Shown: piece after piece, positions 1-64,000 of the stretch
How positions within the stretch are numbered: the first letter of the stretch is position 1
Layout of the letters: each line of letters starts with the position of its first letter
Source of the DNA: Bacteroidota bacterium
Lineage (GTDB): Bacteria; Bacteroidota; Bacteroidia; Chitinophagales; Chitinophagaceae
NCBI GenBank assembly: GCA_016868895.1
Contig: VGFK01000002.1
Location: 248,001-312,000 of the forward strand
DNA: 64,000 nucleotides
Direction: 5' to 3'
Translations under genes and position numbers: made by a program
Notes under the pieces: generated by a model
Told to the model about the DNA's origin: nothing
Seen by the model: the letters and a program-made list of their open reading frames with translations, nothing else
Database searches by the model: none

Positions 1-304
1 GGTAATCTTGTCCGTAAGCGTATTTCGCAATATGAGGAGCATGTTCATCTTGCTCTGTTTCCGGAAAGTAGTTGAACATCAGCACGATCACCGATTTGGC
101 TCCGGGTATAAGTTCAGAAGGATTGACACGCTTTTCAACATGATTGGACATATAGTCCATCGTACCGTGATATCCTTTGTTCAACCATGCCTCCAGCCTG
201 CGTGCATCATCATCCAATCGTTGTGCTTTGGCGATTCGGCAATCATCAAAGCCAAATTGGTTTGCCAGTTGTCTGATGAGCTGTGAGCGTTGATTGAGCA
301 ACAT
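1..304 (-). CDS. queG: epoxyqueuosine reductase QueG, N-terminal part
   Basis: This is the 5' end of a gene that runs off the left edge of the window; about 101 codons are present. The translated part contains DDCRIAKAQ near residues 20-28, then EAWLNKGYHGTMDYM and a PGAKSVIVLMFNYFP segment. These match the N-terminal domain of QueG, the cobalamin-dependent iron-sulfur reductase that converts epoxyqueuosine to queuosine in tRNA. The ATG at 302-304 is chosen because the same frame has a TAA shortly upstream and no other start lies between. The cobalamin and 4Fe-4S parts lie outside the window. The gene follows the serine-hydrolase-like gene with a short gap on the same strand. Confidence 0.85.
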   Translation of the reverse strand, partial: MLLNQRSQLIRQLANQFGFDDCRIAKAQRLDDDARRLEAWLNKGYHGTMDYMSNHVEKRVNPSELIPGAKSVIVLMFNYFPETEQDEHAPHIAKYAYGQDY

Positions 305-314
305 GCAGCATTCA

Positions 315-1370
315 TTAATTGATTACGGCCTCTACTTCTGAAATGAGTTGTTCGTAAAATGCGCGATTGGTTACGGCCAGTGGTTTTTCTGGAAGAAACA
401 TTCCAATGGTTCGGTTGTTCAGATCGATCCACGGCCAGGCGCCAGTGGGTGACCCGCAGGAATACCGCAGACCTTTTCCATCGGTTGACGTGGTTTCCAT
501 CCAGGCTCCCATCGCAAACGTAAAACCTTTGGTGAGTTCAGGATTGTAGCGAATTCGTGCATCAGGAAACTGGTTTTTTAAAAGTTCGCCGACTGAAGCT
601 GCGCTCAATACTTTTTTCCCATTGAACATTCCCTTGTTCGCAATCATAGTCAAAAAGTTCATGTAATCAAATGCAGAACATGACGCACCTCCTGAAGGAT
701 TAGGTGCTTTTCCTTCTTCGTCGTAGAACGATGATGTTTTCATCATCAGGGGTCGAAACAACTTTTCTTGCGCGACACGGTCAAATGTTTTTTTTGTAAT
801 GACCTCTAGCACCCGACCTGCTATGTTCAATCCCACACTGGCATCTGCAAAGGCTTCTCCAGGATTATCGACAATGAGCTTTTTTGTAGCAAAATATTCC
901 ATCTCTTCTTCGAGGGTGTTGTATCGGGTTTTTTGCGTGAATTTGACCAGTCCTGCTGCATCCGTATCCAATCCAACTGTTTGAGATAGGCAGTGTCGAA
1001 GGGTGATGTATCCTTTCATGTATTTGCTAAAAATGGGGATGTATTTACTCACCTGATCGTCCAGTGAAAGTTTGCCTTCATCGACAAAAATCATCACCAA
1101 TGCGGCCGTCAACCATTTGCTGCTGGCGCCAACCGGTGCCGGCATTTTTAATTTAAAATCTTCTGTTTCTTTCAGGAAAATAGTTTTCCCGTCTTTTTGA
1201 ACTACCAGCAGTTTATTCTTCCCTAAAAATTTGTCGTTTTGCATCAGGATCTTATCAAGACCCGATAAATCGACCTGTGCCTTTAGGTTCATCTGAAAAA
1301 ATAGCAGAAAAGCCAGAAGGAGACTGCAGTTAAGGCATTTAAATCTGAAGCAATATGTCATAATTACCAT
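315..1370 (-). CDS. exported beta-lactamase/serine-hydrolase-like protein without the catalytic residues
   Basis: About 351 aa with an N-terminal signal peptide ending near NLKAQ, so it is exported. The fold looks like the beta-lactamase-related (PF00144) family: GASSKWLTAALVM near residue 85, a central FADASVGLNIAGRVLE block, and GSPTGAWPWID near the C-terminus. Active members carry SxxK at the first site; here the position of the nucleophilic Ser is Ala (ASSK). The usual Tyr of the second motif appears replaced by Asp (FADAS). By motif reading it is a probable pseudoenzyme, but the frame is intact. The start at 1370 is preferred over 1421 because it gives a normal signal peptide; ATG 1361 is also possible. 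It is divergent from clpB. Confidence 0.75.
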   Translation of the reverse strand: MVIMTYCFRFKCLNCSLLLAFLLFFQMNLKAQVDLSGLDKILMQNDKFLGKNKLLVVQKDGKTIFLKETEDFKLKMPAPVGASSKWLTAALVMIFVDEGKLSLDDQVSKYIPIFSKYMKGYITLRHCLSQTVGLDTDAAGLVKFTQKTRYNTLEEEMEYFATKKLIVDNPGEAFADASVGLNIAGRVLEVITKKTFDRVAQEKLFRPLMMKTSSFYDEEGKAPNPSGGASCSAFDYMNFLTMIANKGMFNGKKVLSAASVGELLKNQFPDARIRYNPELTKGFTFAMGAWMETTSTDGKGLRYSCGSPTGAWPWIDLNNRTIGMFLPEKPLAVTNRAFYEQLISEVEAVIN

Positions 1371-1421
1371 TTTTTTCGATTGGTGGCCTATTTGAGCGAA
1401 ATAACATGTAAATCTACACAT

Positions 1422-4034
1422 ATGAATTTAAACAACTTTACCATACAGGCCGCTGAGGCAGTACAGTCGGCTCAGCAAATCGCCTTCAACAATGCACACC
1501 ATTCAGTGGAAACAGAACACCTGCTCTCTGCTTTGCTGGAACAAAAGCAGTCGCCAGTCGATTATCTTTTGAAAAAGAACAATGTTTCGGTTCCGGTTCT
1601 TCGAACTAAATTGAGTGAGTGGCTCAAGAAATTGCCGAATGCCGAGGGGGAACCTGCACAATCACTGGGAAGGGAAACCAATACGGTATTCATGCGGGCC
1701 ATATCGGGATTGACCAAGTTTGGAGATGAATTTGTTACACCCGAACACCTGCTGATGTCCTTGCTGAATGGAAATGATCAAGTGGCAAAATTGCTTCGGG
1801 AAGTGGGGCTTACAGAAAATGGATTGCTTCAATCCATCACGGAACTCCGTAAAGGAGAAAAAATCAAGAGTCAAACACAGGAAACGCAGTTCGATGCGTT
1901 GAACAAATACGCAAAAAACCTGATTGAACTTGCTCGAATGGGCAAGCTGGATCCTGTAATTGGCAGGGACGAAGAGATACGCCGCACGCTCCACATCCTC
2001 TCGAGGCGCTCCAAGAACAATCCCATCTTAGTCGGTGAGCCAGGCGTAGGCAAAACCGCTATTGCGGAAGGGTTGGCCATGCGCATTGTCAATGGAGACG
2101 TGCCCGAAAACCTGAAGAATAAATTGATCTATGCGCTGGATATGGGACAACTCATTGCAGGAGCCAAGTACAAAGGAGAATTTGAAGAGCGCTTGAAAGG
2201 AGTCGTCAAGGAAGTTTCTACCAGTGATGGAGAAATCATTCTGTTCATTGATGAGATTCATACGTTGGTCGGTGCCGGCGCAGGGGAAGGTGCGATGGAT
2301 GCTGCCAACATCCTCAAGCCTGCACTGGCACGGGGTGAACTGCGGGCCATTGGCGCTACAACACTGAATGAATACCAGAAGTATTTTGAAAAAGATAAAG
2401 CCCTTGAACGCCGGTTTCAGAAAGTGATGATTGAAGAGCCCAATGTGGAGGATGCGATTTCTATTCTCAGGGGATTGAAAGACCGATACGAAACCCATCA
2501 TCATGTTCGCATCAAAGATGAAGCCATCATAGCAGCGGTTGAACTTTCTCATCGGTACATCACCGATCGGTTTTTGCCCGATAAAGCAATTGACCTGATC
2601 GACGAAAGTGCTGCAAAACTTCGATTGGAAATGAATTCCATGCCCGAAGAGTTGGATACACTCGAGCGATCCATCCGCCAATTGGAAATTGAGCGCGAGG
2701 CCATCAAACGCGAAAACGACGAGGTAAAGATGAAAGAGCTCAATACTGAAATTGCCAATCTTTCTGTGGGGCGGGACACGCTTCGGTCCAAATGGAAGGA
2801 AGAAAAGGAATTGGTGGAAAAAATTCAGCAGTCAAAAGCCGATATTGAAAAACTAAAATTACAAGCAGAAAAAGCTGAGCGTGAAGGCGATTACGGCACC
2901 GTCGCTGAAATCCGCTACGGAAAGATAAAAGAGCGGGAGCAATCCATCATTGCCCTGACTACCGAACTGGAATCTTCCAATGACAAACGGTTATTGAAAG
3001 AGGAAGTGGATGCAGAAGACATTGCTGAAAACGTTGCCAAAGCAACGGGAATACCGGTTTCAAAAATGATGCAGGGAGATCGGGAGAAATTACTTTATCT
3101 GGAGGAGTACCTGCACCGCAGGGTAGTAGGTCAAGAGGAAGCCATTACAGCTGTTGCCGATGCAGTGCGAAGGAGCCGCGCTGGATTACAAGATCCTAAA
3201 CGGCCGATTGGATCCTTCATTTTTTTGGGTACTACCGGCGTGGGCAAGACTGAGTTGGCAAAAACATTGGCGGATTATCTGTTTGATGATGAAAGCATGA
3301 TGACGCGCATTGACATGAGTGAGTACCAGGAAAAGCACACCGTGTCTCGTTTAGTTGGTGCTCCTCCCGGATACGTAGGATATGATGAGGGTGGACAATT
3401 GACGGAGGCTGTCAGGAGAAAGCCTTACAGCGTTGTGTTGCTTGATGAAATCGAAAAAGCGCATCCGGATGTCTGGAACGTGCTCTTGCAGGTTCTCGAC
3501 GATGGAAGGCTAACCGATAACAAAGGGAGGGTGGTTAATTTCAAGAATACGATCATCATCATGACCTCTAACCTGGGAAGTCACCTGATACAAGAAGCAT
3601 TTGAACAGGCAGAGGAGGGAAGTCTTGAATCTGCAGCAAACAAAGCAAGACTGGAAGTGATGGCTTTATTGAAACAGACCATTCGTCCGGAATTTCTGAA
3701 CCGTGTGGATGAAATCATCATGTTCCAGCCGCTGAGCCGGAAAAATATACGCTCCATCATTCAGGTTCAATTGGAGAGCCTGAGGCGACTGGTTGCGGGA
3801 TCCAACATCACTCTTGAATTTACTACGTATGCGATTGATTTTCTCGCTGAGAATGGATTTGACCCACAGTTTGGAGCGCGCCCGTTGAAGCGGCTGATAC
3901 AAAAAGAGATCATCAATCAATTGTCCAGAAAAATTCTAGCAGGAGAGGTGGATCGATCCAAACCCGTTATCGTGGACGTCTTCGATGGGGTGGTCGTCTT
4001 TCGGAACCAACGGGAGCTTTCGGTGAAGGAATAA
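1422..4034 (+). CDS. clpB: ATP-dependent disaggregase ClpB
   Basis: 870 aa, the usual length for ClpB, which works with DnaK to pull proteins out of aggregates. In order: an N-terminal Clp repeat domain (residues 1-150), first AAA+ module with Walker A GEPGVGKT near 205 and Walker [11 protein letters not shown] near 275, a long charged coiled-coil middle domain (about 405-530), and a second AAA+ module with [10 protein letters not shown] near 603 and a sensor 2 GARPLKR near the end. The middle domain separates it from ClpA and ClpX. The start at 1422 ([13 protein letters not shown]) fits the family; a longer frame from 1380 adds an unlikely 14 residues. The last 68 bases overlap the end of the opposing helicase gene. 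Confidence 0.97.
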
Positions 4035-5160
4035 TAGTGGGGGGAAGCTCAACGCGTTCTATCCTTTTACCAATGAGGGATTCAATTCGTTTCATTTTTC
4101 GCTGATCCATGGGGTTCACCAGCGTGATGGCCATGCCCTTGTTTTCGGCGCGAGCGGTACGACCGATCCGGTGCACATAATCTTCTCCATCTGGCGGAAC
4201 ATCGAAATTGATCACCAGTTCAATTTCATCAATGTGAATGCCCCTGCTCAGGATATCGGTTGCCACCAAAATAGGAACCCGCTTGGAGGAGAATCCCTGC
4301 AGCACGTCCTCGCGCTGCTGCTGATCCAGATCGGAATGTATCTCCTTGGCATCGAGTTCCAGCTTTTGCAATTGACGGGTAAGCTGTTTGACGGTTTGCT
4401 TTTTGGAACAGAAAATCAAGACGGATTTAAATTTGCCCTCAGAAAGAACATGGGAAATCAGGGGAATTTTTTCGCCATCTGAAACCGTGTACTGCAATTG
4501 CTGAATGGTTTCAGGAGGTTTTGATACGGCAATATTGATCTCGACCGGTGCGTGAAGAATTTTTTTGGCCAGCTGCAAGATTTTCGGAGGCATCGTCGCG
4601 GAGAACAGAAGGGTTTGCCGTTTTGTCGGCAAATGAGAGATGATACGCATGATGTCATCATGAAAACCCATATCGAGCATGCGGTCTGCTTCATCCAAGA
4701 TCAAATAGTCCAGTTCTTTCATGCGCGCATACCCCATGTTGAGATGGGAAATCAGCTTTCCCGGAGTAGCCACAACAATATCTACTCCTGTGGACAGCGC
4801 CTGTTTTTCCCTCACAAAAGCACCACCGTCGCCGCCTCCATAAATCGCCATTGAACTGAGTTCGGTAAAATAGGTAAGCCCATCCAGGTGGGTACTGATT
4901 TGAATGGCCAATTCTCGTGTGGGGACCAATATCAGGGCGTGAACTTCGGAGTCTTTGCGTTCTGCGTTGAGTAGCCCATTGATAACAGGGAGCAGAAAGG
5001 CTGCCGTTTTTCCTGTTCCCGTTTGGGCACAGGCAATCAAGTCTTTGCCCTGTAGGATGAGGGGGATTGCTTGCTCTTGTATCGGAGTGGGTTTTTTATA
5101 GCCACTGGCCTCAATACTTTCCTTGAGGGTAGGGTGAAAATCAAATGAACAAAAATCCAA
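3967..5160 (-). CDS. DEAD-box RNA helicase (RhlE-like)
   Basis: 397 aa. The two RecA-like domains carry the full motif set: Q motif with PTPIQEQAIP (residues 25-34), AQTGTGKT at 45-52, PTRELA at 80-85, DEAD at 156-159, SAT near 190, and HRIGRTAR near 335. Such ATP-dependent helicases remodel RNA during ribosome assembly or decay. The C-terminal tail is short, basic and proline-rich (PPHRRRPR), as in RhlE-type proteins. The last 23 or so codons are read antisense to the end of clpB, so the genes share 68 bases tail to tail. Confidence 0.93.
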   Translation of the reverse strand: MDFCSFDFHPTLKESIEASGYKKPTPIQEQAIPLILQGKDLIACAQTGTGKTAAFLLPVINGLLNAERKDSEVHALILVPTRELAIQISTHLDGLTYFTELSSMAIYGGGDGGAFVREKQALSTGVDIVVATPGKLISHLNMGYARMKELDYLILDEADRMLDMGFHDDIMRIISHLPTKRQTLLFSATMPPKILQLAKKILHAPVEINIAVSKPPETIQQLQYTVSDGEKIPLISHVLSEGKFKSVLIFCSKKQTVKQLTRQLQKLELDAKEIHSDLDQQQREDVLQGFSSKRVPILVATDILSRGIHIDEIELVINFDVPPDGEDYVHRIGRTARAENKGMAITLVNPMDQRKMKRIESLIGKRIERVELPPTIIPSPKAPVGSERRPPHRRRPR

Positions 5161-5224
5161 TGAATAGTATATTGGTGAGTGCGAAGATAACTCGTTATTT
5201 TTACCAACAGTTAATTATTCGCGT

Positions 5225-5935
5225 ATGAGGCTGAATCCAACACTTCTTCTCTGTGTAGTTCTAACGGTACCTGTAGTAGAAGGCTACTCACAAAGCATCA
5301 CAGCACCGGTCTCCACTAATTTTTACATGGAAACGTATAATATTCGGGGCAAGCCCTTTATCAATCCGGAGGCTACCAATGTTGAAGGAACACCGTTATT
5401 GAATACCGAATGGGGATCCGGCACAGTGTATTTTAAGGATGGTGCAATTGCAAAAGAAATAGAGTTGAAATTCAACCTGGAAAAGAATGAATTGTATTTC
5501 AACCGGGATGGCTCCCTATTTCTCTTCAATGATCCAATTGCTTCCTTTCGGATGAAGTATGCAAGTGTTGGAAAGCAATTTGACGTGTTGTTCAGAAGCG
5601 GATACCCTGCAGCAGGGAAACTTGGTCCTTCCACATTTTTTCAGGTACTGCAGGATGGCGCAAAATTTCAATTGCTGGACTACCGGTACTCTTATTTGGG
5701 CGATTCATACCGGTATGGAGGCACGGCTAAACAAGCCTTCATAGAAGGGGAGGAGCTGTACATTTTCGATATAGCCTTTTCGAAAATGATCAAAATCAAA
5801 CGGGGCGAGCAGGGTCTTTTGGAATCCATGCCTGCGGAGCTTTCTTCCAAGATCATCTCTATTGCGAAATCACAGCGATCCAAATTAAAATCTAATCAGG
5901 ATCTCATGATGCTGGTGGAGGAGTTGAATAAATAA
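5225..5935 (+). CDS. exported protein of unknown function
   Basis: 236 aa with a signal peptide (hydrophobic residues 6-20, likely cleaved after GYSQ). The mature part is rich in beta-strand-like alternating segments with repeated charged and aromatic residues and no recognisable catalytic motif. I do not recognise the family. It starts a plus-strand run with the lipoprotein gene 10 bases downstream, and it is divergent from the helicase gene. Its product is probably periplasmic or attached to the envelope. Confidence 0.7.
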   Translation: MRLNPTLLLCVVLTVPVVEGYSQSITAPVSTNFYMETYNIRGKPFINPEATNVEGTPLLNTEWGSGTVYFKDGAIAKEIELKFNLEKNELYFNRDGSLFLFNDPIASFRMKYASVGKQFDVLFRSGYPAAGKLGPSTFFQVLQDGAKFQLLDYRYSYLGDSYRYGGTAKQAFIEGEELYIFDIAFSKMIKIKRGEQGLLESMPAELSSKIISIAKSQRSKLKSNQDLMMLVEELNK

Positions 5936-5945
5936 TTTTTAAGTG

Positions 5946-6950
5946 ATGCAATTCATGTTACGCAGTTCAATTTTTGCTGTATTTGTTTTTTTGTTGACCG
6001 GTTGCGGGTGGGCGCAAAATGAGCCCAAGGGTAGTGGACCTGCTGTTGCGGAGGCTCCGAACGCACCGGTGTTGGATAGCGCTTTGTATCGGACGAGAAT
6101 GAGTGCGATGCTCAACGGAGACTCTTCTGCAAAATGGAGATTCAAAGGCGATTATCCCTTGCAGGGAGCTTTGTTGCCGTTCAATCGTATTGTGGCCTAT
6201 TATGGGAATCTGTACTCTACCCGAATGGGAATTTTAGGAGAATTGCCCAAGGCGCAGATGTTTGCTCGCCTCAAAGAGGAGGTGGCTGAATGGGCAAAAG
6301 CTGATTCCGCTACACCGGTGATTCCTGCTTTGCACTACATCGTTACCACGGCACAAGGTGCTCCAGGTTCCTCAGGTAAATACCGCCTTCGCATGCCCAA
6401 TGCCCAAATTGACAAAATCATGGTCATGGCGGAAGAGATCGGTGCCATTGTATTTTTGGATATTCAAGTCGGCTTGAGTACCCTACAGGAAGAAATTCCC
6501 GTGATTGAAAAATACCTCAAGTTGCCCAATGTACATCTTGGAATTGATCCTGAGTTTTCAATGAAAGGCGGCCAACGTCCAGGCGCCGTGATTGGTCATT
6601 TTGATGCAGCCGATATCAACTATGCTTCTCAGTACCTTGCCGAACTTGTAAAAACACATAACCTTCCACCAAAAGTTTTGATTCTGCATCGGTTCACACA
6701 GGGAATGATAAAGAATTACACGTCAATTTCCATGCGTCCTGAAGTACAGGTAGTAGTCGACATGGATGGATGGGGATCTCCAGCACGGAAAATCAACACG
6801 TATAAACTTTTTGCATACGGTGAACCAATTCAGTTTACAGGATTCAAGCTGTTTTATAAAAACGACTTGAGAGAAGCGCCGCATCGTTTGCTCACTAAAA
6901 AAGAGCTACTGGCCCTCAAGCCAGCGCCGCTCTATATTCAGTATCAGTAA
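5946..6950 (+). CDS. lipoprotein of unknown function
   Basis: 334 aa. A lipobox-like LLTGC lies near residue 18 after a hydrophobic stretch, so the protein is probably lipidated. The mature part alternates beta-strands and helices (VIPALHYIVTT, AIVFLDIQVGLS, VHLGIDPEFSMKGG, PKVLILHRFTQGMI), which resembles a TIM-barrel glycosidase-type fold, but no catalytic pair can be assigned. ATG 5946 is preferred to GTG 5943. The stop codon overlaps the next start as TAATG, so translation with the cupin gene is probably coupled. Confidence 0.72.
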   Translation: MQFMLRSSIFAVFVFLLTGCGWAQNEPKGSGPAVAEAPNAPVLDSALYRTRMSAMLNGDSSAKWRFKGDYPLQGALLPFNRIVAYYGNLYSTRMGILGELPKAQMFARLKEEVAEWAKADSATPVIPALHYIVTTAQGAPGSSGKYRLRMPNAQIDKIMVMAEEIGAIVFLDIQVGLSTLQEEIPVIEKYLKLPNVHLGIDPEFSMKGGQRPGAVIGHFDAADINYASQYLAELVKTHNLPPKVLILHRFTQGMIKNYTSISMRPEVQVVVDMDGWGSPARKINTYKLFAYGEPIQFTGFKLFYKNDLREAPHRLLTKKELLALKPAPLYIQYQ

Positions 6951-7471
6951 TGCATCCGGCTCCACACCTTGATCGTGTTGAAGCATTGATTAAGCAGTAT
7001 CAGATGCTTCCTCACCCCGAGGGAGGGTATTATACCCGAACCTTTCGATCGCCCATAGTGCTTGATCCATCGTGCATTGGCCATGGCTTTGAAGGGAGCA
7101 GGCCTATTTCTACTGCCATTTATTTTTTAATTCCAGCCGGGAAATGCTCGGCATTTCACCGGTTGCGCAACGATGAAATCTGGCATTTTTATACAGGGGA
7201 TCCTGTTTGTATTCATACTATCGACAACAATGGACACTACCATCAACATGTTCTTGCCGATGATGGGGTTGCTCACTCAACGTTTCAGTACCTGGTCCCT
7301 GCTGGAACCTGGATGGCGGCAGAGTTGAATGCTACAAATCATGGGTTTGGACTTGTGGGGTGCACCGTTTCACCTGGTTTTGAGTTTGAAGATCTGGAAA
7401 TGGGAAAAAAAGATGAACTCTGTGAACTGTTTCCAGCGTACCGTACACTTATTGAGCGACTCTGTCTTTAA
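6950..7471 (+). CDS. cupin_5 / DUF985 family protein
   Basis: 173 aa. It has the marks of the DUF985 cupin family: LPHPEGGYYTRTFRS near residues 20-35, TAIYFLIPAG, HRLRNDEIWHFYTGD with likely metal-binding His residues, VPAGTWMAAE, and LVGCTVSPGFEFEDLEMG. The fold is a single small beta-barrel; the substrate is not known for most members. It overlaps the upstream lipoprotein gene by one base and ends shortly before the converging permease gene. Confidence 0.88.
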   Translation: MHPAPHLDRVEALIKQYQMLPHPEGGYYTRTFRSPIVLDPSCIGHGFEGSRPISTAIYFLIPAGKCSAFHRLRNDEIWHFYTGDPVCIHTIDNNGHYHQHVLADDGVAHSTFQYLVPAGTWMAAELNATNHGFGLVGCTVSPGFEFEDLEMGKKDELCELFPAYRTLIERLCL

Positions 7472-7495
7472 TTCGGGATTGAACCAACGTTCACC

Positions 7496-7894
7496 TCAGC
7501 GCTTATCCGAAAGTAATAGCTTAATGGCCAGTGCGATCATCACAACTGCAAAAATGCGTTTTACCATAACTTCACTGAGGCCAAGTGAAAACTTACTGCC
7601 CAGGTAGCTACCCAGTACAAAACCGATGGCGAGCAGACCGGCATATTTGAAATCTACGTATCCCTTTTTATAATAATTGATGACGGCCAGCAGACCAACG
7701 GGAAATACCATCATGGCCAGCGAGGTACCTTGTGCAAGGTGTTGACTGAATCCTATGATGAGTACAAGCGCGGGAACAATGAGAACCCCGCCACCGATGC
7801 CGACCAATCCTCCCAGAAATCCCGCAGCCAGTCCAATCAGGACCACATAGATAATTGTTTCCATGGTAAGAGGTTTAGGTTGTTCCATTTTCAT
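7496..7894 (-). CDS. half-length TSUP (TauE/SafE) family permease
   Basis: 132 aa with about four membrane segments. The N-terminal glycine-rich stretch GLAAGFLGGLVGIGGG is the signature of the TSUP family of sulfite/organosulfonate/anion exporters. Full members are around 250 aa with two such halves; this protein has only one, so it would need to act as a dimer. The start overlaps the crcB stop as TAATG. The substrate cannot be read from the sequence. Confidence 0.88.
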   Translation of the reverse strand: MKMEQPKPLTMETIIYVVLIGLAAGFLGGLVGIGGGVLIVPALVLIIGFSQHLAQGTSLAMMVFPVGLLAVINYYKKGYVDFKYAGLLAIGFVLGSYLGSKFSLGLSEVMVKRIFAVVMIALAIKLLLSDKR

Positions 7895-8268
7895 TATTTG
7901 AATAAAGCCATCCCCAAGGCAGTCAGGAGGATGCTCAACACTACCGATGCCACTATATACATCATCGCATATGCGGTGTTTCCGGATCGGATAAGGTGTA
8001 TGTTTTCAAGGGCGAAGGCAGAAAAGGTTGTAAATCCTCCGCAAAATCCAACCGACAGCAGCAAGCGGGTTTGCTCGCTTATCGGATGCAAGCGCTGAGA
8101 AAGCGCAATGATTACGCCAATGCAAAAGCTGCCGATGAGATTGATGGTCAATGTGGACCAGGGAAATTTTGCAGGAGAATCAGATTGAAAAAGCAATGAA
8201 GTCAGATAGCGCAATACTCCTCCAGTTCCGCTGCCCAATGCCACCAGGAGAAGGTTCTTCCACATCAT
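7894..8268 (-). CDS. crcB: fluoride ion channel CrcB/Fluc
   Basis: 124 aa, the normal size of a Fluc subunit, with four membrane helices. Family marks are GSGTGGVLRY near the N-terminus, TINLIGSFCIG with the conserved Asn, and GFCGGFTTFSAFALE with the Phe/Thr/Ser fluoride track. Dual-topology dimers export fluoride. No crcB riboswitch was recognised; the gene sits inside a tight operon with TAATG junctions on both sides, so control is probably shared with its neighbours. Confidence 0.95.
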   Translation of the reverse strand: MMWKNLLLVALGSGTGGVLRYLTSLLFQSDSPAKFPWSTLTINLIGSFCIGVIIALSQRLHPISEQTRLLLSVGFCGGFTTFSAFALENIHLIRSGNTAYAMMYIVASVVLSILLTALGMALFK

Positions 8269-8696
8269 TATTCAATCGTCAGGTTTCCGGAAAAGGTATA
8301 ACTGAAGTCCACTCGCCATTTGCCTTCTGATTGCATCACTTTGATCTCTGTTGGTTTTTTCGTAAATGAGTTGGAGTAGTTGATGATGGAGGTGCTGTCG
8401 TTAAGTGTTTCGACTTTATTCACGATTATCGAAGATGAGCGCAGCGAGAGCAGTTCCCCCTGTGGACGTTTTTTCATATGTTGACTGTACCGTTTGAACA
8501 GTTCCATGTCTTCTGCATCTTTTTTCAGGTAAAGCGTTGCCTTTTCGTAATCGCCATCCAAGACAGCCCGCACAAACTCTCTACCCGCATCCATGGGATC
8601 TTCCGGCTCTTTGAATCCTTCTGGAGTAGAGCAGGAGACCAGGAACAGTCCACAGATGAAAAGAAGCCGGTAAACAATCGTCTTACTGTGCAGCAT
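8268..8696 (-). CDS. small lipoprotein, DUF4878-like
   Basis: 142 aa. A lipoprotein signal ends at FLVSC near residue 22. The mature domain has the layout of NTF2-like/DUF4878 lipoproteins: a helix with [21 protein letters not shown], a KR-rich middle, then several beta-strands ending with [11 protein letters not shown]. The function is unknown. It overlaps the end of phoH by 14 bases and is followed by crcB with a one-base overlap, so it belongs to the phoH-crcB-TSUP run. Confidence 0.75.
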
Positions 8697-9651
8697 TGTT
8701 GTCTTTTTCTTTATCGTAGGCGCGGATGATGGCTTTTACCAATCGGTGGCGCACCACGTCTTCTTCATCCAGTTCAATGTGTGCGATGCCGTCTATGTTT
8801 TTTAAGATGCGTCGGGCTTTTTCCAATCCACTTTTTTGATTTTTCGGTAAATCAATTTGACTGAGATCGCCCGTAATGATCGCTTTCGCATTAGAACCAA
8901 TACGCGTCAAAAACATTTTGATTTGCAGATCCGTTGTGTTTTGTGCTTCATCCAAAATGATGAAGGCGTTGTCCAGGGTGCGACCCCGCATATACGCCAG
9001 CGGTGCAATTTCAATTACGCGTGTAGACATGTAATACCCAAGTTTATCGGCTGGAATCATATCGTCTAATGCATCATAGAGTGGCCTGAGGTAGGGGTCA
9101 ATCTTTTCTTTGAGATCGCCCGGCAAAAAACCCAGGCTTTCACCCGCTTCTACGGCTGGTCGGGTAAGAATAATCTTCTTGACCATTTTATTTTTAAGCG
9201 CCCGAACGGCCAGTGCTACGGCTGTGTAGGTCTTTCCTGTTCCTGCGGGACCAATGGCAAATAGAATATCGTTCTTATCGGCCATCAAAACCATTTTCTT
9301 TTGGTTTTGCGTCCGTGCCCTAACGGATTTCCCATTCGGGCCAAACACCAATACGTCGTTTGGATTTTTCTCAATAAAATTATCGATGACCTCCGAATCA
9401 TCTCCTCCCAGAATTTGTTCAAAATAATTGTGGCTGACATTGCCATTGCGCTCAAGGTATTGAACCAGCAAGTCGATTTTTTCTTTGGCCTGCTCAATTT
9501 GATCAGACGCGCCACTTAATTTGATCTGTGTTCCTCTGCTGAGGATTTTGAGGAGAGGAAATCTTTTTTTGAGGAGATCTAGTTTGCCATTGTTTACACC
9601 GAAAAACTCAATCGGATTAATGGATTCAAGGTTGATGATGGCTTCCGTCAA
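8683..9651 (-). CDS. phoH: PhoH family ATPase
   Basis: 322 aa. A KH-like N-terminal region ([20 protein letters not shown]) is followed by a P-loop ATPase with [13 protein letters not shown] near residue 135 and [10 protein letters not shown] near 233, typical of PhoH/YbeZ. Relatives are linked to RNA metabolism and ribosome maturation. YbeZ is often next to the endonuclease gene ybeY; no ybeY is seen here. A good promoter match lies 40 bases upstream. The gene leads a four-gene minus-strand operon. Confidence 0.93.
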
Positions 9652-9694
9652 TGATACGAATTTAAAGGGTGATGCTGACTGATTGTGTTCTATT

Positions 9695-9725
9695 CAAATT
9701 TAGAATTTTGAAACTGAAAAACAAA
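9695..9725 (-). promoter_or_regulatory. Bacteroidetes-type promoter for the phoH operon
   Basis: Read on the minus strand, TTTG (9722-9725) is followed after 19 bases by TAAATTTG (9695-9702). This matches the -33/-7 consensus TTTG and TAnnTTTG. Transcription would start near 9690, giving a leader of about 40 bases before phoH. Confidence 0.65.
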
Positions 9726-9751
9726 CAATCAATTTATCAACAGCCTGTTAA

Positions 9752-10405
9752 TTAGTTTCCAGATTGCTTCAGTTGATGTATGGTGGAAATGGGGTCCGGT
9801 GAGGCAAATACGGTGTTGCCGGCCACCAGTACTTCGGCACCTGCTTGCACAATGGAAGCAGCATTTTCCAATGTTACACCTCCATCTATTTCTATCAGGG
9901 CGGTAGCATTTTTTTTCACAATCATTTCTTTGAGCCGCTTTATTTTGTCAAGGGTTTGGGGTATGAACCGTTGGCCACCAAAGCCTGGGTTGACCGACAT
10001 CAAGCAGACTAAATCGGCATCTGTGATGACGTCTTCAATGGCGGAGAGTGACGTATGGGGATTTAAGGCAATGCCTGCTTTCATGCCCAGTGCACGGATC
10101 TGTTGCAATGCTCGGTGAAGGTGGGTGCAGGCTTCCACATGGATGGTCAGCACATCTGCTCCGGCATCCTTAAATGCCTGGATGTATTTTTCCGGTTCAA
10201 CAATCATTAAATGAACATCACAGACTTTGGATGTGGCTTTTCGGACTGCACTGATGATGGGTAATCCAAAGCTGATATTCGGAACAAACCTTCCGTCCAT
10301 CACATCCAGGTGCAACCACGCTGCTTCGGATTGATTGACGAGAGTGCATGCCCCTTCAAGTCGAAGAAAATCCGCAGAAAGGAGTGAGGGAGCGATGATG
10401 GCCAT
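9752..10405 (-). CDS. rpe: ribulose-phosphate 3-epimerase
   Basis: 217 aa, the usual size. It interconverts ribulose 5-phosphate and xylulose 5-phosphate in the pentose phosphate pathway. Conserved blocks are all present: APSLLSADFLRLE at the start, HLDVMDGRFVPNISFG near residue 32 with metal and catalytic His/Asp, CDVHLMI, MSVNPGFGGQRF near 138, and EIDGGVTLENA near 173. The TPR lipoprotein gene ends one base upstream, suggesting co-transcription. Confidence 0.97.
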   Translation of the reverse strand: MAIIAPSLLSADFLRLEGACTLVNQSEAAWLHLDVMDGRFVPNISFGLPIISAVRKATSKVCDVHLMIVEPEKYIQAFKDAGADVLTIHVEACTHLHRALQQIRALGMKAGIALNPHTSLSAIEDVITDADLVCLMSVNPGFGGQRFIPQTLDKIKRLKEMIVKKNATALIEIDGGVTLENAASIVQAGAEVLVAGNTVFASPDPISTIHQLKQSGN

Positions 10406-10406
10406 G

Positions 10407-10991
10407 TTATTGATTTAAACGGTTGAGTAAATTACGGTATCCTGAGTTAGTGGGTTCCAAACGGGTTGCTTCGATTATGAAATCTTTTGCACTGGCTGTA
10501 TCTCTTTTTTTCAAAAAGCATTGACCGAGCCAGTAGTAAACTTCCGGATTCTGACGGTCCATGTCCATGACCTTGTTAAAAGCCAGGATGCTGGATTCAA
10601 CCGCATCCAAATCGTAGAGCAGTATTCCTCTTTCCATGTGCACATCGGCATTCATAGGGTTGTATTTTAAGGAGGAATCGAGTTGCTGCAGCGCCCATGA
10701 GAGCTCTCGTTTGTTGATGGCGTAGAGTCCCTTGATGAAAAACGCATCGCCCCGAAATGCTGTTCCAAAATTGAACGTTAAGGAATCGGCAATCTGCAGG
10801 GCTTGGGCATCGGACTGATTGGCGAAGTAAAATCCCCACTCCCGCAGATTTTCGGGTTGGGAAAAATCTATGGAAGCCGTTTTTTTTGTTGGAGGTGGGG
10901 TCGAGTTATCGGGTTGTTCGTTGGATACGCATCCGCACACGCAGCACAGCAGAATTGGGTTGATCATCAGGGATTTCATCCGCTTGTGCAT
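10407..10991 (-). CDS. TPR-repeat lipoprotein
   Basis: About 194 aa. A hydrophobic leader ends in VCGC, a plausible lipobox. The rest is helical with tetratricopeptide-like units, clearest at DADVHMERGILLYDLDAVESSILAFNKVMDMD and PEVYYWLGQCFLKKRDTASAKDFIIEATRLEP. Such proteins are scaffolds; the partner is not known. ATG 10991 or 10979 are both possible. A TAGATTTG box lies only three bases before ATG 10991, so the mRNA may be nearly leaderless. Confidence 0.75.
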   Translation of the reverse strand: MHKRMKSLMINPILLCCVCGCVSNEQPDNSTPPPTKKTASIDFSQPENLREWGFYFANQSDAQALQIADSLTFNFGTAFRGDAFFIKGLYAINKRELSWALQQLDSSLKYNPMNADVHMERGILLYDLDAVESSILAFNKVMDMDRQNPEVYYWLGQCFLKKRDTASAKDFIIEATRLEPTNSGYRNLLNRLNQ

Positions 10992-11080
10992 GTGCAAATC
11001 TACCACTTTGGGTGATTTATTACATTTTGATGATAAAACTGAGGGTTGGTGAACATAGTTTTGCAGCCAAATCCTTTAAA

Positions 11081-12163
11081 ATGACTTCTGTATCGCTATC
11101 CCGTCTTGTATTTTTTGTGGGCTGTTTTGTCCTCGTTTCGACCGCCTTGATTGCGCAGGACAGTGTTCAATATGCCAACGAGCCGCACTTTAAAAATATT
11201 CGCCAGCTCACCTTTGGGGGAGACAATGCTGAGGCCTATTTTAGTTTTGACGGGAAATGGCTGGTGTTCCAAAAGACCTATGCCAAAGAAGGTATTCCCT
11301 GCGACCAGATCTATGTAGGTAAAGTGCCCACAAAGCCTAACGAAGTGTTTGAACCTCGACTGATCAGTACTGGCAAAGGGAGAACAACCTGTGGTGCGTT
11401 TCTAAAAGACAACAAGCACGTGGTATTTGCGTCCACCCATTTGTCCGATGAGAATTGCCCTCCCGTTCCTGACCGTGCCAAATACGGCAATCGATACATC
11501 TGGCCCCTGTACGCCTCCTATGATATTTTTATTGCCGATTTGAATGGAAAGATCACCAAGCAGCTGACCAATCATGCTGGTTACGATGCGGAAGCCACGA
11601 TCTCTCCCGATGGCAAGACGATGTTGTTCACTTCAACACGGGATGGTGATATCGAGCTATATACCATGGATTTGGCTTCTGGGCTTACCCAACGCATCAC
11701 CCATCAGTTGGGATACGATGGAGGAGCCTGGTACAGTCCAGATGGCACGAAAATCATTTGGAGAGCTTCTCGTCCACAAACCCCTGAACAAATCAAAGAA
11801 TACAAAGAACTACTCGCTGAAAATCTGGTAGCACCGACACAGATGGAAGTCTGGATCGCCAATGCAGATGGTTCCAATCCCCGGCAGGTCAGCTCGCTGG
11901 GACAGGCCAACTGGGCACCTGCCTATATGCCGGACAGCAAGACCATCATTTTCGCATCCAATCACGAATACAAAAGAGGCTTTCCATTCAATTTGTATAC
12001 CATGAATGAAGACGGCTCAGGACTGACAAAAATCAGTCGAGACAAAGGATTTGATGCATTTCCTATGTTCAGTGTCGACGGAAAGAAAATTGTTTTTTGT
12101 TCCAACCGCAACAACGGAGGCACACGGGATACCAATATTTTTATAGCCGACTGGGTGGATTGA
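11081..12163 (+). CDS. exported TolB-like PD40 beta-propeller protein
   Basis: 360 aa after a signal peptide ending near LIAQ. It contains several PD40/TolB-type blades: ISPDGKTMLFTSTRDGDIELYTMDL, YSPDGTKIIWRAS, MPDSKTIIFASNHE, FSVDGKKIVFCSNRN. These form a beta-propeller in the periplasm, probably a protein- or glycan-binding surface. It is not TolB itself, because the N-terminal TolB domain is missing and no tol/pal genes are near. Its stop abuts the stop of the converging binding-protein gene. A -7-like TAGTTTTG lies about 20 bases upstream of the start. Confidence 0.82.
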   Translation: MTSVSLSRLVFFVGCFVLVSTALIAQDSVQYANEPHFKNIRQLTFGGDNAEAYFSFDGKWLVFQKTYAKEGIPCDQIYVGKVPTKPNEVFEPRLISTGKGRTTCGAFLKDNKHVVFASTHLSDENCPPVPDRAKYGNRYIWPLYASYDIFIADLNGKITKQLTNHAGYDAEATISPDGKTMLFTSTRDGDIELYTMDLASGLTQRITHQLGYDGGAWYSPDGTKIIWRASRPQTPEQIKEYKELLAENLVAPTQMEVWIANADGSNPRQVSSLGQANWAPAYMPDSKTIIFASNHEYKRGFPFNLYTMNEDGSGLTKISRDKGFDAFPMFSVDGKKIVFCSNRNNGGTRDTNIFIADWVD

Positions 12164-13336
12164 TCATTGGGCCAGCGACGTGCCGTTGATCCTCTTGAGC
12201 AAGTAAATCTTTTTATTCTCGAAATAATCCACTGTACCAGCCAGCGACCCTGTAGCGCGGGTAGGTTTAAATTGATAATCGTTCATCAATTTGAACAGTT
12301 GATCGGTAGGGTCATCCACCTGAATGTGTCCATGTTTTGAAAAAATTGATATAAAGTAATACACGAGCTCAAATCCCTTATATACTGAAGGAGAGGCTTT
12401 TACAAATGTATTGGATCGAATGTATTCATCTACGAATTTGGCCCAGGCGTTGTTTTGCGGGATGTAAAAAGGAGTAGTGTACCACAATGAAATGGGATAA
12501 TGCGCGGGCTTTTGCAACTCTCTATTGTTTTCCATTCCGGGCAGGATAAAGAACTGTACGATGGCCTTTTTTGGGTAAGCAAGGATGGCTTTTGCCAAGG
12601 TCAAGGAAAACTCTTCGTCCAGGCTTCCGGCGATGATCAGGTTCATTTTGGTGGTATCGATCTGGCTGGAAAATGCTTGTTGGAGGGTGGAAGGATCGAC
12701 GAGTTGGGTTTTGATGTTTAAGGGTGTGCCGGGGTCTGATGCGCGCACCGACAAGAACATTGATTCCAGCAGGTCATCGGTGCCGTCTTTTCGTTTCATC
12801 CATATCGTATTCCCTTGGGGCCATTTTGTTTTCAACTGGCTGTACAAGAATTCCAGGTGGGTATGGATTCGGGGATTGGCCATGTAGACATAGGGGTTGT
12901 TGCGAACACCTTTATCATTCGGATAGGTGGCGTTGATGATGGGCTTTTTCAACTCCACTGCCAATGCGGCAAGTTGTTGCATTTCGGTGCCAGGCACTTG
13001 GGCGATCACGATATCTGCAAATTCAATTGCGTTGCGCGCATTGTTCGATGAGGGCCGATCTTTATACGTTTGAACATCCAAAACACGGAGTCCAACCGCA
13101 ATTCCGGTTTTATTCAACGTATCCACTGCCATGGTTGCGCCTTCATAAAATTCCAGTCCCGGTATAGCCTGTTTAGGAAAATCTTTTCCTTTTATGGGCA
13201 GGCCGGCGGAATCAAATGTTTCATCCAGGTAAAGAGAAGTAAATAGAGCAATGTTGATCTTCCTTTTCTGAGCGGAAACTGAATCCGTTTTGAACAACAA
13301 TGCACTGGCCATCAGGGTCAGCAGGAAATACTTCAT
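12164..13336 (-). CDS. periplasmic ligand-binding protein, type 1 (Leu/Ile/Val-BP-like)
   Basis: 390 aa. A signal peptide ends near SVSAQ. The mature protein has the two-lobe layout of type 1 periplasmic binding proteins: INIALFTSLYLDE, EFYEGATMAVDTLNKTGI, VIAQVPGTEMQQLAALAVELKKPIINATYPN, NLIIAGSLDEEF and KASPSVYKGFELVYYF. No transporter genes accompany it, so it may act as a sensor or envelope protein rather than in ABC uptake. The ATG at 13336 is preferred over 13363 because the signal peptide starts there. It lies 17 bases downstream of guaA. Confidence 0.78.
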   Translation of the reverse strand: MKYFLLTLMASALLFKTDSVSAQKRKINIALFTSLYLDETFDSAGLPIKGKDFPKQAIPGLEFYEGATMAVDTLNKTGIAVGLRVLDVQTYKDRPSSNNARNAIEFADIVIAQVPGTEMQQLAALAVELKKPIINATYPNDKGVRNNPYVYMANPRIHTHLEFLYSQLKTKWPQGNTIWMKRKDGTDDLLESMFLSVRASDPGTPLNIKTQLVDPSTLQQAFSSQIDTTKMNLIIAGSLDEEFSLTLAKAILAYPKKAIVQFFILPGMENNRELQKPAHYPISLWYTTPFYIPQNNAWAKFVDEYIRSNTFVKASPSVYKGFELVYYFISIFSKHGHIQVDDPTDQLFKLMNDYQFKPTRATGSLAGTVDYFENKKIYLLKRINGTSLAQ

Positions 13337-13353
13337 TGCATGAATGTACTTGA

Positions 13354-14889
13354 TTATTCCCACTCAATGGTTGCAGGAGGCTTGCTGGAAATGTCGTATA
13401 CAACACGGTTGATGCCGCGCACCTGATTGATGATGCGATTGGATACTTCTCCCAGGAAGGAGTAGGGAAGATGTGCCCAATCGGCGGTCATGCCATCGGC
13501 GGACGTAACAGCGCGAAGCGCAACGGTAAATTCATATGTCCGCTCATCTCCCATGACCCCAACCGATTTAACAGGAAGTAAAATAGCACCGGCTTGCCAA
13601 ACGCTGTCATAAAGTCCCTGTTCCTTTAACGCATGGATATAAATATCATCGGCTTCTTGGAGCAGGCGTACTTTTTCTTCGGTAATTTCTCCCAGGATGC
13701 GGATGGCCAGACCTGGACCAGGGAAGGGATGGCGAAACAGCATTTCTTTCGGAATGCCAAGTTCCAATCCTACTTTCCTTACTTCATCTTTGAACAGAAA
13801 GCGCAGGGGTTCTACCAGGTCCAGTTTCATGGTATCGGGAAGACCGCCAACGTTGTGATGGGACTTAATTGTAACGGAAGGACCGTGAACTGAAACACTT
13901 TCGATCACATCTGGATAAATTGTACCCTGACCCAAAAAAGAAATATCGGTCAGTGCATGCGCTTCGCTGTCAAATACATCAATGAAGGTTTTCCCAATGG
14001 CTTTTCGTTTTTCTTCGGGGTTGGTCAATCCCGACAATGCGTCATAAAAACGCGTACCGGCATCTACGCCTTTTACATTGAGTTCGAGTTGATCGTACAT
14101 GGTGATGACGCCTTCAAACTCATGCTTTCTCAATACGCCGTTGTCGACAAAAATCCCAAATAGGTTTTTCCCAATGGCCTTATGAATAAGCGTTGCCGCA
14201 ACGGTTGAATCCACGCCTCCGCTGAGGGCCATCACTACTTTTTTCGTGCCAATTTTTTCCTTTAAGGCAGTAACCGTATCGGAAATAAAATGTGCAGGGG
14301 TCCAATCACCGCTGCAACCACAGATGGCAAACAGGTAATTGTGGATGATTTTTTTTCCAAACTCGGAGTGATAGACTTCAGGATGGAACTGAAGGCCATA
14401 GATATCACAACAACCGGGCTCCTGTACTTCAAACGCCGCTACCGGAATCGATTGGGTGGTGGCAAGAACATGCGCAGATGCAGGAAGCTCCAGGATGGAG
14501 TCACCATGACTCATCCATACCTGCGATTGCTGCGGTACATCTTTGAGCAATGTGTTTTGTGATGGCGAGTCGAGTGTGGCACGACCGTATTCCCTTTTTT
14601 CTGATTTTTCTACACGGCCTCCCAAAAGTTTTGCGGTAAGCTGAGCACCATAACAAATGCCCAGAACGTTTCGGTGCTGAGCCAAGGATCGAACATCGAC
14701 CAGCGGAGCATTGACATCATTTACCGAAAAAGGAGAACCGGATAAAATAATTCCTTTTAAGCTAGGATCGAATTCAACCGGTTTGTGGTATGGAACGATT
14801 TCACAATACACATTGGCTTCTCTTACAGCACGAGCAATCAGTTGGGTGTATTGGGAGCCAAAATCGAGAATCAGAACCTTTTCCGTCAT
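13354..14889 (-). CDS. guaA: GMP synthase (glutamine-hydrolysing)
   Basis: 511 aa. It makes GMP from XMP using ATP and glutamine. The class I glutamine amidotransferase domain has GICYGAQL with the nucleophilic Cys at about residue 79 and [12 protein letters not shown] with the His/Glu pair. The ATP-pyrophosphatase domain begins with [11 protein letters not shown]. The C-terminal dimerisation part ends [13 protein letters not shown], the usual end of GuaA. The start at 14889 ([13 protein letters not shown]) matches the family; an upstream in-frame ATG at 14928 lies in the rpsT terminator. Confidence 0.98.
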
Positions 14890-14930
14890 GGGGGCGAAGT
14901 TAAACAATTCGGGTACAGTCAAATCCAAAA

Positions 14931-14959
14931 AAAAAGAACATCGAGTGGATGTTCTTTTT
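14931..14959 (-). terminator. hairpin terminator after rpsT
   Basis: A perfect 12-bp stem (AAAAAGAACATC with GATGTTCTTTTT) surrounds a five-base loop. On the minus strand it ends in a T-run, 20 bases after the rpsT stop, so it should end the rpsT transcript before guaA. The A/T flanks make it look usable in both directions. Confidence 0.8.
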
Positions 14960-14978
14960 CAATTCGGTTGTACCGTAA

Positions 14979-15233
14979 TCAGGAAAGTTTTGCCACTGAT
15001 TTTGTCAGTGCACTCTTCAAGTTAGCAGCCTTGTTTTTATGGATGATGCCTTTCTTGGCAAGCTTATCGATTTTGCTGATCACTTCCGGAAGTGCTGCCT
15101 TCGCACTTTTGGCATCACCGTCTGCTTTGAGGTCGCGCATTGCATTACGGGTTGTTTTTCCCTGGTAACGGTTTTGATCCCTTCGCTTAGCAGCCTGACG
15201 GGTATCTTTTTGTGTAGCCTTGTGATTTGCCAT
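14979..15233 (-). CDS. rpsT: 30S ribosomal protein S20
   Basis: 84 aa, highly basic, helical. It begins MANHKATQKDTRQAAKRRDQNR and has the S20 pattern of IDKLAKKGIIHKNKAANLKS near the end. It binds 16S rRNA early in small-subunit assembly. It is a single-gene unit with its own promoter about 27 bases upstream and a strong terminator. Confidence 0.97.
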   Translation of the reverse strand: MANHKATQKDTRQAAKRRDQNRYQGKTTRNAMRDLKADGDAKSAKAALPEVISKIDKLAKKGIIHKNKAANLKSALTKSVAKLS

Positions 15234-15259
15234 TTTGGTAAAAAATTGTTTGAGGGACG

Positions 15260-15290
15260 CAAAGGTAAAACAGATGCTTCAAAGTACAAA
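15260..15290 (-). promoter_or_regulatory. promoter of rpsT
   Basis: On the minus strand TTTG (15287-15290), 19 bases, then TACCTTTG (15260-15267). This is a full match to the Bacteroidetes -33/-7 boxes. The predicted leader is about 20-27 bases. Confidence 0.65.
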
Positions 15291-15410
15291 AAATTGATGT
15301 TTTGATCGGATTTTCAATGGATTGGGACCCGATTTGGAGTATGTTTTTTAGCCTCAAATGACCGATATTTGCATCCGAATCTGATCCAAGGAACCCTGTA
15401 AACCTTGCCC

Positions 15411-18149
15411 ATGAAGGATTTTTCGTATATCACCTCCTCGCACCCCTCGTATATTGAGCAACTGTATCAGGATTTTAGCCGTGCTCCGGAGAGCATTGAC
15501 CCTGATCTGAGAAAGTTTTTTGAGGGGTTTGATTTTGCCGTAACCCAGCTCAGCGGCCGACCGTCAACAGCCGCCGCATCCGTAGGGGCTGAAATCGACT
15601 GGAAAAAAGAATTGGGAGTGTACAGGATGATTCTGGGTTACCGCAACAAAGGACATTTGATTTCGACCACCAATCCGATTCGCGAACGAAAGGACCGAGG
15701 CGCCAACTTGGATCTTGCGTTTTTTGGTCTATCGGAAGCGGATCTGGATAACACCTTTTATGCCGGAAATCTGATTGGTATTGGGACGGTTACCTTGCGT
15801 GCAATTCGGGAGCACCTGCATTCATGCTATGCCCATCACGTGGGCATCGAGTTCAAGTACATCAGCAATCAGGAGAAAATTGATTTCCTCATCAGGGAAA
15901 TGGAACAGGGTTTTACTCAGTCTTTGCCTTTTGAAAAGAAAAAACGCATTCTTGAAAAACTCAATCAGGGAGTCATTTTTGAAAAATTTCTACACACCAA
16001 ATACATTGGCCAAAAACGGTTTTCGCTGGAGGGAGGTGAAACGACCATAGCGGCACTGGATGCCATGATCAATCTTTCCGCAACATTGGGTGTGCAGGAA
16101 GTCGTTATTGGAATGGCGCATCGGGGTCGACTCAATGTCTTGGCAAACATCATGGGTAAAACCTATGAAAATATTTTCAGTGAATTCGAAGGCAAGACCG
16201 CGCCCGATCAAACAATGGGTAGCGGAGATGTGAAGTATCATCTTGGATATGGAAGTGAAGTGACGACTACAGGTGGACAAACCATTTCGCTCAAGCTCAT
16301 GCCCAACCCGTCGCACCTGGAAGCTGTGGATCCGGTTGTATTGGGATTTGCCCGGGCAAAAGCGGATGTGATGTATGCCAGTCAGTACGACTCTATTCTA
16401 CCCGTATTGATACACGGGGATGCTTCCATCGCGGGACAAGGAATAGTGTATGAAATTTTACAAATGTCCGGCTTGGATGGGTACCTGACCGGCGGAACCA
16501 TTCATTTTGTCATCAACAACCAGATCGGATTCACGACCAATTTTGAAGATGCGCGTTCTGCCGACTACTGCACTTCCCTGGCCGCCATGGTGCAAGCTCC
16601 GGTCATGCATGTGAATGGCGACGATCCTGAAGCAGTGATCAAGTGCATGGAAATTGCGGTTCGATACCGCCAGCAATTCAACAGTGATGTGTTCATCGAT
16701 ATGGTCTGTTACCGCCGTCATGGGCACAACGAGGGCGATGATCCAAAATTCACGCAGCCTCGCTTGTATTCCATCATCGAGCAGCATCCCAATCCCCGCG
16801 AACATTACATCAAGCACCTGGAAGGAAATTCCAGTGCAGAGATTCGGGACATGGCCAAGGAGATGGAAAAAAAGTTCTGGTCCGATCTGCAGGAACGGTT
16901 GGATGAGGTAAAGCAGCATCCTCTCCCATATCAATACCAGGCCCCAGAGCTGGCGTGGAAGCGCATGCATAAAGCGAAAGAAATTGATTTCGTTCAATCA
17001 CCGTCAACCGCAATCAGTGCTGCACAATTCAAACTGCTCTTTGATGCCATCATGCAGATGCCGGATGATTTCAGGCCGTTGAAAAAAATCGATAAACTGC
17101 TGCAGGACAAAATCACCTTATTGGAAAAAGAGGGGAAAGTGGATTGGTCCACCGGCGAACTCCTTGCCTATGCCAGTTTGTTGTTGGATGGAAAAAATGT
17201 GCGCATGAGTGGGCAAGATGTGCAACGCGGAACCTTCAGCCATCGGCATGCAGTGCTGCTCAATGAAACTGAAGAGAGAGAACACAGCCGACTTTCCCAA
17301 CTCCCGGGTGCTTCGGGGAAGTTTCAGATCTACAATTCTTTGCTGAGCGAATACGGTGTACTTGGATTTGAATACGGGTATGCCCTTGCCGATCCCAACA
17401 CGTTGGTGATATGGGAAGCACAGTTTGGTGATTTTTCGAATGGGGCACAAACCATGATCGATCAATTCATTTCAAGTGCCGAGCAGAAATGGAATCGGAT
17501 GAATGGTCTGGTGATGTTGCTTCCGCATGGATACGAGGGACAAGGACCGGAGCACAGCAGTGCCCGAATGGAACGCTATCTGCAAATGTGTGCTGAGTTG
17601 AATATGGTGGTCACCAATATCACGACTTCGGCAAATTTATTCCATGCGTTAAGGCGACAGCTTTACTGGAATTTCCGAAAACCCATAATCAATTTTTCCC
17701 CTAAGGCAAACTTGAGACACCCTGGGTCATATTCCGATGTCAGTGAGTTCACAACAGGAGGATTCAAAGAGGTTATTGATGATGCAGTGGTTACTCCCAG
17801 CGAGGTTAAACAAGTACTTTTCTGTACTGGAAAAGTCTATTTTGATCTGTTGGAAGCGCGCAATAAATGGTCGGCAAACGACCATGCGATTGTTCGCATG
17901 GAGCAGGTATACCCCATACCTGTTGAGCAGCTGCTTGAATTGAGGAAAAAGTACAAGAAGGCTGAATGGACTTGGGTGCAAGAAGAACCGTTGAACATGG
18001 GAGCTGCATCCTTCCTGAAAATGAATTTGCTCGCATTTGATTTCAAGATAGTTTCCCGTTCATCCAGTGCAGCGACAGCTACCGGATATAGCAAAGTGCA
18101 TGCTATGGAGCAGCAGGAAATCATCAATAAAGCATTTGGATTAAAATGA
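15411..18149 (+). CDS. sucA: 2-oxoglutarate dehydrogenase E1 component
   Basis: 912 aa, thiamine diphosphate-dependent E1 that decarboxylates 2-oxoglutarate and passes the succinyl group to the lipoyl arm of SucB. It has the N-terminal YIEQLYQDFSRAPESIDPDLRKFFEGF segment of OGDH, the VVIGMAHRGRLNVLANI block, the ThDP motif around GDASIAGQGIVYEIL and FVINNQIGFTT, VCYRRHGHNEGDDP, and the C-terminal LPHGYEGQGPEHSSARMERYLQ. ATG 15411 is used; the frame also contains a TTG two codons earlier. sucB follows after 19 bases; E3 is not in the window. Confidence 0.97.
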   Translation: MKDFSYITSSHPSYIEQLYQDFSRAPESIDPDLRKFFEGFDFAVTQLSGRPSTAAASVGAEIDWKKELGVYRMILGYRNKGHLISTTNPIRERKDRGANLDLAFFGLSEADLDNTFYAGNLIGIGTVTLRAIREHLHSCYAHHVGIEFKYISNQEKIDFLIREMEQGFTQSLPFEKKKRILEKLNQGVIFEKFLHTKYIGQKRFSLEGGETTIAALDAMINLSATLGVQEVVIGMAHRGRLNVLANIMGKTYENIFSEFEGKTAPDQTMGSGDVKYHLGYGSEVTTTGGQTISLKLMPNPSHLEAVDPVVLGFARAKADVMYASQYDSILPVLIHGDASIAGQGIVYEILQMSGLDGYLTGGTIHFVINNQIGFTTNFEDARSADYCTSLAAMVQAPVMHVNGDDPEAVIKCMEIAVRYRQQFNSDVFIDMVCYRRHGHNEGDDPKFTQPRLYSIIEQHPNPREHYIKHLEGNSSAEIRDMAKEMEKKFWSDLQERLDEVKQHPLPYQYQAPELAWKRMHKAKEIDFVQSPSTAISAAQFKLLFDAIMQMPDDFRPLKKIDKLLQDKITLLEKEGKVDWSTGELLAYASLLLDGKNVRMSGQDVQRGTFSHRHAVLLNETEEREHSRLSQLPGASGKFQIYNSLLSEYGVLGFEYGYALADPNTLVIWEAQFGDFSNGAQTMIDQFISSAEQKWNRMNGLVMLLPHGYEGQGPEHSSARMERYLQMCAELNMVVTNITTSANLFHALRRQLYWNFRKPIINFSPKANLRHPGSYSDVSEFTTGGFKEVIDDAVVTPSEVKQVLFCTGKVYFDLLEARNKWSANDHAIVRMEQVYPIPVEQLLELRKKYKKAEWTWVQEEPLNMGAASFLKMNLLAFDFKIVSRSSSAATATGYSKVHAMEQQEIINKAFGLK

Positions 18150-18168
18150 ACTGAGTTAACTTGAGTAT

Positions 18169-19371
18169 ATGATAGACATAAAAGTCCCAACAGTCGGAGA
18201 GTCGATCAATGAAGTCACCCTTGCTAAATGGCTCAAGGCCGATGGAAAGTGGGTGGAACGCGACGAAGTACTTGCCGAAATTGAAAGTGAAAAAGCAACT
18301 TTTGAGATCAATGCTGAACAGGCCGGGCTTTTAAAAATTAAGGTGGCTGAAGGCGATACACTTTCTATTGGAGATGTTGTGTGTTCCATTGATGAGACCG
18401 CGAAACGACCAGCAGATGCAGTTCAACCGACAAAGGAAGAAAAAAAATCTAAGGCAGCTAAGTCAGAGACCAGTGCGCCTCATACTGACGTAAAAGCCAG
18501 TCCCGTTGCAGCCGCAATCATCGCCGATAAAAAGGTCGATGTAAAATCAATACCTGCTTCAGGTTCACGGGGGAAAATCCTCAAGCAGGATGTACTGGAT
18601 GCATTGACCCATCCCGGTAGGAAACCAGGAGGTCCATTATTCAGTCGCACAGACAGAAAAGAAAAAATGACCCAGTTGCGCAAAACAGTTTCACGCCGCC
18701 TGGTGGAAGCCAAGAATACCACAGCCATGTTGACTACTTTCAATGAAGTGGACATGAGTGCGATCATGGACATTCGGTCAAAATACAAGGATAAATTCAA
18801 GGAGCTTCACGGCGTGAACCTCGGGTTCATGAGCTTCTTTACCAAAGCATGTTCTTATGCATTGCAGGAATTGCCAGCGGTAAATGCATACATCAGCAAT
18901 GATGAAATCATTTACCACGAATACTGTGATATTTCCATTGCGGTATCTGCACCCAAAGGGTTGGTGGTTCCGGTGATTCGCAATGCAGAAAGCCTTTCCA
19001 TGTCGGAAATAGAGCACAAGGTGGTGGAACTGGCTACCAAAGCGCGGGACAACAAACTCAGTCTTGAAGAAATGCAGGGAGGTACGTTTACCATTACAAA
19101 TGGTGGTGTATTCGGTTCGTTAATGAGCACGCCCATCATCAATATTCCGCAATCCGCAATTTTGGGGATGCACAAAATTCAGGACAGGCCGATGGCTTTG
19201 AATGGGCAGGTCGTCATACGTCCAATGATGTATTTGGCGTTGAGCTATGATCATCGGATCATTGATGGAAGGGAGAGTGTAGGATTTCTAGTCCGTGTAA
19301 AAGAGTTACTCGAGAATCCGTCGTCGCTGCTCTTTGGAGCAGATCCTGTTAAATCCCTTCTCGAAATCTAA
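18169..19371 (+). CDS. sucB: dihydrolipoyl succinyltransferase, E2 of 2-oxoglutarate dehydrogenase
   Basis: 400 aa. An N-terminal lipoyl domain carries [11 protein letters not shown] with the lipoylated Lys at about residue 43. A linker rich in Ala/Lys is followed by a peripheral-subunit-binding domain ([14 protein letters not shown]) and the acyltransferase core with [41 protein letters not shown] and the catalytic DHRIIDGRE near the end. Pairing with sucA and the ESEKA motif identify it as the succinyl- rather than acetyl-transferase. Confidence 0.96.
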
Positions 19372-19390
19372 TCATGCAACACTCCACGGT

Positions 19391-20581
19391 ATGAGCGGAT
19401 ACATCGACGCTCATGTAAAAAGCGCCTGTGCCATCGTAGAGAGTTATGCTCATCGGGAACCGTTTCCAAAATTTTTAAAAGAGTATTTTAGGAGAAACAA
19501 GAAGTTTGGCTCGAGGGATCGCAAAGTTGTGAGTGAGTTGTGTTACTGTTTTTTCCGAGCTGGAAGATCCGTAGAGAGCGAATCGGTTCCATTTCAACTT
19601 GCAATCGGGTATTTTTTGTCGCATTCAAGCGATAATGGAGTCATTGCCAGTCAATTTGAATTGGGATTTACGCGGTTAACTGATCGATTTGAGTCAAAGA
19701 TTGATTTCTTGAAATCATCGGTGCCTGGTTTCAATCCACAGCGGATTTTTCCATATTGGACTGGACTTGGGGAAATCAGAAGCCGACCTGAATTTCTTCG
19801 TGCTCATTTTCAGAAATCCCCCGTTTTTCTTAGGATTCGTCCCGGCGCTGAAGGGAGCGTAAAAACTGCATTAACAAGCAATGGCATTAGCCATCAATGG
19901 ATCGGGCAGGATTGCGTGAGTCTTGAACAATCAATCGATGTATCCAGTATCCTGGAGTTGGATAGGGAAGCAGTCGTTCAGGATATTAGTTCACAGCATG
20001 TTGCTGATTTCTTTCCGGATATTGATCGACAGCCCATTCGCATTTGGGATGCGTGTGCTGGAAGTGGAGGGAAATCCATTCTGGCCATTGATCATTATAG
20101 CGGGAAAAAAGTGGATCTCTATGTGTCCGATGTTCGCAATTATATTTTGGAAGAGGCAGCGGGCAGGTTTCAGCGTACAGGAATTTCACCGGCCCACATG
20201 TTTCCGGTCGACTTGTCCAATGCGCTTTCCGTACAAATGGTCAAAGGGAAACTACCACAAGGGGCTGACCTGTTGATGCTGGATGTCCCGTGCACCGGCT
20301 CCGGTACCTGGGGGCGCAATCCAGAATGGCTTCGAAGTTTTGATGGAGAGCATATTCCTCAATTTGTTCAGTTGCAGCAGTCCATTGTTCGCCATGCTGC
20401 CCAGTCCATCGCTGAAAATGGCTACCTGTTGTATGTTACATGTTCCGTATTTGCTGCAGAAAATGAGGAGCAGGTTCAGTACATTCAGAATGAGATCGGT
20501 TTGCACTTCCTGCATTCTTCTTATATCACGCATGGTGAGGAGGGAGGCGACTATTTATTTGCGGCTTTATTTAAAAAATAA
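19391..20581 (+). CDS. RsmB/NOP2-type rRNA (cytosine-C5) methyltransferase
   Basis: 396 aa. The C-terminal half is a Rossmann methyltransferase with DACAGSGGKS (SAM-binding), LDVPCTGSGTW and VTCSVFAAENEEQV; the two Cys are the catalytic and release residues of the m5C RNA methyltransferases. The N-terminal half (DRKVVSELCYCFFRAG) resembles a NusB-like RNA-binding part. The substrate is probably 16S rRNA, but it could be another RNA. The start at 19391 is preferred over an upstream in-frame codon inside sucB. The 3' end overlaps mnmA by 11 bases. Confidence 0.88.
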   Translation: MSGYIDAHVKSACAIVESYAHREPFPKFLKEYFRRNKKFGSRDRKVVSELCYCFFRAGRSVESESVPFQLAIGYFLSHSSDNGVIASQFELGFTRLTDRFESKIDFLKSSVPGFNPQRIFPYWTGLGEIRSRPEFLRAHFQKSPVFLRIRPGAEGSVKTALTSNGISHQWIGQDCVSLEQSIDVSSILELDREAVVQDISSQHVADFFPDIDRQPIRIWDACAGSGGKSILAIDHYSGKKVDLYVSDVRNYILEEAAGRFQRTGISPAHMFPVDLSNALSVQMVKGKLPQGADLLMLDVPCTGSGTWGRNPEWLRSFDGEHIPQFVQLQQSIVRHAAQSIAENGYLLYVTCSVFAAENEEQVQYIQNEIGLHFLHSSYITHGEEGGDYLFAALFKK

Positions 20582-21656
20582 TTCCACCCCCGATTACATC
20601 GTCGTTTTCATAAAACACTGCTGATTGTCCGGGGGCAATTCCTTTTGCATGTTCATAGAATGTAACCCGAATACCTTGTGGGTCGGGATGCAACATTCCT
20701 TCGCTACCGTTGTCTTTGTATCGAATTTTTATGGTTGCTTCCATTGACGATTCAATCGATGGGTACTTGATCAAATTGATTTTTTTGACGATCATTTCAT
20801 TTTTCAACAGATCATCTTCGTCTCCCAGCACTACAATATTTTTCTCAGCGTCAATGGCTGTAACAAAAGCAGGCTTTCCCAGGGCGATATCCAAGCCTTT
20901 TCGTTGTCCGATGGTATAGAAGGGGTAGCCTTTGTGTTTGCCCAGTACTTTACCTGATTTATCGGTAAAGAAGCCTCCATCAACCCTTTGTTCGAGTCCT
21001 TCTACGTTTCGTTTTAAAAATCCTCTGTAATCGTTATCCGGCACAAAGCAGATCTCATAGCTTTCGCTTTTCTTGACCAGTTCCGGGTATCCGAAATCAT
21101 GAGCCATTTGACGGATAGCCGACTTACGATAGGTGCCCAGTGGCAGGATGGTTCTGCAGAGGAGATCTTGTTGGAGGCCCCAGAGAACATAGCTTTGGTC
21201 TTTTGTTTCATCTATTCCTTTACTGATCACAAACCGCTGGTCTTCTTCCCGAATATTCGCATAGTGGCCGGTAGCAATGAATTGGCAGTCCAGTGCGTTG
21301 GCCCGTTTGAGCAATGCCCGCCATTTGATATGGGTATTGCACATGACGCAGGGATTGGGGGTTCTACCTGCCAGGTATTCATCTACAAAATTTTCTATAA
21401 CAAAATCCCCGAATTCTTCACGAATGTCTAAAATGTAGTGAGGGAATCCATGGTGGACGGCTGCCGCTCGCGCATCATTGAACGAGTCGAGGTTGCAGCA
21501 TCCGGTTTCCTTTTTGGATCCTCCGGAAGTGGCATAGTCCCATGTTTTCATGGTAATCCCAATCACTTCATAGCCTTGTTCGTGCAGCATGAGTGCAACA
21601 ACTGTGCTATCGATTCCGCCGCTCATAGCAACCAATACCTTGCCATTTCTGCTCAT
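20571..21656 (-). CDS. mnmA: tRNA-specific 2-thiouridylase
   Basis: 361 aa. It puts sulfur on U34 of tRNA Lys, Glu and Gln using ATP. Marks are AMSGGIDSTVVALML (PP-loop), TGCCNLDSFNDARAAA, NPCVMCNTHIKW with the first catalytic Cys, SYEICFVPDNDYRGF with the second, and FYTIGQRKGLDIA. The C-terminal barrel is complete and ends with GGGIIF. It converges on the methyltransferase gene. Confidence 0.97.
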   Translation of the reverse strand: MSRNGKVLVAMSGGIDSTVVALMLHEQGYEVIGITMKTWDYATSGGSKKETGCCNLDSFNDARAAAVHHGFPHYILDIREEFGDFVIENFVDEYLAGRTPNPCVMCNTHIKWRALLKRANALDCQFIATGHYANIREEDQRFVISKGIDETKDQSYVLWGLQQDLLCRTILPLGTYRKSAIRQMAHDFGYPELVKKSESYEICFVPDNDYRGFLKRNVEGLEQRVDGGFFTDKSGKVLGKHKGYPFYTIGQRKGLDIALGKPAFVTAIDAEKNIVVLGDEDDLLKNEMIVKKINLIKYPSIESSMEATIKIRYKDNGSEGMLHPDPQGIRVTFYEHAKGIAPGQSAVFYENDDVIGGGIIF

Positions 21657-21694
21657 GGTGCAAAGTTAGTCAAACGCCTTGAATGGTTTGTGAA

Positions 21695-22135
21695 TCAGTC
21701 GATAAGGTTATTCTTCACAGCAAAGAATACGAGTCCCGCCGTATTCTTAAGTCCAAATCGCTCCATGAGACGGTCCTTGATGGATCCGACTGTTCTAGGG
21801 GAGATATCCATTTTTTGCGCAATTTCTGACGCGGTAAGTTCCATTTACAGGAGTCGAACAACCTCCCTTTCTCTGTCGGATATTTCGATTTCGTTGTTCA
21901 GGGAGGGGAGCGTTTTGGATTTTGCGGCAGATTTTTTCAGTAAGACTCGGTTCACGAAATTATTCAGGTAATAGCCTCTTGCCATTACTTCCATGATTGC
22001 TTTTTTGATCTCGGCCGGATCTGCATTTTTCAGCAGATAGCCATTGGCTCCATTTTTCATGAGGTGGGCCACAAATCGTTCATCCTCAAACATGGTCAGA
22101 ATGAGAATTTTGATGTTGGGATATTTTTTGCTGAC
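21695..22135 (-). pseudogene. response regulator (NarL/LuxR type), 5' truncated and with an in-frame stop
   Basis: Read on the minus strand from about 22135, the sequence gives VSKKYPNIKILILTMFED, then GANGYLLKNADPAEI: the second half of a receiver domain with the conserved Lys. It continues with SDREREVVRLL, a TAA at 21845-21847, and in the same frame MELTASEIAQKMDISPRTVGSIKDRL, the rest of a LuxR-type helix-turn-helix, ending at 21695. The first 70 or so residues with the phospho-acceptor Asp are missing; the sequence beyond 22135 belongs to another regulator on the other strand. It is a broken gene, not a functional regulator. Confidence 0.8.
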
Positions 22136-22675
22136 CATTCTCAAACACCTACAACCCGATGTGATTTTACTCGATATCCAGATACCCATCATGGATGGAA
22201 TCGCTACTTTGCCTGAAATAAAGAAGCTCTATCCAAATATCAAGGTCATCATGCTGACCATGCACAATGATCACTCCATTATCACCAAACTCAAGAAGTT
22301 GGGGCAAATTCCTACCTCACCAAGAATTCTGACTCCGAGTTGATCTATGAAGCGGTTAAAACCGTTCATGAACAAGAGTTTTTCTTTAACCAGCTGACCA
22401 ATAAAGCTTTGATTGACGGACTCCGCATGAAACGCCAGGTAGAAGCAAACCTGCCGGTGGACGCAAAGTTGACCGATAAAGAAATCAGCGTTTTGAGAAT
22501 GATCTGTGAAGAAAAAAGCACCAAAGAAATCGCTGACCTGGTGGGATTGAGCCCCAGAACCGTTGAAGCCATTCGCGATAAACTCAAGGTTAAAACGGGT
22601 GCAAAATCATTGGCGGGACTGGTCATGTACGCTGTAAAATCAGGCATCATTGAAGGCAAGCCCTTAGCCGGTTAA
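22128..22675 (+). pseudogene. response regulator (NarL/LuxR type), 5' truncated and frameshifted
   Basis: From about 22128 the plus strand reads LTILKHLQPDVILLDIQIPIMDG, a receiver domain with its phospho-acceptor Asp, then KKLYPNIKVIMLTMHND. At the G4 run 22301-22304 the frame is lost. One more G would give KLGANSYLTKNSDSELIYEAV and the following intact C-terminal part with LTDKEISVLRMICEEKSTKEIADLVGLSPRTVEAIRDKL, a LuxR HTH. The first 40 or so residues of the receiver are missing at the junction with the minus-strand remnant. The photolyase gene starts 46 bases downstream. Confidence 0.8.
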
Positions 22676-22721
22676 CCTTCCCGTTACTAGAACCAAAATG
22701 CCGCTCATGTGTTAATGGCAT

Positions 22722-24035
22722 ATGGCTTCAAAAGATTTGGTCGTTTTCTGGTTCAGACGTGATCTCCGGCTCGACGACAACACTGCTCTGTATCACGCAC
22801 TTTCATCCGGCAAGCCTGTTCTTCCCATTTTTATTTTTGACCGAAACATCCTGGATAAACTAGAACACCCCAGCGATCTGCGGGTTCAATTCATTCACCA
22901 ACACATTACAAGCCTGAACAATTCACTTGAAAAGGTGGGGTCAGGACTAAATGTTTATTATGGTAATCCAGTCGACTGCTTCTCGTCGCTTCTGAGCGAA
23001 TATCCTGTTTCCTCAATCATCACCAATCACGACTATGAACCCTACGCCATCGACCGAGATCAACAGATTAGTGATCTGGCTAAAAAGTATGACATTACTT
23101 TTCAAACCTACAAGGATCATGTGATCTTTGAAAAAAAAGAAGTCTGCAAGGACGATGGTACAGCCTACACTGTTTTCACCCCGTACTCACGTAAGTGGAA
23201 AGCCCAGTTGGCAGCTCATCCTATCGCACTTTCCCCATCTGAATCCCTGATCGATCGTTTTCATCTTCATACGGCTTGGCAGGCTCCCTCGCTCAACGAA
23301 ATGGGTTTCAACCAGGCAGCATTCGATTTTCCCAGCCAGGCTCCGGATCTTCAGCTAATGCGTACTTACGATGAAACCCGAAATTTCCCTGCTTTGAATG
23401 GGACCACCCGCCTGGGTGTCCACCTTCGTTTTGGGACCATCAGCATTCGAAAACTGTCCATCCTAGCGGGAAAACAAAACGAAACATTTCTGAACGAACT
23501 GATTTGGCGCGATTTCTATCACATGATCCTTGACAATTTCCCACATGTCGGGAAAGGCCAATCCTTTAAAAAGGAATACGATCGGATCCAATGGCGAAAC
23601 AATGAACATGAATTTGAAAAGTGGTGCAACGGGATGACCGGCTACCCGATTGTGGATGCCGGGATGCGTGAGTTGGCCCAAACCGGCCATATGCACAACC
23701 GGCTGCGCATGATCACGGCCAGTTTTCTGACCAAGCATCTGCTCATCGATTGGAGATGGGGTGAATCGTGGTTTGCCTCTAAATTGCTGGACTTTGATTT
23801 TGCATCCAATAATGGGGGATGGCAATGGGCATCCGGATCTGGATGCGATGCAGCTCCCTACTTTAGGATTTTTAATCCGGCACTTCAAACTGCAAAATTC
23901 GACTCAAAAGGGGAATACATTCGTCGCTGGGTTCCAGAATGGGAAGAGTTTGGATATCCACTCCCAGTGGTTGAACACGAATTTGCCCGAAAGCGTTGCC
24001 TAGAAACCTACGCCAAGTACCTGGGAAAAGAATAA
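22722..24035 (+). CDS. phr: deoxyribodipyrimidine photolyase (cryptochrome/photolyase family)
   Basis: 437 aa. The N-terminal Rossmann domain starts VVFWFRRDLRLDDNTAL, and the C-terminal FAD domain has LNELIWRDFYHMIL, GMTGYPIVDAGMRELAQTGHMHNRLRM and SNNGGWQWASGSGCDAAPYFRIFNP. This set is typical of class I CPD photolyases, which repair pyrimidine dimers with blue light. The shorter type without a clear 8-HDF or MTHF marker leaves the antenna unknown. ATG 22722 gives the normal N-terminus. Confidence 0.93.
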   Translation: MASKDLVVFWFRRDLRLDDNTALYHALSSGKPVLPIFIFDRNILDKLEHPSDLRVQFIHQHITSLNNSLEKVGSGLNVYYGNPVDCFSSLLSEYPVSSIITNHDYEPYAIDRDQQISDLAKKYDITFQTYKDHVIFEKKEVCKDDGTAYTVFTPYSRKWKAQLAAHPIALSPSESLIDRFHLHTAWQAPSLNEMGFNQAAFDFPSQAPDLQLMRTYDETRNFPALNGTTRLGVHLRFGTISIRKLSILAGKQNETFLNELIWRDFYHMILDNFPHVGKGQSFKKEYDRIQWRNNEHEFEKWCNGMTGYPIVDAGMRELAQTGHMHNRLRMITASFLTKHLLIDWRWGESWFASKLLDFDFASNNGGWQWASGSGCDAAPYFRIFNPALQTAKFDSKGEYIRRWVPEWEEFGYPLPVVEHEFARKRCLETYAKYLGKE

Positions 24036-24056
24036 ATGATATTTTTGCGCTAAGTT

Positions 24057-25136
24057 ATGCGCAAAATCGACTGGTACATCCTCCGAAACTTTCTCACCAC
24101 ATTCTTTTTTTCACTGATTCTGTTGACACTCATCAGTACAGTGATCGATATCAGTGAGCATACAGACGACTTTGCTCGCCATGACCTTACTGCCGGTCAA
24201 ATTTTTATAGAATATTATCTGGGCTTCATTCCCCATATCGTAGCCATGCTCTTCCCCTTGTTTGTGTTCATCTCAGTGATCTTTTTTACATCCAAGATGG
24301 CCAACCGCTCTGAGTTCATTGCCATACTTTCCTCAGGAGTAAGCCTTCAGCGCATTCTTCGGCCCTATTGGGTAGGAGGGGTCTTCTTGGGAGCACTGCT
24401 TTGGTATGGGAATGATTATATTATTCCAAAAGCAAATACCATTCGAACTGATTTTGAATCAAAATACATTGCACGCTCCATGATCAACCAATCGGGATCC
24501 GGCATTTATATGCGTACGGATTCGTTTAGCTACGCCGGCATGCGATTTTATGATACGAGCAGTAAATCGGGTGGTTCTTTTTTTACAGAAACCATTCGCG
24601 ACAACCAGGTTGTGTACAACTTAAGGGCAGAAAATTTTGCATGGGATACCTCAACAAAGACATGGAAACTCAATGGGGTAGTCGAGCGTAAAATCAAAGG
24701 GTATGTTGAAGATGTTAAATTTTTTTATGAGATTCATCGTAAACTTCCCTTTGTTCCATCAGACTTGCATAAGGATGAATTCCTGCAGTCGCGGATGATT
24801 TCCCCGGACCTGAGAAGGCGCATTGAACAGGAACGGTTGCGTGGGTCTGAAACCGTTCGGGAACTCGAAATGGAAAGTGCTCACCGAATGGCCTCCCCGG
24901 TTACTGTCGTTATCCTAACGATCATTGGTGCAATTATTGCCTTTAGAAGAATCCGGGGTGGCAGTGGATCCCACTTGGCAGTTGGAATCATTATTTGTGC
25001 AGTTTTTATCTTGACCGATCGCTTTTCTACCATTTTCTCAACAAAGGGAAATCTTAATCCCTATCTAGCAGCCTGGATTCCCAACTTCCTATTTGGCGCC
25101 TTGACCGTCTACATCTATAAAAAGGCCCCTAAATAA
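24057..25136 (+). CDS. LptF/LptG family permease
   Basis: 359 aa. Three membrane helices at the N-terminus and three at the C-terminus frame a soluble periplasmic domain, as in the YjgP/YjgQ family. The N-terminus (IDWYILRNFLTTFFFSLILLTLISTVIDI) and the ESAHRMASPVTVVILTIIGA region fit. These proteins form the membrane part of the transporter that extracts lipopolysaccharide for transport to the outer membrane. Whether this is F or G cannot be told. A -7-like TATTTTTG at 24040-24047 lies just upstream. Confidence 0.9.
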   Translation: MRKIDWYILRNFLTTFFFSLILLTLISTVIDISEHTDDFARHDLTAGQIFIEYYLGFIPHIVAMLFPLFVFISVIFFTSKMANRSEFIAILSSGVSLQRILRPYWVGGVFLGALLWYGNDYIIPKANTIRTDFESKYIARSMINQSGSGIYMRTDSFSYAGMRFYDTSSKSGGSFFTETIRDNQVVYNLRAENFAWDTSTKTWKLNGVVERKIKGYVEDVKFFYEIHRKLPFVPSDLHKDEFLQSRMISPDLRRRIEQERLRGSETVRELEMESAHRMASPVTVVILTIIGAIIAFRRIRGGSGSHLAVGIIICAVFILTDRFSTIFSTKGNLNPYLAAWIPNFLFGALTVYIYKKAPK

Positions 25137-25220
25137 CTAATTTTTAATACTTAATCCTTCTGCTGCAACGGTCCATGCCTTAACTTTACGCGCATTCAAA
25201 CATGAATCGCACCGTTCACC

Positions 25221-26546
25221 ATGGAAGCAATAAAAGAACGTTTTAAAGCCAAGGCCGATCTTCAGGCGGCTGAGATCAAACAACTGATCAAAGAAAATGG
25301 AAACAAGGTAATCGGGGAAGCCACCCTCTCTCAGATCTACCAGGGTATGAGGGGAATTACCGGCCTTGTGACCGAAACCTCTTTGTTGGATGCCAACGAA
25401 GGAATCCGCTTTAGAGGATACTCTATTCCGGAACTTAAAGAAAAGCTTCCGACTGCTGCAGGTGGGAGTGAGCCACTCCCTGAAGCATTATTTCATTTGA
25501 TGTTACTCGGTGAATTGCCTTCCCAAGAAGAAGCGGATTTGATTACATCAACGTTGCAACGGCGGTCGCATGTTCCGAACTATGTTTTTGATAGCATAGA
25601 AGCATTGCCTATTTCCTCCCATCCAATGACTATGTTTGTGGTCGCAATCATGGCCTTGCAAAATGGAAGCCACTTTGCGAAAGCCTATGCAAATGGACTC
25701 AATAAAAAAGATTACTGGGATCCTACATTTGATGACTCACTGGATCTAATCGCCCGATTACCTCGAATCGCTGCCTATATTTATAGGAGAAAATACAAAG
25801 GGGGGCACCATATTGAGCCCAATGGCTTACTCGATTGGGCCGGAAACTTTGCACACATGATGGGGTTCGAGAGCAAAAGCTTTAAAGAGCTGATGCGGCT
25901 GTACATGACCATTCACGCAGACCACGAAGGTGGAAACGTTTCTGCTCATACTACGCATCTGGTCGGATCTGCGTTGAGTGACCCCTTCCTTAGCTTTGCC
26001 GCGGGAATGAATGGCCTTGCGGGCCCCCTGCATGGATTGGCCAATCAAGAAGTCATCAAATGGATTTTTGAAATGAGGGAGCGATTGGGAGTTGACCTTC
26101 CTTCCAAGGACCAGATAGCTGCCTATGTGCGACAGACACTCTCTGAAGGGAAAGTAGTTCCGGGATACGGTCATGCGGTACTCAGAAAAACAGATCCCCG
26201 GTTTACCGCTCAAATGGAATTTGGGAAAAAACACATGCCAGATGATTCCCTCGTCCAAACTGTATGGAGAATCTATGAGACGGTTCCTGAAATTTTAAGT
26301 GGACTGGGCAAAGTGAAAAATCCCTGGCCAAACGTAGATGCCCACAGTGGGGCGTTATTGGTCCATTACGGAATGGTAGAATATGAATTTTACACGGTGC
26401 TCTTCGGCGTAAGCCGTGCACTGGGAGTTCTGGCAAGTTTATGCTGGGACAGGGCATTGTCGATGCCACTGGAACGGCCAAAGTCTGTTACCACCGACTT
26501 GGTGAAGGATTGGCTTGCCGGAAAAGATTCCATTTGGGGCGACTAA
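25221..26546 (+). CDS. gltA: citrate synthase, mitochondrial-type
   Basis: 441 aa. It condenses oxaloacetate with acetyl-CoA at the head of the TCA cycle. Catalytic blocks are GPLHGLANQEV (His), GYGHAVLRKTDPRF (His) and NVDAHSGALL (Asp). The N-terminus (IYQGMRGITGLVTETSLLDANEGIRFRGYSIPEL) and the two blocks resemble the eukaryotic si-citrate synthase more than the hexameric E. coli GltA. It stands alone, 84 bases after the permease gene. Confidence 0.93.
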   Translation: MEAIKERFKAKADLQAAEIKQLIKENGNKVIGEATLSQIYQGMRGITGLVTETSLLDANEGIRFRGYSIPELKEKLPTAAGGSEPLPEALFHLMLLGELPSQEEADLITSTLQRRSHVPNYVFDSIEALPISSHPMTMFVVAIMALQNGSHFAKAYANGLNKKDYWDPTFDDSLDLIARLPRIAAYIYRRKYKGGHHIEPNGLLDWAGNFAHMMGFESKSFKELMRLYMTIHADHEGGNVSAHTTHLVGSALSDPFLSFAAGMNGLAGPLHGLANQEVIKWIFEMRERLGVDLPSKDQIAAYVRQTLSEGKVVPGYGHAVLRKTDPRFTAQMEFGKKHMPDDSLVQTVWRIYETVPEILSGLGKVKNPWPNVDAHSGALLVHYGMVEYEFYTVLFGVSRALGVLASLCWDRALSMPLERPKSVTTDLVKDWLAGKDSIWGD

Positions 26547-26552
26547 CACCCG

Positions 26553-26818
26553 TTATAGATCCATAAACGACTCGTTGATGTATTTGACGAGTGATAAGGA
26601 GTTTTTCAGACCTAGTTTTTCAAAATACGGGCCCTGTGTGTTTTAACCGTTCGGGGAGAGAGAAACAATGCTTCTGCAATTTCTTTGTTGGTCGAACCAT
26701 TTTTGATCATTTTAATGATCTCTATCTCTCGCTCAGTCAGTTTGCTGATCTTGTTGTCTTCTTCACCATACTGGGTTAGAATCAGTTTTTCGATTGACTG
26801 GTTGGTAATTCCGTACAT
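26553..26818 (-). pseudogene. LuxR-type HTH protein with a C-terminal frameshift
   Basis: The minus strand opens with ATG 26818 and a short linker, then SKLTEREIEIIKMIKNGSTNKEIAEALFLSPRTVKTHRARIL, a complete LuxR/NarL DNA-binding domain without a receiver. The frame stops at 26612 (TAG), right after an A5 run at 26616-26620. One more A would restore KKLGLKNSLSLVKYINESFMDL, ending at TAA 26553-26555. So it is a frameshifted remnant of a response regulator, or a sequencing error in a homopolymer. It lies between gltA and the proline dehydrogenase gene. Confidence 0.72.
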
Positions 26819-26937
26819 GAAAAAATATTTTTCAGCATAAATCTATAGAATTAACAAAACAATAGGTTAACTATTGAGTATCAGTGATCTATATGATGTA
26901 ATCCCCTATAATGAAATTACGTAATTACACGTAAACT

Positions 26938-28173
26938 TTAGATGCCTCTGCGGCTGTATTCTTTATTGATCAACTCCAGTTCTCTGCTGGTTTGTCCGGA
27001 TACCGAGCTATTTTCCTGAGCTCTTCTCATGAGATAGGGTATGACTTCTTCTATGGGACCAAAGGGGAGGTATTTGCTGGCGTTGAATCCGGCAGCAGCT
27101 AAATTAAAAGTGAGATGATCGCTCATTCCATATAGCTGTGAAAAGTGTACATGGGGATCATTGGGACGAAGGCCTTTTTGCATAGCAAGTTCAGCTGCAA
27201 GCCGACTGCTTGCTTCATTGTGACTCCCGATAACTATTGAGATCCGCTCTATCTCATTCATGCATCGGGCTACAGCCCGATCATAATCTTTGTCGCTAGA
27301 CTCCTTATTGATTTGAATAGGAGAGGGATAGTGCATCAATTCAGCTCTCTTTCTTTCTTTTTCCATGTAAGCACCCCTTACCAGTTTGACTCCTAAGATG
27401 TATCGATCTTTTTTGGCATCTTCAATCATGGATTCTAAAAATTCAAGTCGATCGCTCCGATAAAGTTGTACAGTATTGTAGACAATGGCTTTTCCCTGAT
27501 TGAATTCAGTCATCATACTCAAGGCAACATGATCAATGCCATCTTGTATCCATGATTCTTCTGCGTCAATCATGACGGCAATCTGTCTTGATTGTGCAGT
27601 TGAACAAATGCTCCTCATTCTACCCATCAAATGCTCCCATGCTTTTTTATCTTCAGGGGATAAATTAGCGATGGCACGTTTTACTCCTCCCTGCCAGATG
27701 GGTTGTGGATGGACTCCAATGGAGGTATTCAATTTTTCTAAGATGGGAGTTGCGACTAGTCCCGTCACTTTAATGCTAATAAATGAAATATTCTTCGCGG
27801 TTGATGCATGCTCAATGACCGATATAAATGTATCGCGCTCTTTATCGTAGTGTTCGTCTGATGAACTGCTGCCCTCAACCCCATAGTCTAAAATAGCACT
27901 GACATGGTATTTTCCTAGCTGATCAATAACGGGCGTTGTTTCCCTGAGTGATTCTCCGCCCACAAATTGCTCGAACAAGGTAGATTTTAACAATCCCCTG
28001 ATCGGAAGTTTCCAATGAATGGCAAGCGGGGTAAGCCAACTGCCCCATTTAACCAGCCAGGCGTGTTGCATGAGCCGGAATAACCATCTTGATTTTTTAA
28101 GCTGTCGATCGCTTTTATAGGCAAATGCCTCCTGTGTATTTTCAAAATTCAACGGATGATGGTGCGTATTCAT
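26938..28173 (-). CDS. proline dehydrogenase
   Basis: 411 aa, monofunctional. It oxidises proline to 1-pyrroline-5-carboxylate with FAD. Family features are FSIKVTGL-like FISIKVTGLVAT, IAVMIDAEESWIQDGID, NTVQLYRSDRL, GVKLVRGAYMEKERKRA, VIGSHNEASSRLAAE and YLPFGPIEEVIPYLMRRAQENSS. The NAD-dependent P5C dehydrogenase is not fused and not nearby. It begins the minus-strand run before the M1 peptidase gene, 13 bases downstream of it. Confidence 0.94.
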   Translation of the reverse strand: MNTHHHPLNFENTQEAFAYKSDRQLKKSRWLFRLMQHAWLVKWGSWLTPLAIHWKLPIRGLLKSTLFEQFVGGESLRETTPVIDQLGKYHVSAILDYGVEGSSSSDEHYDKERDTFISVIEHASTAKNISFISIKVTGLVATPILEKLNTSIGVHPQPIWQGGVKRAIANLSPEDKKAWEHLMGRMRSICSTAQSRQIAVMIDAEESWIQDGIDHVALSMMTEFNQGKAIVYNTVQLYRSDRLEFLESMIEDAKKDRYILGVKLVRGAYMEKERKRAELMHYPSPIQINKESSDKDYDRAVARCMNEIERISIVIGSHNEASSRLAAELAMQKGLRPNDPHVHFSQLYGMSDHLTFNLAAAGFNASKYLPFGPIEEVIPYLMRRAQENSSVSGQTSRELELINKEYSRRGI

Positions 28174-28186
28174 TTCCTCGCTCTCT

Positions 28187-30106
28187 TTACCAATTCAATT
28201 CCAGTTTGTTGTTGGATGGATTTTTATCGGCCATTCGGTGCAGCGGATCAATTTCTACTTTTTTTAACTCCGTTAATTTTCTATCCACTGAAATGGTATA
28301 AGTTGGGTGCGTCCATTTCCAAGGCTCTCCTATAGTCCGTTTTATATTTTTGTCTTCTTGCTCTTTAATTCCAAACATTAAATATTGCGGGGCGTAAGCG
28401 ATTTGCTTCGATTCATCCTTGAAACTGAGCTCCACGTCTATCGGCATGGGCATTGTACCATAGTTTTTTAATCGGATATTGGTCTTGCCATTTTCTTCCC
28501 AAAGACTATCAATCCCGTAATCAATGGTCTTGTTTGTCATTACAAAAAAGTCTTTGTACCAATCCAGTTGAATGCCACTTGTTGTTTCAGCAATGTGCAT
28601 GAAATCATTGAGAGTAGGATGTTTGAATTTCCACTTTCGGTAGTAATTGAGCAGAATGCTGTCGCGAACCGACCCACCCACGATGTATCCCAATTGTTCC
28701 AGGAAGACTTCCCCTTTTGAGTAAGCATTGATGGTGTAGGCCGTATTGGTAGCATAATGATCGGAATGCGTAGTAAGAGGCTCGTTAAACTCAGAATTGG
28801 ACAGAAATTGATAGGAATCAAAAGCATCTTGATGAGGGTTCATGGATTTGAAACCACTTAAGTAGTTCTGAACGTTGGCTTCTGCAAAGCTGGTAAAGCC
28901 TTCATCCATCCAGGCGTAAAGCGACTCATTTGTCCCGAGCATCATCTGGTACCAACTGTGCATCCACTCGTGGATCACGACTCCCACACCAGCATTCTTC
29001 AGCAAGGTTGCCATGGGATATTCCATTCCGCCGTCGCCTCCTTGTATGAACGAATACTGCTTGTAGGGGTACTCCCCGTAGGACCGTTCCATATACGGCA
29101 AAGCGCGGGAAGCCAGTTCCAACACACTATCCCATTCCAATTTTTGTTTTGCGATGAAACTATTCAGTCCAATCGACTGTTTCATTCTGGGAGATAAGTC
29201 ATTGTAGCTCTTGGTCAGTGCAGCCGAATCAATCTTGTAAAACGCATGCAAGACAAGGTCTTTTCTGATTTGCTTGGATATGTGAGTATACTGGGGATCT
29301 GCCGCCCATACAAAATCATGAACATTAGGGGCTTTGAATTTCCAGGTAAGCATCCTGGATGTACTTTTTGAATAGGGGAGCGAACTGTACTTTTCATAAC
29401 CATGACCTATTTCATGTCCGTTTTGGAGGTAACCGGTGCCGGCAACTACATACCGACTGTCAATGGTGATGTTAACATCAAAATCGCCCCAAACACCATA
29501 AAATTCGCGCGCAACATAGGGGGTGGGATGCCATCCTTCTTGATCATATTCGCTGAGCTTGGGATACCATTGCGCCATACTGAATCGCACGCCCTCAGCA
29601 TTGTCGCGCCCACTTCTTCGAATTTGAACGGGAACTTGGGCACTAAAGTCCAATTCGATGGTCGATTTTGATTTGGGCGCAATGGGCTTGGCCAATTCAA
29701 CTTTCAAAATGGTTTCGTATTCTGTAATTTTTTGGGTGATCCCATTGAGTTTGAGCTGGTTGACTTTTTGATATCCTGCTTCTTCGGGTTTCAATTTTGA
29801 AATGCGGTCCCTGACCCGTTGATCCCAGTCGGGCCTGCCCATCACTGTTTTTTTTCCCAGCTGCTGACTGCGCTGATCCATCATGCTGCCCGGCTGAAAA
29901 GCATTCCAGGGTAGATGAAAGAACAATACACGGAGAGAGTCGGGACTGTTGTTCCAATAAACAATTTTCTGTTTGCCACTGAACCTATTGGCTTCCGCGT
30001 CCACTGCTATATCCATGGTGTAGTGAACCCGCTGTTGCCATCGATCCTGCTGAGCGTAAACGTTTAAGGCAACGCTGAACGCAAGTACGAGAGGAATTTT
30101 TTTCAT
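28187..30106 (-). CDS. exported M1 family metallopeptidase
   Basis: 639 aa. A signal peptide (MKKIPLVLAFSVALNVYAQ) is followed by the aminopeptidase-N-like beta domain and a thermolysin-like catalytic domain. The exopeptidase motif GGMEYPM, the zinc motif HEWMHSW (HExxH) and the third ligand in WMDEGFTSFAE are all present, so it is expected to be active. It would trim peptides in the periplasm. The start at 30106 is chosen for the signal peptide; an upstream frame to 30223 overlaps the GH16 gene. Confidence 0.93.
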   Translation of the reverse strand: MKKIPLVLAFSVALNVYAQQDRWQQRVHYTMDIAVDAEANRFSGKQKIVYWNNSPDSLRVLFFHLPWNAFQPGSMMDQRSQQLGKKTVMGRPDWDQRVRDRISKLKPEEAGYQKVNQLKLNGITQKITEYETILKVELAKPIAPKSKSTIELDFSAQVPVQIRRSGRDNAEGVRFSMAQWYPKLSEYDQEGWHPTPYVAREFYGVWGDFDVNITIDSRYVVAGTGYLQNGHEIGHGYEKYSSLPYSKSTSRMLTWKFKAPNVHDFVWAADPQYTHISKQIRKDLVLHAFYKIDSAALTKSYNDLSPRMKQSIGLNSFIAKQKLEWDSVLELASRALPYMERSYGEYPYKQYSFIQGGDGGMEYPMATLLKNAGVGVVIHEWMHSWYQMMLGTNESLYAWMDEGFTSFAEANVQNYLSGFKSMNPHQDAFDSYQFLSNSEFNEPLTTHSDHYATNTAYTINAYSKGEVFLEQLGYIVGGSVRDSILLNYYRKWKFKHPTLNDFMHIAETTSGIQLDWYKDFFVMTNKTIDYGIDSLWEENGKTNIRLKNYGTMPMPIDVELSFKDESKQIAYAPQYLMFGIKEQEDKNIKRTIGEPWKWTHPTYTISVDRKLTELKKVEIDPLHRMADKNPSNNKLELNW

Positions 30107-30119
30107 GAACCTTCTGTTA

Positions 30120-30929
30120 TCAGTTTTTTTGATACACCCGAACATAATCCACCACCATCCGCTGAGGCCAAATTGTGGTGTCGACTCCTTTTGATCCTCC
30201 CCAATTTCCCCCAACCGCAACATTTAAGATGAGATAATGTTTGTTGTTGAATGGCCAGGCCGAATACCCGCTTCCTTCATTGGTATAGGTAAAATAATAC
30301 TGATTGTCCATCCCGATTTTTAAGGTATCCTGGCTCCACTCCAGTTGGTAGGTGTGGAATTCTTCCGAACAGTTGTTGACGTTAATTTGATTGGCTTTTT
30401 GTGTACCAATGGTGTGATTGTATTTAAGCGTATGAATCGTTCCATGCACCCTGCCTTGATCATAGCCTACGTGTTCCATGATATCGATTTCACCATCCTC
30501 GGGCCATTTCAGGGGACGAGTATCGGCTAACATCCAAATGGCCGGCCAGGTCCCCAGTCCTTTGGGCAGTTTGGCCCGAACTTCAATTTTACCATGATTC
30601 CAAGAAGCCCGGTCTCTTGTTACCAGTCGAGCAGAACTGTACTCCTTACCCTCCATCGCCTCGCGAATCGCTTCAATGATCAGGTGACCATTTTCAACTC
30701 GTGCATTTTGCATCCGCTTTGCCGTATAATATTCCAGTTCGTTGTTTCCCCATCCATGTCCCCCTACGTCATAATTCCATTTTCGGTCATCAGGCAATCC
30801 TGTGTATTCGAATTCATCGTTCCAGACTAACTTCCATTGTTGGGACGACTGCTGCCCGATCGCTGTATTATTGGAAAACATCGAAGCAATAAGTACGATG
30901 AAGGCCGGATTTTCGAAAAATTTAAGCAT
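30120..30929 (-). CDS. GH16 family beta-glucanase (laminarinase-like)
   Basis: 269 aa, with a hydrophobic export signal at residues 8-25. The catalytic motif EIDIMEHVG (ExDxxE) is present near residue 145, with WNDEFEYTG and GTWPAIWMLAD upstream, and HTYQLEWSQDTL, FIL-like YLILNVAVGGNWGG downstream. Such enzymes cut beta-1,3 or beta-1,3-1,4-glucans. No SusC/SusD pair is close, so this is a single secreted glucanase rather than part of a polysaccharide utilisation locus. The start at 30929 sets the signal peptide. Confidence 0.93.
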   Translation of the reverse strand: MLKFFENPAFIVLIASMFSNNTAIGQQSSQQWKLVWNDEFEYTGLPDDRKWNYDVGGHGWGNNELEYYTAKRMQNARVENGHLIIEAIREAMEGKEYSSARLVTRDRASWNHGKIEVRAKLPKGLGTWPAIWMLADTRPLKWPEDGEIDIMEHVGYDQGRVHGTIHTLKYNHTIGTQKANQINVNNCSEEFHTYQLEWSQDTLKIGMDNQYYFTYTNEGSGYSAWPFNNKHYLILNVAVGGNWGGSKGVDTTIWPQRMVVDYVRVYQKN

Positions 30930-30971
30930 ACGCTCCTGAATTTGTCCCCAATATATAAAAAGCCATAGTTT

Positions 30972-31003
30972 TTTGGTGGGATTGTTTGGGAGGATTACTT
31001 TTG
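30972..31003 (+). promoter_or_regulatory. promoter of the his operon
   Basis: TTTG (30972-30975), 20 bases, then TACTTTTG (30996-31003) match both Bacteroidetes promoter boxes. The start of transcription would be about 31007-31010, at or next to the ATG of the leader peptide (31008), so the leader may be translated as a leaderless mRNA. Confidence 0.68.
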
Positions 31004-31007
31004 CATC

Positions 31008-31052
31008 ATGTTCATCAGTCGCCACCACCACCATTCCTTGCCGAAGAGGTAG
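31008..31052 (+). CDS. hisL: his operon leader peptide
   Basis: A 14-codon ORF reading MFISRHHHHSLPKR and ending with TAG. Four consecutive His codons (31023-31034) stand between the his promoter and a terminator-like hairpin, 70 bases before hisG. This is the classic layout of translation-coupled attenuation: a ribosome stalled at the His codons for lack of charged tRNA-His leaves the downstream region free to form the antiterminator. Confidence 0.78.
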   Translation: MFISRHHHHSLPKR

Positions 31053-31107
31053 GCCTGTGTGCGTGTAAACATAGTGTGGGCTTACCAGTGGTAAGCCCAT
31101 TTTTTTT
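31048..31107 (+). promoter_or_regulatory. his attenuator: terminator and antiterminator
   Basis: The terminator is a perfect 10-bp stem, TGGGCTTACC (31077-31086) with GGTAAGCCCA (31090-31099), loop AGT, then eight T (31100-31107). The segment GGTAGGCC (31048-31055), which overlaps the leader stop codon, can instead pair with GGCTTACC (31079-31086) over eight positions with one G-U. A ribosome at the stop would cover this segment and let the terminator form; a ribosome stalled on the His codons would not. Confidence 0.75.
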
Positions 31108-31121
31108 AACTCAATTGAACA

Positions 31122-31985
31122 ATGATGCAAGAAATACTTAAAATAGCCATTCAGAAGTCCGGTCGACTCTACGACGATTCAGTTCAACTCCTTCGCGAAT
31201 GCGGAATTGACCTTCGTAATGTAAAAGACCGGTTGCGAACGGTTTCTGAGAATTTTCCCATTGAGGTGTTTTTCTTGCGCGACGATGATATTCCAGAATA
31301 CGTGGAAGATGGGGTAGCAGATGTGGGTATCGTCGGTCAAAACGTACTACTGGAAAAAGGCCGGTCCATTCGAGAAGTAGAAGCCCTGGGTTTTGGGAAA
31401 TGCAGACTTTCCCTTGCCGTGCCGAAATCATTTGATTACCAGAATCTTCAATCTCTTCAGGGAAAAAGAATTGCAACCAGCTATCCCAAAATCCTGGGAA
31501 CATACCTGAAAAAAAACGCCATTGAAGCGTCTATCCATGAAATCAGTGGATCCGTCGAGATTGCACCCGGAATAGGACTAGCCGATGCTGCTGCCGATTT
31601 GGTCAGCAGCGGCGGGACACTCTTCATGAATGGATTGAAAGAAGTAGAAGTCATCCTTGATTCACAGGCAGTACTGGTAGCCGGAAACACCATTGGAAAC
31701 GAAAAACAGGACATTCTAAACAAATTACTGTTTCGCATTCGCTCCGTTCGGAAAGCAAAAAAGTCCAAATACGTGTTGATGAATGTTCCCAACGGACAAC
31801 TTCAGGATGTTTTACAATTACTGCCTGGGATGAGAAGTCCGACCGTCCTGCCTCTCGCTGAAACCGGCTGGAGCAGCGTTCACAGTGTATTGGATGAAGA
31901 TGAATTCTGGATTCGCATTGAACAGCTGAAAGCTGCGGGCGCGGAAGGAATCTTGGTTGTTCCCATTGAAAAACTCATACTCTAA
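31122..31985 (+). CDS. hisG: ATP phosphoribosyltransferase, long form
   Basis: 287 aa. It starts histidine synthesis by joining ATP and PRPP. The two catalytic lobes include LKIAIQKSGRLYDDSVQLL, DVGIVGQNVLLE and the PRPP-binding loop SGSVEIAPGIGLADAAADLVSSGGTL. Residues after about 210 form the ACT-like regulatory domain (KYVLMNVPNGQLQDVLQLLPGM), so this is the hexameric form that is feedback-inhibited by histidine and needs no HisZ. It is the first gene of hisGDCB. Confidence 0.97.
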   Translation: MMQEILKIAIQKSGRLYDDSVQLLRECGIDLRNVKDRLRTVSENFPIEVFFLRDDDIPEYVEDGVADVGIVGQNVLLEKGRSIREVEALGFGKCRLSLAVPKSFDYQNLQSLQGKRIATSYPKILGTYLKKNAIEASIHEISGSVEIAPGIGLADAAADLVSSGGTLFMNGLKEVEVILDSQAVLVAGNTIGNEKQDILNKLLFRIRSVRKAKKSKYVLMNVPNGQLQDVLQLLPGMRSPTVLPLAETGWSSVHSVLDEDEFWIRIEQLKAAGAEGILVVPIEKLIL

Positions 31986-31991
31986 TTCGTC

Positions 31992-33272
31992 ATGAACATC
32001 TTTGAATTTCCTGAAAAATCGCAATGGGAGTCCTTGACTGCTCGACCTGTATTGGATGACCGAAAGTTGCTCAACGATGTTGATAAACTTGTCAAAGGGG
32101 TCAAAAACAAAGGCGATCGATGGGTCAAAAAACTTTCTAAACAATTTGATGGGTACGCACCCCGCCAGCTTCGCGTCTCGGAACAGGTAATCCGAAGTGC
32201 TGCAAAAAAAGTATCCCCGGATCTCAAAGCCGCCATCGACCTTGCATACAACACTATTCATCACTTTCACTCGGAACAAGTTGATTCAAAAAAAGTCATT
32301 GAAACCGTTCCTGGTTTGTGCTGCTGGCGACGAAGCACACCCATTGATCGGGTAGGCTTGTATATTCCCGGCGGAACCGCTCCACTATTTTCAACTGTAT
32401 TGATGTTGGGAATTCCTGCAGTTATCGCAGGATGTTCCGAAGTAGTGATCTGTACCCCCACCGGAAAAGACGGGAGCATTCATCCTGCTGTTCTTTATTG
32501 TGCACTCAAGGTTGGTATCAAGGAAGTGTATGCATGTGGTGGAGCACAGGCCATTGCTGCGATGGCTTACGGAACAGATTCGATAAAAAAAGCAGATAAG
32601 ATTTTTGGTCCGGGTAACCAGTATGTGACTGCGGCAAAGCGATTGGTTCAACTCGATGGGGTAGCAATTGATATGCCTGCCGGACCAAGTGAGGTGTGTG
32701 TTGTAGCCGACAACAGCGCTTCTCCTCAATTTGTGGCAGCTGATTTGCTTTCGCAGGCAGAACATGGTCCCGATTCACAAGTACTGCTGATAACCGACAG
32801 CCGGTTGTTGCTTACTCAAACCCTGACTGAAATTGATCGGCAATTGGCTCATCTTCCCCGAAAAGACATCGCTCTTCAGGCGATTCAAAACAGTCGCGCA
32901 ATTTTAGTAGAAAATATGACTGTGGCGATTGAGCTATCCAATTCCTATGCTCCTGAGCATTTGATTATTGCATCAGAGGATGCTGTTTCGTTGGAACCGC
33001 TGGTTAACAATGCCGGTTCGGTATTCCTGGGAAACTATGCGCCGGAAAGTGCCGGTGATTATGCCAGTGGAACCAATCACACCTTGCCCACCAACGGAAA
33101 TGCGCGGGCCATGGCAGGTGTCAGCGTAGACAGTTTTGTTAAGAAAATGACCGTACAATCGATCACGCGCCAGGGTTTAGAGCAAATTGGTGCGGCTGTA
33201 ATGAGCATGGCCCGCGCGGAAGGATTGGAAGGTCATGCACAGGCTATAGAAGTGAGACTTAAAAACCAATAA
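31992..33272 (+). CDS. hisD: histidinol dehydrogenase
   Basis: 426 aa. It carries out the last two oxidations to histidine with NAD. Marks are RVGLYIPGGTAPLFSTVLM, AYGTDSIKKADKIFGPGNQYVTAAKR, IDMPAGPSEVCVVAD, and the zinc ligands in LLSQAEHGPDSQ and EGLEGHAQA. It follows hisG by six bases, and hisC begins directly after its stop codon. Confidence 0.97.
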   Translation: MNIFEFPEKSQWESLTARPVLDDRKLLNDVDKLVKGVKNKGDRWVKKLSKQFDGYAPRQLRVSEQVIRSAAKKVSPDLKAAIDLAYNTIHHFHSEQVDSKKVIETVPGLCCWRRSTPIDRVGLYIPGGTAPLFSTVLMLGIPAVIAGCSEVVICTPTGKDGSIHPAVLYCALKVGIKEVYACGGAQAIAAMAYGTDSIKKADKIFGPGNQYVTAAKRLVQLDGVAIDMPAGPSEVCVVADNSASPQFVAADLLSQAEHGPDSQVLLITDSRLLLTQTLTEIDRQLAHLPRKDIALQAIQNSRAILVENMTVAIELSNSYAPEHLIIASEDAVSLEPLVNNAGSVFLGNYAPESAGDYASGTNHTLPTNGNARAMAGVSVDSFVKKMTVQSITRQGLEQIGAAVMSMARAEGLEGHAQAIEVRLKNQ

Positions 33273-34325
33273 ATGTTCAACCTCGAAAACCTTGTCCGAC
33301 CGAATATCAAAAGCCTGGTGCCGTATTCCACTGCGCGGGATGAGTTCAAAGGATCGGCGCGCATCTTCATGGATGCAAACGAAAATGCATTGGGTTCTCC
33401 CTCCACTCAATGGTACAACCGGTATCCGGATCCGCATCATACAAGAATCAAGCAGAAGATCAGCGCCATCAAAAACGTTCCTGCATCCAACATTTTTATC
33501 GGAAACGGCAGCGATGAAGTAATTGATCTTTTATACCGCGTGTTTTGTGAACCCGGTAAAGATGAGGTGGTAATTTTTCCTCCGACCTATGGCATGTATG
33601 AAGTTTCTGCACGCGTGAACGATGTACACGTGATAAAGGTTCCCTTGATGGCTGACTTCCAGCTTGATCTTCGAAGGTTGGAGCAGGCAATAACACGGAT
33701 AACCAAAATGATGTGGATTTGTTCACCCAATAATCCAACTGGAAATACAATTGATCGGGTTGACATCGAAATGCTGCTCAATAATTTTGATGGAATAGTG
33801 GTGATGGATGAAGCATACATCAATTTTTCACGCCAGCGATCTTTTCTTAGTGAATTGTCTGAATATCCCAACCTGGTCATCATGCAAACACTCAGTAAAG
33901 CATGGGGCTTGGCGGGCATTCGCCTGGGCATGGCTTTTGCCTCTCAACCGATCATCGAATACCTGAATAAAACAAAGCCCCCCTACAATATCAGTCAGCC
34001 TGTTCAGGATATTGCACTAAAAGCCTTGGAAGAAGTTGGTCAGGTCAATGAAATGATCGTTGAGCTGGTGAAGTACCGAATGGAGCTGGAACAATCCCTA
34101 CTGGCTTTATCCTGTGTGGAGCATGTGTATCCTTCGGATGCCAATTTCCTTCTGGTGAAATGCAGGCAAGCCCATCAATTGTATGTGCATTTGGTTGATA
34201 ACGGAATTGTAGTGAGAGACAGAAGTAAAGTGATATTGTGCAACGACTGTCTCCGTATTACCGTTGGTACCCAAAACGAAAATCAAGCACTTATTTCCGC
34301 CATGAACACTTTTCAATCTCAGTAG
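33273..34325 (+). CDS. hisC: histidinol-phosphate aminotransferase
   Basis: 350 aa, PLP-dependent class II aminotransferase. It converts imidazole acetol phosphate to histidinol phosphate. Marks are FMDANENALGSP, IFIGNGSDEVIDLLYRVF, FPPTYGMYEV, WICSPNNPTGN, VVMDEAYINF and TLSKAWGLAGIRLGMAF with the PLP Lys. It is located between hisD and hisB with no real gap. Confidence 0.96.
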   Translation: MFNLENLVRPNIKSLVPYSTARDEFKGSARIFMDANENALGSPSTQWYNRYPDPHHTRIKQKISAIKNVPASNIFIGNGSDEVIDLLYRVFCEPGKDEVVIFPPTYGMYEVSARVNDVHVIKVPLMADFQLDLRRLEQAITRITKMMWICSPNNPTGNTIDRVDIEMLLNNFDGIVVMDEAYINFSRQRSFLSELSEYPNLVIMQTLSKAWGLAGIRLGMAFASQPIIEYLNKTKPPYNISQPVQDIALKALEEVGQVNEMIVELVKYRMELEQSLLALSCVEHVYPSDANFLLVKCRQAHQLYVHLVDNGIVVRDRSKVILCNDCLRITVGTQNENQALISAMNTFQSQ

Positions 34326-34326
34326 C

Positions 34327-35466
34327 ATGAAGAAAGTATTATTCATTGATCGGGATGGTACGCTCATTCAAGAGGCGCCTCCTACGTTTCAAATAGACCG
34401 ACTGGAAAAGCTTCGTTTTTATCCCGGTGCAATTCAAGGGATGGCAAGGATTTCCAGAGAATTCGATTTTGAGCTTGTAATGGTATCCAACCAGGATGGC
34501 TTGGGAACGCCGTCGTTCCCTACTCATGATTTTCAACCCATTCACGATCATATCCTTCAAACATTTGAAGGAGAAGGTGTCCGTTTCGATGAAGTACTCA
34601 TCGATCCGAGCTTACCAGCTGAGCGGTCGCCCAACCGAAAGCCGGGCATTGGTATGCTGAAGAAATACCTGGATGCATCTATGTATGATATAGCTGGATC
34701 GTATGTGATCGGCGATCGCCACACGGATATACAGCTGGCAGCAAATCTTGGCTGCTCATGCATTGTGGTGAACAATTCTCAAGGGGTAGGCGTCATTGCA
34801 ATCGATCAGCTGGAGAAGCAACTGCAGGATGCAGTGGTTTTGGTTACCACCTCCTGGGAAGATATACACCTCTTTTTAAAGAACGGACTGCGAAAAGTCG
34901 ACCACCAACGAACCACCAACGAAACAGAAGTGTCGATTCAGTTGAATGTGGACGGGGAAGGGAAGTCGCAGATCTCCACCGGCTTGAACTTTTTGGATCA
35001 CATGCTGGATCAGCTGGCGCGGCATGGCAAAATTGATATATCCATCGCGGTCAAAGGCGATTTGCACGTGGATGAACACCATACCATCGAAGACACAGGC
35101 ATCGCCCTAGGGGAAGCATTTGCAAAAGGGTTGACGGATAAGCGGGGAATGGAACGGTACGGGTTCGCACTTCCCATGGATGATGCTGCTGCTCAGGTAC
35201 TGATCGACTTTGGAGGACGAAACTGGATTGTGTGGGATGCTGAATTCAAGCGGGAGAAAATAGGAGACGTGCCCACCGAAATGTTTTTTCATTTTTTTAA
35301 ATCTTTTTCGGATGCTGCTAAATGCAACCTGAATATTTCCAGCACAGGCGATAACGAGCACCACAAAATTGAATCCATATTTAAGGCCTTTGCCAAAGCC
35401 ATTCGCATGGCTATTCGAAAAGACCCTTGGTCGGATGCGCTCCCCACCACAAAAGGAGTGTTGTAA
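34327..35466 (+). CDS. hisB: bifunctional histidinol phosphatase / imidazoleglycerol-phosphate dehydratase
   Basis: 379 aa. Residues 1-165 are a HAD phosphatase (LFIDRDGTLIQEAPP with DxDxT, VMVSNQDGLGT, YVIGDRHTDIQLAANLG). Residues from about 185 are the dehydratase with DEHHTIEDTGIALGEAF and DNEHHKIESIFKAFAKA, whose His/Glu bind Mn. The fusion is known from enterobacteria and many Bacteroidetes. It ends the his block here; hisH, A, F and I are not in the window. Confidence 0.97.
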   Translation: MKKVLFIDRDGTLIQEAPPTFQIDRLEKLRFYPGAIQGMARISREFDFELVMVSNQDGLGTPSFPTHDFQPIHDHILQTFEGEGVRFDEVLIDPSLPAERSPNRKPGIGMLKKYLDASMYDIAGSYVIGDRHTDIQLAANLGCSCIVVNNSQGVGVIAIDQLEKQLQDAVVLVTTSWEDIHLFLKNGLRKVDHQRTTNETEVSIQLNVDGEGKSQISTGLNFLDHMLDQLARHGKIDISIAVKGDLHVDEHHTIEDTGIALGEAFAKGLTDKRGMERYGFALPMDDAAAQVLIDFGGRNWIVWDAEFKREKIGDVPTEMFFHFFKSFSDAAKCNLNISSTGDNEHHKIESIFKAFAKAIRMAIRKDPWSDALPTTKGVL

Positions 35467-35470
35467 ATGA

Positions 35471-35494
35471 AAACCCGGCGGAAGCGCCGGGTTT
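35471..35494 (+). terminator. hairpin terminator after hisB
   Basis: A 10-bp GC-rich stem, AAACCCGGCG with CGCCGGGTTT, and a GAAG loop begin five bases after the hisB stop. The T-tail is short (GTTTAATCT), so it may also act as a 3' end stabiliser. Confidence 0.7.
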
Positions 35495-35729
35495 AATCTC
35501 TTGTCTAAAGCCTTTGGTTAATGATAGGATGTTAGGTGGATTTTCTACGGGATAGTGGATTGGGCTTTAGGACAGTTGGATTTTCAAAGGATAATTGTCA
35601 TATTGACAACACAAAACTATATCCGAATCCTTTTCTGCACAAGAGCAAAAGAACTTGATTTTAGAACTTCAGTATATACGTTGGGGAGCGTTAATGTCCT
35701 ATACTGCCAATACCTATTTTTACGCAATC
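35495..35729. other. intergenic stretch without a recognised gene
   Basis: The 235 bases between the his terminator and the stop of the converging cystathionine beta-synthase gene contain no convincing ORF or RNA. A short inverted repeat, TTGTCA-TAT-TGACAA (35595-35609), could be an operator or part of a hairpin, but nothing supports a function. Confidence 0.4.
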
Positions 35730-37091
35730 TTATTTTGCCAATGATTGGAGAATATCGTATTTGGTAACAATGTGCAGCACCCCACTTTCGTCTTTGGCCA
35801 ACACTGCACCGGAGTCTTTTCTGAACATGCTGGTTATTTTTTCTAGAGGAGTATTGAAATCCACAAGGGGGTAGGGAGGTTCAATGACGTGCGCAACGTG
35901 TTGTTCCTTGATATCTGGATTCGAAAACATTTTTTGAAACAAACCATTCTCGCTGATGGATCCCACAATGCGGTCTTCTTCGATTACCGGCACATGTTCG
36001 ATTTCATATTTTCTCATCAGGTTTACAGCATCTGAAATGGGCTGATCCGACCGAACACTGATGAGTCGTTGTTTAGCACCTCGGGCAGAAACAATATCGC
36101 GGAAGGATTTCACTTCTAAAAATCCGCGTTCCATCATCCATTGGTCGTTATAAATCTTGGCCACATAGCGACTTCCATGATCATGGAAAATACACACCAC
36201 CAGGTCGTCTTTTTTCAACCTGGATTTTAATTGAGCCAGTCCCTGAAAGCAACTGCCTGCGCTGTACCCGCAAAATAAACCTTCCTCTTTCGCAATTCTT
36301 CTTGCCATGACGGCTCCGTCTTTATCGGTTACCTGTTCAAAATGGTCGATGACCGACATGTTATAGTTTTCGGGTACAAAGTCCTCTCCAAATCCTTCTG
36401 ATATATACGGGTGAACCTTGTCCATATCGATTTCACCTGTCTTGAAATAGTGGGTCAGCAGAGAGCCATACACATCGATTGCCCACACTTGTATCGTTGG
36501 ATTTTTTTCTTTGAGAAACATCGCAGTGCCAGAAATGGTGCCTCCGGTTCCGGCCGTGCAGACCAGGTGCGTAATTTTGCCTTCTGTTTGTTCCCAGAGT
36601 TCCGGACCTGTTGTTTCATAATGCGCCAATCGATTGGCGAGGTTATCGTATTGATTGGCATGAAATGAGTTGGGGATTTCTTTTGCTAATCGACGCGCCA
36701 CCGAGTAATAACTTCTGGGGTCTTCGGGTTCAACATTTGTGGGACATACAATCACTTCCGCTCCAACCGCTTTTAGGATATCTATTTTCTCTTTTGATTG
36801 TTTGTCTGTAGTGGTAAAGATGCACTTGTATCCTTTTACAATGGCAGCAAGTGCAAGTCCCATTCCCGTATTGCCCGAAGTGCATTCAATAATGGTTCCT
36901 CCCGGCTTGAGTCTTCCTTCCTGCTCTGCCACCTCAACCATTTTGATCGCCATGCGGTCTTTGATCGAATTTCCCGGATTAAAATAATCGACCTTTGCCA
37001 GAACTTCACACGGAAATCCGGAAGTAATCTTATTCAATCGTATCAAGGGAGTATTCCCAATGGTCTCCAGGATGTTGTTCTTGATCTTCAT
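35730..37091 (-). CDS. cystathionine beta-synthase with tandem CBS domains
   Basis: 453 aa. The N-terminal part is a fold-type II PLP enzyme (NTPLIRLNKIT, NPGNSIKDRMA with the PLP Lys, ECTSGNTGMGLALA, GTGGTISGTAMFL). The C-terminal 120 residues form two CBS domains (SDQPISDAVNLMRKYEIEHVPVIEE and NTPLEKITSMFRKDSGAVLA). This order is the regulated cystathionine beta-synthase rather than plain cysteine synthase, which lacks CBS domains. It makes cystathionine from serine and homocysteine. A TAGCTTTG -7 box lies at 37111-37118 (minus strand). Confidence 0.9.
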   Translation of the reverse strand: MKIKNNILETIGNTPLIRLNKITSGFPCEVLAKVDYFNPGNSIKDRMAIKMVEVAEQEGRLKPGGTIIECTSGNTGMGLALAAIVKGYKCIFTTTDKQSKEKIDILKAVGAEVIVCPTNVEPEDPRSYYSVARRLAKEIPNSFHANQYDNLANRLAHYETTGPELWEQTEGKITHLVCTAGTGGTISGTAMFLKEKNPTIQVWAIDVYGSLLTHYFKTGEIDMDKVHPYISEGFGEDFVPENYNMSVIDHFEQVTDKDGAVMARRIAKEEGLFCGYSAGSCFQGLAQLKSRLKKDDLVVCIFHDHGSRYVAKIYNDQWMMERGFLEVKSFRDIVSARGAKQRLISVRSDQPISDAVNLMRKYEIEHVPVIEEDRIVGSISENGLFQKMFSNPDIKEQHVAHVIEPPYPLVDFNTPLEKITSMFRKDSGAVLAKDESGVLHIVTKYDILQSLAK

Positions 37092-37126
37092 CTTTGTCCA
37101 GATACTGGGACAAAGCTAAAATAATT

Positions 37127-37360
37127 TCATCCCTTATTTGAAACGTTTTTTTCCGGTGTCTCTACCTCAAAACTCAGGTTTCCGGTAATCCGGTATTCTT
37201 TGATCGCATTTTTTGCATCCACCACCACACTGTGTTCTTTGATGTACAGGGATCGGATGTTTTTCAATGTTTTGGAAGCTTCAAAAATGGCATGTTGTGC
37301 AGCATCTTCCCAGCTTTTAGTAGAGCTGCTCATGATCTCAATTACTTTGATGATCGACAT
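37127..37360 (-). CDS. dodecin family flavin-binding protein
   Basis: 77 aa. The segment SIIKVIEIMSSSTKSWEDAAQ, then KTLKNIRSLYIKEHSVVVDAKNAIKEYRITGNLSFEVE, matches dodecin: one helix packed on a three-stranded sheet that forms a dodecamer storing flavin. Typical dodecins use a Trp to stack on flavin; here the Trp is in SSTKSWEDA. ATG 37360 gives the normal N-terminus; the frame extends upstream to 37396. It lies upstream of the synthase gene on the same strand, 35 bases away. Confidence 0.88.
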   Translation of the reverse strand: MSIIKVIEIMSSSTKSWEDAAQHAIFEASKTLKNIRSLYIKEHSVVVDAKNAIKEYRITGNLSFEVETPEKNVSNKG

Positions 37361-37501
37361 ATTTTTTGATTGCAAACTAACAGCTCGGTACTTCAATACA
37401 CATGATGAAATCAGGAAGCATTCCTGCTTTTAGTTGGCAATGGCCATGATGCATGTTATTGCACCTACAGCCTATCCATCCATTTGTTTACCAAAATTTT
37501 C

Positions 37502-37681
37502 ATGCAGAAGAAGAAACCGACACCTCCTCCAGAACTTCCCTCAAAACCCGATCCTGAACTGATTCCTCCTCTCGATCCGGAAGAGCCATTGTTGCCGGAA
37601 GAGGACCCGGATTGGATGCCTGAGGAAGACCCATTTGAGACACCTCCATACGAAGTGCCTGAACCAGGAGAAGGCCCTTGA
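37502..37681 (+). CDS. small acidic proline-rich protein
   Basis: 59 aa, MQKKKPTPPPELP followed by repeated Pro/Glu/Asp segments (PEEDPDWMPEEDPFETPPYEVP) and ending GEGP. It has no signal peptide and would be disordered. Short acidic Pro-rich proteins of this shape occur in Bacteroidetes genomes, but the family and function are unknown to me. The opposite strand can be read as a Gly/Ser-rich ORF, which I judge less likely. Supported by composition and position only. Confidence 0.5.
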   Translation: MQKKKPTPPPELPSKPDPELIPPLDPEEPLLPEEDPDWMPEEDPFETPPYEVPEPGEGP

Positions 37682-37723
37682 TAGTTCGGCATGCTTTTCT
37701 CTTTTGTCTTCGTGCTTTCTTCT

Positions 37724-37754
37724 TTTGAAGTTCGCCGAGGAATGTTTAATTTTG
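37724..37754 (+). promoter_or_regulatory. promoter for tRNA-Leu and tmRNA
   Basis: TTTG (37724-37727), 19 bases, TAATTTTG (37747-37754): a full match to the Bacteroidetes promoter consensus, eight bases before the tRNA 5' end. Confidence 0.7.
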
Positions 37755-37762
37755 CACTCCTT

Positions 37763-37849
37763 GCCCAGATGGCGGAACTGGTAGACGCGTCAGACTCAAA
37801 ATCTGGTATCAGCAATGATGTGCAGGTTCGATTCCTGTTCTGGGCACCA
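37763..37849 (+). tRNA. tRNA-Leu (CAA)
   Basis: An 87-base class II tRNA with a long variable arm and encoded CCA. The acceptor stem pairs GCCCAGA with TCTGGGC, the anticodon loop is CTCAAAA with anticodon CAA at 37797-37799, and the T arm carries GGTTCGATTCC. It reads UUG codons. tmRNA begins one base after its CCA. Confidence 0.95.
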
Positions 37850-37850
37850 C

Positions 37851-38219
37851 GGGGCTGACCGGTATTGACAGCGTAGATCTTTGAAAGTAAGCATGCAGTG
37901 CGTTGCGAATGTTGCACTTTAATCTGAATTCGAAACCAATAAATGGCGAGAATACTTACGCCATGGCTGCCTAATCAGTGATTAGCGCACCCATTATGGC
38001 CGGCTGACGGGTTTTCCCTTACCCAGTCACCCTGCTGAATCAAAAAAAACAGGGATGCTGCATCCGAAGGCTGTGACGGATGCTTAAGCCTATTCAGCTA
38101 CGGATGCGGTTGGTTCGTTTGGTTCCTGCCGTTTCCCGACAATCAATTCCAGAATAAGCATGTAGAAAGCTTTTGACGAATATGTTTGGACGTGGGTTCG
38201 AATCCCACCAGCTCCACCA
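37851..38219 (+). ncRNA. ssrA: transfer-messenger RNA (ssrA)
   Basis: The 5' end GGGGCTGACCGGTATTGACAG and the 3' end GTGGGTTCGAATCCCACCAGCTCCACCA form the tRNA-like part, with 5' GGGGCTG pairing to 3' CAGCTCC. The tag frame reads GENTYAMAA and ends with TAA (37945-37974); with the alanine carried by tmRNA the tag is AGENTYAMAA. The ending resembles the Bacteroidetes tags that end in YALAA. It rescues stalled ribosomes and marks the peptide for proteolysis. It is co-located with tRNA-Leu behind the same promoter. Confidence 0.96.
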
Positions 38220-38262
38220 GTTTTCTGTCCTGGTAGCCAACAGAATTCATACTGCATTAAAA

Positions 38263-38281
38263 AAGGGGCCAATGGCCCCTT
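38263..38281 (+). terminator. hairpin after tmRNA
   Basis: An 8-bp stem, AAGGGGCC with GGCCCCTT, and a three-base loop (AAT), about 45 bases after the tmRNA 3' end. The A-run before and weak T-run after suggest it could serve both the tmRNA and the converging lipoprotein gene. Confidence 0.65.
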
Positions 38282-38302
38282 CGTCTTAAATATGCTTTTG
38301 AA

Positions 38303-38425
38303 TTATTTGTAACCGACCATATTGCGGTTCATCTGACAACCACCGGCTACGCTTTTGCCTGATGTACATGAACTTACCACCACCAGTGCAGAAAGAATAA
38401 GGAGGAGAAAACCGTATTTTTTCAT
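38303..38425 (-). CDS. 40-residue lipoprotein
   Basis: A short ORF on the minus strand reads MKKYGFLLLILSALVVVSSC, then TSGKSVAGGCQMNRNMVGYK. The leader is an ideal lipoprotein signal with Cys at residue 20, leaving a mature peptide of 21 residues with a second Cys. The reading frame, the signal and a -7-like TAGTTTTG box at 38443-38450 (minus) support it as real. The function is unknown. Confidence 0.65.
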   Translation of the reverse strand: MKKYGFLLLILSALVVVSSCTSGKSVAGGCQMNRNMVGYK

Positions 38426-38528
38426 TTTTTCAGGTTATGTAACAAAACTAGGTAAATAACGCCATAAATCATAGTAAATACCCTAAGCTCATGTTAAAAT
38501 CATCTTATATTGTGAGCGACAATTACTT

Positions 38529-39308
38529 ATGAAATTAAAATTAATCCGACCCGTTGTTTTCATGGATTTGGAAACCACGGGACTGAACTTGGCCTTGGAT
38601 CGTATAGTGGAAGTTGCATTGCTCAAAGTGCAAGTAGACGGCAGCCGAGTGATTAAACGAAAACTCATCAACCCTGGAATGGCTATTCCTGCGGAAGCAA
38701 CGGCTGTGCACGGCATCACCAATGAAATGGTGGCAAATGCGCCATCTTTTAAAGACCTGGCCAACGAAATCCGACAGTTCCTAGAGGGCTGTGACCTGGG
38801 TGGGTATAACTCCAATAAGTTCGACTGGCCGCTGTTGGTTGAAGAGTTTTTGCGCATTGGGTTGGACCTTAACATGGAAGGCAGGGAACTGGTGGATGTG
38901 CAAAAGATTTACCACAACATGGAGCCCCGAAATCTTTCGGCGGCCTACCGGTTTTACTGCAACAAAGAATTGGAAAATTCACACAGTGCTGAAGCGGATA
39001 TTTCCGCTACGTGGGAAGTTTTTGAGTCGCAATTGGACCGTTACCCCCAATTAGGAGATTCATTGGAATCGGTAAAAAAAGTAATAGGGGAAGAGATTAT
39101 TATTGATTTTGCCCGGAGAATGGCCATGGAAAATGGCAGAGAAATTTTTAACTTCGGAAAACACAAGGGAAAGGGAGTTGAAGACGTGCTCACTCAAGAA
39201 CCAACCTATTACGATTGGATGATGAAAAGTGAATTCCCTTTGCATACTAAAAAGAAGCTGACCGAGATTTTTAACCGTGTAATGCTCAAGCATAAAATAA
39301 AACAATAG
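38529..39308 (+). CDS. DnaQ-like 3'-5' exonuclease with a C-terminal DUF3820-like domain
   Basis: 259 aa. Residues 10-165 are an RNase T/DnaQ-type exonuclease with VFMDLETTGLN (DxE), IPAEATAVHGITNEM, GYNSNKFDWPLL (motif II) and HSAEADISAT (HxAxxD), so all acidic ligands are present. Residues from about 195 (FNFGKHKGKGVEDVLTQEPTYYDWM) resemble the DUF3820 family. It could be a proofreading-like subunit or a stand-alone repair nuclease. Confidence 0.85.
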   Translation: MKLKLIRPVVFMDLETTGLNLALDRIVEVALLKVQVDGSRVIKRKLINPGMAIPAEATAVHGITNEMVANAPSFKDLANEIRQFLEGCDLGGYNSNKFDWPLLVEEFLRIGLDLNMEGRELVDVQKIYHNMEPRNLSAAYRFYCNKELENSHSAEADISATWEVFESQLDRYPQLGDSLESVKKVIGEEIIIDFARRMAMENGREIFNFGKHKGKGVEDVLTQEPTYYDWMMKSEFPLHTKKKLTEIFNRVMLKHKIKQ

Positions 39309-39323
39309 CCGGTCGGTCATTCA

Positions 39324-40088
39324 TTGAAAAAACTTGTCATCATACCAACATACCTCGAGCAGGAAAATATTGCGTTCATGCTCCAAACGGTTTTTGAATT
39401 AGGCGGAATGTATCATGTATTGGTGATCGATGACAACTCTCCAGATGATACGGCTTCTATCGTAAAAGATTGGATGCATCGTTTCGCAGATCGGCTTTTC
39501 CTGATTCAGCGTCCGGGAAAATTGGGACTTGGAACAGCGTATCTGACTGGATTTCAGTGGGCCCTGGAGCGAGGATATGAGTATATTTTTGAAATGGATG
39601 CTGATTTTTCGCATGATCCGCAGGACTTGGAGCGTCTCTTCATCGCCTGCCATGAACAAGGAGCGGATGTGGCTGTCGGATCGCGGTATGTCCGGGGTGG
39701 TCAACTTGAAAACTGGCCTCTTCAACGAAAGATCATTTCCAAATGCGGGGCACTCTATAGCCGGTTTATCACCTGGATACCGGTTAAAGATCCCACAGCC
39801 GGATTTGTATGCTACCGTGCAGCCGTGCTCCATGCTATTGATTTGAGTGAAATTCGATCCATTGGGTATGCCTTTCAAATTGAAATGAAATATGCAGCCT
39901 GGAAACTGGGTTTTGCAATAAAAGAAGTTCCTATCGTTTTCAAAGATCGGCTGCATGGGGCTTCTAAAATGGCCAAAGGAATCATCCAAGAAGGAATAAA
40001 AGGAGTCCTCAAGTTGCAAATTGAATCCCTAAAAGGAATCTACCTCAAGCGCATTCGAAAAACTTCAGGAGTCCCGGTTGCAGTATGA
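39324..40088 (+). CDS. polyprenol-phosphate glycosyltransferase, DPM1-like
   Basis: 254 aa, GT2 family. It has KLVIIPTYLEQENI, VIDDNSPDDTASI (DD), EMDADFSHDPQDLERL (DxD), VGSRYVRGGQLENWP and HGASKMAKGIIQEGIKGVL, the pattern of dolichol/polyprenol phosphate mannose synthases, without the membrane domain of the longer type. It likely charges a lipid carrier with a sugar. The only N-terminal start in phase with the family is TTG at 39324. The EamA gene overlaps it by four bases. Confidence 0.9.
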   Translation: MKKLVIIPTYLEQENIAFMLQTVFELGGMYHVLVIDDNSPDDTASIVKDWMHRFADRLFLIQRPGKLGLGTAYLTGFQWALERGYEYIFEMDADFSHDPQDLERLFIACHEQGADVAVGSRYVRGGQLENWPLQRKIISKCGALYSRFITWIPVKDPTAGFVCYRAAVLHAIDLSEIRSIGYAFQIEMKYAAWKLGFAIKEVPIVFKDRLHGASKMAKGIIQEGIKGVLKLQIESLKGIYLKRIRKTSGVPVAV

Positions 40089-40966
40089 AAACGGCTTTTT
40101 TCCAACTGCATGTCGCTATCTTTCTCGCGGGATTTACGGGTGTGTTGGGCCGACTCATCACGCTGGATGAAGCCTCATTGGTTTGGTACCGAATGGGATT
40201 TTCCTCCTTGTTTCTGATGCTCATCAGTGCCTTTATCGGTCGGAACAAATTGCTCGCGTTTAAAGAAATGCTCCCCCTGTTGCTGGTGGGCGGCATCATG
40301 GCCCTTCACTGGCTACTTTTCTACGCAAGCATCAAATATGCCAATATATCAATCGCTTTGGTCTGCTTTTCGCTGGTTGGTTTTTTTACTTCCCTGCTTG
40401 AGCCATTGCTGGAACATAGAAGACCAGATCCAATTGAAGTTGCGTTGGGGTTAACTGTTGTCTTTGGAGTGTACCTGATATTTCATTTTGATGCGCACTT
40501 CCGTTTGGGTATTTTGTTGGGATTTATTTCTTCTTTTTTAGCGGCATTGTTTACGTACTATAACAAACGGCTGATCAACAAGCATGATGTGCACACGGTT
40601 TCACTCTATGAACTGACCGGAGGATGGTTGGTGCTCTCTGTGTTGCTTCCCTTTTATCTACCGGCCATTCAGGCCCAGTTTCAGTTTCCAGACGCGTCGG
40701 ATTTGCTTTGGTTATTGTTTTTAAGCCTGTTCTGTACCGTTCTGGCCCTGCGTCTGTCGGTTAGCGCATTAAAAGAACTTTCTTCCTTCACGGTCAACCT
40801 CAGTTATAATTTTGAACCTGTTTATGGAATTTTGCTGGCCTTCTTGATGTACAATGAGTATCAATTGCTGGGGATATCTTTTTATGCAGGACTTTCCATT
40901 ATTGTGCTAACTGTTTTGATACAAACCTATCGTGTATATTCATTCAAATTCATTTCTCATGAGTAA
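40085..40966 (+). CDS. EamA/DMT family transporter
   Basis: 293 aa with about ten membrane helices in two homologous halves, the layout of drug/metabolite transporters. The N-terminal half starts with QLHVAIFLAGFTGVLGRLITLDEASLVWYRMGF, a common EamA pattern. The substrate cannot be told. The start overlaps the glycosyltransferase stop (ATGA), and the stop overlaps the S9 peptidase start by eight bases, so the three genes form one operon. Confidence 0.88.
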   Translation: MKTAFFQLHVAIFLAGFTGVLGRLITLDEASLVWYRMGFSSLFLMLISAFIGRNKLLAFKEMLPLLLVGGIMALHWLLFYASIKYANISIALVCFSLVGFFTSLLEPLLEHRRPDPIEVALGLTVVFGVYLIFHFDAHFRLGILLGFISSFLAALFTYYNKRLINKHDVHTVSLYELTGGWLVLSVLLPFYLPAIQAQFQFPDASDLLWLLFLSLFCTVLALRLSVSALKELSSFTVNLSYNFEPVYGILLAFLMYNEYQLLGISFYAGLSIIVLTVLIQTYRVYSFKFISHE

Positions 40967-43913
40967 CAAGACTCTGGCGCTTTTCGGATTATTTTTTTTG
41001 TGTACCATCAACAGTATATGGGCGCAAAAGAAGCCTTTGGATCATAGCGTCTACGATGCGTGGCAGTCCATCGGAGAACGTAAAATTTCCCCCAACGGTG
41101 AATGGATTGCCTATACCATCGATGTACAGGAAGGCGATGGCGAACTGGTGGTTCAACGCTATGACTCAAGCCAGCGTATTGTTTTTCCAAGAGGGTATAC
41201 CTGTGACTTTACCAACGACAGCCGTTTGCTGCTCTTTAAAATAAAACCGTTGTATGCTGAGATTCGAAATGCTCGAATTAAAAAAACAAAACCAGAGGAC
41301 CAGCCCAAAGATTCGCTGGGAATATTGGATTTAACACAAGCGTCCTGGAAAAAAGTTCCCAATGTTTTGTCCTATAAACATCCAAAAGACTCCAGTGGCT
41401 GGTACGCGTACCACCTGACAAAAACCACTGATACGCTATCCCGCAATGGGAAGGACAGCTCTGGTGCAAAAAGAGATACGGTTAAAAAAAGTGTACCCCA
41501 GATCATCGAACATGTTCCGGATCCTGAACAAAAGCGCAAGCTAACACCCCGAAAGAAGTCAGATGACGATGCTGATGTATTCCATGAACAGTGGCTGGAT
41601 GCAGAGGATCCGCTGCCATCTGGTGCAGCACAACCGGAGGGATCTGATTTGGTGATCGTTGATTACAGGCGCGGTTTATTCAAGACTCAGCCCTACGTCA
41701 GCGAGTATGCCTGGAGTGACAATGGAAAAATATTGTTGTTTGAAACTACGGTCGCCAGGCGAAATGCTTCACAAAAGCCGAGTGTGCAGATTTGGAGGTC
41801 GACAGAAAACCGGATGGATACATTACTGGTTGGGGGCAATGATTTTAAACATTTTGCCATCGACAAAAATGGGTATCAAATTGCGTTTTTGGCTGAACGG
41901 GACAGTGCATTTTCGTCGCCTCAAAAATTTTATGCCCTCTGGTACTGGGAAAATGGTGATGCTGCTGCGCGGACACTGGTCAATCGCACTACCAAAGGAA
42001 TGAGCATCAACTGGATCATCAGTCCAGATTTTATGCCTTTTTTCAGCAAGTCGGGTCAGCGACTCTTTCTGGGTACTGCTCCTGCAAAACCCCTGCGGGA
42101 CACAAGTTTAATTGATATTGACCTGGTGAAGCTTGATGTATGGCACTACAATGATGAATACCTACAACCGTACCAACTGAAAAATCTGGACCAAGAGAAA
42201 AAGCGTTCATTTCTTTCCATGGTGGAAACCGAAACGGGTGTCTTTCGCCAGTTGGCCGATGCCGATGTGCCTCAGGTTGTGGTATCCAATGAAGGAGATG
42301 GTCATCAGTTCCTGGGCATCAGTGACAAGCCGTATCGTTTGGCCATGCAGTGGGAGGGGGGAACCCGAAAAGATGTATACTCTGTTGATCCGGTTTCAGG
42401 AAAGCGCACACTCTTGGTGAAATCGCTTGACGGCATGCCCATGATTTCTCCCCGGTCCCGGTACATTTTTTGGTACGACATGGAAAAAAGAAGTTATGTA
42501 GTTCATGACCGTGGTAAAACATTACCAGTGAGCGCGTCTGTTTCCACAAAACTCTACGACGAAGAGTACGATATGCCTTCATATCCAACACCCTATGGTG
42601 TCATGCGCTGGTTGGAAAATGATTCACTGCTTTATGTATACGATCGGTATGATATTTGGCAGTTGGATCCCACCGGTAAACATCCTGCTGTTAATCTAAC
42701 AAAAGGGGAGGGAAGAAAACATCATATTTCCTATCGGTGGATCAATACGAATACAGCTGCTCCAGCCCTGGAATGGGGCCAGGTGGTCATGTTGCGGCAA
42801 TTCAATGAGAAAAATAAGCAGTCCGGTTTTGCACGCATGCTCATGGGTAAAGCGGAAAAACCACACGTACTGCAGATGAGTGCTGCATCGGTGAACGGCG
42901 TCATAAAAGCGAAAAACAGTTCCACCTATATCTACACAAGAGAACGCTTTGATAGCGCTGCATCGATCTTTTTTTCGAGTGATTTAATTGCAGGCCGACG
43001 ACTCAGTTCAATCAATCCACAACAGGCATTGTATAATTGGATGACAGCTGAGTTGGTTGAGTGGAAGGCCTATGATGGAAAAATAGCAACAGGTATCGTG
43101 TACAAGCCGGAAGATTATGATCCCAAGCGCAAGTATCCAATGATTGCTTATTTCTATGAAACCTTGTCCGACGGACTGTATTCTTATTTGCCTCCGTCTC
43201 CAACGCCAAGTCGACTCAACATTCCATTTTTTGTGAGTCGCGGGTACATCGTCTTGGCTCCGGATATCCGGTATCAAAAAGGTTATCCCGGGAAAGCCGC
43301 ATATGATTATGTAGTGAGTGGCGCACGAGCACTGGTGAAAAAGGGGTGGGTTGACAGCACGCGCATGGGTATTCAGGGACAAAGCTGGGGTGGGTACCAA
43401 GTGGCTCATATCATCACCCGAACCAATTTATTTGCGGCAGCGTGGGCTGGAGCTCCGGTGGCCAATATGACCAGTGCTTATGGTGGCATACGATGGGAAA
43501 GTGGCATGAATCGTCAATTCCAATACGAAAAAAGTCAGAGTCGCATTGGTGCCACGCTCTGGGAGAAGCCACAACTGTATCTGGAAAATTCTCCTCTATT
43601 TCATTTGAAGCGCGTGAAAACTCCATTGGTCATTATGGCCAATGACAATGATGGTGCAGTTCCCTGGTACCAAGGGATAGAATTGTTTACGGCCATGCGC
43701 AGGCTCAACAAACAGGTATGGATGTTGAATTATAACGGAGAAGCCCATAACTTGATTGAGCGGAAAAATCGAAAGGATATTCAAGTGCGTGAGCAGCAAT
43801 TCTTTGATTGGCTGTTGAAAGGAGAGAAGCCCAGTGTTTGGATTAAATATGGAGTTCCGGCGATTGAAAAAGGGATGAACTGGGGATTGGAGTCTGTCTT
43901 AGATAAAGACTAA
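40959..43913 (+). CDS. exported S9 family prolyl-oligopeptidase-like peptidase
   Basis: 984 aa. A signal peptide ends near NSIWAQ. The N-terminal two thirds form a beta-propeller, and the C-terminal third is an alpha/beta hydrolase with GIQGQSWGGYQV (nucleophile Ser), ANDNDGAVPW (Asp) and NGEAHNL (His), a complete triad. Such enzymes cleave short peptides in the periplasm. A Ser-rich, basic low-complexity insert (around KKSVPQIIEHVPDPEQKRKL) is unusual. ATG 40959 is preferred to 40932 because it starts the signal peptide. Its stop overlaps the converging E2 gene by four bases. Confidence 0.93.
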   Translation: MSNKTLALFGLFFLCTINSIWAQKKPLDHSVYDAWQSIGERKISPNGEWIAYTIDVQEGDGELVVQRYDSSQRIVFPRGYTCDFTNDSRLLLFKIKPLYAEIRNARIKKTKPEDQPKDSLGILDLTQASWKKVPNVLSYKHPKDSSGWYAYHLTKTTDTLSRNGKDSSGAKRDTVKKSVPQIIEHVPDPEQKRKLTPRKKSDDDADVFHEQWLDAEDPLPSGAAQPEGSDLVIVDYRRGLFKTQPYVSEYAWSDNGKILLFETTVARRNASQKPSVQIWRSTENRMDTLLVGGNDFKHFAIDKNGYQIAFLAERDSAFSSPQKFYALWYWENGDAAARTLVNRTTKGMSINWIISPDFMPFFSKSGQRLFLGTAPAKPLRDTSLIDIDLVKLDVWHYNDEYLQPYQLKNLDQEKKRSFLSMVETETGVFRQLADADVPQVVVSNEGDGHQFLGISDKPYRLAMQWEGGTRKDVYSVDPVSGKRTLLVKSLDGMPMISPRSRYIFWYDMEKRSYVVHDRGKTLPVSASVSTKLYDEEYDMPSYPTPYGVMRWLENDSLLYVYDRYDIWQLDPTGKHPAVNLTKGEGRKHHISYRWINTNTAAPALEWGQVVMLRQFNEKNKQSGFARMLMGKAEKPHVLQMSAASVNGVIKAKNSSTYIYTRERFDSAASIFFSSDLIAGRRLSSINPQQALYNWMTAELVEWKAYDGKIATGIVYKPEDYDPKRKYPMIAYFYETLSDGLYSYLPPSPTPSRLNIPFFVSRGYIVLAPDIRYQKGYPGKAAYDYVVSGARALVKKGWVDSTRMGIQGQSWGGYQVAHIITRTNLFAAAWAGAPVANMTSAYGGIRWESGMNRQFQYEKSQSRIGATLWEKPQLYLENSPLFHLKRVKTPLVIMANDNDGAVPWYQGIELFTAMRRLNKQVWMLNYNGEAHNLIERKNRKDIQVREQQFFDWLLKGEKPSVWIKYGVPAIEKGMNWGLESVLDKD

Positions 43914-45295
43914 AGTGTTCTGTCCTTTCCAAAGGATTCCAGTGTCTTGACAAATTCTGTCAGGAAGCTGGCTCCCATTGCTCCATCGATGATGCGGTGA
44001 TCGTAGGACATGGATACAAACATCATGTGCCGTATGGCAATGCTGTCGCCTTTATCCGATTCCACCACAATGGGTTTCTTTTTTATGGTACCGGTTGCAA
44101 GTATGGCCACCTGAGGCTGATTGATGATGGGTGTTCCCATGAGGCTTCCAAATGTTCCCACATTGGTGAATGTAAAGGTGCCATCTTGGGTATCGGTTGG
44201 ATGGAGTTTACCTGTTCTGGATTGCAGAGCCAGGCGATTGACCTGTTTGGTCAGCCCAATTAAATTGAAATGATCCGCCCCTTTGATGACTGGAACGATC
44301 AGGTTCCCTGTAGGGAGAGCAGTCGCCATGCCAATATTGATATCTTTTTTAACAATGATCTTGTCTCCCTGAATACTTGAATTCAGCAGGGGAAACTTGC
44401 GCAGGCATTTTACTATTGCTTCAATGAAGATAGGGGTCAGGGTGATTTTTTCACCTTCTCGTTTTTCAAAATCTTTTTTGATGGAATCTCTCCAAACAAA
44501 GATGTTGGTGACATCTGCTTCCGAAAAACTGGTTACATGCGCACTTGTTGCTTTGCTGCGGGTCATGTGCTCGGAAATCAATCGGCGCATCCGATCCATT
44601 TCAATGATTTCTACATTTCCATTAGTCGGATGGTCAACCGAATGCACGGAGGGCGATTCTGTTGCAGGTGAAACAGGAACAGAGGCGATGGGGGATGTGT
44701 GCGATGGTGGAGCAACAAAGGGCGTGTGCTGAACGGATGGTACAATAGGAGCAGACTGACGATTTTCTAGGTAGTGTAGTATATCTTTTTTAGTCACTCT
44801 TCCTTCATTGCCGGATCCTGAAATTTTTTCCAGTTCGGAAAGGGATATTCCCTCTCGTGAAGCAATATTCATTACCAGAGGAGAGTAAAAGCGTCCGTTC
44901 TCACCTTTAGGCGCAGATTCGAATGAAGATGGTTGGAAGGGAACATCTCCAGCATTCCCATTTGCTGAAGAGTCGACTGAAATGGCAGGGGGAGGTGCAG
45001 GAGGTGCGACAGGAAGTGCTGGTTCTGGTAGGGGAACAGCCTGTGCAACTGCCTGCGAAGTTTTGATACGGGCGATTACCAACCCAATGGGAACAACATC
45101 ATTTTCATTGCACACTATTTCTTCCAGTATCCCTTCGGCGGTTGAGGGGACTTCACTGTCAACTTTGTCCGTTGCGATATCCAATAAGGTTTCATCTAAT
45201 TTCACGGCATCACCCACCTTTTTATGCCACTTTAAAACTGTGGCTTCCATAATGCTCTCGCCGAGCTTGGGCATGATGATATCTACTACCGACAT
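43910..45295 (-). CDS. 2-oxoacid dehydrogenase E2 component, branched-chain or pyruvate type
   Basis: 461 aa. An N-terminal lipoyl domain with DIATDKVDSEVPSTAEG (Lys in DKV) is followed by a long Pro/Ala linker, a peripheral-subunit-binding domain and the acyltransferase core with GTFTFTNVGTFGSLMGTPIIN and [11 protein letters not shown]. The lipoyl motif DKVDSE is of the branched-chain/pyruvate E2 group, unlike the SEKATFE of SucB. No E1 or E3 gene is adjacent, so the substrate is open. Confidence 0.88.
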   Translation of the reverse strand: MSVVDIIMPKLGESIMEATVLKWHKKVGDAVKLDETLLDIATDKVDSEVPSTAEGILEEIVCNENDVVPIGLVIARIKTSQAVAQAVPLPEPALPVAPPAPPPAISVDSSANGNAGDVPFQPSSFESAPKGENGRFYSPLVMNIASREGISLSELEKISGSGNEGRVTKKDILHYLENRQSAPIVPSVQHTPFVAPPSHTSPIASVPVSPATESPSVHSVDHPTNGNVEIIEMDRMRRLISEHMTRSKATSAHVTSFSEADVTNIFVWRDSIKKDFEKREGEKITLTPIFIEAIVKCLRKFPLLNSSIQGDKIIVKKDINIGMATALPTGNLIVPVIKGADHFNLIGLTKQVNRLALQSRTGKLHPTDTQDGTFTFTNVGTFGSLMGTPIINQPQVAILATGTIKKKPIVVESDKGDSIAIRHMMFVSMSYDHRIIDGAMGASFLTEFVKTLESFGKDRTL

Positions 45296-45362
45296 AGTTG
45301 GGTGCGAAATCTAAGTAAAATTACCTCAAATCCGGGGTTTCATCCGATTGGTAGGCAATAAC

Positions 45363-46613
45363 TTATCCAATATTTTTCCTCAAAAAATGAAGTGCGTGAG
45401 CAGCCGATAATTCTATGTTTCTTTTTCGATCAAAACGGAATTGGAACGATGTGCTGACTGTGCCTGATGCACTGCTGCAGGCCACCCACAACAGTCCGAG
45501 GTCTTTGGTCGGAGTTGCTCCTGTTGGGCCCATGATGCCAGAAGTGGCGAGTCCATAATCTGCACCTGCGACCAATCGAACTCCTTCAGCCATTTGTCGC
45601 ACCGTTTCATCACTCACCGCGCCATGTTCAGCAAGGGTAGAAGCTTCAACGTGCAGCATGGATTGCTTGAGATGATTGGAGTAACTCACTGCACCTCCCA
45701 GATAGAAGGCACTGCTGCCTGGAATAGAAGTGATGAGGTGAGCAATATACCCGCCTGTACAACTTTCTGCAACGGCCAGGGTTTTACCGGTCGATATGAG
45801 TAATTCGGCTACAGCCTCTTGCAGCGTAATATCTTTATTGACAACCATGAATTCACTGACCAGTGCTTGCAACTGAATGAATGTCTCTTCGAGCACCGAT
45901 ACAGGAAGGGTCGTTTGGAGTAAACTCAGTCGCAGTCGCACCATTCCATAATTGGGAAGGTAGGCCAGTTTGATTTCTTTTGGAAGCGTGCGTTCGAACT
46001 CAACCAGTTTCTCAGCGAGGAATGATTCCCCAATTCCTGCCGTCAACAATGTGCGATGTTCAACTGCCTGAACGTTGAATCGTTTGAGCAATCCGGGGAT
46101 GACGTCTTTAGTCATCATGCCCTTCATTTCGAACGGCACACCGGGCATGCTGATAAAAATTTTTTCATTTTTCTCGAACCACATGCCGGGTGCAGTGCCC
46201 CGTTTATTTTGAATAACCACGCAGGTATCTGGAACATCGGCCTGACGAAGATTGCGTTCAAGCAGGGGACGGTTCAATCGACGGGTAAATATATCCACCA
46301 CATTTTGATGCGCAGCCTCATTGCGCACCAGAGTTCCATTAAAGTAGCTGCACAACAAGGGCTTGGTGATATCATCTGAAGTAGGCCCTAATCCTCCTGT
46401 GATCAAAATAACTTCAGCATGTTGACTTTCCTCATCCAATGCAGCCCAAATGGCTTTCCACTCGTCGCCTACCGCTACTCTGCGCTTGATGTTGAATCCT
46501 GCTTTGTTCAGCTCCATGGCCATCCACGCACTGTTGGTATCGACCGTTTGTCCGATCAGCAACTCATCACCGATGGTAATGATTGAAACCGAAGATGCAG
46601 CTCCACTATGCAT
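45363..46613 (-). CDS. cinA: CinA family nicotinamide-nucleotide amidase
   Basis: 416 aa, fused form. The N-terminal molybdopterin-binding-like domain has SIITIGDELLIGQTVDTNSAWMA and TGGLGPTSDDIT; the C-terminal CinA domain has VAESCTGGYIAHLITSIPGSSAFYLGG and ATSGIMGPTGATPTK. The latter deamidates NMN in NAD recycling, and the gene name comes from competence loci. ATG 46613 is chosen because a longer frame to 46703 has a poor N-terminus. The thioesterase gene overlaps its start by eight bases. Confidence 0.95.
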   Translation of the reverse strand: MHSGAASSVSIITIGDELLIGQTVDTNSAWMAMELNKAGFNIKRRVAVGDEWKAIWAALDEESQHAEVILITGGLGPTSDDITKPLLCSYFNGTLVRNEAAHQNVVDIFTRRLNRPLLERNLRQADVPDTCVVIQNKRGTAPGMWFEKNEKIFISMPGVPFEMKGMMTKDVIPGLLKRFNVQAVEHRTLLTAGIGESFLAEKLVEFERTLPKEIKLAYLPNYGMVRLRLSLLQTTLPVSVLEETFIQLQALVSEFMVVNKDITLQEAVAELLISTGKTLAVAESCTGGYIAHLITSIPGSSAFYLGGAVSYSNHLKQSMLHVEASTLAEHGAVSDETVRQMAEGVRLVAGADYGLATSGIMGPTGATPTKDLGLLWVACSSASGTVSTSFQFRFDRKRNIELSAAHALHFLRKNIG

Positions 46614-47031
46614 GTGGTTCAAAATAAGGGGTGAGTGTAGCGTACAATTGTGGGGGAATGGACATTTTGGTGAATGTAGTTTTATCCAAAAAATACAATA
46701 CAATTTTTCCTTTGACCAGCAACTGATTGTGCTGGTTGTAGGCTTCTTGATGAAACTCGATTCTGTAATTTTTCGTCAACTCATGCAGTGAAGTCCTTAT
46801 CGTAAGCAGATCATCGTATCGGGCAGGCTTTACGTATTTGCATTCAGCCTGCACAATCGCCATGACCACGCCCTGCTCTTCAAGTGATTTATAGGTCAGG
46901 CCCAACGAACGGAGAGCATCGGTTCTGCCCGCCTCAAAATATTCCAAAAACCGGGAGTGATACACGACCTGCATTTGGTCGGTTTCGGCATATCGGACGC
47001 GTATCTGTGTTTCTCTGGTCAGCATCCCCAT
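46606..47031 (-). CDS. acyl-CoA thioesterase, 4HBT/YbgC-like hotdog fold
   Basis: 141 aa. RVRYAETDQMQVVYHSRFLEYFEAGRTDALR holds the catalytic Asp and the HxxYxxY-like pattern of the YbgC/FcbC hotdog thioesterases. Substrates may be short acyl-CoAs. The stop of the upstream DoxX gene overlaps its start as TAATG. Confidence 0.9.
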   Translation of the reverse strand: MGMLTRETQIRVRYAETDQMQVVYHSRFLEYFEAGRTDALRSLGLTYKSLEEQGVVMAIVQAECKYVKPARYDDLLTIRTSLHELTKNYRIEFHQEAYNQHNQLLVKGKIVLYFLDKTTFTKMSIPPQLYATLTPYFEPHA

Positions 47032-47438
47032 TATTTACCCGCTATACCATCCACACTGGCTTTCCCGGGACCCAGTAAAAGGAGAACAAAAAAACCGGTT
47101 AAAAAAAGAGATGCAGTTTCGCCGGTATTAAAAAAGTCCATTGCATGAACATCAAATACTGCTATGGATGTACTGATGATGAGTGGGAGAGTTACGACAC
47201 GGGTAAATAAACCAATCATGAGAAACAGGGCGCAGAAAAACTCGGCAAAGATGCAAAGTGAAAGGGAAAAAGCAGATCCCATTCCCAACAAATTATAAAA
47301 AGTTGATTTCATTGAATTGAAACCCACCAGCTTTTGATATCCGTGTGCCATCATCAACGCTCCCATGGAGATTCTTAGCATCAGCATTGCTGCATTGAAT
47401 GCAAGTGAAGAGTAGTGGGTGGTTAACAGTTTTTTCAT
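47031..47438 (-). CDS. DoxX family membrane protein
   Basis: 135 aa with four membrane helices. MLMLRISMGALMMAHGYQKLVGF and FAEFFCALFLMIGLFTRVVTLPLIISTSIAVFDVHAMDFF match DoxX/DUF-type quinone-linked membrane proteins; the role is unknown. It leads the minus-strand operon DoxX-thioesterase-cinA. A TACCTTTG -7 box at 47480-47487 (minus strand) lies 40 bases upstream, facing the TPR operon promoter. Confidence 0.88.
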   Translation of the reverse strand: MKKLLTTHYSSLAFNAAMLMLRISMGALMMAHGYQKLVGFNSMKSTFYNLLGMGSAFSLSLCIFAEFFCALFLMIGLFTRVVTLPLIISTSIAVFDVHAMDFFNTGETASLFLTGFFVLLLLGPGKASVDGIAGK

Positions 47439-47479
47439 GGCAGAAGTGAATAATTAAATGTTAGTTAAATGTTACTAGG

Positions 47480-47526
47480 CAAAGGTAATGCATTGTTTCA
47501 TTCTCATGGAGAAGGAACTAAATTTG
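47480..47526. promoter_or_regulatory. divergent promoters for the DoxX and TPR operons
   Basis: On the plus strand TTTC (47496-47499), 19 bases, then TAAATTTG (47519-47526), directly before the TPR gene. On the minus strand TACCTTTG (47480-47487) points to the DoxX gene; no -33 partner is clear for it. The two -7 boxes lie about 40 bases apart, back to back. Confidence 0.55.
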
Positions 47527-47534
47527 AATGCGAT

Positions 47535-50500
47535 ATGCATTTTCACATGATGTGTCGATTCTGTTGTGTAGTAATTTGTTTGCTCCTGAGTGTAGGTCAT
47601 GGAGTAGTTGCACAGATGCGACCCCTTGATCGGAAAGTGGACAGGTACATGGAGACTGCACAGGAATTGCGCAGAGTATCCATGCATGATGCTTCCAGAA
47701 GAATGCTGGAAGCGGTTAATGAATACCGGACAGATAATGGGACGCTATCCGGAAGCAAAGACGAGGGTCTTTTATTTGAATCCTTGGTGACGGGTTTGTC
47801 TTTGCAAGAATATGCTGCAGTTGATCGTTCAAAACAGTTCATACAGTTTTCTGAAAATAAATTGCTTTCTGGCTGGTTGTCGTTTCAATTGGGGTCGTAC
47901 TACTTTAATCGGGGAGAGTACCCGGATGCCTTGATCTACCTGGAGTTGACAGATGCCCTGTATTTTACCAATAGCGAAAATGAGTTGATCCAATTCCAAA
48001 AGGCCGTTTCTTATTTCTCGCAACGAAAATTTGATAACGCCAAACCTTATTTCAGGAGTATTCAGCAAATGCCAGACGGTCAATTTGCAGCAGATGCATC
48101 TTATTACTTAGGGTGTATACATCTCAATGACCGTGAGTTCAAAACCGCCATTTCGCTATTTGAATCCATTAGTCAACATCCCCGGTATGGAGCCGTAGCT
48201 TCTTATCATGCTGGACTGGCATCCTATCAAATTGGAGCCTATGCATCTTCCCTACAGGCGACTGAAGCCTATCTGAAATCGGATGATTCATCCTTTCGTC
48301 AGGAGGCTCGTTCTTTGGTTGCTGCCCTCTATTATGAATTGCATCGATACAGCGAAGCTGTATATGCTTTTAATCAACTGTTTCAAGATGGTTCCCAACC
48401 AGATGAGCTTCAGGCTTTCCAATGGGGAATATCCTGTTTTCAAATGCGTCAATTTCGGGAAGCGATACGAATTCTTGAGCCGTTATCATCGAACCGGGAT
48501 ACCTTGGCCCGCAATGCCGTGTTCGTGTTGGCCAATGCCTATACAGAACTGAAGCAATACAATAAAGCATGGTCGGCCTATCAGCTGTGTATTTCTCAGG
48601 GTATACCTGAGCCTCGTTTAGAGCAGTCGAGGTTCAATCATGCAACGCTTTCATTTGAACTGGGGTATTTGGATCGTGGAGTTGCTTCGATGGAGTCTTT
48701 TTTACGCGATTATCCCCGCAGTTCCTATGCGGAAAAGGCTAAAATGGTCGTGTTGGAGCACTATGCAAAGACCAACAATTTTAAGTTGGCCCTGAAAGAG
48801 TTAGCGGATGTGCCGTCTTCACTTTCTGGGGCGAGCGATGCACTTATAGCACGCATTTATTTTGGTCGTGCACTGGAATTTCTGCAGGAATTGAGCTATG
48901 AGGCATCGACTGAACTGTTGCAACGCCTTGAAGACTATCCTCAAACCGCCTTTTATGCTCCTTCCTTGTTTTGGAGGGCCGAACTGGCTTTTCGTAAAGA
49001 AAAGTATCAACAGTCCATTGAACTCATGCAGCGGTTCGTTCGAAACTTCACTCAACCAGAGGGTGCCGCACATCTGACCAATGCCTATTACACGTTAGGA
49101 TATGCGCAATTTGAATTGGAGGAATATGCTAAAGCAGCTGTATATTTTGACAAGCTGCATGGTCGTGAGACAGAAGAGGAGTTGCGGCGTGAATCCATCT
49201 TGCGCTCTGCAGACTGCGCCTTCATGCTTCGGAATTATTCCCGCTCTAAGCAACTCTATACCCGTATAAAAGATGAGAATGGGTTTGGTACCGACTATGC
49301 ATATTTTCAGCTGGCCCTTATTGAGGGAATTCGATCTGTGCCTGCAAAAATTGAATTGCTTAAAGCAATGGAGATGCGTTTCCCGCAATCTGATTATCGT
49401 CCCTTGTTGTTCATGGAAATGGCCGATACATATATGTCGGAGGAAGAATTTGGAACTGCTGTTTCTTATTTAGCTAAAATTTCTTCTCTGGTGGATGCCG
49501 ATGATGAAATGATTCCCGACTCCAAATTAAAAACGGGGATTTGTCTGCTCAATTTGGAACGCTATGCAGAAGCCCTGGAATACTTTGGGGAGTTGATGAG
49601 GAAATATCCATCATCCGGATACGCTTCAGAGGCCTTGGACAATGCCCGCTCTGTGTATATTGAAAAAAGAGACATTAACGGCTTTCAGTCTTTTTTAGCG
49701 GATCACGGAAAATCGATTTCTGCACTGCAGAAAGATTCATTGTATTTTCAGGTCATTCGTGAATCAAGTCTTGAGGGACCATCTGCAAAAGCCTTTCAAT
49801 CCATTGCTCAATACGAGCAAGAATTCCCCAGTGGAATATTTATAGCCGATGTATTGAGCACGAAAGCGGAATTGTATGTACAGGATAAAAACTGGAAAGA
49901 AGCTGCAGCTGCTTTTGATGCGCTGGCGCAAAAAGGGACAACCAAATACCAGGAAAGAGCATTGCGACAAGCCGGCAAACTGTATTTCTTTGAGTTGAAA
50001 TCCTATGCTTCTGCATTGCGCCAGTTCGATGTCTTGGCAAGAATATCGGTCAAGACGGATGCGGTGCTGGAGGCATTGCGTGGAGCGGTCAGGTGCCATT
50101 ATTATTTGTCGACTTGGAACGACGGGGTGGAATTGGCCCAGCAACTCCTGGATCACCCATCCGCAGGGGAGGACGATCGTTCATATGCACAGTTGCTCTT
50201 GGGACATGCTCGATTGAATTCAGAACAATGGGAAGCTGCCCGTAGGTATTTTGAACAATGCGCTCTAAGCAGAATTTCAGCGCTTACTGCACAGTCCCGT
50301 TATTACATCTCCTACATTGACCTAAAAGAAGGAAAACTGGAACAGGCAGAGAAAAGTTGCTTGCAATCCATTGAGCGTTCCGGATCCAATGACCAGTGGG
50401 TAGTCAAAACCTATGTGCTATTGTCCAGGGTATTTTTGGCACAAGGGGATTACTTCAATGCGCGCGCTACGATTCAAAGTGTGTTGGATCAGGAGTTGGA

Positions 50501-50567
50501 GGCAGGTATCCGTTCAGAGGCACAGAACCTTTTAAATGAAATTCAGCGTGTTGAGCAAAAAAAATAA
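47535..50567 (+). CDS. large exported TPR-repeat protein
   Basis: 1010 aa. A signal peptide (hydrophobic CCVVICLLLSVGHGVVAQ) is followed by about twenty tetratricopeptide-like units over nearly the whole length, e.g. SYYLGCIHLNDREFKTAISLFESI and YYTLGYAQFELEEYAKAAVYFDKL. Such superhelices bind other proteins or glycans in the periplasm. ATG 47547 or 47550 could also start the protein. The next gene starts 32 bases before its stop, a sign of translational coupling with the barrel-like protein. Confidence 0.85.
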   Translation: MHFHMMCRFCCVVICLLLSVGHGVVAQMRPLDRKVDRYMETAQELRRVSMHDASRRMLEAVNEYRTDNGTLSGSKDEGLLFESLVTGLSLQEYAAVDRSKQFIQFSENKLLSGWLSFQLGSYYFNRGEYPDALIYLELTDALYFTNSENELIQFQKAVSYFSQRKFDNAKPYFRSIQQMPDGQFAADASYYLGCIHLNDREFKTAISLFESISQHPRYGAVASYHAGLASYQIGAYASSLQATEAYLKSDDSSFRQEARSLVAALYYELHRYSEAVYAFNQLFQDGSQPDELQAFQWGISCFQMRQFREAIRILEPLSSNRDTLARNAVFVLANAYTELKQYNKAWSAYQLCISQGIPEPRLEQSRFNHATLSFELGYLDRGVASMESFLRDYPRSSYAEKAKMVVLEHYAKTNNFKLALKELADVPSSLSGASDALIARIYFGRALEFLQELSYEASTELLQRLEDYPQTAFYAPSLFWRAELAFRKEKYQQSIELMQRFVRNFTQPEGAAHLTNAYYTLGYAQFELEEYAKAAVYFDKLHGRETEEELRRESILRSADCAFMLRNYSRSKQLYTRIKDENGFGTDYAYFQLALIEGIRSVPAKIELLKAMEMRFPQSDYRPLLFMEMADTYMSEEEFGTAVSYLAKISSLVDADDEMIPDSKLKTGICLLNLERYAEALEYFGELMRKYPSSGYASEALDNARSVYIEKRDINGFQSFLADHGKSISALQKDSLYFQVIRESSLEGPSAKAFQSIAQYEQEFPSGIFIADVLSTKAELYVQDKNWKEAAAAFDALAQKGTTKYQERALRQAGKLYFFELKSYASALRQFDVLARISVKTDAVLEALRGAVRCHYYLSTWNDGVELAQQLLDHPSAGEDDRSYAQLLLGHARLNSEQWEAARRYFEQCALSRISALTAQSRYYISYIDLKEGKLEQAEKSCLQSIERSGSNDQWVVKTYVLLSRVFLAQGDYFNARATIQSVLDQELEAGIRSEAQNLLNEIQRVEQKK

Positions 50568-52200
50568 ATTAACGCTCGCCGGAGCACTGTTGATTTTTTC
50601 TGCAACAGTTCAGGCGCAGGGTGAACGGAATGGTCGGGAACAGATCAGCATTACCTCATCGTTTAAGCCGAGTATCATCAAGACCGATAAAATTGAGTTC
50701 ATGCCTTCGTTGCCCCATCCGGATACCGGAAAACGCAACTATTCGTATGAGGTACCTCAACAGATATTTACCACTCCTCATGCTTCTTTCCTGCTCAAGC
50801 CTCTTGCCTATGTTCCTGAACAACATGCAAACGCTTCAGATGCGCTCCGTGCACGATTGGGCTATGGAGTGTTGCAGTCGCCTGTTGCTTCGGTAGCATT
50901 TTCAAAGACATTGGGACCTTCTGGATCGGATCGGTTGATCCTTCTTGCGGATCATTCTTCTTTTAAAGGAAGTCTTCCTGATCAGGTCTATTCCAATAGC
51001 GCTTTGCAGTCGCGCTACACCCTTCATCACTCATCTACCCAGATCACCCATGTTGACTTTTCATTCGCATACGATGCCTATCGCACCTATGGGTTCAACC
51101 GAAACGAATTTCGCATTGTTCAGGATGAATTGAAACGAAGAATGAGTACCATTCAAGCCGGTCTCCGCCACGAGGTTGTTTTGGGCCAACGCGGACAGCT
51201 CAGGCTTTCACCCGGGATCTTGTTCAGGCGATCAGAGCTTTGGAAAAAAGCAACAGAATCACACCTTCGTTTTCAGGTTCCTGCGTCACTGGTGGTGGAT
51301 CCTTCTATTCGTTTATCTTCTGATTTTGATATTCAGCTGTCGTCCTTAAAGCATCCATTGAAGAAATCGACATCTGGACTTTTGGCGCAACTTCCTTTTC
51401 ATGTTCATTATGCTGTAGGCAACATCGCTTTGAAAGGAGGCCTGATCAATGCAGTGGCCAATCAAAAATATACTGTAGTCCCCGATTTTTCATTTTCCTA
51501 CGATTTTGGTCAGGGGGGCGTAAAGTTCATAGCTGGGATAACAAACCGATTTGCGCTCAATGATTTAGGTTCTTTGTTTGAAGTCAATCCCTTTTTGTTG
51601 GTGCCCGATAGTATAGGGTCGTTTCGGCAAACCAATTTTTCGGTTGGGTTCGATTGGCTCAGTACCAAAGGATTCCATGTTCAAATGAAATTGGGACTTG
51701 CCCAATATAGAAACGTAGTATTATTCAATAATCAAGCTCCCCAAGGCAAAGATTTTATTGTTTTATATGAGTCGCTTCTCAAAGCCTATCAGTTAGGAAT
51801 GCAGTTGGATTATGCTATCAACGACAAACTGAGTATGCGTGCGGAATTGGATGCGTATTCTTTTTATGATCAGCAGCGATACGAATTTGCATTTGGGATG
51901 CTTCCGGTTCAGCTGAATGCATCTCTGCGCTGGTCACCGTTCCCAGCGCTTCGTCTTGCCATGGGACTTAACACCTGGAATGGTGCCCTGTTTGAAAAAA
52001 CAGATGGGACGTATGCACGAACAGCGGGAGGAATCGATTTAGGAATGGATGTGGAATACCAGTTGAATAAAAAATGGTCATTCTGGGTGGATTTGAATAA
52101 TATTGCCAATTCCCGATATCAGCGCTGGAACCAGTACACCTGCCTGGGTTTCAATGCGATTGGAGGAATACGGTTTTCTCTTGTAGGAAATAAGAAGTAA
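50536..52200 (+). CDS. exported beta-barrel-like outer-membrane protein
   Basis: 554 aa. A signal peptide (KNKLTLAGALLIFSATVQAQ) leads to a part made mostly of alternating beta-strand segments of about 10 residues with many aromatic ends, and the C-terminus ends with GGIRFSLVGNKK. This is like an outer-membrane barrel, but no plug domain is present and I do not recognise the family. It overlaps the end of the TPR gene by 32 bases and abuts the HU-like gene (ATG directly after TAA). Confidence 0.72.
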   Translation: MKFSVLSKKNKLTLAGALLIFSATVQAQGERNGREQISITSSFKPSIIKTDKIEFMPSLPHPDTGKRNYSYEVPQQIFTTPHASFLLKPLAYVPEQHANASDALRARLGYGVLQSPVASVAFSKTLGPSGSDRLILLADHSSFKGSLPDQVYSNSALQSRYTLHHSSTQITHVDFSFAYDAYRTYGFNRNEFRIVQDELKRRMSTIQAGLRHEVVLGQRGQLRLSPGILFRRSELWKKATESHLRFQVPASLVVDPSIRLSSDFDIQLSSLKHPLKKSTSGLLAQLPFHVHYAVGNIALKGGLINAVANQKYTVVPDFSFSYDFGQGGVKFIAGITNRFALNDLGSLFEVNPFLLVPDSIGSFRQTNFSVGFDWLSTKGFHVQMKLGLAQYRNVVLFNNQAPQGKDFIVLYESLLKAYQLGMQLDYAINDKLSMRAELDAYSFYDQQRYEFAFGMLPVQLNASLRWSPFPALRLAMGLNTWNGALFEKTDGTYARTAGGIDLGMDVEYQLNKKWSFWVDLNNIANSRYQRWNQYTCLGFNAIGGIRFSLVGNKK

Positions 52201-52866
52201 ATGAATACAGCTGATCAATTGCCGCATTACCTGCTGCGCTACTTGCATCAACGTGGACAGGTCACTGTTCCGGGGCTGGGTAGACTAAAGCACACCCGCA
52301 TAGCTGCATCCCTGGATGTGGCTGCGCGCTGTGTAATGCCTCCGGCTGAGCAATTGATCTTTCAAACGAATTTCACAGAACTGACTCAACACGAGCGAGA
52401 GTACCTTATCCGAAAGATGGGTGTGGAGGATGGTGATTTAGAGAATGGGATTGCTCAGGTATCCCAGCAGATTCAAGATAAGTTGTCAAAGGAAAAAAAA
52501 CTGGAATGGATAGGAGTGGGTTCATTTGTGGTGGATAAGCATGGTGCAATAAACTTCAATGCAAAGTCTCCATCCCTTGAATTATTCAAATCCATCCCTT
52601 ATGTGCACGTGATCAGGGAGCATACCCAACATGAAATCCGTGTAGGAGATGAGCAGCGGTTGAATACTGAAATGGAATCATTCTTCGAGGAACAGCGCAT
52701 GGAGAACAAAGAGAAACAGTGGAAGAAAGCGACTATGGTTCTCTGGCTATTGGCAGCAGCTATTTTGCTGGTGCGATTCACCATGGGAAGTTTTTCGTTG
52801 ACCGAGGGGCGGCATGCATCGTTTTCAGCCCAAGAGCCTCGAACCACTACCTATCAAGAGCGCTAA
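52201..52866 (+). CDS. HU-CCDC81-like domain membrane protein
   Basis: 221 aa. Residues 1-150 look like two tandem HU-like domains of the CCDC81 kind known in Bacteroidetes: LPHYLLRYLHQRGQVTVPGLGRL, then an alpha-rich part, KLEWIGVGSFVVDKHGAINF. Then comes one membrane helix (TMVLWLLAAAILLVRFTM) and a short tail. Related proteins usually end with a SPOR domain that binds peptidoglycan; here the tail after the helix is only about 25 residues, so that domain is missing. Confidence 0.72.
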   Translation: MNTADQLPHYLLRYLHQRGQVTVPGLGRLKHTRIAASLDVAARCVMPPAEQLIFQTNFTELTQHEREYLIRKMGVEDGDLENGIAQVSQQIQDKLSKEKKLEWIGVGSFVVDKHGAINFNAKSPSLELFKSIPYVHVIREHTQHEIRVGDEQRLNTEMESFFEEQRMENKEKQWKKATMVLWLLAAAILLVRFTMGSFSLTEGRHASFSAQEPRTTTYQER

Positions 52867-52875
52867 CCCGTTACC

Positions 52876-53778
52876 ATGCAGCTTTTTCAAAATTGTCCCA
52901 GTTGTGGCTGTGCGCATTTCTTAAATGTTCTTTCGGTCTGCGATCACAGCATCAGTGGTGAAACGTTTCAGATTGCTTCGTGTTCTGCATGTGGATTAAA
53001 GCTCACGTTGGATGCTCCAGGTGAACACGGCATTTCCCCTTACTACCAGTCAACCGCCTATATTTCCCATACGGATGGAAATGCAACGTTTTTTGAAAAA
53101 ACCTATCAATGGGTGCGCGCTCTCGCTCTTCGCTCAAAACGAAATCTGATTCAGCAGTATACCCGGCTTCCAAGGGGTACTTTGTTGGATATGGGTTGTG
53201 GGACTGGCGCTTTTCTCTCTACCATGAAGAAGGCGGGGTGGACGGTACATGGAATGGAACCCGACGCGGGTGCACGAATAAAAGCAGCTCGGGCTGCCCA
53301 GCAGGAGGTTTTGGACCCATCAGGACTCCAAGCCTTACCTGATCATGCGATGGATGTTATTACACTTTGGCATGTACTGGAGCATGTTCATGACCTGGAC
53401 CACATGCTGCATACCATCAAACGGTTGCTTACGAAAAATGGAGTCGCCTTTATAGCTGTCCCCAATTCCGATTCTTCCGATGCACGCTGGTACGGATCGA
53501 ACTGGGCGGCCTATGATGTCCCGAGGCATTTGTATCATTTTACGCCTTCTACTTTGTCGGATTTACTCAATCGATATGGGTTGCGTGTTGATCGCATGTT
53601 GCCCATGCATTTTGATCCGTTTTATGTTTGCCTTTTGAGCGAAAAGTATCGTTCGGGGAGTATGCGCCCGTTGCGCTCCCTCACCCTTGCCACCGCCTCT
53701 TTTCTGATTGCCTTATTCCAGAAACAACGATCCAGCTCTTTGATCTATGTGGTTCGTACCTTTATGCCCGGTAATTGA
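52876..53778 (+). CDS. class I SAM-dependent methyltransferase with N-terminal zinc ribbon
   Basis: 300 aa. Residues 5-40 hold two CxxC pairs (CPSCGC and CSACGL), a likely zinc ribbon. The catalytic part has GTLLDMGCGTGAFLSTMKKAGW (SAM motif I), VITLWHVLEHVHDLD and LTKNGVAFIAVPNSDS, the methyltransferase 11/13 pattern. The acceptor is unknown; the ribbon suggests a protein or polar small molecule. The kinase gene follows after five bases. Confidence 0.85.
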   Translation: MQLFQNCPSCGCAHFLNVLSVCDHSISGETFQIASCSACGLKLTLDAPGEHGISPYYQSTAYISHTDGNATFFEKTYQWVRALALRSKRNLIQQYTRLPRGTLLDMGCGTGAFLSTMKKAGWTVHGMEPDAGARIKAARAAQQEVLDPSGLQALPDHAMDVITLWHVLEHVHDLDHMLHTIKRLLTKNGVAFIAVPNSDSSDARWYGSNWAAYDVPRHLYHFTPSTLSDLLNRYGLRVDRMLPMHFDPFYVCLLSEKYRSGSMRPLRSLTLATASFLIALFQKQRSSSLIYVVRTFMPGN

Positions 53779-53783
53779 ACATC

Positions 53784-54644
53784 ATGGGCAGAACAATTCT
53801 TTTGGCAGATAGTGGAGCAACCAAGACAACCTGGGCCCTGTTGACTGGGAAAAAAATCACTCATTGGCACACCCAGGGAATCAGTCCCTATCTCATGGAT
53901 GTTGAAAAAATTGAAGCCATCATTCGTTCTGAATTGCCTGCTTCACTGACAAAGAAAACCATTCAGGCCATTTATTTCTACGGTACTGGATGCAAGGCCA
54001 CCTCAAAAGCCCGCATGGTCAAGTCTGCTTTGCAGCATATCTATCCGGATGCGGAAGTTCATGTTACGCATGATTTAATGGCTTCAGCAGTTGCGCTGTG
54101 TGGAACAGACTCTGGTATTGCGTGCATTCTGGGAACGGGGTCGGGATCGTGTTATTATAATGGCAAGCGAATTGTAGGTCAATCTCCGGGACTCGGATAT
54201 GTTCTGGGAGATGAAGGCAGCGGAGCGTATTTTGGTAAGATACTGGTGCGTAATTTTTTATATGCTTCTTTCGATGAAGACTTGCATCGTGCATTTTCAT
54301 CAGCCTACAGGTTGGATCGCGACAGTATCCTTCAGTCCGTTTACCGGGAGCCATTGGCCAATCGCTTTCTGGCGGGTCTTTCCCCATTTTTATCAAAACA
54401 CCGGGGCCATTATATGATCGAAAACATTATTGAAGATGGACTGCGTGAATTTTTCGAGTTGCATCTCAAGCCGTATTCCCGCATCCATGAAATGCCAGTG
54501 CATTTTGTAGGCGGCATAGCCTGGTCATTTCGCGACATCCTTCGGGAACTCTGTTCGGAATATGGGTATACAATGGGAACAGTTATGAAACAACCCATTG
54601 AAGGGTTGATTAAACATCACTTACGGGCCAGCCATGGAAAATAA
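53784..54644 (+). CDS. BadF/BadG/BcrA-type sugar kinase (GlcNAc/MurNAc kinase-like)
   Basis: 286 aa, actin-like ATPase fold. ILLADSGATKTTWAL near the start is the phosphate-1 motif, GTDSGIACILGTGSGSCYY is phosphate 2, and GYVLGDEGSGAYFGK is a family mark. BadF-type kinases include N-acetylglucosamine kinases and the MurNAc/GlcNAc kinase MurK. The direct overlap with murQ downstream (11 bases) makes MurNAc the best guess. ATG 53784 is preferred over the TTG at 53775. Confidence 0.82.
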   Translation: MGRTILLADSGATKTTWALLTGKKITHWHTQGISPYLMDVEKIEAIIRSELPASLTKKTIQAIYFYGTGCKATSKARMVKSALQHIYPDAEVHVTHDLMASAVALCGTDSGIACILGTGSGSCYYNGKRIVGQSPGLGYVLGDEGSGAYFGKILVRNFLYASFDEDLHRAFSSAYRLDRDSILQSVYREPLANRFLAGLSPFLSKHRGHYMIENIIEDGLREFFELHLKPYSRIHEMPVHFVGGIAWSFRDILRELCSEYGYTMGTVMKQPIEGLIKHHLRASHGK

Positions 54645-55461
54645 TTCAAAAATAACGGAGTCGACTTCTCTGTATCGACATCTGGAGAAAATGTCAGTGC
54701 AGGAAATATTAACGGTCATCAACCAGGAAGACCAAAATGTACCAATGGTCATCGCATCAATCATTCCGCAGATTCAACGACTCGTTGAAGCATTGGTCGA
54801 TAGGATGCTTGCGGGGGGGCGGCTTTTCTACATCGGTGCCGGAACCAGTGGGCGATTAGGAGTAGTAGACGCTTCAGAATGTCCACCGACCTATGGGGTA
54901 GATCCTGGACTGGTGGTGGGCATCATTGCGGGTGGTCGACATGCCATGTTTGAAGCAGTTGAATTTGCTGAAGATGATCCCTCACAAGCTTGGAAAGATT
55001 TACAGGAACACGGTATCCGCTCCAATGATTTTGTGATTGGCATTGCAGCAAGTGGGTCCACTCCTTATGTGGTTGGAGGCTTGCAGCAGTGTAAAGCACA
55101 TGGTATAGCAACAGGAAGTATTTCATGCAATCCGAATGCAGGGGTATCCCGCGAGGCTGATTTTCCCATTGAGGCCGTTGTTGGTCCCGAGGTGGTAACC
55201 GGAAGCACTCGAATGAAAAGCGGGACAGCGCAGAAATTGATTTTGAATATGATATCCACTGCTGCAATGATCCAGCTGGGAAGGGTGGAAGATAACCGCA
55301 TGGTCAACATGCAGCTCACCAATGAAAAGTTAATTGAGCGAGGAACGCAAATGGTCATGGAGCAACTCCACATTGAAAAAGAGGATGCGAAACAACTGTT
55401 GCTTGCTGCCGGAAGTGTTAAAAAGGCGGTAGAGCAGTACAATCGAGATCGCAATGCATGA
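54634..55461 (+). CDS. murQ: N-acetylmuramic acid 6-phosphate etherase
   Basis: 275 aa. It cleaves the lactyl ether of MurNAc 6-phosphate to give GlcNAc 6-phosphate and lactate in peptidoglycan recycling. Marks are LFYIGAGTSGRLGVVDASECPPTYG, GIAASGSTPYVVGGL, NPNAGVSREADFPI and TGSTRMKSGTAQKLILNMIST, the SIS-fold sugar-phosphate-binding motifs. It overlaps the kinase gene and is followed by a gene of unknown function that starts eight bases before its stop. Confidence 0.96.
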   Translation: MENNSKITESTSLYRHLEKMSVQEILTVINQEDQNVPMVIASIIPQIQRLVEALVDRMLAGGRLFYIGAGTSGRLGVVDASECPPTYGVDPGLVVGIIAGGRHAMFEAVEFAEDDPSQAWKDLQEHGIRSNDFVIGIAASGSTPYVVGGLQQCKAHGIATGSISCNPNAGVSREADFPIEAVVGPEVVTGSTRMKSGTAQKLILNMISTAAMIQLGRVEDNRMVNMQLTNEKLIERGTQMVMEQLHIEKEDAKQLLLAAGSVKKAVEQYNRDRNA

Positions 55462-56023
55462 GATAGAACCTTATTTCAATTGGCGCCACTTGTATGTTTC
55501 AGAAGAAGATAAGCGTTCTCCTTTTTTTGGTAAAACATACTCGGAGTTTCAATTTTCACAAACCGTATACAACTACTATATCCATCCCCAGTGGGATGAC
55601 TTTGGTTCTCAAACCCTTTACATCAAGGTGTTGTACACAGATTATGAAATTGGGTATTGCATCATTGAATTCATCGGGGAATGGAATGATGCAATTGAAA
55701 ATGACATCATGACGCTCAAGCGGGAAGTGATCGATAAATTCATCCGACAGGGAATCAGAAAATTCATTCTCATTGGTGAAAATGTGCTGAATTTTCACAG
55801 TGGCGATGACTGTTATTATGAAGAGTGGTTCGAAGATGTGTCCGAAGAAGGCGGGTGGATTGTGTTGCTGGGACTACCCGAATCTTCGGTTCATGATTTT
55901 AGCCAAGCAGGAATTTACCGCTATATACAGCGCTTGGATTTACCCGATTGGCGCCCCTTTTTACCTGCCAGTCTGTTCACCAAAATCGACACTATTTTAC
56001 TCAAAAGATTGAACAGTAGTTAG
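55454..56023 (+). CDS. protein of unknown function
   Basis: 189 aa, acidic and rich in aromatic residues (YFNWRHLYVSEEDKRSPFFGK, SQTVYNYYIHPQWDDFGSQTLY, YYEEWFEDVSEEGGWIVLLGLP). There is no signal peptide or membrane helix. I do not recognise a family. It overlaps the murQ end by eight bases, so it is translated with the recycling genes and precedes the sdh promoter region. Confidence 0.65.
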   Translation: MHEIEPYFNWRHLYVSEEDKRSPFFGKTYSEFQFSQTVYNYYIHPQWDDFGSQTLYIKVLYTDYEIGYCIIEFIGEWNDAIENDIMTLKREVIDKFIRQGIRKFILIGENVLNFHSGDDCYYEEWFEDVSEEGGWIVLLGLPESSVHDFSQAGIYRYIQRLDLPDWRPFLPASLFTKIDTILLKRLNSS

Positions 56024-56082
56024 TCGGGAGTCGACCTCAAAATGCCCATCATTTTTACCCACAAACATTGGATATTGTGATG

Positions 56083-56090
56083 TAAATTTG
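56083..56090 (+). promoter_or_regulatory. -7 box of the sdhCAB operon
   Basis: TAAATTTG lies 27 bases before the sdhC start. No good TTTG is found 19-20 bases upstream, so only the -7 box is supported. Confidence 0.4.
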
Positions 56091-56117
56091 CACATCCTTA
56101 AACAGCAATTTTAAACT

Positions 56118-56828
56118 ATGAGTTGGAGCAATTTGTTCTCGACGTCTATTGGTAAGAAATTGATCATGTCGCTCACGGGAATTTTTCTCGTGATCTTCCT
56201 GGTTGTTCACTGTTATGTAAATGCCAATGTCTTGTTCACCAATGGGGAAGAAAATTTCAACCGAGCGGCCCATTTCATGGGAACGAATTTATTGATCCGC
56301 GTAACGGAAATCGGGCTCTTTGCCGGTTTTATCCTGCACATCATTCAGGGTTATAAACTGGAATGGTTGAATCGTTCCAAACGGGCTTCCCGGTATGCAG
56401 TAACTGCAGGCAATAAAACGTCCAAGTGGTATTCCAGGTCAATGGCCTTGTTGGGTTCGCTAATTTTAATTTTCCTGATTGTCCATCTTGCACATTTTTG
56501 GGTGCCTTCCCGCATAACCGGCCTAGAAGAAGTCACCTATGATGGTAAGCCCTATCATAATCTTTACCTTGAAATGCAACATGTTTTTGCTCAACCTTGG
56601 GCTGTGGCACTCTATCTTTTGGGGTGTTTTTCACTTTCATGGCATTTGCTGCATGGCATTCAAAGTGCTGCACAAACCATGGGATGGACCTCAAAAAATT
56701 ATTTTCCGATCATACGATCAGTCGGACAAGCATTCTCGATTGTAGTTCCACTGATTTTTGCACTCATGCCCGTCTTCATGCATTTTGGATGGGAAATAGA
56801 TTTGGGCAGCATTACTTTATTGTTCTAA
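56118..56828 (+). CDS. sdhC: succinate dehydrogenase cytochrome b subunit
   Basis: 236 aa, five membrane helices, B. subtilis-type cytochrome b558 that anchors SdhAB and carries heme. Likely heme ligands are in FLVVHCYVN, VHLAHFW and SLSWHLLHGIQ. The protein is followed by sdhA after 12 bases. Confidence 0.93.
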   Translation: MSWSNLFSTSIGKKLIMSLTGIFLVIFLVVHCYVNANVLFTNGEENFNRAAHFMGTNLLIRVTEIGLFAGFILHIIQGYKLEWLNRSKRASRYAVTAGNKTSKWYSRSMALLGSLILIFLIVHLAHFWVPSRITGLEEVTYDGKPYHNLYLEMQHVFAQPWAVALYLLGCFSLSWHLLHGIQSAAQTMGWTSKNYFPIIRSVGQAFSIVVPLIFALMPVFMHFGWEIDLGSITLLF

Positions 56829-56840
56829 CATCCTAAATGA

Positions 56841-58817
56841 ATGCATATGCTTGATTCAATGATACCGGCTGGACCCCTCGAAGAGAAATGGACCCGATAC
56901 AAGGGAACTGTCAAGTTGGTCAACCCTGCAAACAAACGAAAACTGGAAGTGATCGTTATTGGAACGGGTTTGGCCGGATCTTCTGCAGCCGCCAGTTTAG
57001 GAGAAATGGGGTACAAGGTGAAAGCCTTTTGTTTTCAGGATACTCCCAGGAGAGCACACTCGATTGCTGCACAGGGAGGAATCAATGCTGCAAAAAATTA
57101 TCAGAATGACGGGGATTCTGTCTACCGTCTTTTTTACGATACCATTAAAGGCGGTGATTACCGGGCACGTGAAGCAAACGTTTACCGACTGGCAGAAGTA
57201 AGTACCCATATCATCGATCAGTGTGTCGCGCAGGGGGTGCCCTTTGCACGCGAGTATGGTGGTTTGTTGAGCAACCGCTCTTTTGGTGGGACACAAGTCC
57301 AACGCACGTTTTATGCAGCCGGTCAGACCGGTCAGCAGTTGCTGATTGGGGCCTACCAGGCACTGGAGCGACAAGTCGCGCTGGGTACGGTTGAAATGTT
57401 TTCCCGACACGAAATGGTCGAGCTGGTCATCATCGATGGGAAAGCCCGTGGTGTCATTGTTCGGGATCTGGTAACCGGGGAACTGGAACGCCATTTTGGT
57501 CACGCTGTGCTGCTATGCTCCGGTGGCTATGGCAACGTGTTTTATCTCTCTACCAACGCCATGGGTTCCAATGTCACAGCAGCATGGAGGGCCCATCGCA
57601 ATGGTGCCTATTTTGCCAATCCCTGTTTTACGCAGATCCACCCCACGTGCATTCCAGTATCGGGTGATCATCAATCTAAACTCACGTTGATGTCGGAATC
57701 GCTCCGTAACGACGGACGCATCTGGGTTCCCAAGCAACAAGGAGATAACCGAAAGCCCAACCAGATTCCAGAAGAGGAGCGGGATTACTACCTGGAAAGG
57801 AGGTACCCTGCTTTTGGTAATCTGGTGCCCCGCGATGTTGCTTCCCGTGCTGCGAAAGAGCGTTGTGATGCAGGCTACGGAGTGGGTTCATCCAGGCAGG
57901 CAGTTTACCTGGATTATGCTGCGGCGATCCAACGCTATGGAAAGGCAGAAGTGAGCAAGCACAACCTTGGAAATGTTTCCACAGAGGTGATTACCAATTT
58001 GGGAAAGGAGGTTGTGAAAGAGAAATACGGTAACCTCTTTGCGATGTACGAAAAAATAACCGGTGAGAATCCCTATGAAGTGCCGATGCGGATTTATCCG
58101 GCAGTGCACTATACCATGGGCGGACTCTGGGTGGATTATGAACTGAAGACCACCATTGATGGACTTTATGCGCTGGGTGAAGCCAATTTCAGTGACCATG
58201 GTGCAAATCGTTTGGGAGCTTCTGCGCTGATGCAGGGGCTTGCGGATGGGTATTTTGTAATTCCCTACACGTTGGGTAATTATTTGGCCGATGAAATTCG
58301 GACAACCCCCATTTCACTGGATCATCCTGCATTTGTCGAAGCAGAGAAAAAAGCAAACGATCGTATCCAACGTCTCATGTCTATACAGGGTAAGCAAACG
58401 GTGGAAAGTTTCCACAAGCGGTTGGGTAAGATCATTTGGGACCAATGCGGAATGGCCAGGAGTGAAGAAGGCTTAAAGAAAGCCATTGCCGATGTGCAAG
58501 CGTTGAAAAAAGAATTTTGGTCCGATGTGCGCATACCCGGTGAAGTCAATGCCATGAACCCTGAGTTGGACAAGGCAGGTCGCGTTGCAGATTTCATTGA
58601 GTTGGGAGAATTGATGTGTGTGGATGCATTGAACAGAAATGAAAGTTGTGGAGGGCATTTCCGGGAAGAGTTTCAAACCTCGGATGGAGAGGCGTTGCGC
58701 GACGATGAACAGTACATGTATGTTTCTGCGTGGGAGTACAACGAGAGCGGATGGGATTTGCACAAAGAGGAATTGAACTATGAAAAAGTGAAGCCCAGTC
58801 AGCGCAGCTATAAATAA
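56841..58817 (+). CDS. sdhA: succinate dehydrogenase flavoprotein subunit
   Basis: 658 aa. It binds FAD ([22 protein letters not shown]) and carries [16 protein letters not shown] with the His that links FAD. Active-site blocks include [14 protein letters not shown] and [19 protein letters not shown]. The gene is in the order sdhC-sdhA-sdhB, typical for Bacteroidetes. It links the TCA cycle to the quinone pool. Confidence 0.96.
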
Positions 58818-58835
58818 CCATTTGAAAATCGATTT

Positions 58836-59597
58836 ATGCAGCACTATACCATGAATTTGAACTTGAAGGTGTGGCGTCAGAAGAGCGGAACAAGCACCGG
58901 AGGATTTGAAACCTATTCGGTCAGTAACATTTCATCTGAAATGTCGTTTCTGGAAATGATTGATGTGTTGAATGAGCGACTCATCAAAGAGGGAGGTGAT
59001 CCTATTGCATTTGATCATGATTGCCGTGAGGGTATTTGCGGTATGTGTTCCATGGTCATTGATGGTCGTCCGCATGGTCCCTGGAAAGGAACCACCACTT
59101 GTCAGTTGCACATGCGGGCATTCAAGGACGGTGATACCATTACCATAGAGCCGTTCAGAGCCAACGCCTTTCCTGTGATCAAAGATTTGATGGTCAGCCG
59201 CAGTGCATTTGACCGCATCATCCAAGCGGGAGGGTACGTTTCGGTGAATACTGGAAATGCAGTAGATGGAAATGCCATTCCCATCGAAAAAGAGAAAGCA
59301 GACGATGCATTTGCAGCTGCAGCCTGCATCGGGTGTGGAGCCTGTGTGGCGGCTTGTAAAAATGCTTCCGCTATGCTGTTTTTATCTGCTAAAGTTTCTC
59401 ACTTGGCCTTGTTGCCGCAGGGAGAGCCTGAACGCAAGCAGCGGGTGGTCAGCATGGTGGCCCAAATGGACAAGGAAGGATTTGGAAGCTGTACAAATAC
59501 GTATGCATGTGAAGCGGAATGTCCCAAGGAAATTTCCGTATTGAATATTGCGCGGTTGAACAGGGAATATCTTAATGCCAGTCTCTCCGGAAGCTAA
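58836..59597 (+). CDS. sdhB: succinate dehydrogenase iron-sulfur subunit
   Basis: 253 aa. The N-terminal [2Fe-2S] cluster is bound by [15 protein letters not shown] and TCQLHMR; the [4Fe-4S] and [3Fe-4S] clusters by [13 protein letters not shown] and CEAECPKEI. It passes electrons from FADH2 to the quinone site. It ends the operon before a strong hairpin terminator. Confidence 0.96.
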
Positions 59598-59628
59598 TTA
59601 TAGGTTCCTCTCAAAAAAACCTTTTGTT

Positions 59629-59655
59629 GCGCTCCCTTCGGGAGCGCTTTTTTTT
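59629..59655 (+). terminator. hairpin terminator after sdhB
   Basis: A 7-bp stem, GCGCTCC with GGAGCGC, a five-base loop, then a run of eight T. It begins 32 bases after the sdhB stop. Confidence 0.85.
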
Positions 59656-59707
59656 GCTTTCAAATCAGCAATGTCTTAATTTTAAACAAATCGCAAACAA
59701 CTCTTTT

Positions 59708-61099
59708 ATGTCAACTCCAACAAGAAGAAAATTCCTGCGCCAATTGGGTGGAACTGCCGCCTTGTTTACAGGCAGCACAATGGGTGCATTGGCACTGGAT
59801 GAGGGAAAGATCCATTACCTGCAGCCAGAGAAAAAGCATTTGTCCAACGACAAGATCCGCGTTGCGGGTATCGGCATGGGAATCATGGGATTTGGCGACA
59901 TGCATGCTGCGCTAAAAGTTCCAGGAGTTGAGATAGCAGGTGTCTGCGATTTATACACTGGACACCTGGAACGCGCTAAGGAAATTTGGGGGAAGGACCT
60001 GTATACCACTCGGGATTTTCGTGAACTGCTTCAACGCCCTGATATAGATGCAGTCATCGTTGCAACGCCGGATCATTGGCATGATCATATTTCTATTGCA
60101 GCCATGAAAGCAGGAAAGCATGTGTATTGCGAAAAACCAATGGTGCAGCATTTGGATGAGGGTCATGCTGTCATCAAAACTCAAAAAGAAACAGGGAAAG
60201 TGCTCATCGTGGGTTCTCAAGGAGTAAGCAGCATCACGTTGGCAGAAGCAAAAAAGCGCATCAAGGCTGGTGACATCGGGGAGATCAATTTAGTGGAGGC
60301 AGTCAATGATCGATTCAGTTCGGTTGGCGCCTGGCAGTATGCCATTCCATTGGACGCGTCGCTTGAAACAGTCGACTGGGACACTTTCCTGGGAGATGCT
60401 CCCAAGCTTCCCTTTGATGCCACCCGCTTTTTCAGATGGAGGAATTACCGAGATTATGGAACCGGAGTGGCTGGGGATCTGTTCATCCACCTGATTTCGG
60501 CCGTGCACCATGCGCTGGATTCCTATGGACCCAGTCGGATATTTGCCAGTGGACAATTGAGCTTCTGGAACGATGGCCGGGATGTGCCCGATGTACTGGC
60601 GGCTGTCATGGATTATCCCAAAACCGAACAGCACAATGCTTTTCAAATGATGCTTCGTGTAAATTTTGCAGATGGTTCAGGCGGAAGCAACCGCACCCGT
60701 ATCGTCGGCTCCGAAGGTGTCATCGAGTGGGGAGGTAACCGGTTCACCTTGAAAAAGCAAAAACTTCCGAAAGCGCCTGAACTAGGGGGATACGACAGTT
60801 ACCTTCATTTCTCTGCACAACAAAAAAGCGAGTACGTCAAATGGTACAACGAAAAGTTCTCCAAAGAAGACAGAAAGCCATTTCCACCAGAAGAAGTCAA
60901 ATATGCTGCTCCTGCCGGGTACGATGAGCGGGTGGACCATTTCGCTAACTTTTTCCAAGCCATTCGCAGTGGAGGCACTGTAGTGGAGGACGCTTCTTTT
61001 GGATTGCGCGCTGCAGGTCCTGCACTTGCCAGCAACCTCAGCTACGAAAAACGCAAAGTGGTCAACTGGGATCCCGTCGCCATGAAACTGCTTAAATAA
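59708..61099 (+). CDS. Tat-exported Gfo/Idh/MocA family oxidoreductase
   Basis: 463 aa. The N-terminus TRRKFLRQLGGTAALFTGS is a Tat-type twin-arginine signal, so the folded protein is sent across the inner membrane. The Rossmann domain has RVAGIGMGIMGFGDMHAA and AVIVATPDHWHDH, and EKPMVQHLDEGHAVI carries the usual Lys of the family. Such proteins oxidise sugars or cyclitols with tightly bound NAD(P). The start at 59708 is fixed by the Tat signal; a longer frame to 59624 lies in the sdh terminator. The surface-protein gene follows after ten bases. Confidence 0.9.
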   Translation: MSTPTRRKFLRQLGGTAALFTGSTMGALALDEGKIHYLQPEKKHLSNDKIRVAGIGMGIMGFGDMHAALKVPGVEIAGVCDLYTGHLERAKEIWGKDLYTTRDFRELLQRPDIDAVIVATPDHWHDHISIAAMKAGKHVYCEKPMVQHLDEGHAVIKTQKETGKVLIVGSQGVSSITLAEAKKRIKAGDIGEINLVEAVNDRFSSVGAWQYAIPLDASLETVDWDTFLGDAPKLPFDATRFFRWRNYRDYGTGVAGDLFIHLISAVHHALDSYGPSRIFASGQLSFWNDGRDVPDVLAAVMDYPKTEQHNAFQMMLRVNFADGSGGSNRTRIVGSEGVIEWGGNRFTLKKQKLPKAPELGGYDSYLHFSAQQKSEYVKWYNEKFSKEDRKPFPPEEVKYAAPAGYDERVDHFANFFQAIRSGGTVVEDASFGLRAAGPALASNLSYEKRKVVNWDPVAMKLLK

Positions 61100-61109
61100 A
61101 AGCCAAAAG

Positions 61110-64000
61110 GTGATTTTATTGAGGTCAGGATTTTTCTTGATCATGGTGTTCCATGTGGGGGGGGTCTTTGTGCTCAGCACATGAGTAATTTTCGTTCAAA
61201 ACTGATCTCTACCGAATCAAAAGTCATTCAAATAGATACTTTAAGTATCGTTCCAGGTACATTTACAATTAATGGATTAAATACAATTCATTATTCTGTT
61301 GATCCGCTTTCATCCCTGTTGAAGTGGAAAGAAACGGCTCCTAGGGGGACCTATTCCTGCACCTATCGGGTATTTTCATTTCGGTTGGGATCACCGGCTC
61401 GGTCGCTCTCCTTTGACTCTGTGTTCAATCGTACAGCTATAGCCGGTGCGCCGATGCTTCGATCGGGTTGGGGCGACAAAAAAATGGATGGGGGAAAATT
61501 GACTACAAATGGAAGCCTCGGTCGCTCACTCGCTTTTGGAAACCGTCAGGATGCAGTCCTGAATTCATCGCTGAACCTTCAATTGAGCGGGTACATCGGC
61601 GACAGTATTTTACTCAATGCAGCCATATCCGATAACAACATCCCAATACAACCCGACGGAAACACGCAGCAACTGAACGAGTTTGATCGGGTCTACATCC
61701 AGTTTTCCAAGCCACAGTGGAAGGTGTTGGCAGGCGACCTCGACATTCGTCAAAGCGGGCTGCATTACCTTAATTTTTACAAGCGCCTTCAGGGCGTCTC
61801 TTTTGAATCCACTACCCGAACCGCATCGGGCAATGACAACCATCTTATTGCCAGCGGAGCTATTGCCAAAGGAAAATTCACGCGCAATGTTTTCCAGGGA
61901 GTGGAAGGCAACCAGGGACCCTATCGGTTGAAAGGGGCCAATCAGGAACTTTTTTTCATTGTACTGGCCGGAACGGAGCGGGTATTCATCGATGGAGAAA
62001 TGATGCAGCGGGGAGAGGATCAGGACTACGTCATCAATTACAATACCGCTGAGATTACATTCATGCCCAAGCAAATGATCACCAAGGATAAACGAATTCA
62101 GGTTGAATTTGAATACGCCGACCGGAATTACCTCAATTCACAGCTCTTTGCCGTGAACCGCTATAGCGTGAATAAACGACTTGATGTGACCTTGGGCGTC
62201 TATTCCAATACGGATGCCAAAAACTCTCCGATCAATCAGACCTTGAATGCGCCGCAAAAGAATTTTTTATCGGAATTGCCTGATGCAGTTACCAATGCAT
62301 TGTATCCTTCTGCACTGCCCGACACATTTTCCAGATCTGCTATTTAGTACCGAAAAGTCGATACTCTCTTTGGAGCGGGACAACGCGATACCGTATATGT
62401 ATATGCTTCTCAGCCAACAGGAGATGTCTATCGGGTCTCGTTTCAGGATGTAGGGGAGGGACAAGGGGATTATCTTCTCGATACCAGTCTTGCAGCGAAC
62501 GGTAATGTATACAAGTGGATCGCTCCGGACCCAGCATCCGGAAAACGCAAAGGCAGATACCTGCCGGTGGTGTTGCTCGTTGCCCCTCGCTCTCAACAAA
62601 TCGTCAACTTAAATGCCCGATGGCAAATGAGTCCGTCCACTCGCTTGGAGTCTGATATGGCCTGGAGTACATTCGACTTCAATACATTCTCATCGGCTAA
62701 AGGTTCAAGGGAAAGTGGTGCTGCAGTCAAGTTAATGGTCCACCACGAGCAGGTGTTGAAAAAAGAAAAAGACCGACGATTGATTGCTGGTGCGGGTGTT
62801 GAATGGACCGACTCTTCCTTTCGGCCCGTCGAGCGGTTGCGTTCGGTTGAATTTGCGCGTGATTGGGGACTGGATCTCTTGCCCTCACGGGCTACTGAAA
62901 AAATTGCACAAGCGCAGATTGGTTTGCGTGAATCCGGTCATCGCATCAGTTATGGGCTCTCGCATTATGGTCGAAACAAGGATTTTAAAGGTTTTCGTCA
63001 TCGATTCGATCAGGAGCTCAATTCCCGGAATTGGATCATGGTCAATTCGCTCTCCATCACCCATTACACAGATGCACTGCGAAAAGGATCGTTTATTCGC
63101 CCTGTGGTCGATGCAATAAAAAAAATACCGAAGTGGAACAATCAAGAATTTCAAGTTCGCTATACGGTGGAGCGCAATGTAGCCTATCAATTGGACTCAT
63201 TGATTGCATCGAGTTTTTCATTTTCTACATTTCAGTTAGGAACACACTCCAATTCGCAGCGTGCCAATCGTTGGGGACTCAAGTACTTTACGCGTGCCGA
63301 CCAACTTCCCGGAAAAACAACAATGATCCGTGCTGACCGCAGCCATAACATCAACCTCAACGGTGAATGGATGGAGAATGCCCATCATCAGGTCCGCGCC
63401 AATGTCACGTTTCGTCAGTTGAATGTATTGAATGACATTTCCCCTGAAAATCCTGATCGTAGTTTATTGGGTCGAGTAGAATACTTTGCCGATGTTTGGA
63501 ATGGAGGCATTCAGGGCAACGTTTTATATGAATCGGGGAAAGGGCAGGAGCCAAGAAGAAATTTTACGTTTGTGGAAGTTCCCGCTGGCCAGGGTGAATA
63601 TGCCTGGATCGATTACAATAAGGATGGGATTCAGCAAATCAGTGAATTTGAAATTGCACGTTTCAGGGACCAGGCCAAGTACATCCGGATATTTACACCC
63701 ACAACTGATTTTATTCGAACCGACTATCTCCAATTCAACTACCAGTTAACTGTTGATCCTTCCGTTGCGTTGGGTGCACAAAACAAAGGCACATGGAAAG
63801 CATTTCTCACCAAGTTGTTTTGGCAATCTTCCTATCAAGGGTATCAGAAGCAAGTGTCAAGTGGATTGGGGCTGTATGATCCATTTGCACGGTCTTTTGA
63901 AGATTCACTGCTGATTGCCATGGATCGGATATTTAGCAATACGATGTCATTCAACAAATACAGCCAGCGTTGGGGCATTGATTTCAATGTATTGAACAGC
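61110..64000 (+). pseudogene. large Bacteroidetes surface/outer-membrane protein, frameshifted and interrupted, runs off the window
   Basis: From GTG 61110 the frame reads ILLRSGFFLIMVFHVGG, a signal peptide. The G8 run at 61157-61164 then breaks the frame; with nine G it would continue GLCAQHMSNFRSKL into the long reading frame. From 61181 the protein runs 388 codons to a TAG at 62345-62347 and continues in the same frame, without another stop, to the window end. Segments such as GNRQDAVLNSSLNLQLSGYIGDSILL and DNNIPIQPDGNTQQLNEFDRV match a large family of Bacteroidetes cell-surface proteins with beta-rich repeats. As read it is not a normal gene. ATG 61181 would give a protein without a signal. 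Confidence 0.7.
61157..61164 (+). repeat. poly-G tract (G8) in a signal-peptide coding region
   Basis: Eight G in a row lie inside the signal peptide of the surface-protein gene. Nine G (or six) would bring the signal and the mature protein into one frame. Homopolymeric G tracts of this kind are common phase-variation switches in other bacteria, but a sequencing error is equally possible here. Confidence 0.8.

Follow-up and report, generated by a model that had tools for sequence, protein, structure and literature searches.

A probable histidine-sensing transcription attenuator ahead of hisGDCB in a member of the Chitinophagaceae, with similar leaders in other Bacteroidota

Introduction

How might a member of the Bacteroidota adjust transcription of its histidine biosynthesis genes to the supply of histidine? 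The question is raised by a 64,000-nucleotide stretch of DNA (the window; contig VGFK01000002.1 of assembly GCA_016868895.1) from a bacterium of the family Chitinophagaceae, whose source genome is 1.75 Mb in size and 95.8% complete. Four his genes follow one another here on the forward strand: hisG (31122–31985; TIGR00070, 198.6 bits, cut-off 75.75), hisD (31992–33272; TIGR00069, 522.5 bits, cut-off 243.8), hisC (33273–34325; TIGR01141, 362.1 bits, cut-off 276.55) and a bifunctional hisB (34327–35466; NF003937, 512.9 bits, cut-off 443), all above the curated cut-offs. An earlier note, made from the letters of this DNA, proposed that positions 30972–31107 form a histidine attenuator for these genes. 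The his attenuator of enterobacteria combines a leader ORF containing seven His codons, the alternative helices 1:2, 2:3 and 3:4, and a terminator before hisG.

According to the text of a 2010 survey, leader-peptide systems were known only in Proteobacteria and Actinobacteria, apart from ermC and the survey's own finding in bacilli, where a His leader peptide precedes two hisS-type genes (PMC2965389). Within the Bacteroidota, attenuation by leader peptides has been proposed for amino-acid operons in Flavobacterium psychrophilum (PMC9723704), so the mechanism class is not new to the phylum; the passage of the main text that makes the suggestion presents no his leader or structure. The same suggestion comes from Bacteroides thetaiotaomicron, where short ORFs in long 5′ UTRs were called reminiscent of leader peptides, with hisG unmentioned in the main text (PMC7366714). 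We found no further account of Bacteroidota his leaders in the open-licence literature, supplements aside; the survey of Lopatovskaya et al. (2010) may contain more.

Results

The putative leader ORF (MFISRHHHHSLPKR; 31008–31052, forward strand, as are all elements described here) has 14 codons and a TAG stop, reading ATG TTC ATC AGT CGC CAC CAC CAC CAT TCC TTG CCG AAG AGG TAG. Its four consecutive His codons (31023–31034) are the candidate control codons. Upstream lies TTTG (30972–30975), which agrees with the −33 consensus of Bacteroidota promoters. Twenty nucleotides separate it from TACTTTTG (30996–31003), a match to the −7 element TAnnTTTG, the box named in PMC9723704; 4 nt then lead to the ATG at 31008. 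Between the leader and hisG stands an apparent intrinsic terminator, a stem of 11 pairs, closing G-T counted (31076–31100), with a run of eight T (31100–31107). In all of this (promoter, 14-codon ORF with four His codons, eight T) the earlier reading was correct to the base. Of 5000 dinucleotide shuffles of the 450 nt upstream, 3 contained an ORF with HHHH, and 507 of 5000 satisfied the looser criterion used for relatives, at least three His in six codons. Conservation, described below, is the stronger argument for the leader.

Four segments can pair in alternative ways. Strand 2 (GGTAGGCC, 31048–31055) holds the leader stop codon (31050–31052) and forms eight pairs, one of them G-U, with strand 3 (GGCTTACC, 31079–31086), exactly the helix that had been claimed. 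Strand 3 also belongs to the terminator, where its partner is the 3′ arm, strand 4 (GGTAAGCCC, 31090–31098). It had been supposed that these two mutually exclusive helices suffice, in a design simpler than the enterobacterial set. We reject a two-helix-only design: strand 1 (CTTGCC, 31037–31042) pairs with GGTAGG (31048–31053) of strand 2, and this third helix is conserved in relatives. Judged from these pairings, the layout is the classical 1:2 / 2:3 / 3:4 design. The fold has a z-score of −2.61, and an equal or better one was reached by 5 of 200 shuffles.

Searches of the leader-terminator stretch against Rfam 15 gave no match, neither to His_leader nor to any other family, at the gathering threshold; with E up to 5, the only hit was a sub-threshold rli30 at 30917–30982. 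A T-box riboswitch or other Rfam element was rejected on this basis.

Within the family, hisG was matched in 143 of 195 genomes, and 139 upstream regions were read. A His-rich leader ORF (at least three His in six codons) precedes hisG in 130 of the 139, often with a His run of the form H-x-H-H-H-H; mononucleotide shuffles of the first 130 regions gave such an ORF in 72 of 2600 cases. All but two of the 130 leaders are followed by a terminator (128/130, by the search used), and 122 of the 128 contain a segment that pairs well with the terminator arm. This antiterminator arm begins 13 nt (53 leaders) or 14 nt (24 leaders) past the last His codon in 77 of the 122. Strand 2 reads GGTARGCC or close to it, mostly with the leader stop codon inside, and strand 3 reads GGCTTACC. 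Nine of the 139 regions have no leader ORF, two of which (L017 and L031) are cut by contig ends. Three loci, L004, L016 and L021, show no leader in the stretch fetched upstream of hisG; because the gene directly preceding hisG there is one that, by eye, we take to resemble GxxExxY-type proteins, a leader may lie farther out.

Removal of duplicates and of stretches longer than 130 nt left 118 of the 122 rows, of which 115 were aligned (alignment A2). Loci L127, L224 and L225, with another terminator type, were excluded from this alignment and from the counts of helix 1:2 and of the switch. Helix 3:4 is paired in 99.3% of cells, 6 of its 9 pairs have changed on both sides, and its covariation score was reached by 0 of 500 shuffles, which ignore kinship. 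Of the cells of helix 2:3, 96.7% are paired (shuffles, 95.7%), and its covariation score was likewise reached by 0 of 500 shuffles, kinship again ignored. Double changes occur in only 3 of its 8 pairs, a number that 62 of 500 shuffles attain, because strands 2 and 3 hardly vary among family members. When arms were exchanged between these members, the pairing score went down only from 17.5 to 16.9, and the exchange did not discriminate. Helix 1:2 was counted by script, since differences in loop length displace the strand 1 columns of a MAFFT alignment: at least five pairs can form in 107 of 119 leaders, compared with 32% of spacer shuffles, and at least six in 98 of 119, compared with 13%. Comparison of sequences thus establishes the elements, their conservation, their spacing and their potential to pair. 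Conserved His codons and pairing in relatives, the check that the earlier note had named, are borne out by the 130 of 139 leaders and by helices that covary.

Two side observations concern this alignment. The excluded L127, L224 and L225 carry a leader and terminator of the type seen in families f4 and f5 in place of GGCTTACC, and transfer is possible. Several of five folded members have an extra hairpin between strands 2 and 3 (e.g. GTGTTTT with AAAACAT).

It could be argued that the ORF is incidental, that the hairpin terminates the upstream gene or an antisense transcript, and that the hisG promoter lies downstream. Two overlapping sigma-70-type matches do occur at 31115–31144, where 0.9 would be expected in the 501 bases scanned, and the stem reads as terminator-like on the other strand too. 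The gene upstream of the leader is on the opposite strand, divergent from hisG, so the terminator is not its own, and a terminator of a neighbouring gene was rejected on this ground; moreover, relatives keep leader, promoter box and helices in the same register. We give this explanation hardly any credence. It is also conceivable that the small peptide has a function of its own such as metal binding, of which His-rich peptides are capable. Its N-terminal residues vary, and those past the His run track strands 1 and 2 of the RNA, which makes such a function extremely improbable. Counting against the attenuator, the His codons themselves may be partly maintained by RNA pairing. A histidine-sensing attenuator is strongly supported by the sequence comparison, with its conserved His codons, terminator, antiterminator and spacing.

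A model built from the family alignment (R1), run with E up to 1 and strict filters, has a single match in the window's genome, namely the leader described here. Across the 41 genomes of the genus, where a scan for hisG succeeded in 34, every R1 match with E below 1e-3 precedes a hisG match except G523 C47, where no hisG was found. A weak match (E 0.019) lies directly upstream of trpE in G487. Scanning 12 ilvB upstream regions of genus genomes revealed no clear leader.

The earlier note also predicted that the transcript starts at the leader ATG, so that the leader may lack a 5′ UTR. The spacing from TAnnTTTG to the start codon is exactly 4 nt in 24 of 30 genus loci, the window included, and the 4 nt themselves vary. 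Transcription begins 3–4 nt after the box; if so here, the leader would be leaderless or nearly so, and the fixed spacing favours near-leaderless translation in the genus. In the family as a whole, 118 of 130 leaders have the box no more than 45 nt from the start (mean expectation from shuffled 55-nt upstreams, 4.85 of 130), at distances that cluster at 4–5, 7–10 and 16–18 nt. Because these clusters differ and the box is absent there from 12 of 130 leaders, leaderlessness does not appear to be general in the family. Leaderless mRNAs made up 5.5% of those examined in F. psychrophilum, and the same main text describes initiation in Bacteroidota as not reliant on Shine-Dalgarno sequences and the promoter as unusual (PMC9723704).

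We modelled the switch by computing how probable helix 2:3 is in RNA truncated ahead of strand 4. The ribosome's front edge was set 10 nt past the A-site codon, the value for E. coli. With the last His codon in the A site, the mean modelled probability is 0.98; one, two and three codons farther on, it is 0.92, 0.52 and 0.10; and with the stop codon there it is 0.00. At the same five positions, the window gives 0.82, 0.82, 0.26, 0.00 and 0.00. Front edges of 8 and 12 nt move the curve by about one codon. In the model, then, the switch occurs no more than three codons past the last His. For ribosome-free RNA truncated ahead of strand 4, the mean 2:3 probability is 0.39 (window, 0.05), and by this calculation the 1:2 block of the antiterminator in the absence of a ribosome is incomplete at equilibrium in some relatives. 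For full-length RNA, the terminator is favoured in every modelled state (mean 0.83–0.99; window 1.00), which implies that the antitermination decision would have to be kinetic.

Looking beyond the family, we found hisG in 252 of 296 genomes of the phylum. Among 92 upstream regions read outside the family, 12 lack a His-rich ORF and 13 have the ORF and no terminator. In family f5, ORF and terminator are present in 24 of 24 loci, and the arm starts 14 nt past the last His codon in 17 of 23. Similar leaders recur in f2, f4, f8, f11, f34 and f36. Some single His-rich ORFs in distant families may be due to chance, and our conclusions on such families rest on those with repeated peptide and structure. 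The best 80 named HisG relatives include Gynurincola, Longitalea, Niastella and Chitinophaga; by the same criteria, 70 of these 80 loci have ORF and terminator, among them Chitinophaga, Niastella, Sediminibacterium, Flavobacterium, Zobellia and Kaistella. Many Cytophagales rows and Kaistella, among the 80, show no convincing antiterminator. Taken as sequence, similar his leaders appear to recur in relatives across the Bacteroidota, a phylum with few descriptions of such control.

The pair formed by strands 2 and 3 differs from family to family: GGTARGCC with GGCTTACC in f1, TCAAGCG with CGTTTGA in f5, TAGACGG with CCGTCTG in f4 and, at one f2 locus, CAGGTAG with CTACCTG. The 2:3 pair changes as a unit between families. 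Swapping arms between families lowers the pairing score in f1, f2, f4, f5, f8, f11 and f36; the mean drops from 14.9 to 10.5 in f5, from 14.8 to 10.0 in f4 and from 17.7 to 14.1 in f1, where swapped arms still score at least 14 in 48% of cases. In f34 and f16, pairing is hardly above that of swapped arms (12.6 vs 11.6 and 11.4 vs 11.1).

A His-rich ORF with no intrinsic terminator, by the search used, was seen in f23 (L214, L215, L230 and L233–L235) and in f3 (L198, L201 and L202). Loci such as these would suit an alternative in which the His-rich leader exerts its control on translation, or by way of Rho, in place of intrinsic termination. In the window's family, the stem and T run follow 128 of 130 leaders and strand 4 covaries with strand 3; for the window we regard this alternative as very unlikely and retain intrinsic termination. 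The his leaders of Algoriphagus/Pontibacter type (L138, L140, L141, L271, L273, L275, L280, L286 and L303) end in HHFHHSS, and several have a hairpin of type TTCCTCTTGAGAGGAA at the stop. No convincing terminator plus antiterminator was found in this group, and another mechanism is possible there.

The remaining his genes of the window's genome lie elsewhere. trpA, hisH, hisA, hisF and hisIE stand in a row (L397, 118–3606) some 105 kb away from hisG, and no overlap or gap between neighbours exceeds 22 bases. Gene order was read from trpA onward, and one trp-his operon running from trpE to hisIE is likely. In two species, the his operon has been reported to contain trp genes, without expression data (PMC8305728). 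The order of genes across 122 genomes, a subset of the whole list, is hisG-trp-hisF in a row in 36, trp-hisF in 30, hisG-hisF with trp elsewhere in 30, and unresolved in 26.

The trpE leader of the window's genome (L317) reads MLSNITNGYWHHVPTVLG, with Trp codons followed by His codons, and Trp then His is found in all 12 full-length genus trpE upstream regions examined (the G484 fragment was left out). For a wider comparison, we took the 30 best family matches to trpE, 20 loci chosen as separate before their leaders were seen, and the 12 genus loci, omitting L409, L414 and L426, which lack leader plus terminator, and genomes whose trp-his arrangement is unresolved. Under a neutral scoring that gives no bonus for His and requires two consecutive Trp, 19 of 19 joined loci (hisF downstream of trpE) have His directly after the run's last Trp, compared with 13 of 24 separate ones (Fisher p 8e-4, kinship ignored). 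A first scoring, which favoured Trp-His, had given 25 of 25 joined and 13 of 24 separate (kinship likewise ignored). Counted by hand by genus, the joined class has 13 of 13, and the separate class 9 that have His and 9 that lack it (one genus occurring in both; p ~0.004, kinship ignored). Modelled for the trpE leader of the window's genome, the switch comes after the last His codon (W 0.96, H 0.94, H 0.93, V 0.91, P 0.17).

In the separate class, half of the leaders still have the His codon, which counts against dual sensing. In leaders with at least two Trp, the arm mostly begins 11–16 nt past the last Trp, a spacing that fits Trp as the ruler's zero, again against dual sensing; outside the genus, it is spaced from Trp rather than from His. 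The His codon in trp leaders may also be held by RNA pairing. We therefore offer only tentatively, and with less than even confidence, a scheme in which two linked attenuators run histidine synthesis: the near-leaderless His leader for hisGDCB, and a Trp-His leader through which shortage of either amino acid would induce a joint trp-his operon carrying hisH-hisA-hisF-hisIE behind trpA.

Discussion

We conclude that positions 30972–31107 are very probably a ribosome-mediated transcription attenuator for hisGDCB, of the classical kind. The features that define leader-peptide attenuators can be recognized in the sequence and the model: a short ORF with clustered codons for the operon's own amino acid; a predicted intrinsic terminator between leader and first gene; an antiterminator that uses the 5′ arm of the terminator and would be masked by a ribosome at the stop codon and free with a ribosome at the control codons; and a 1:2 helix able to block the antiterminator without a ribosome (107/119).

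From these features we infer a transcription start, translation, stalling, ribosome-polymerase coupling and a response to histidine. The transcript would begin at or beside the leader ATG and be translated at once. With ample charged His-tRNA, the ribosome would pass the four His codons and reach the stop codon inside strand 2; covering strand 2 there, it would let the 3:4 terminator form and transcription would end before hisG. When His-tRNA is scarce, the ribosome would stall on a His codon, masking strand 1 with its front edge short of strand 2. Strand 2 could then capture newly made strand 3, no terminator would form, and hisGDCB would be transcribed. Without translation, 1:2 and 3:4 would form and transcription would stop.

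Like the enterobacterial his attenuator, the window's element has a run of His codons, three alternative helices and a terminator ahead of hisG. It differs in having four His codons where the enterobacterial leader has seven, a Bacteroidota promoter, no match in Rfam 15 at the cut-offs applied and, in the window's genus, a start codon beside the predicted 5′ end. In this last respect it resembles the trpLE(G) attenuator of Sinorhizobium meliloti, in which the RNA begins with the ATG of a leader peptide that also has 14 residues; that system senses tryptophan and belongs to the Alphaproteobacteria (PMC7298713). The leader of bacilli is, as here, a His-codon leader outside the Proteobacteria, and precedes other genes (PMC2965389).

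A his leader recurring in many Bacteroidota would imply close cooperation between RNA polymerase and ribosome in that phylum, and offers a natural reporter for testing their coupling. The distance between the last His codon and the antiterminator arm varies little and may serve as a natural ruler for the ribosome's front edge, and the apparently near-leaderless start in the window's genus would allow tests of initiation without a 5′ UTR. If the tentative Trp-His scheme is true, one switch would read two amino acids for a fused trp-his operon. Finally, farther along the window, a tRNA gene adjoins a tmRNA gene (37763–38219).
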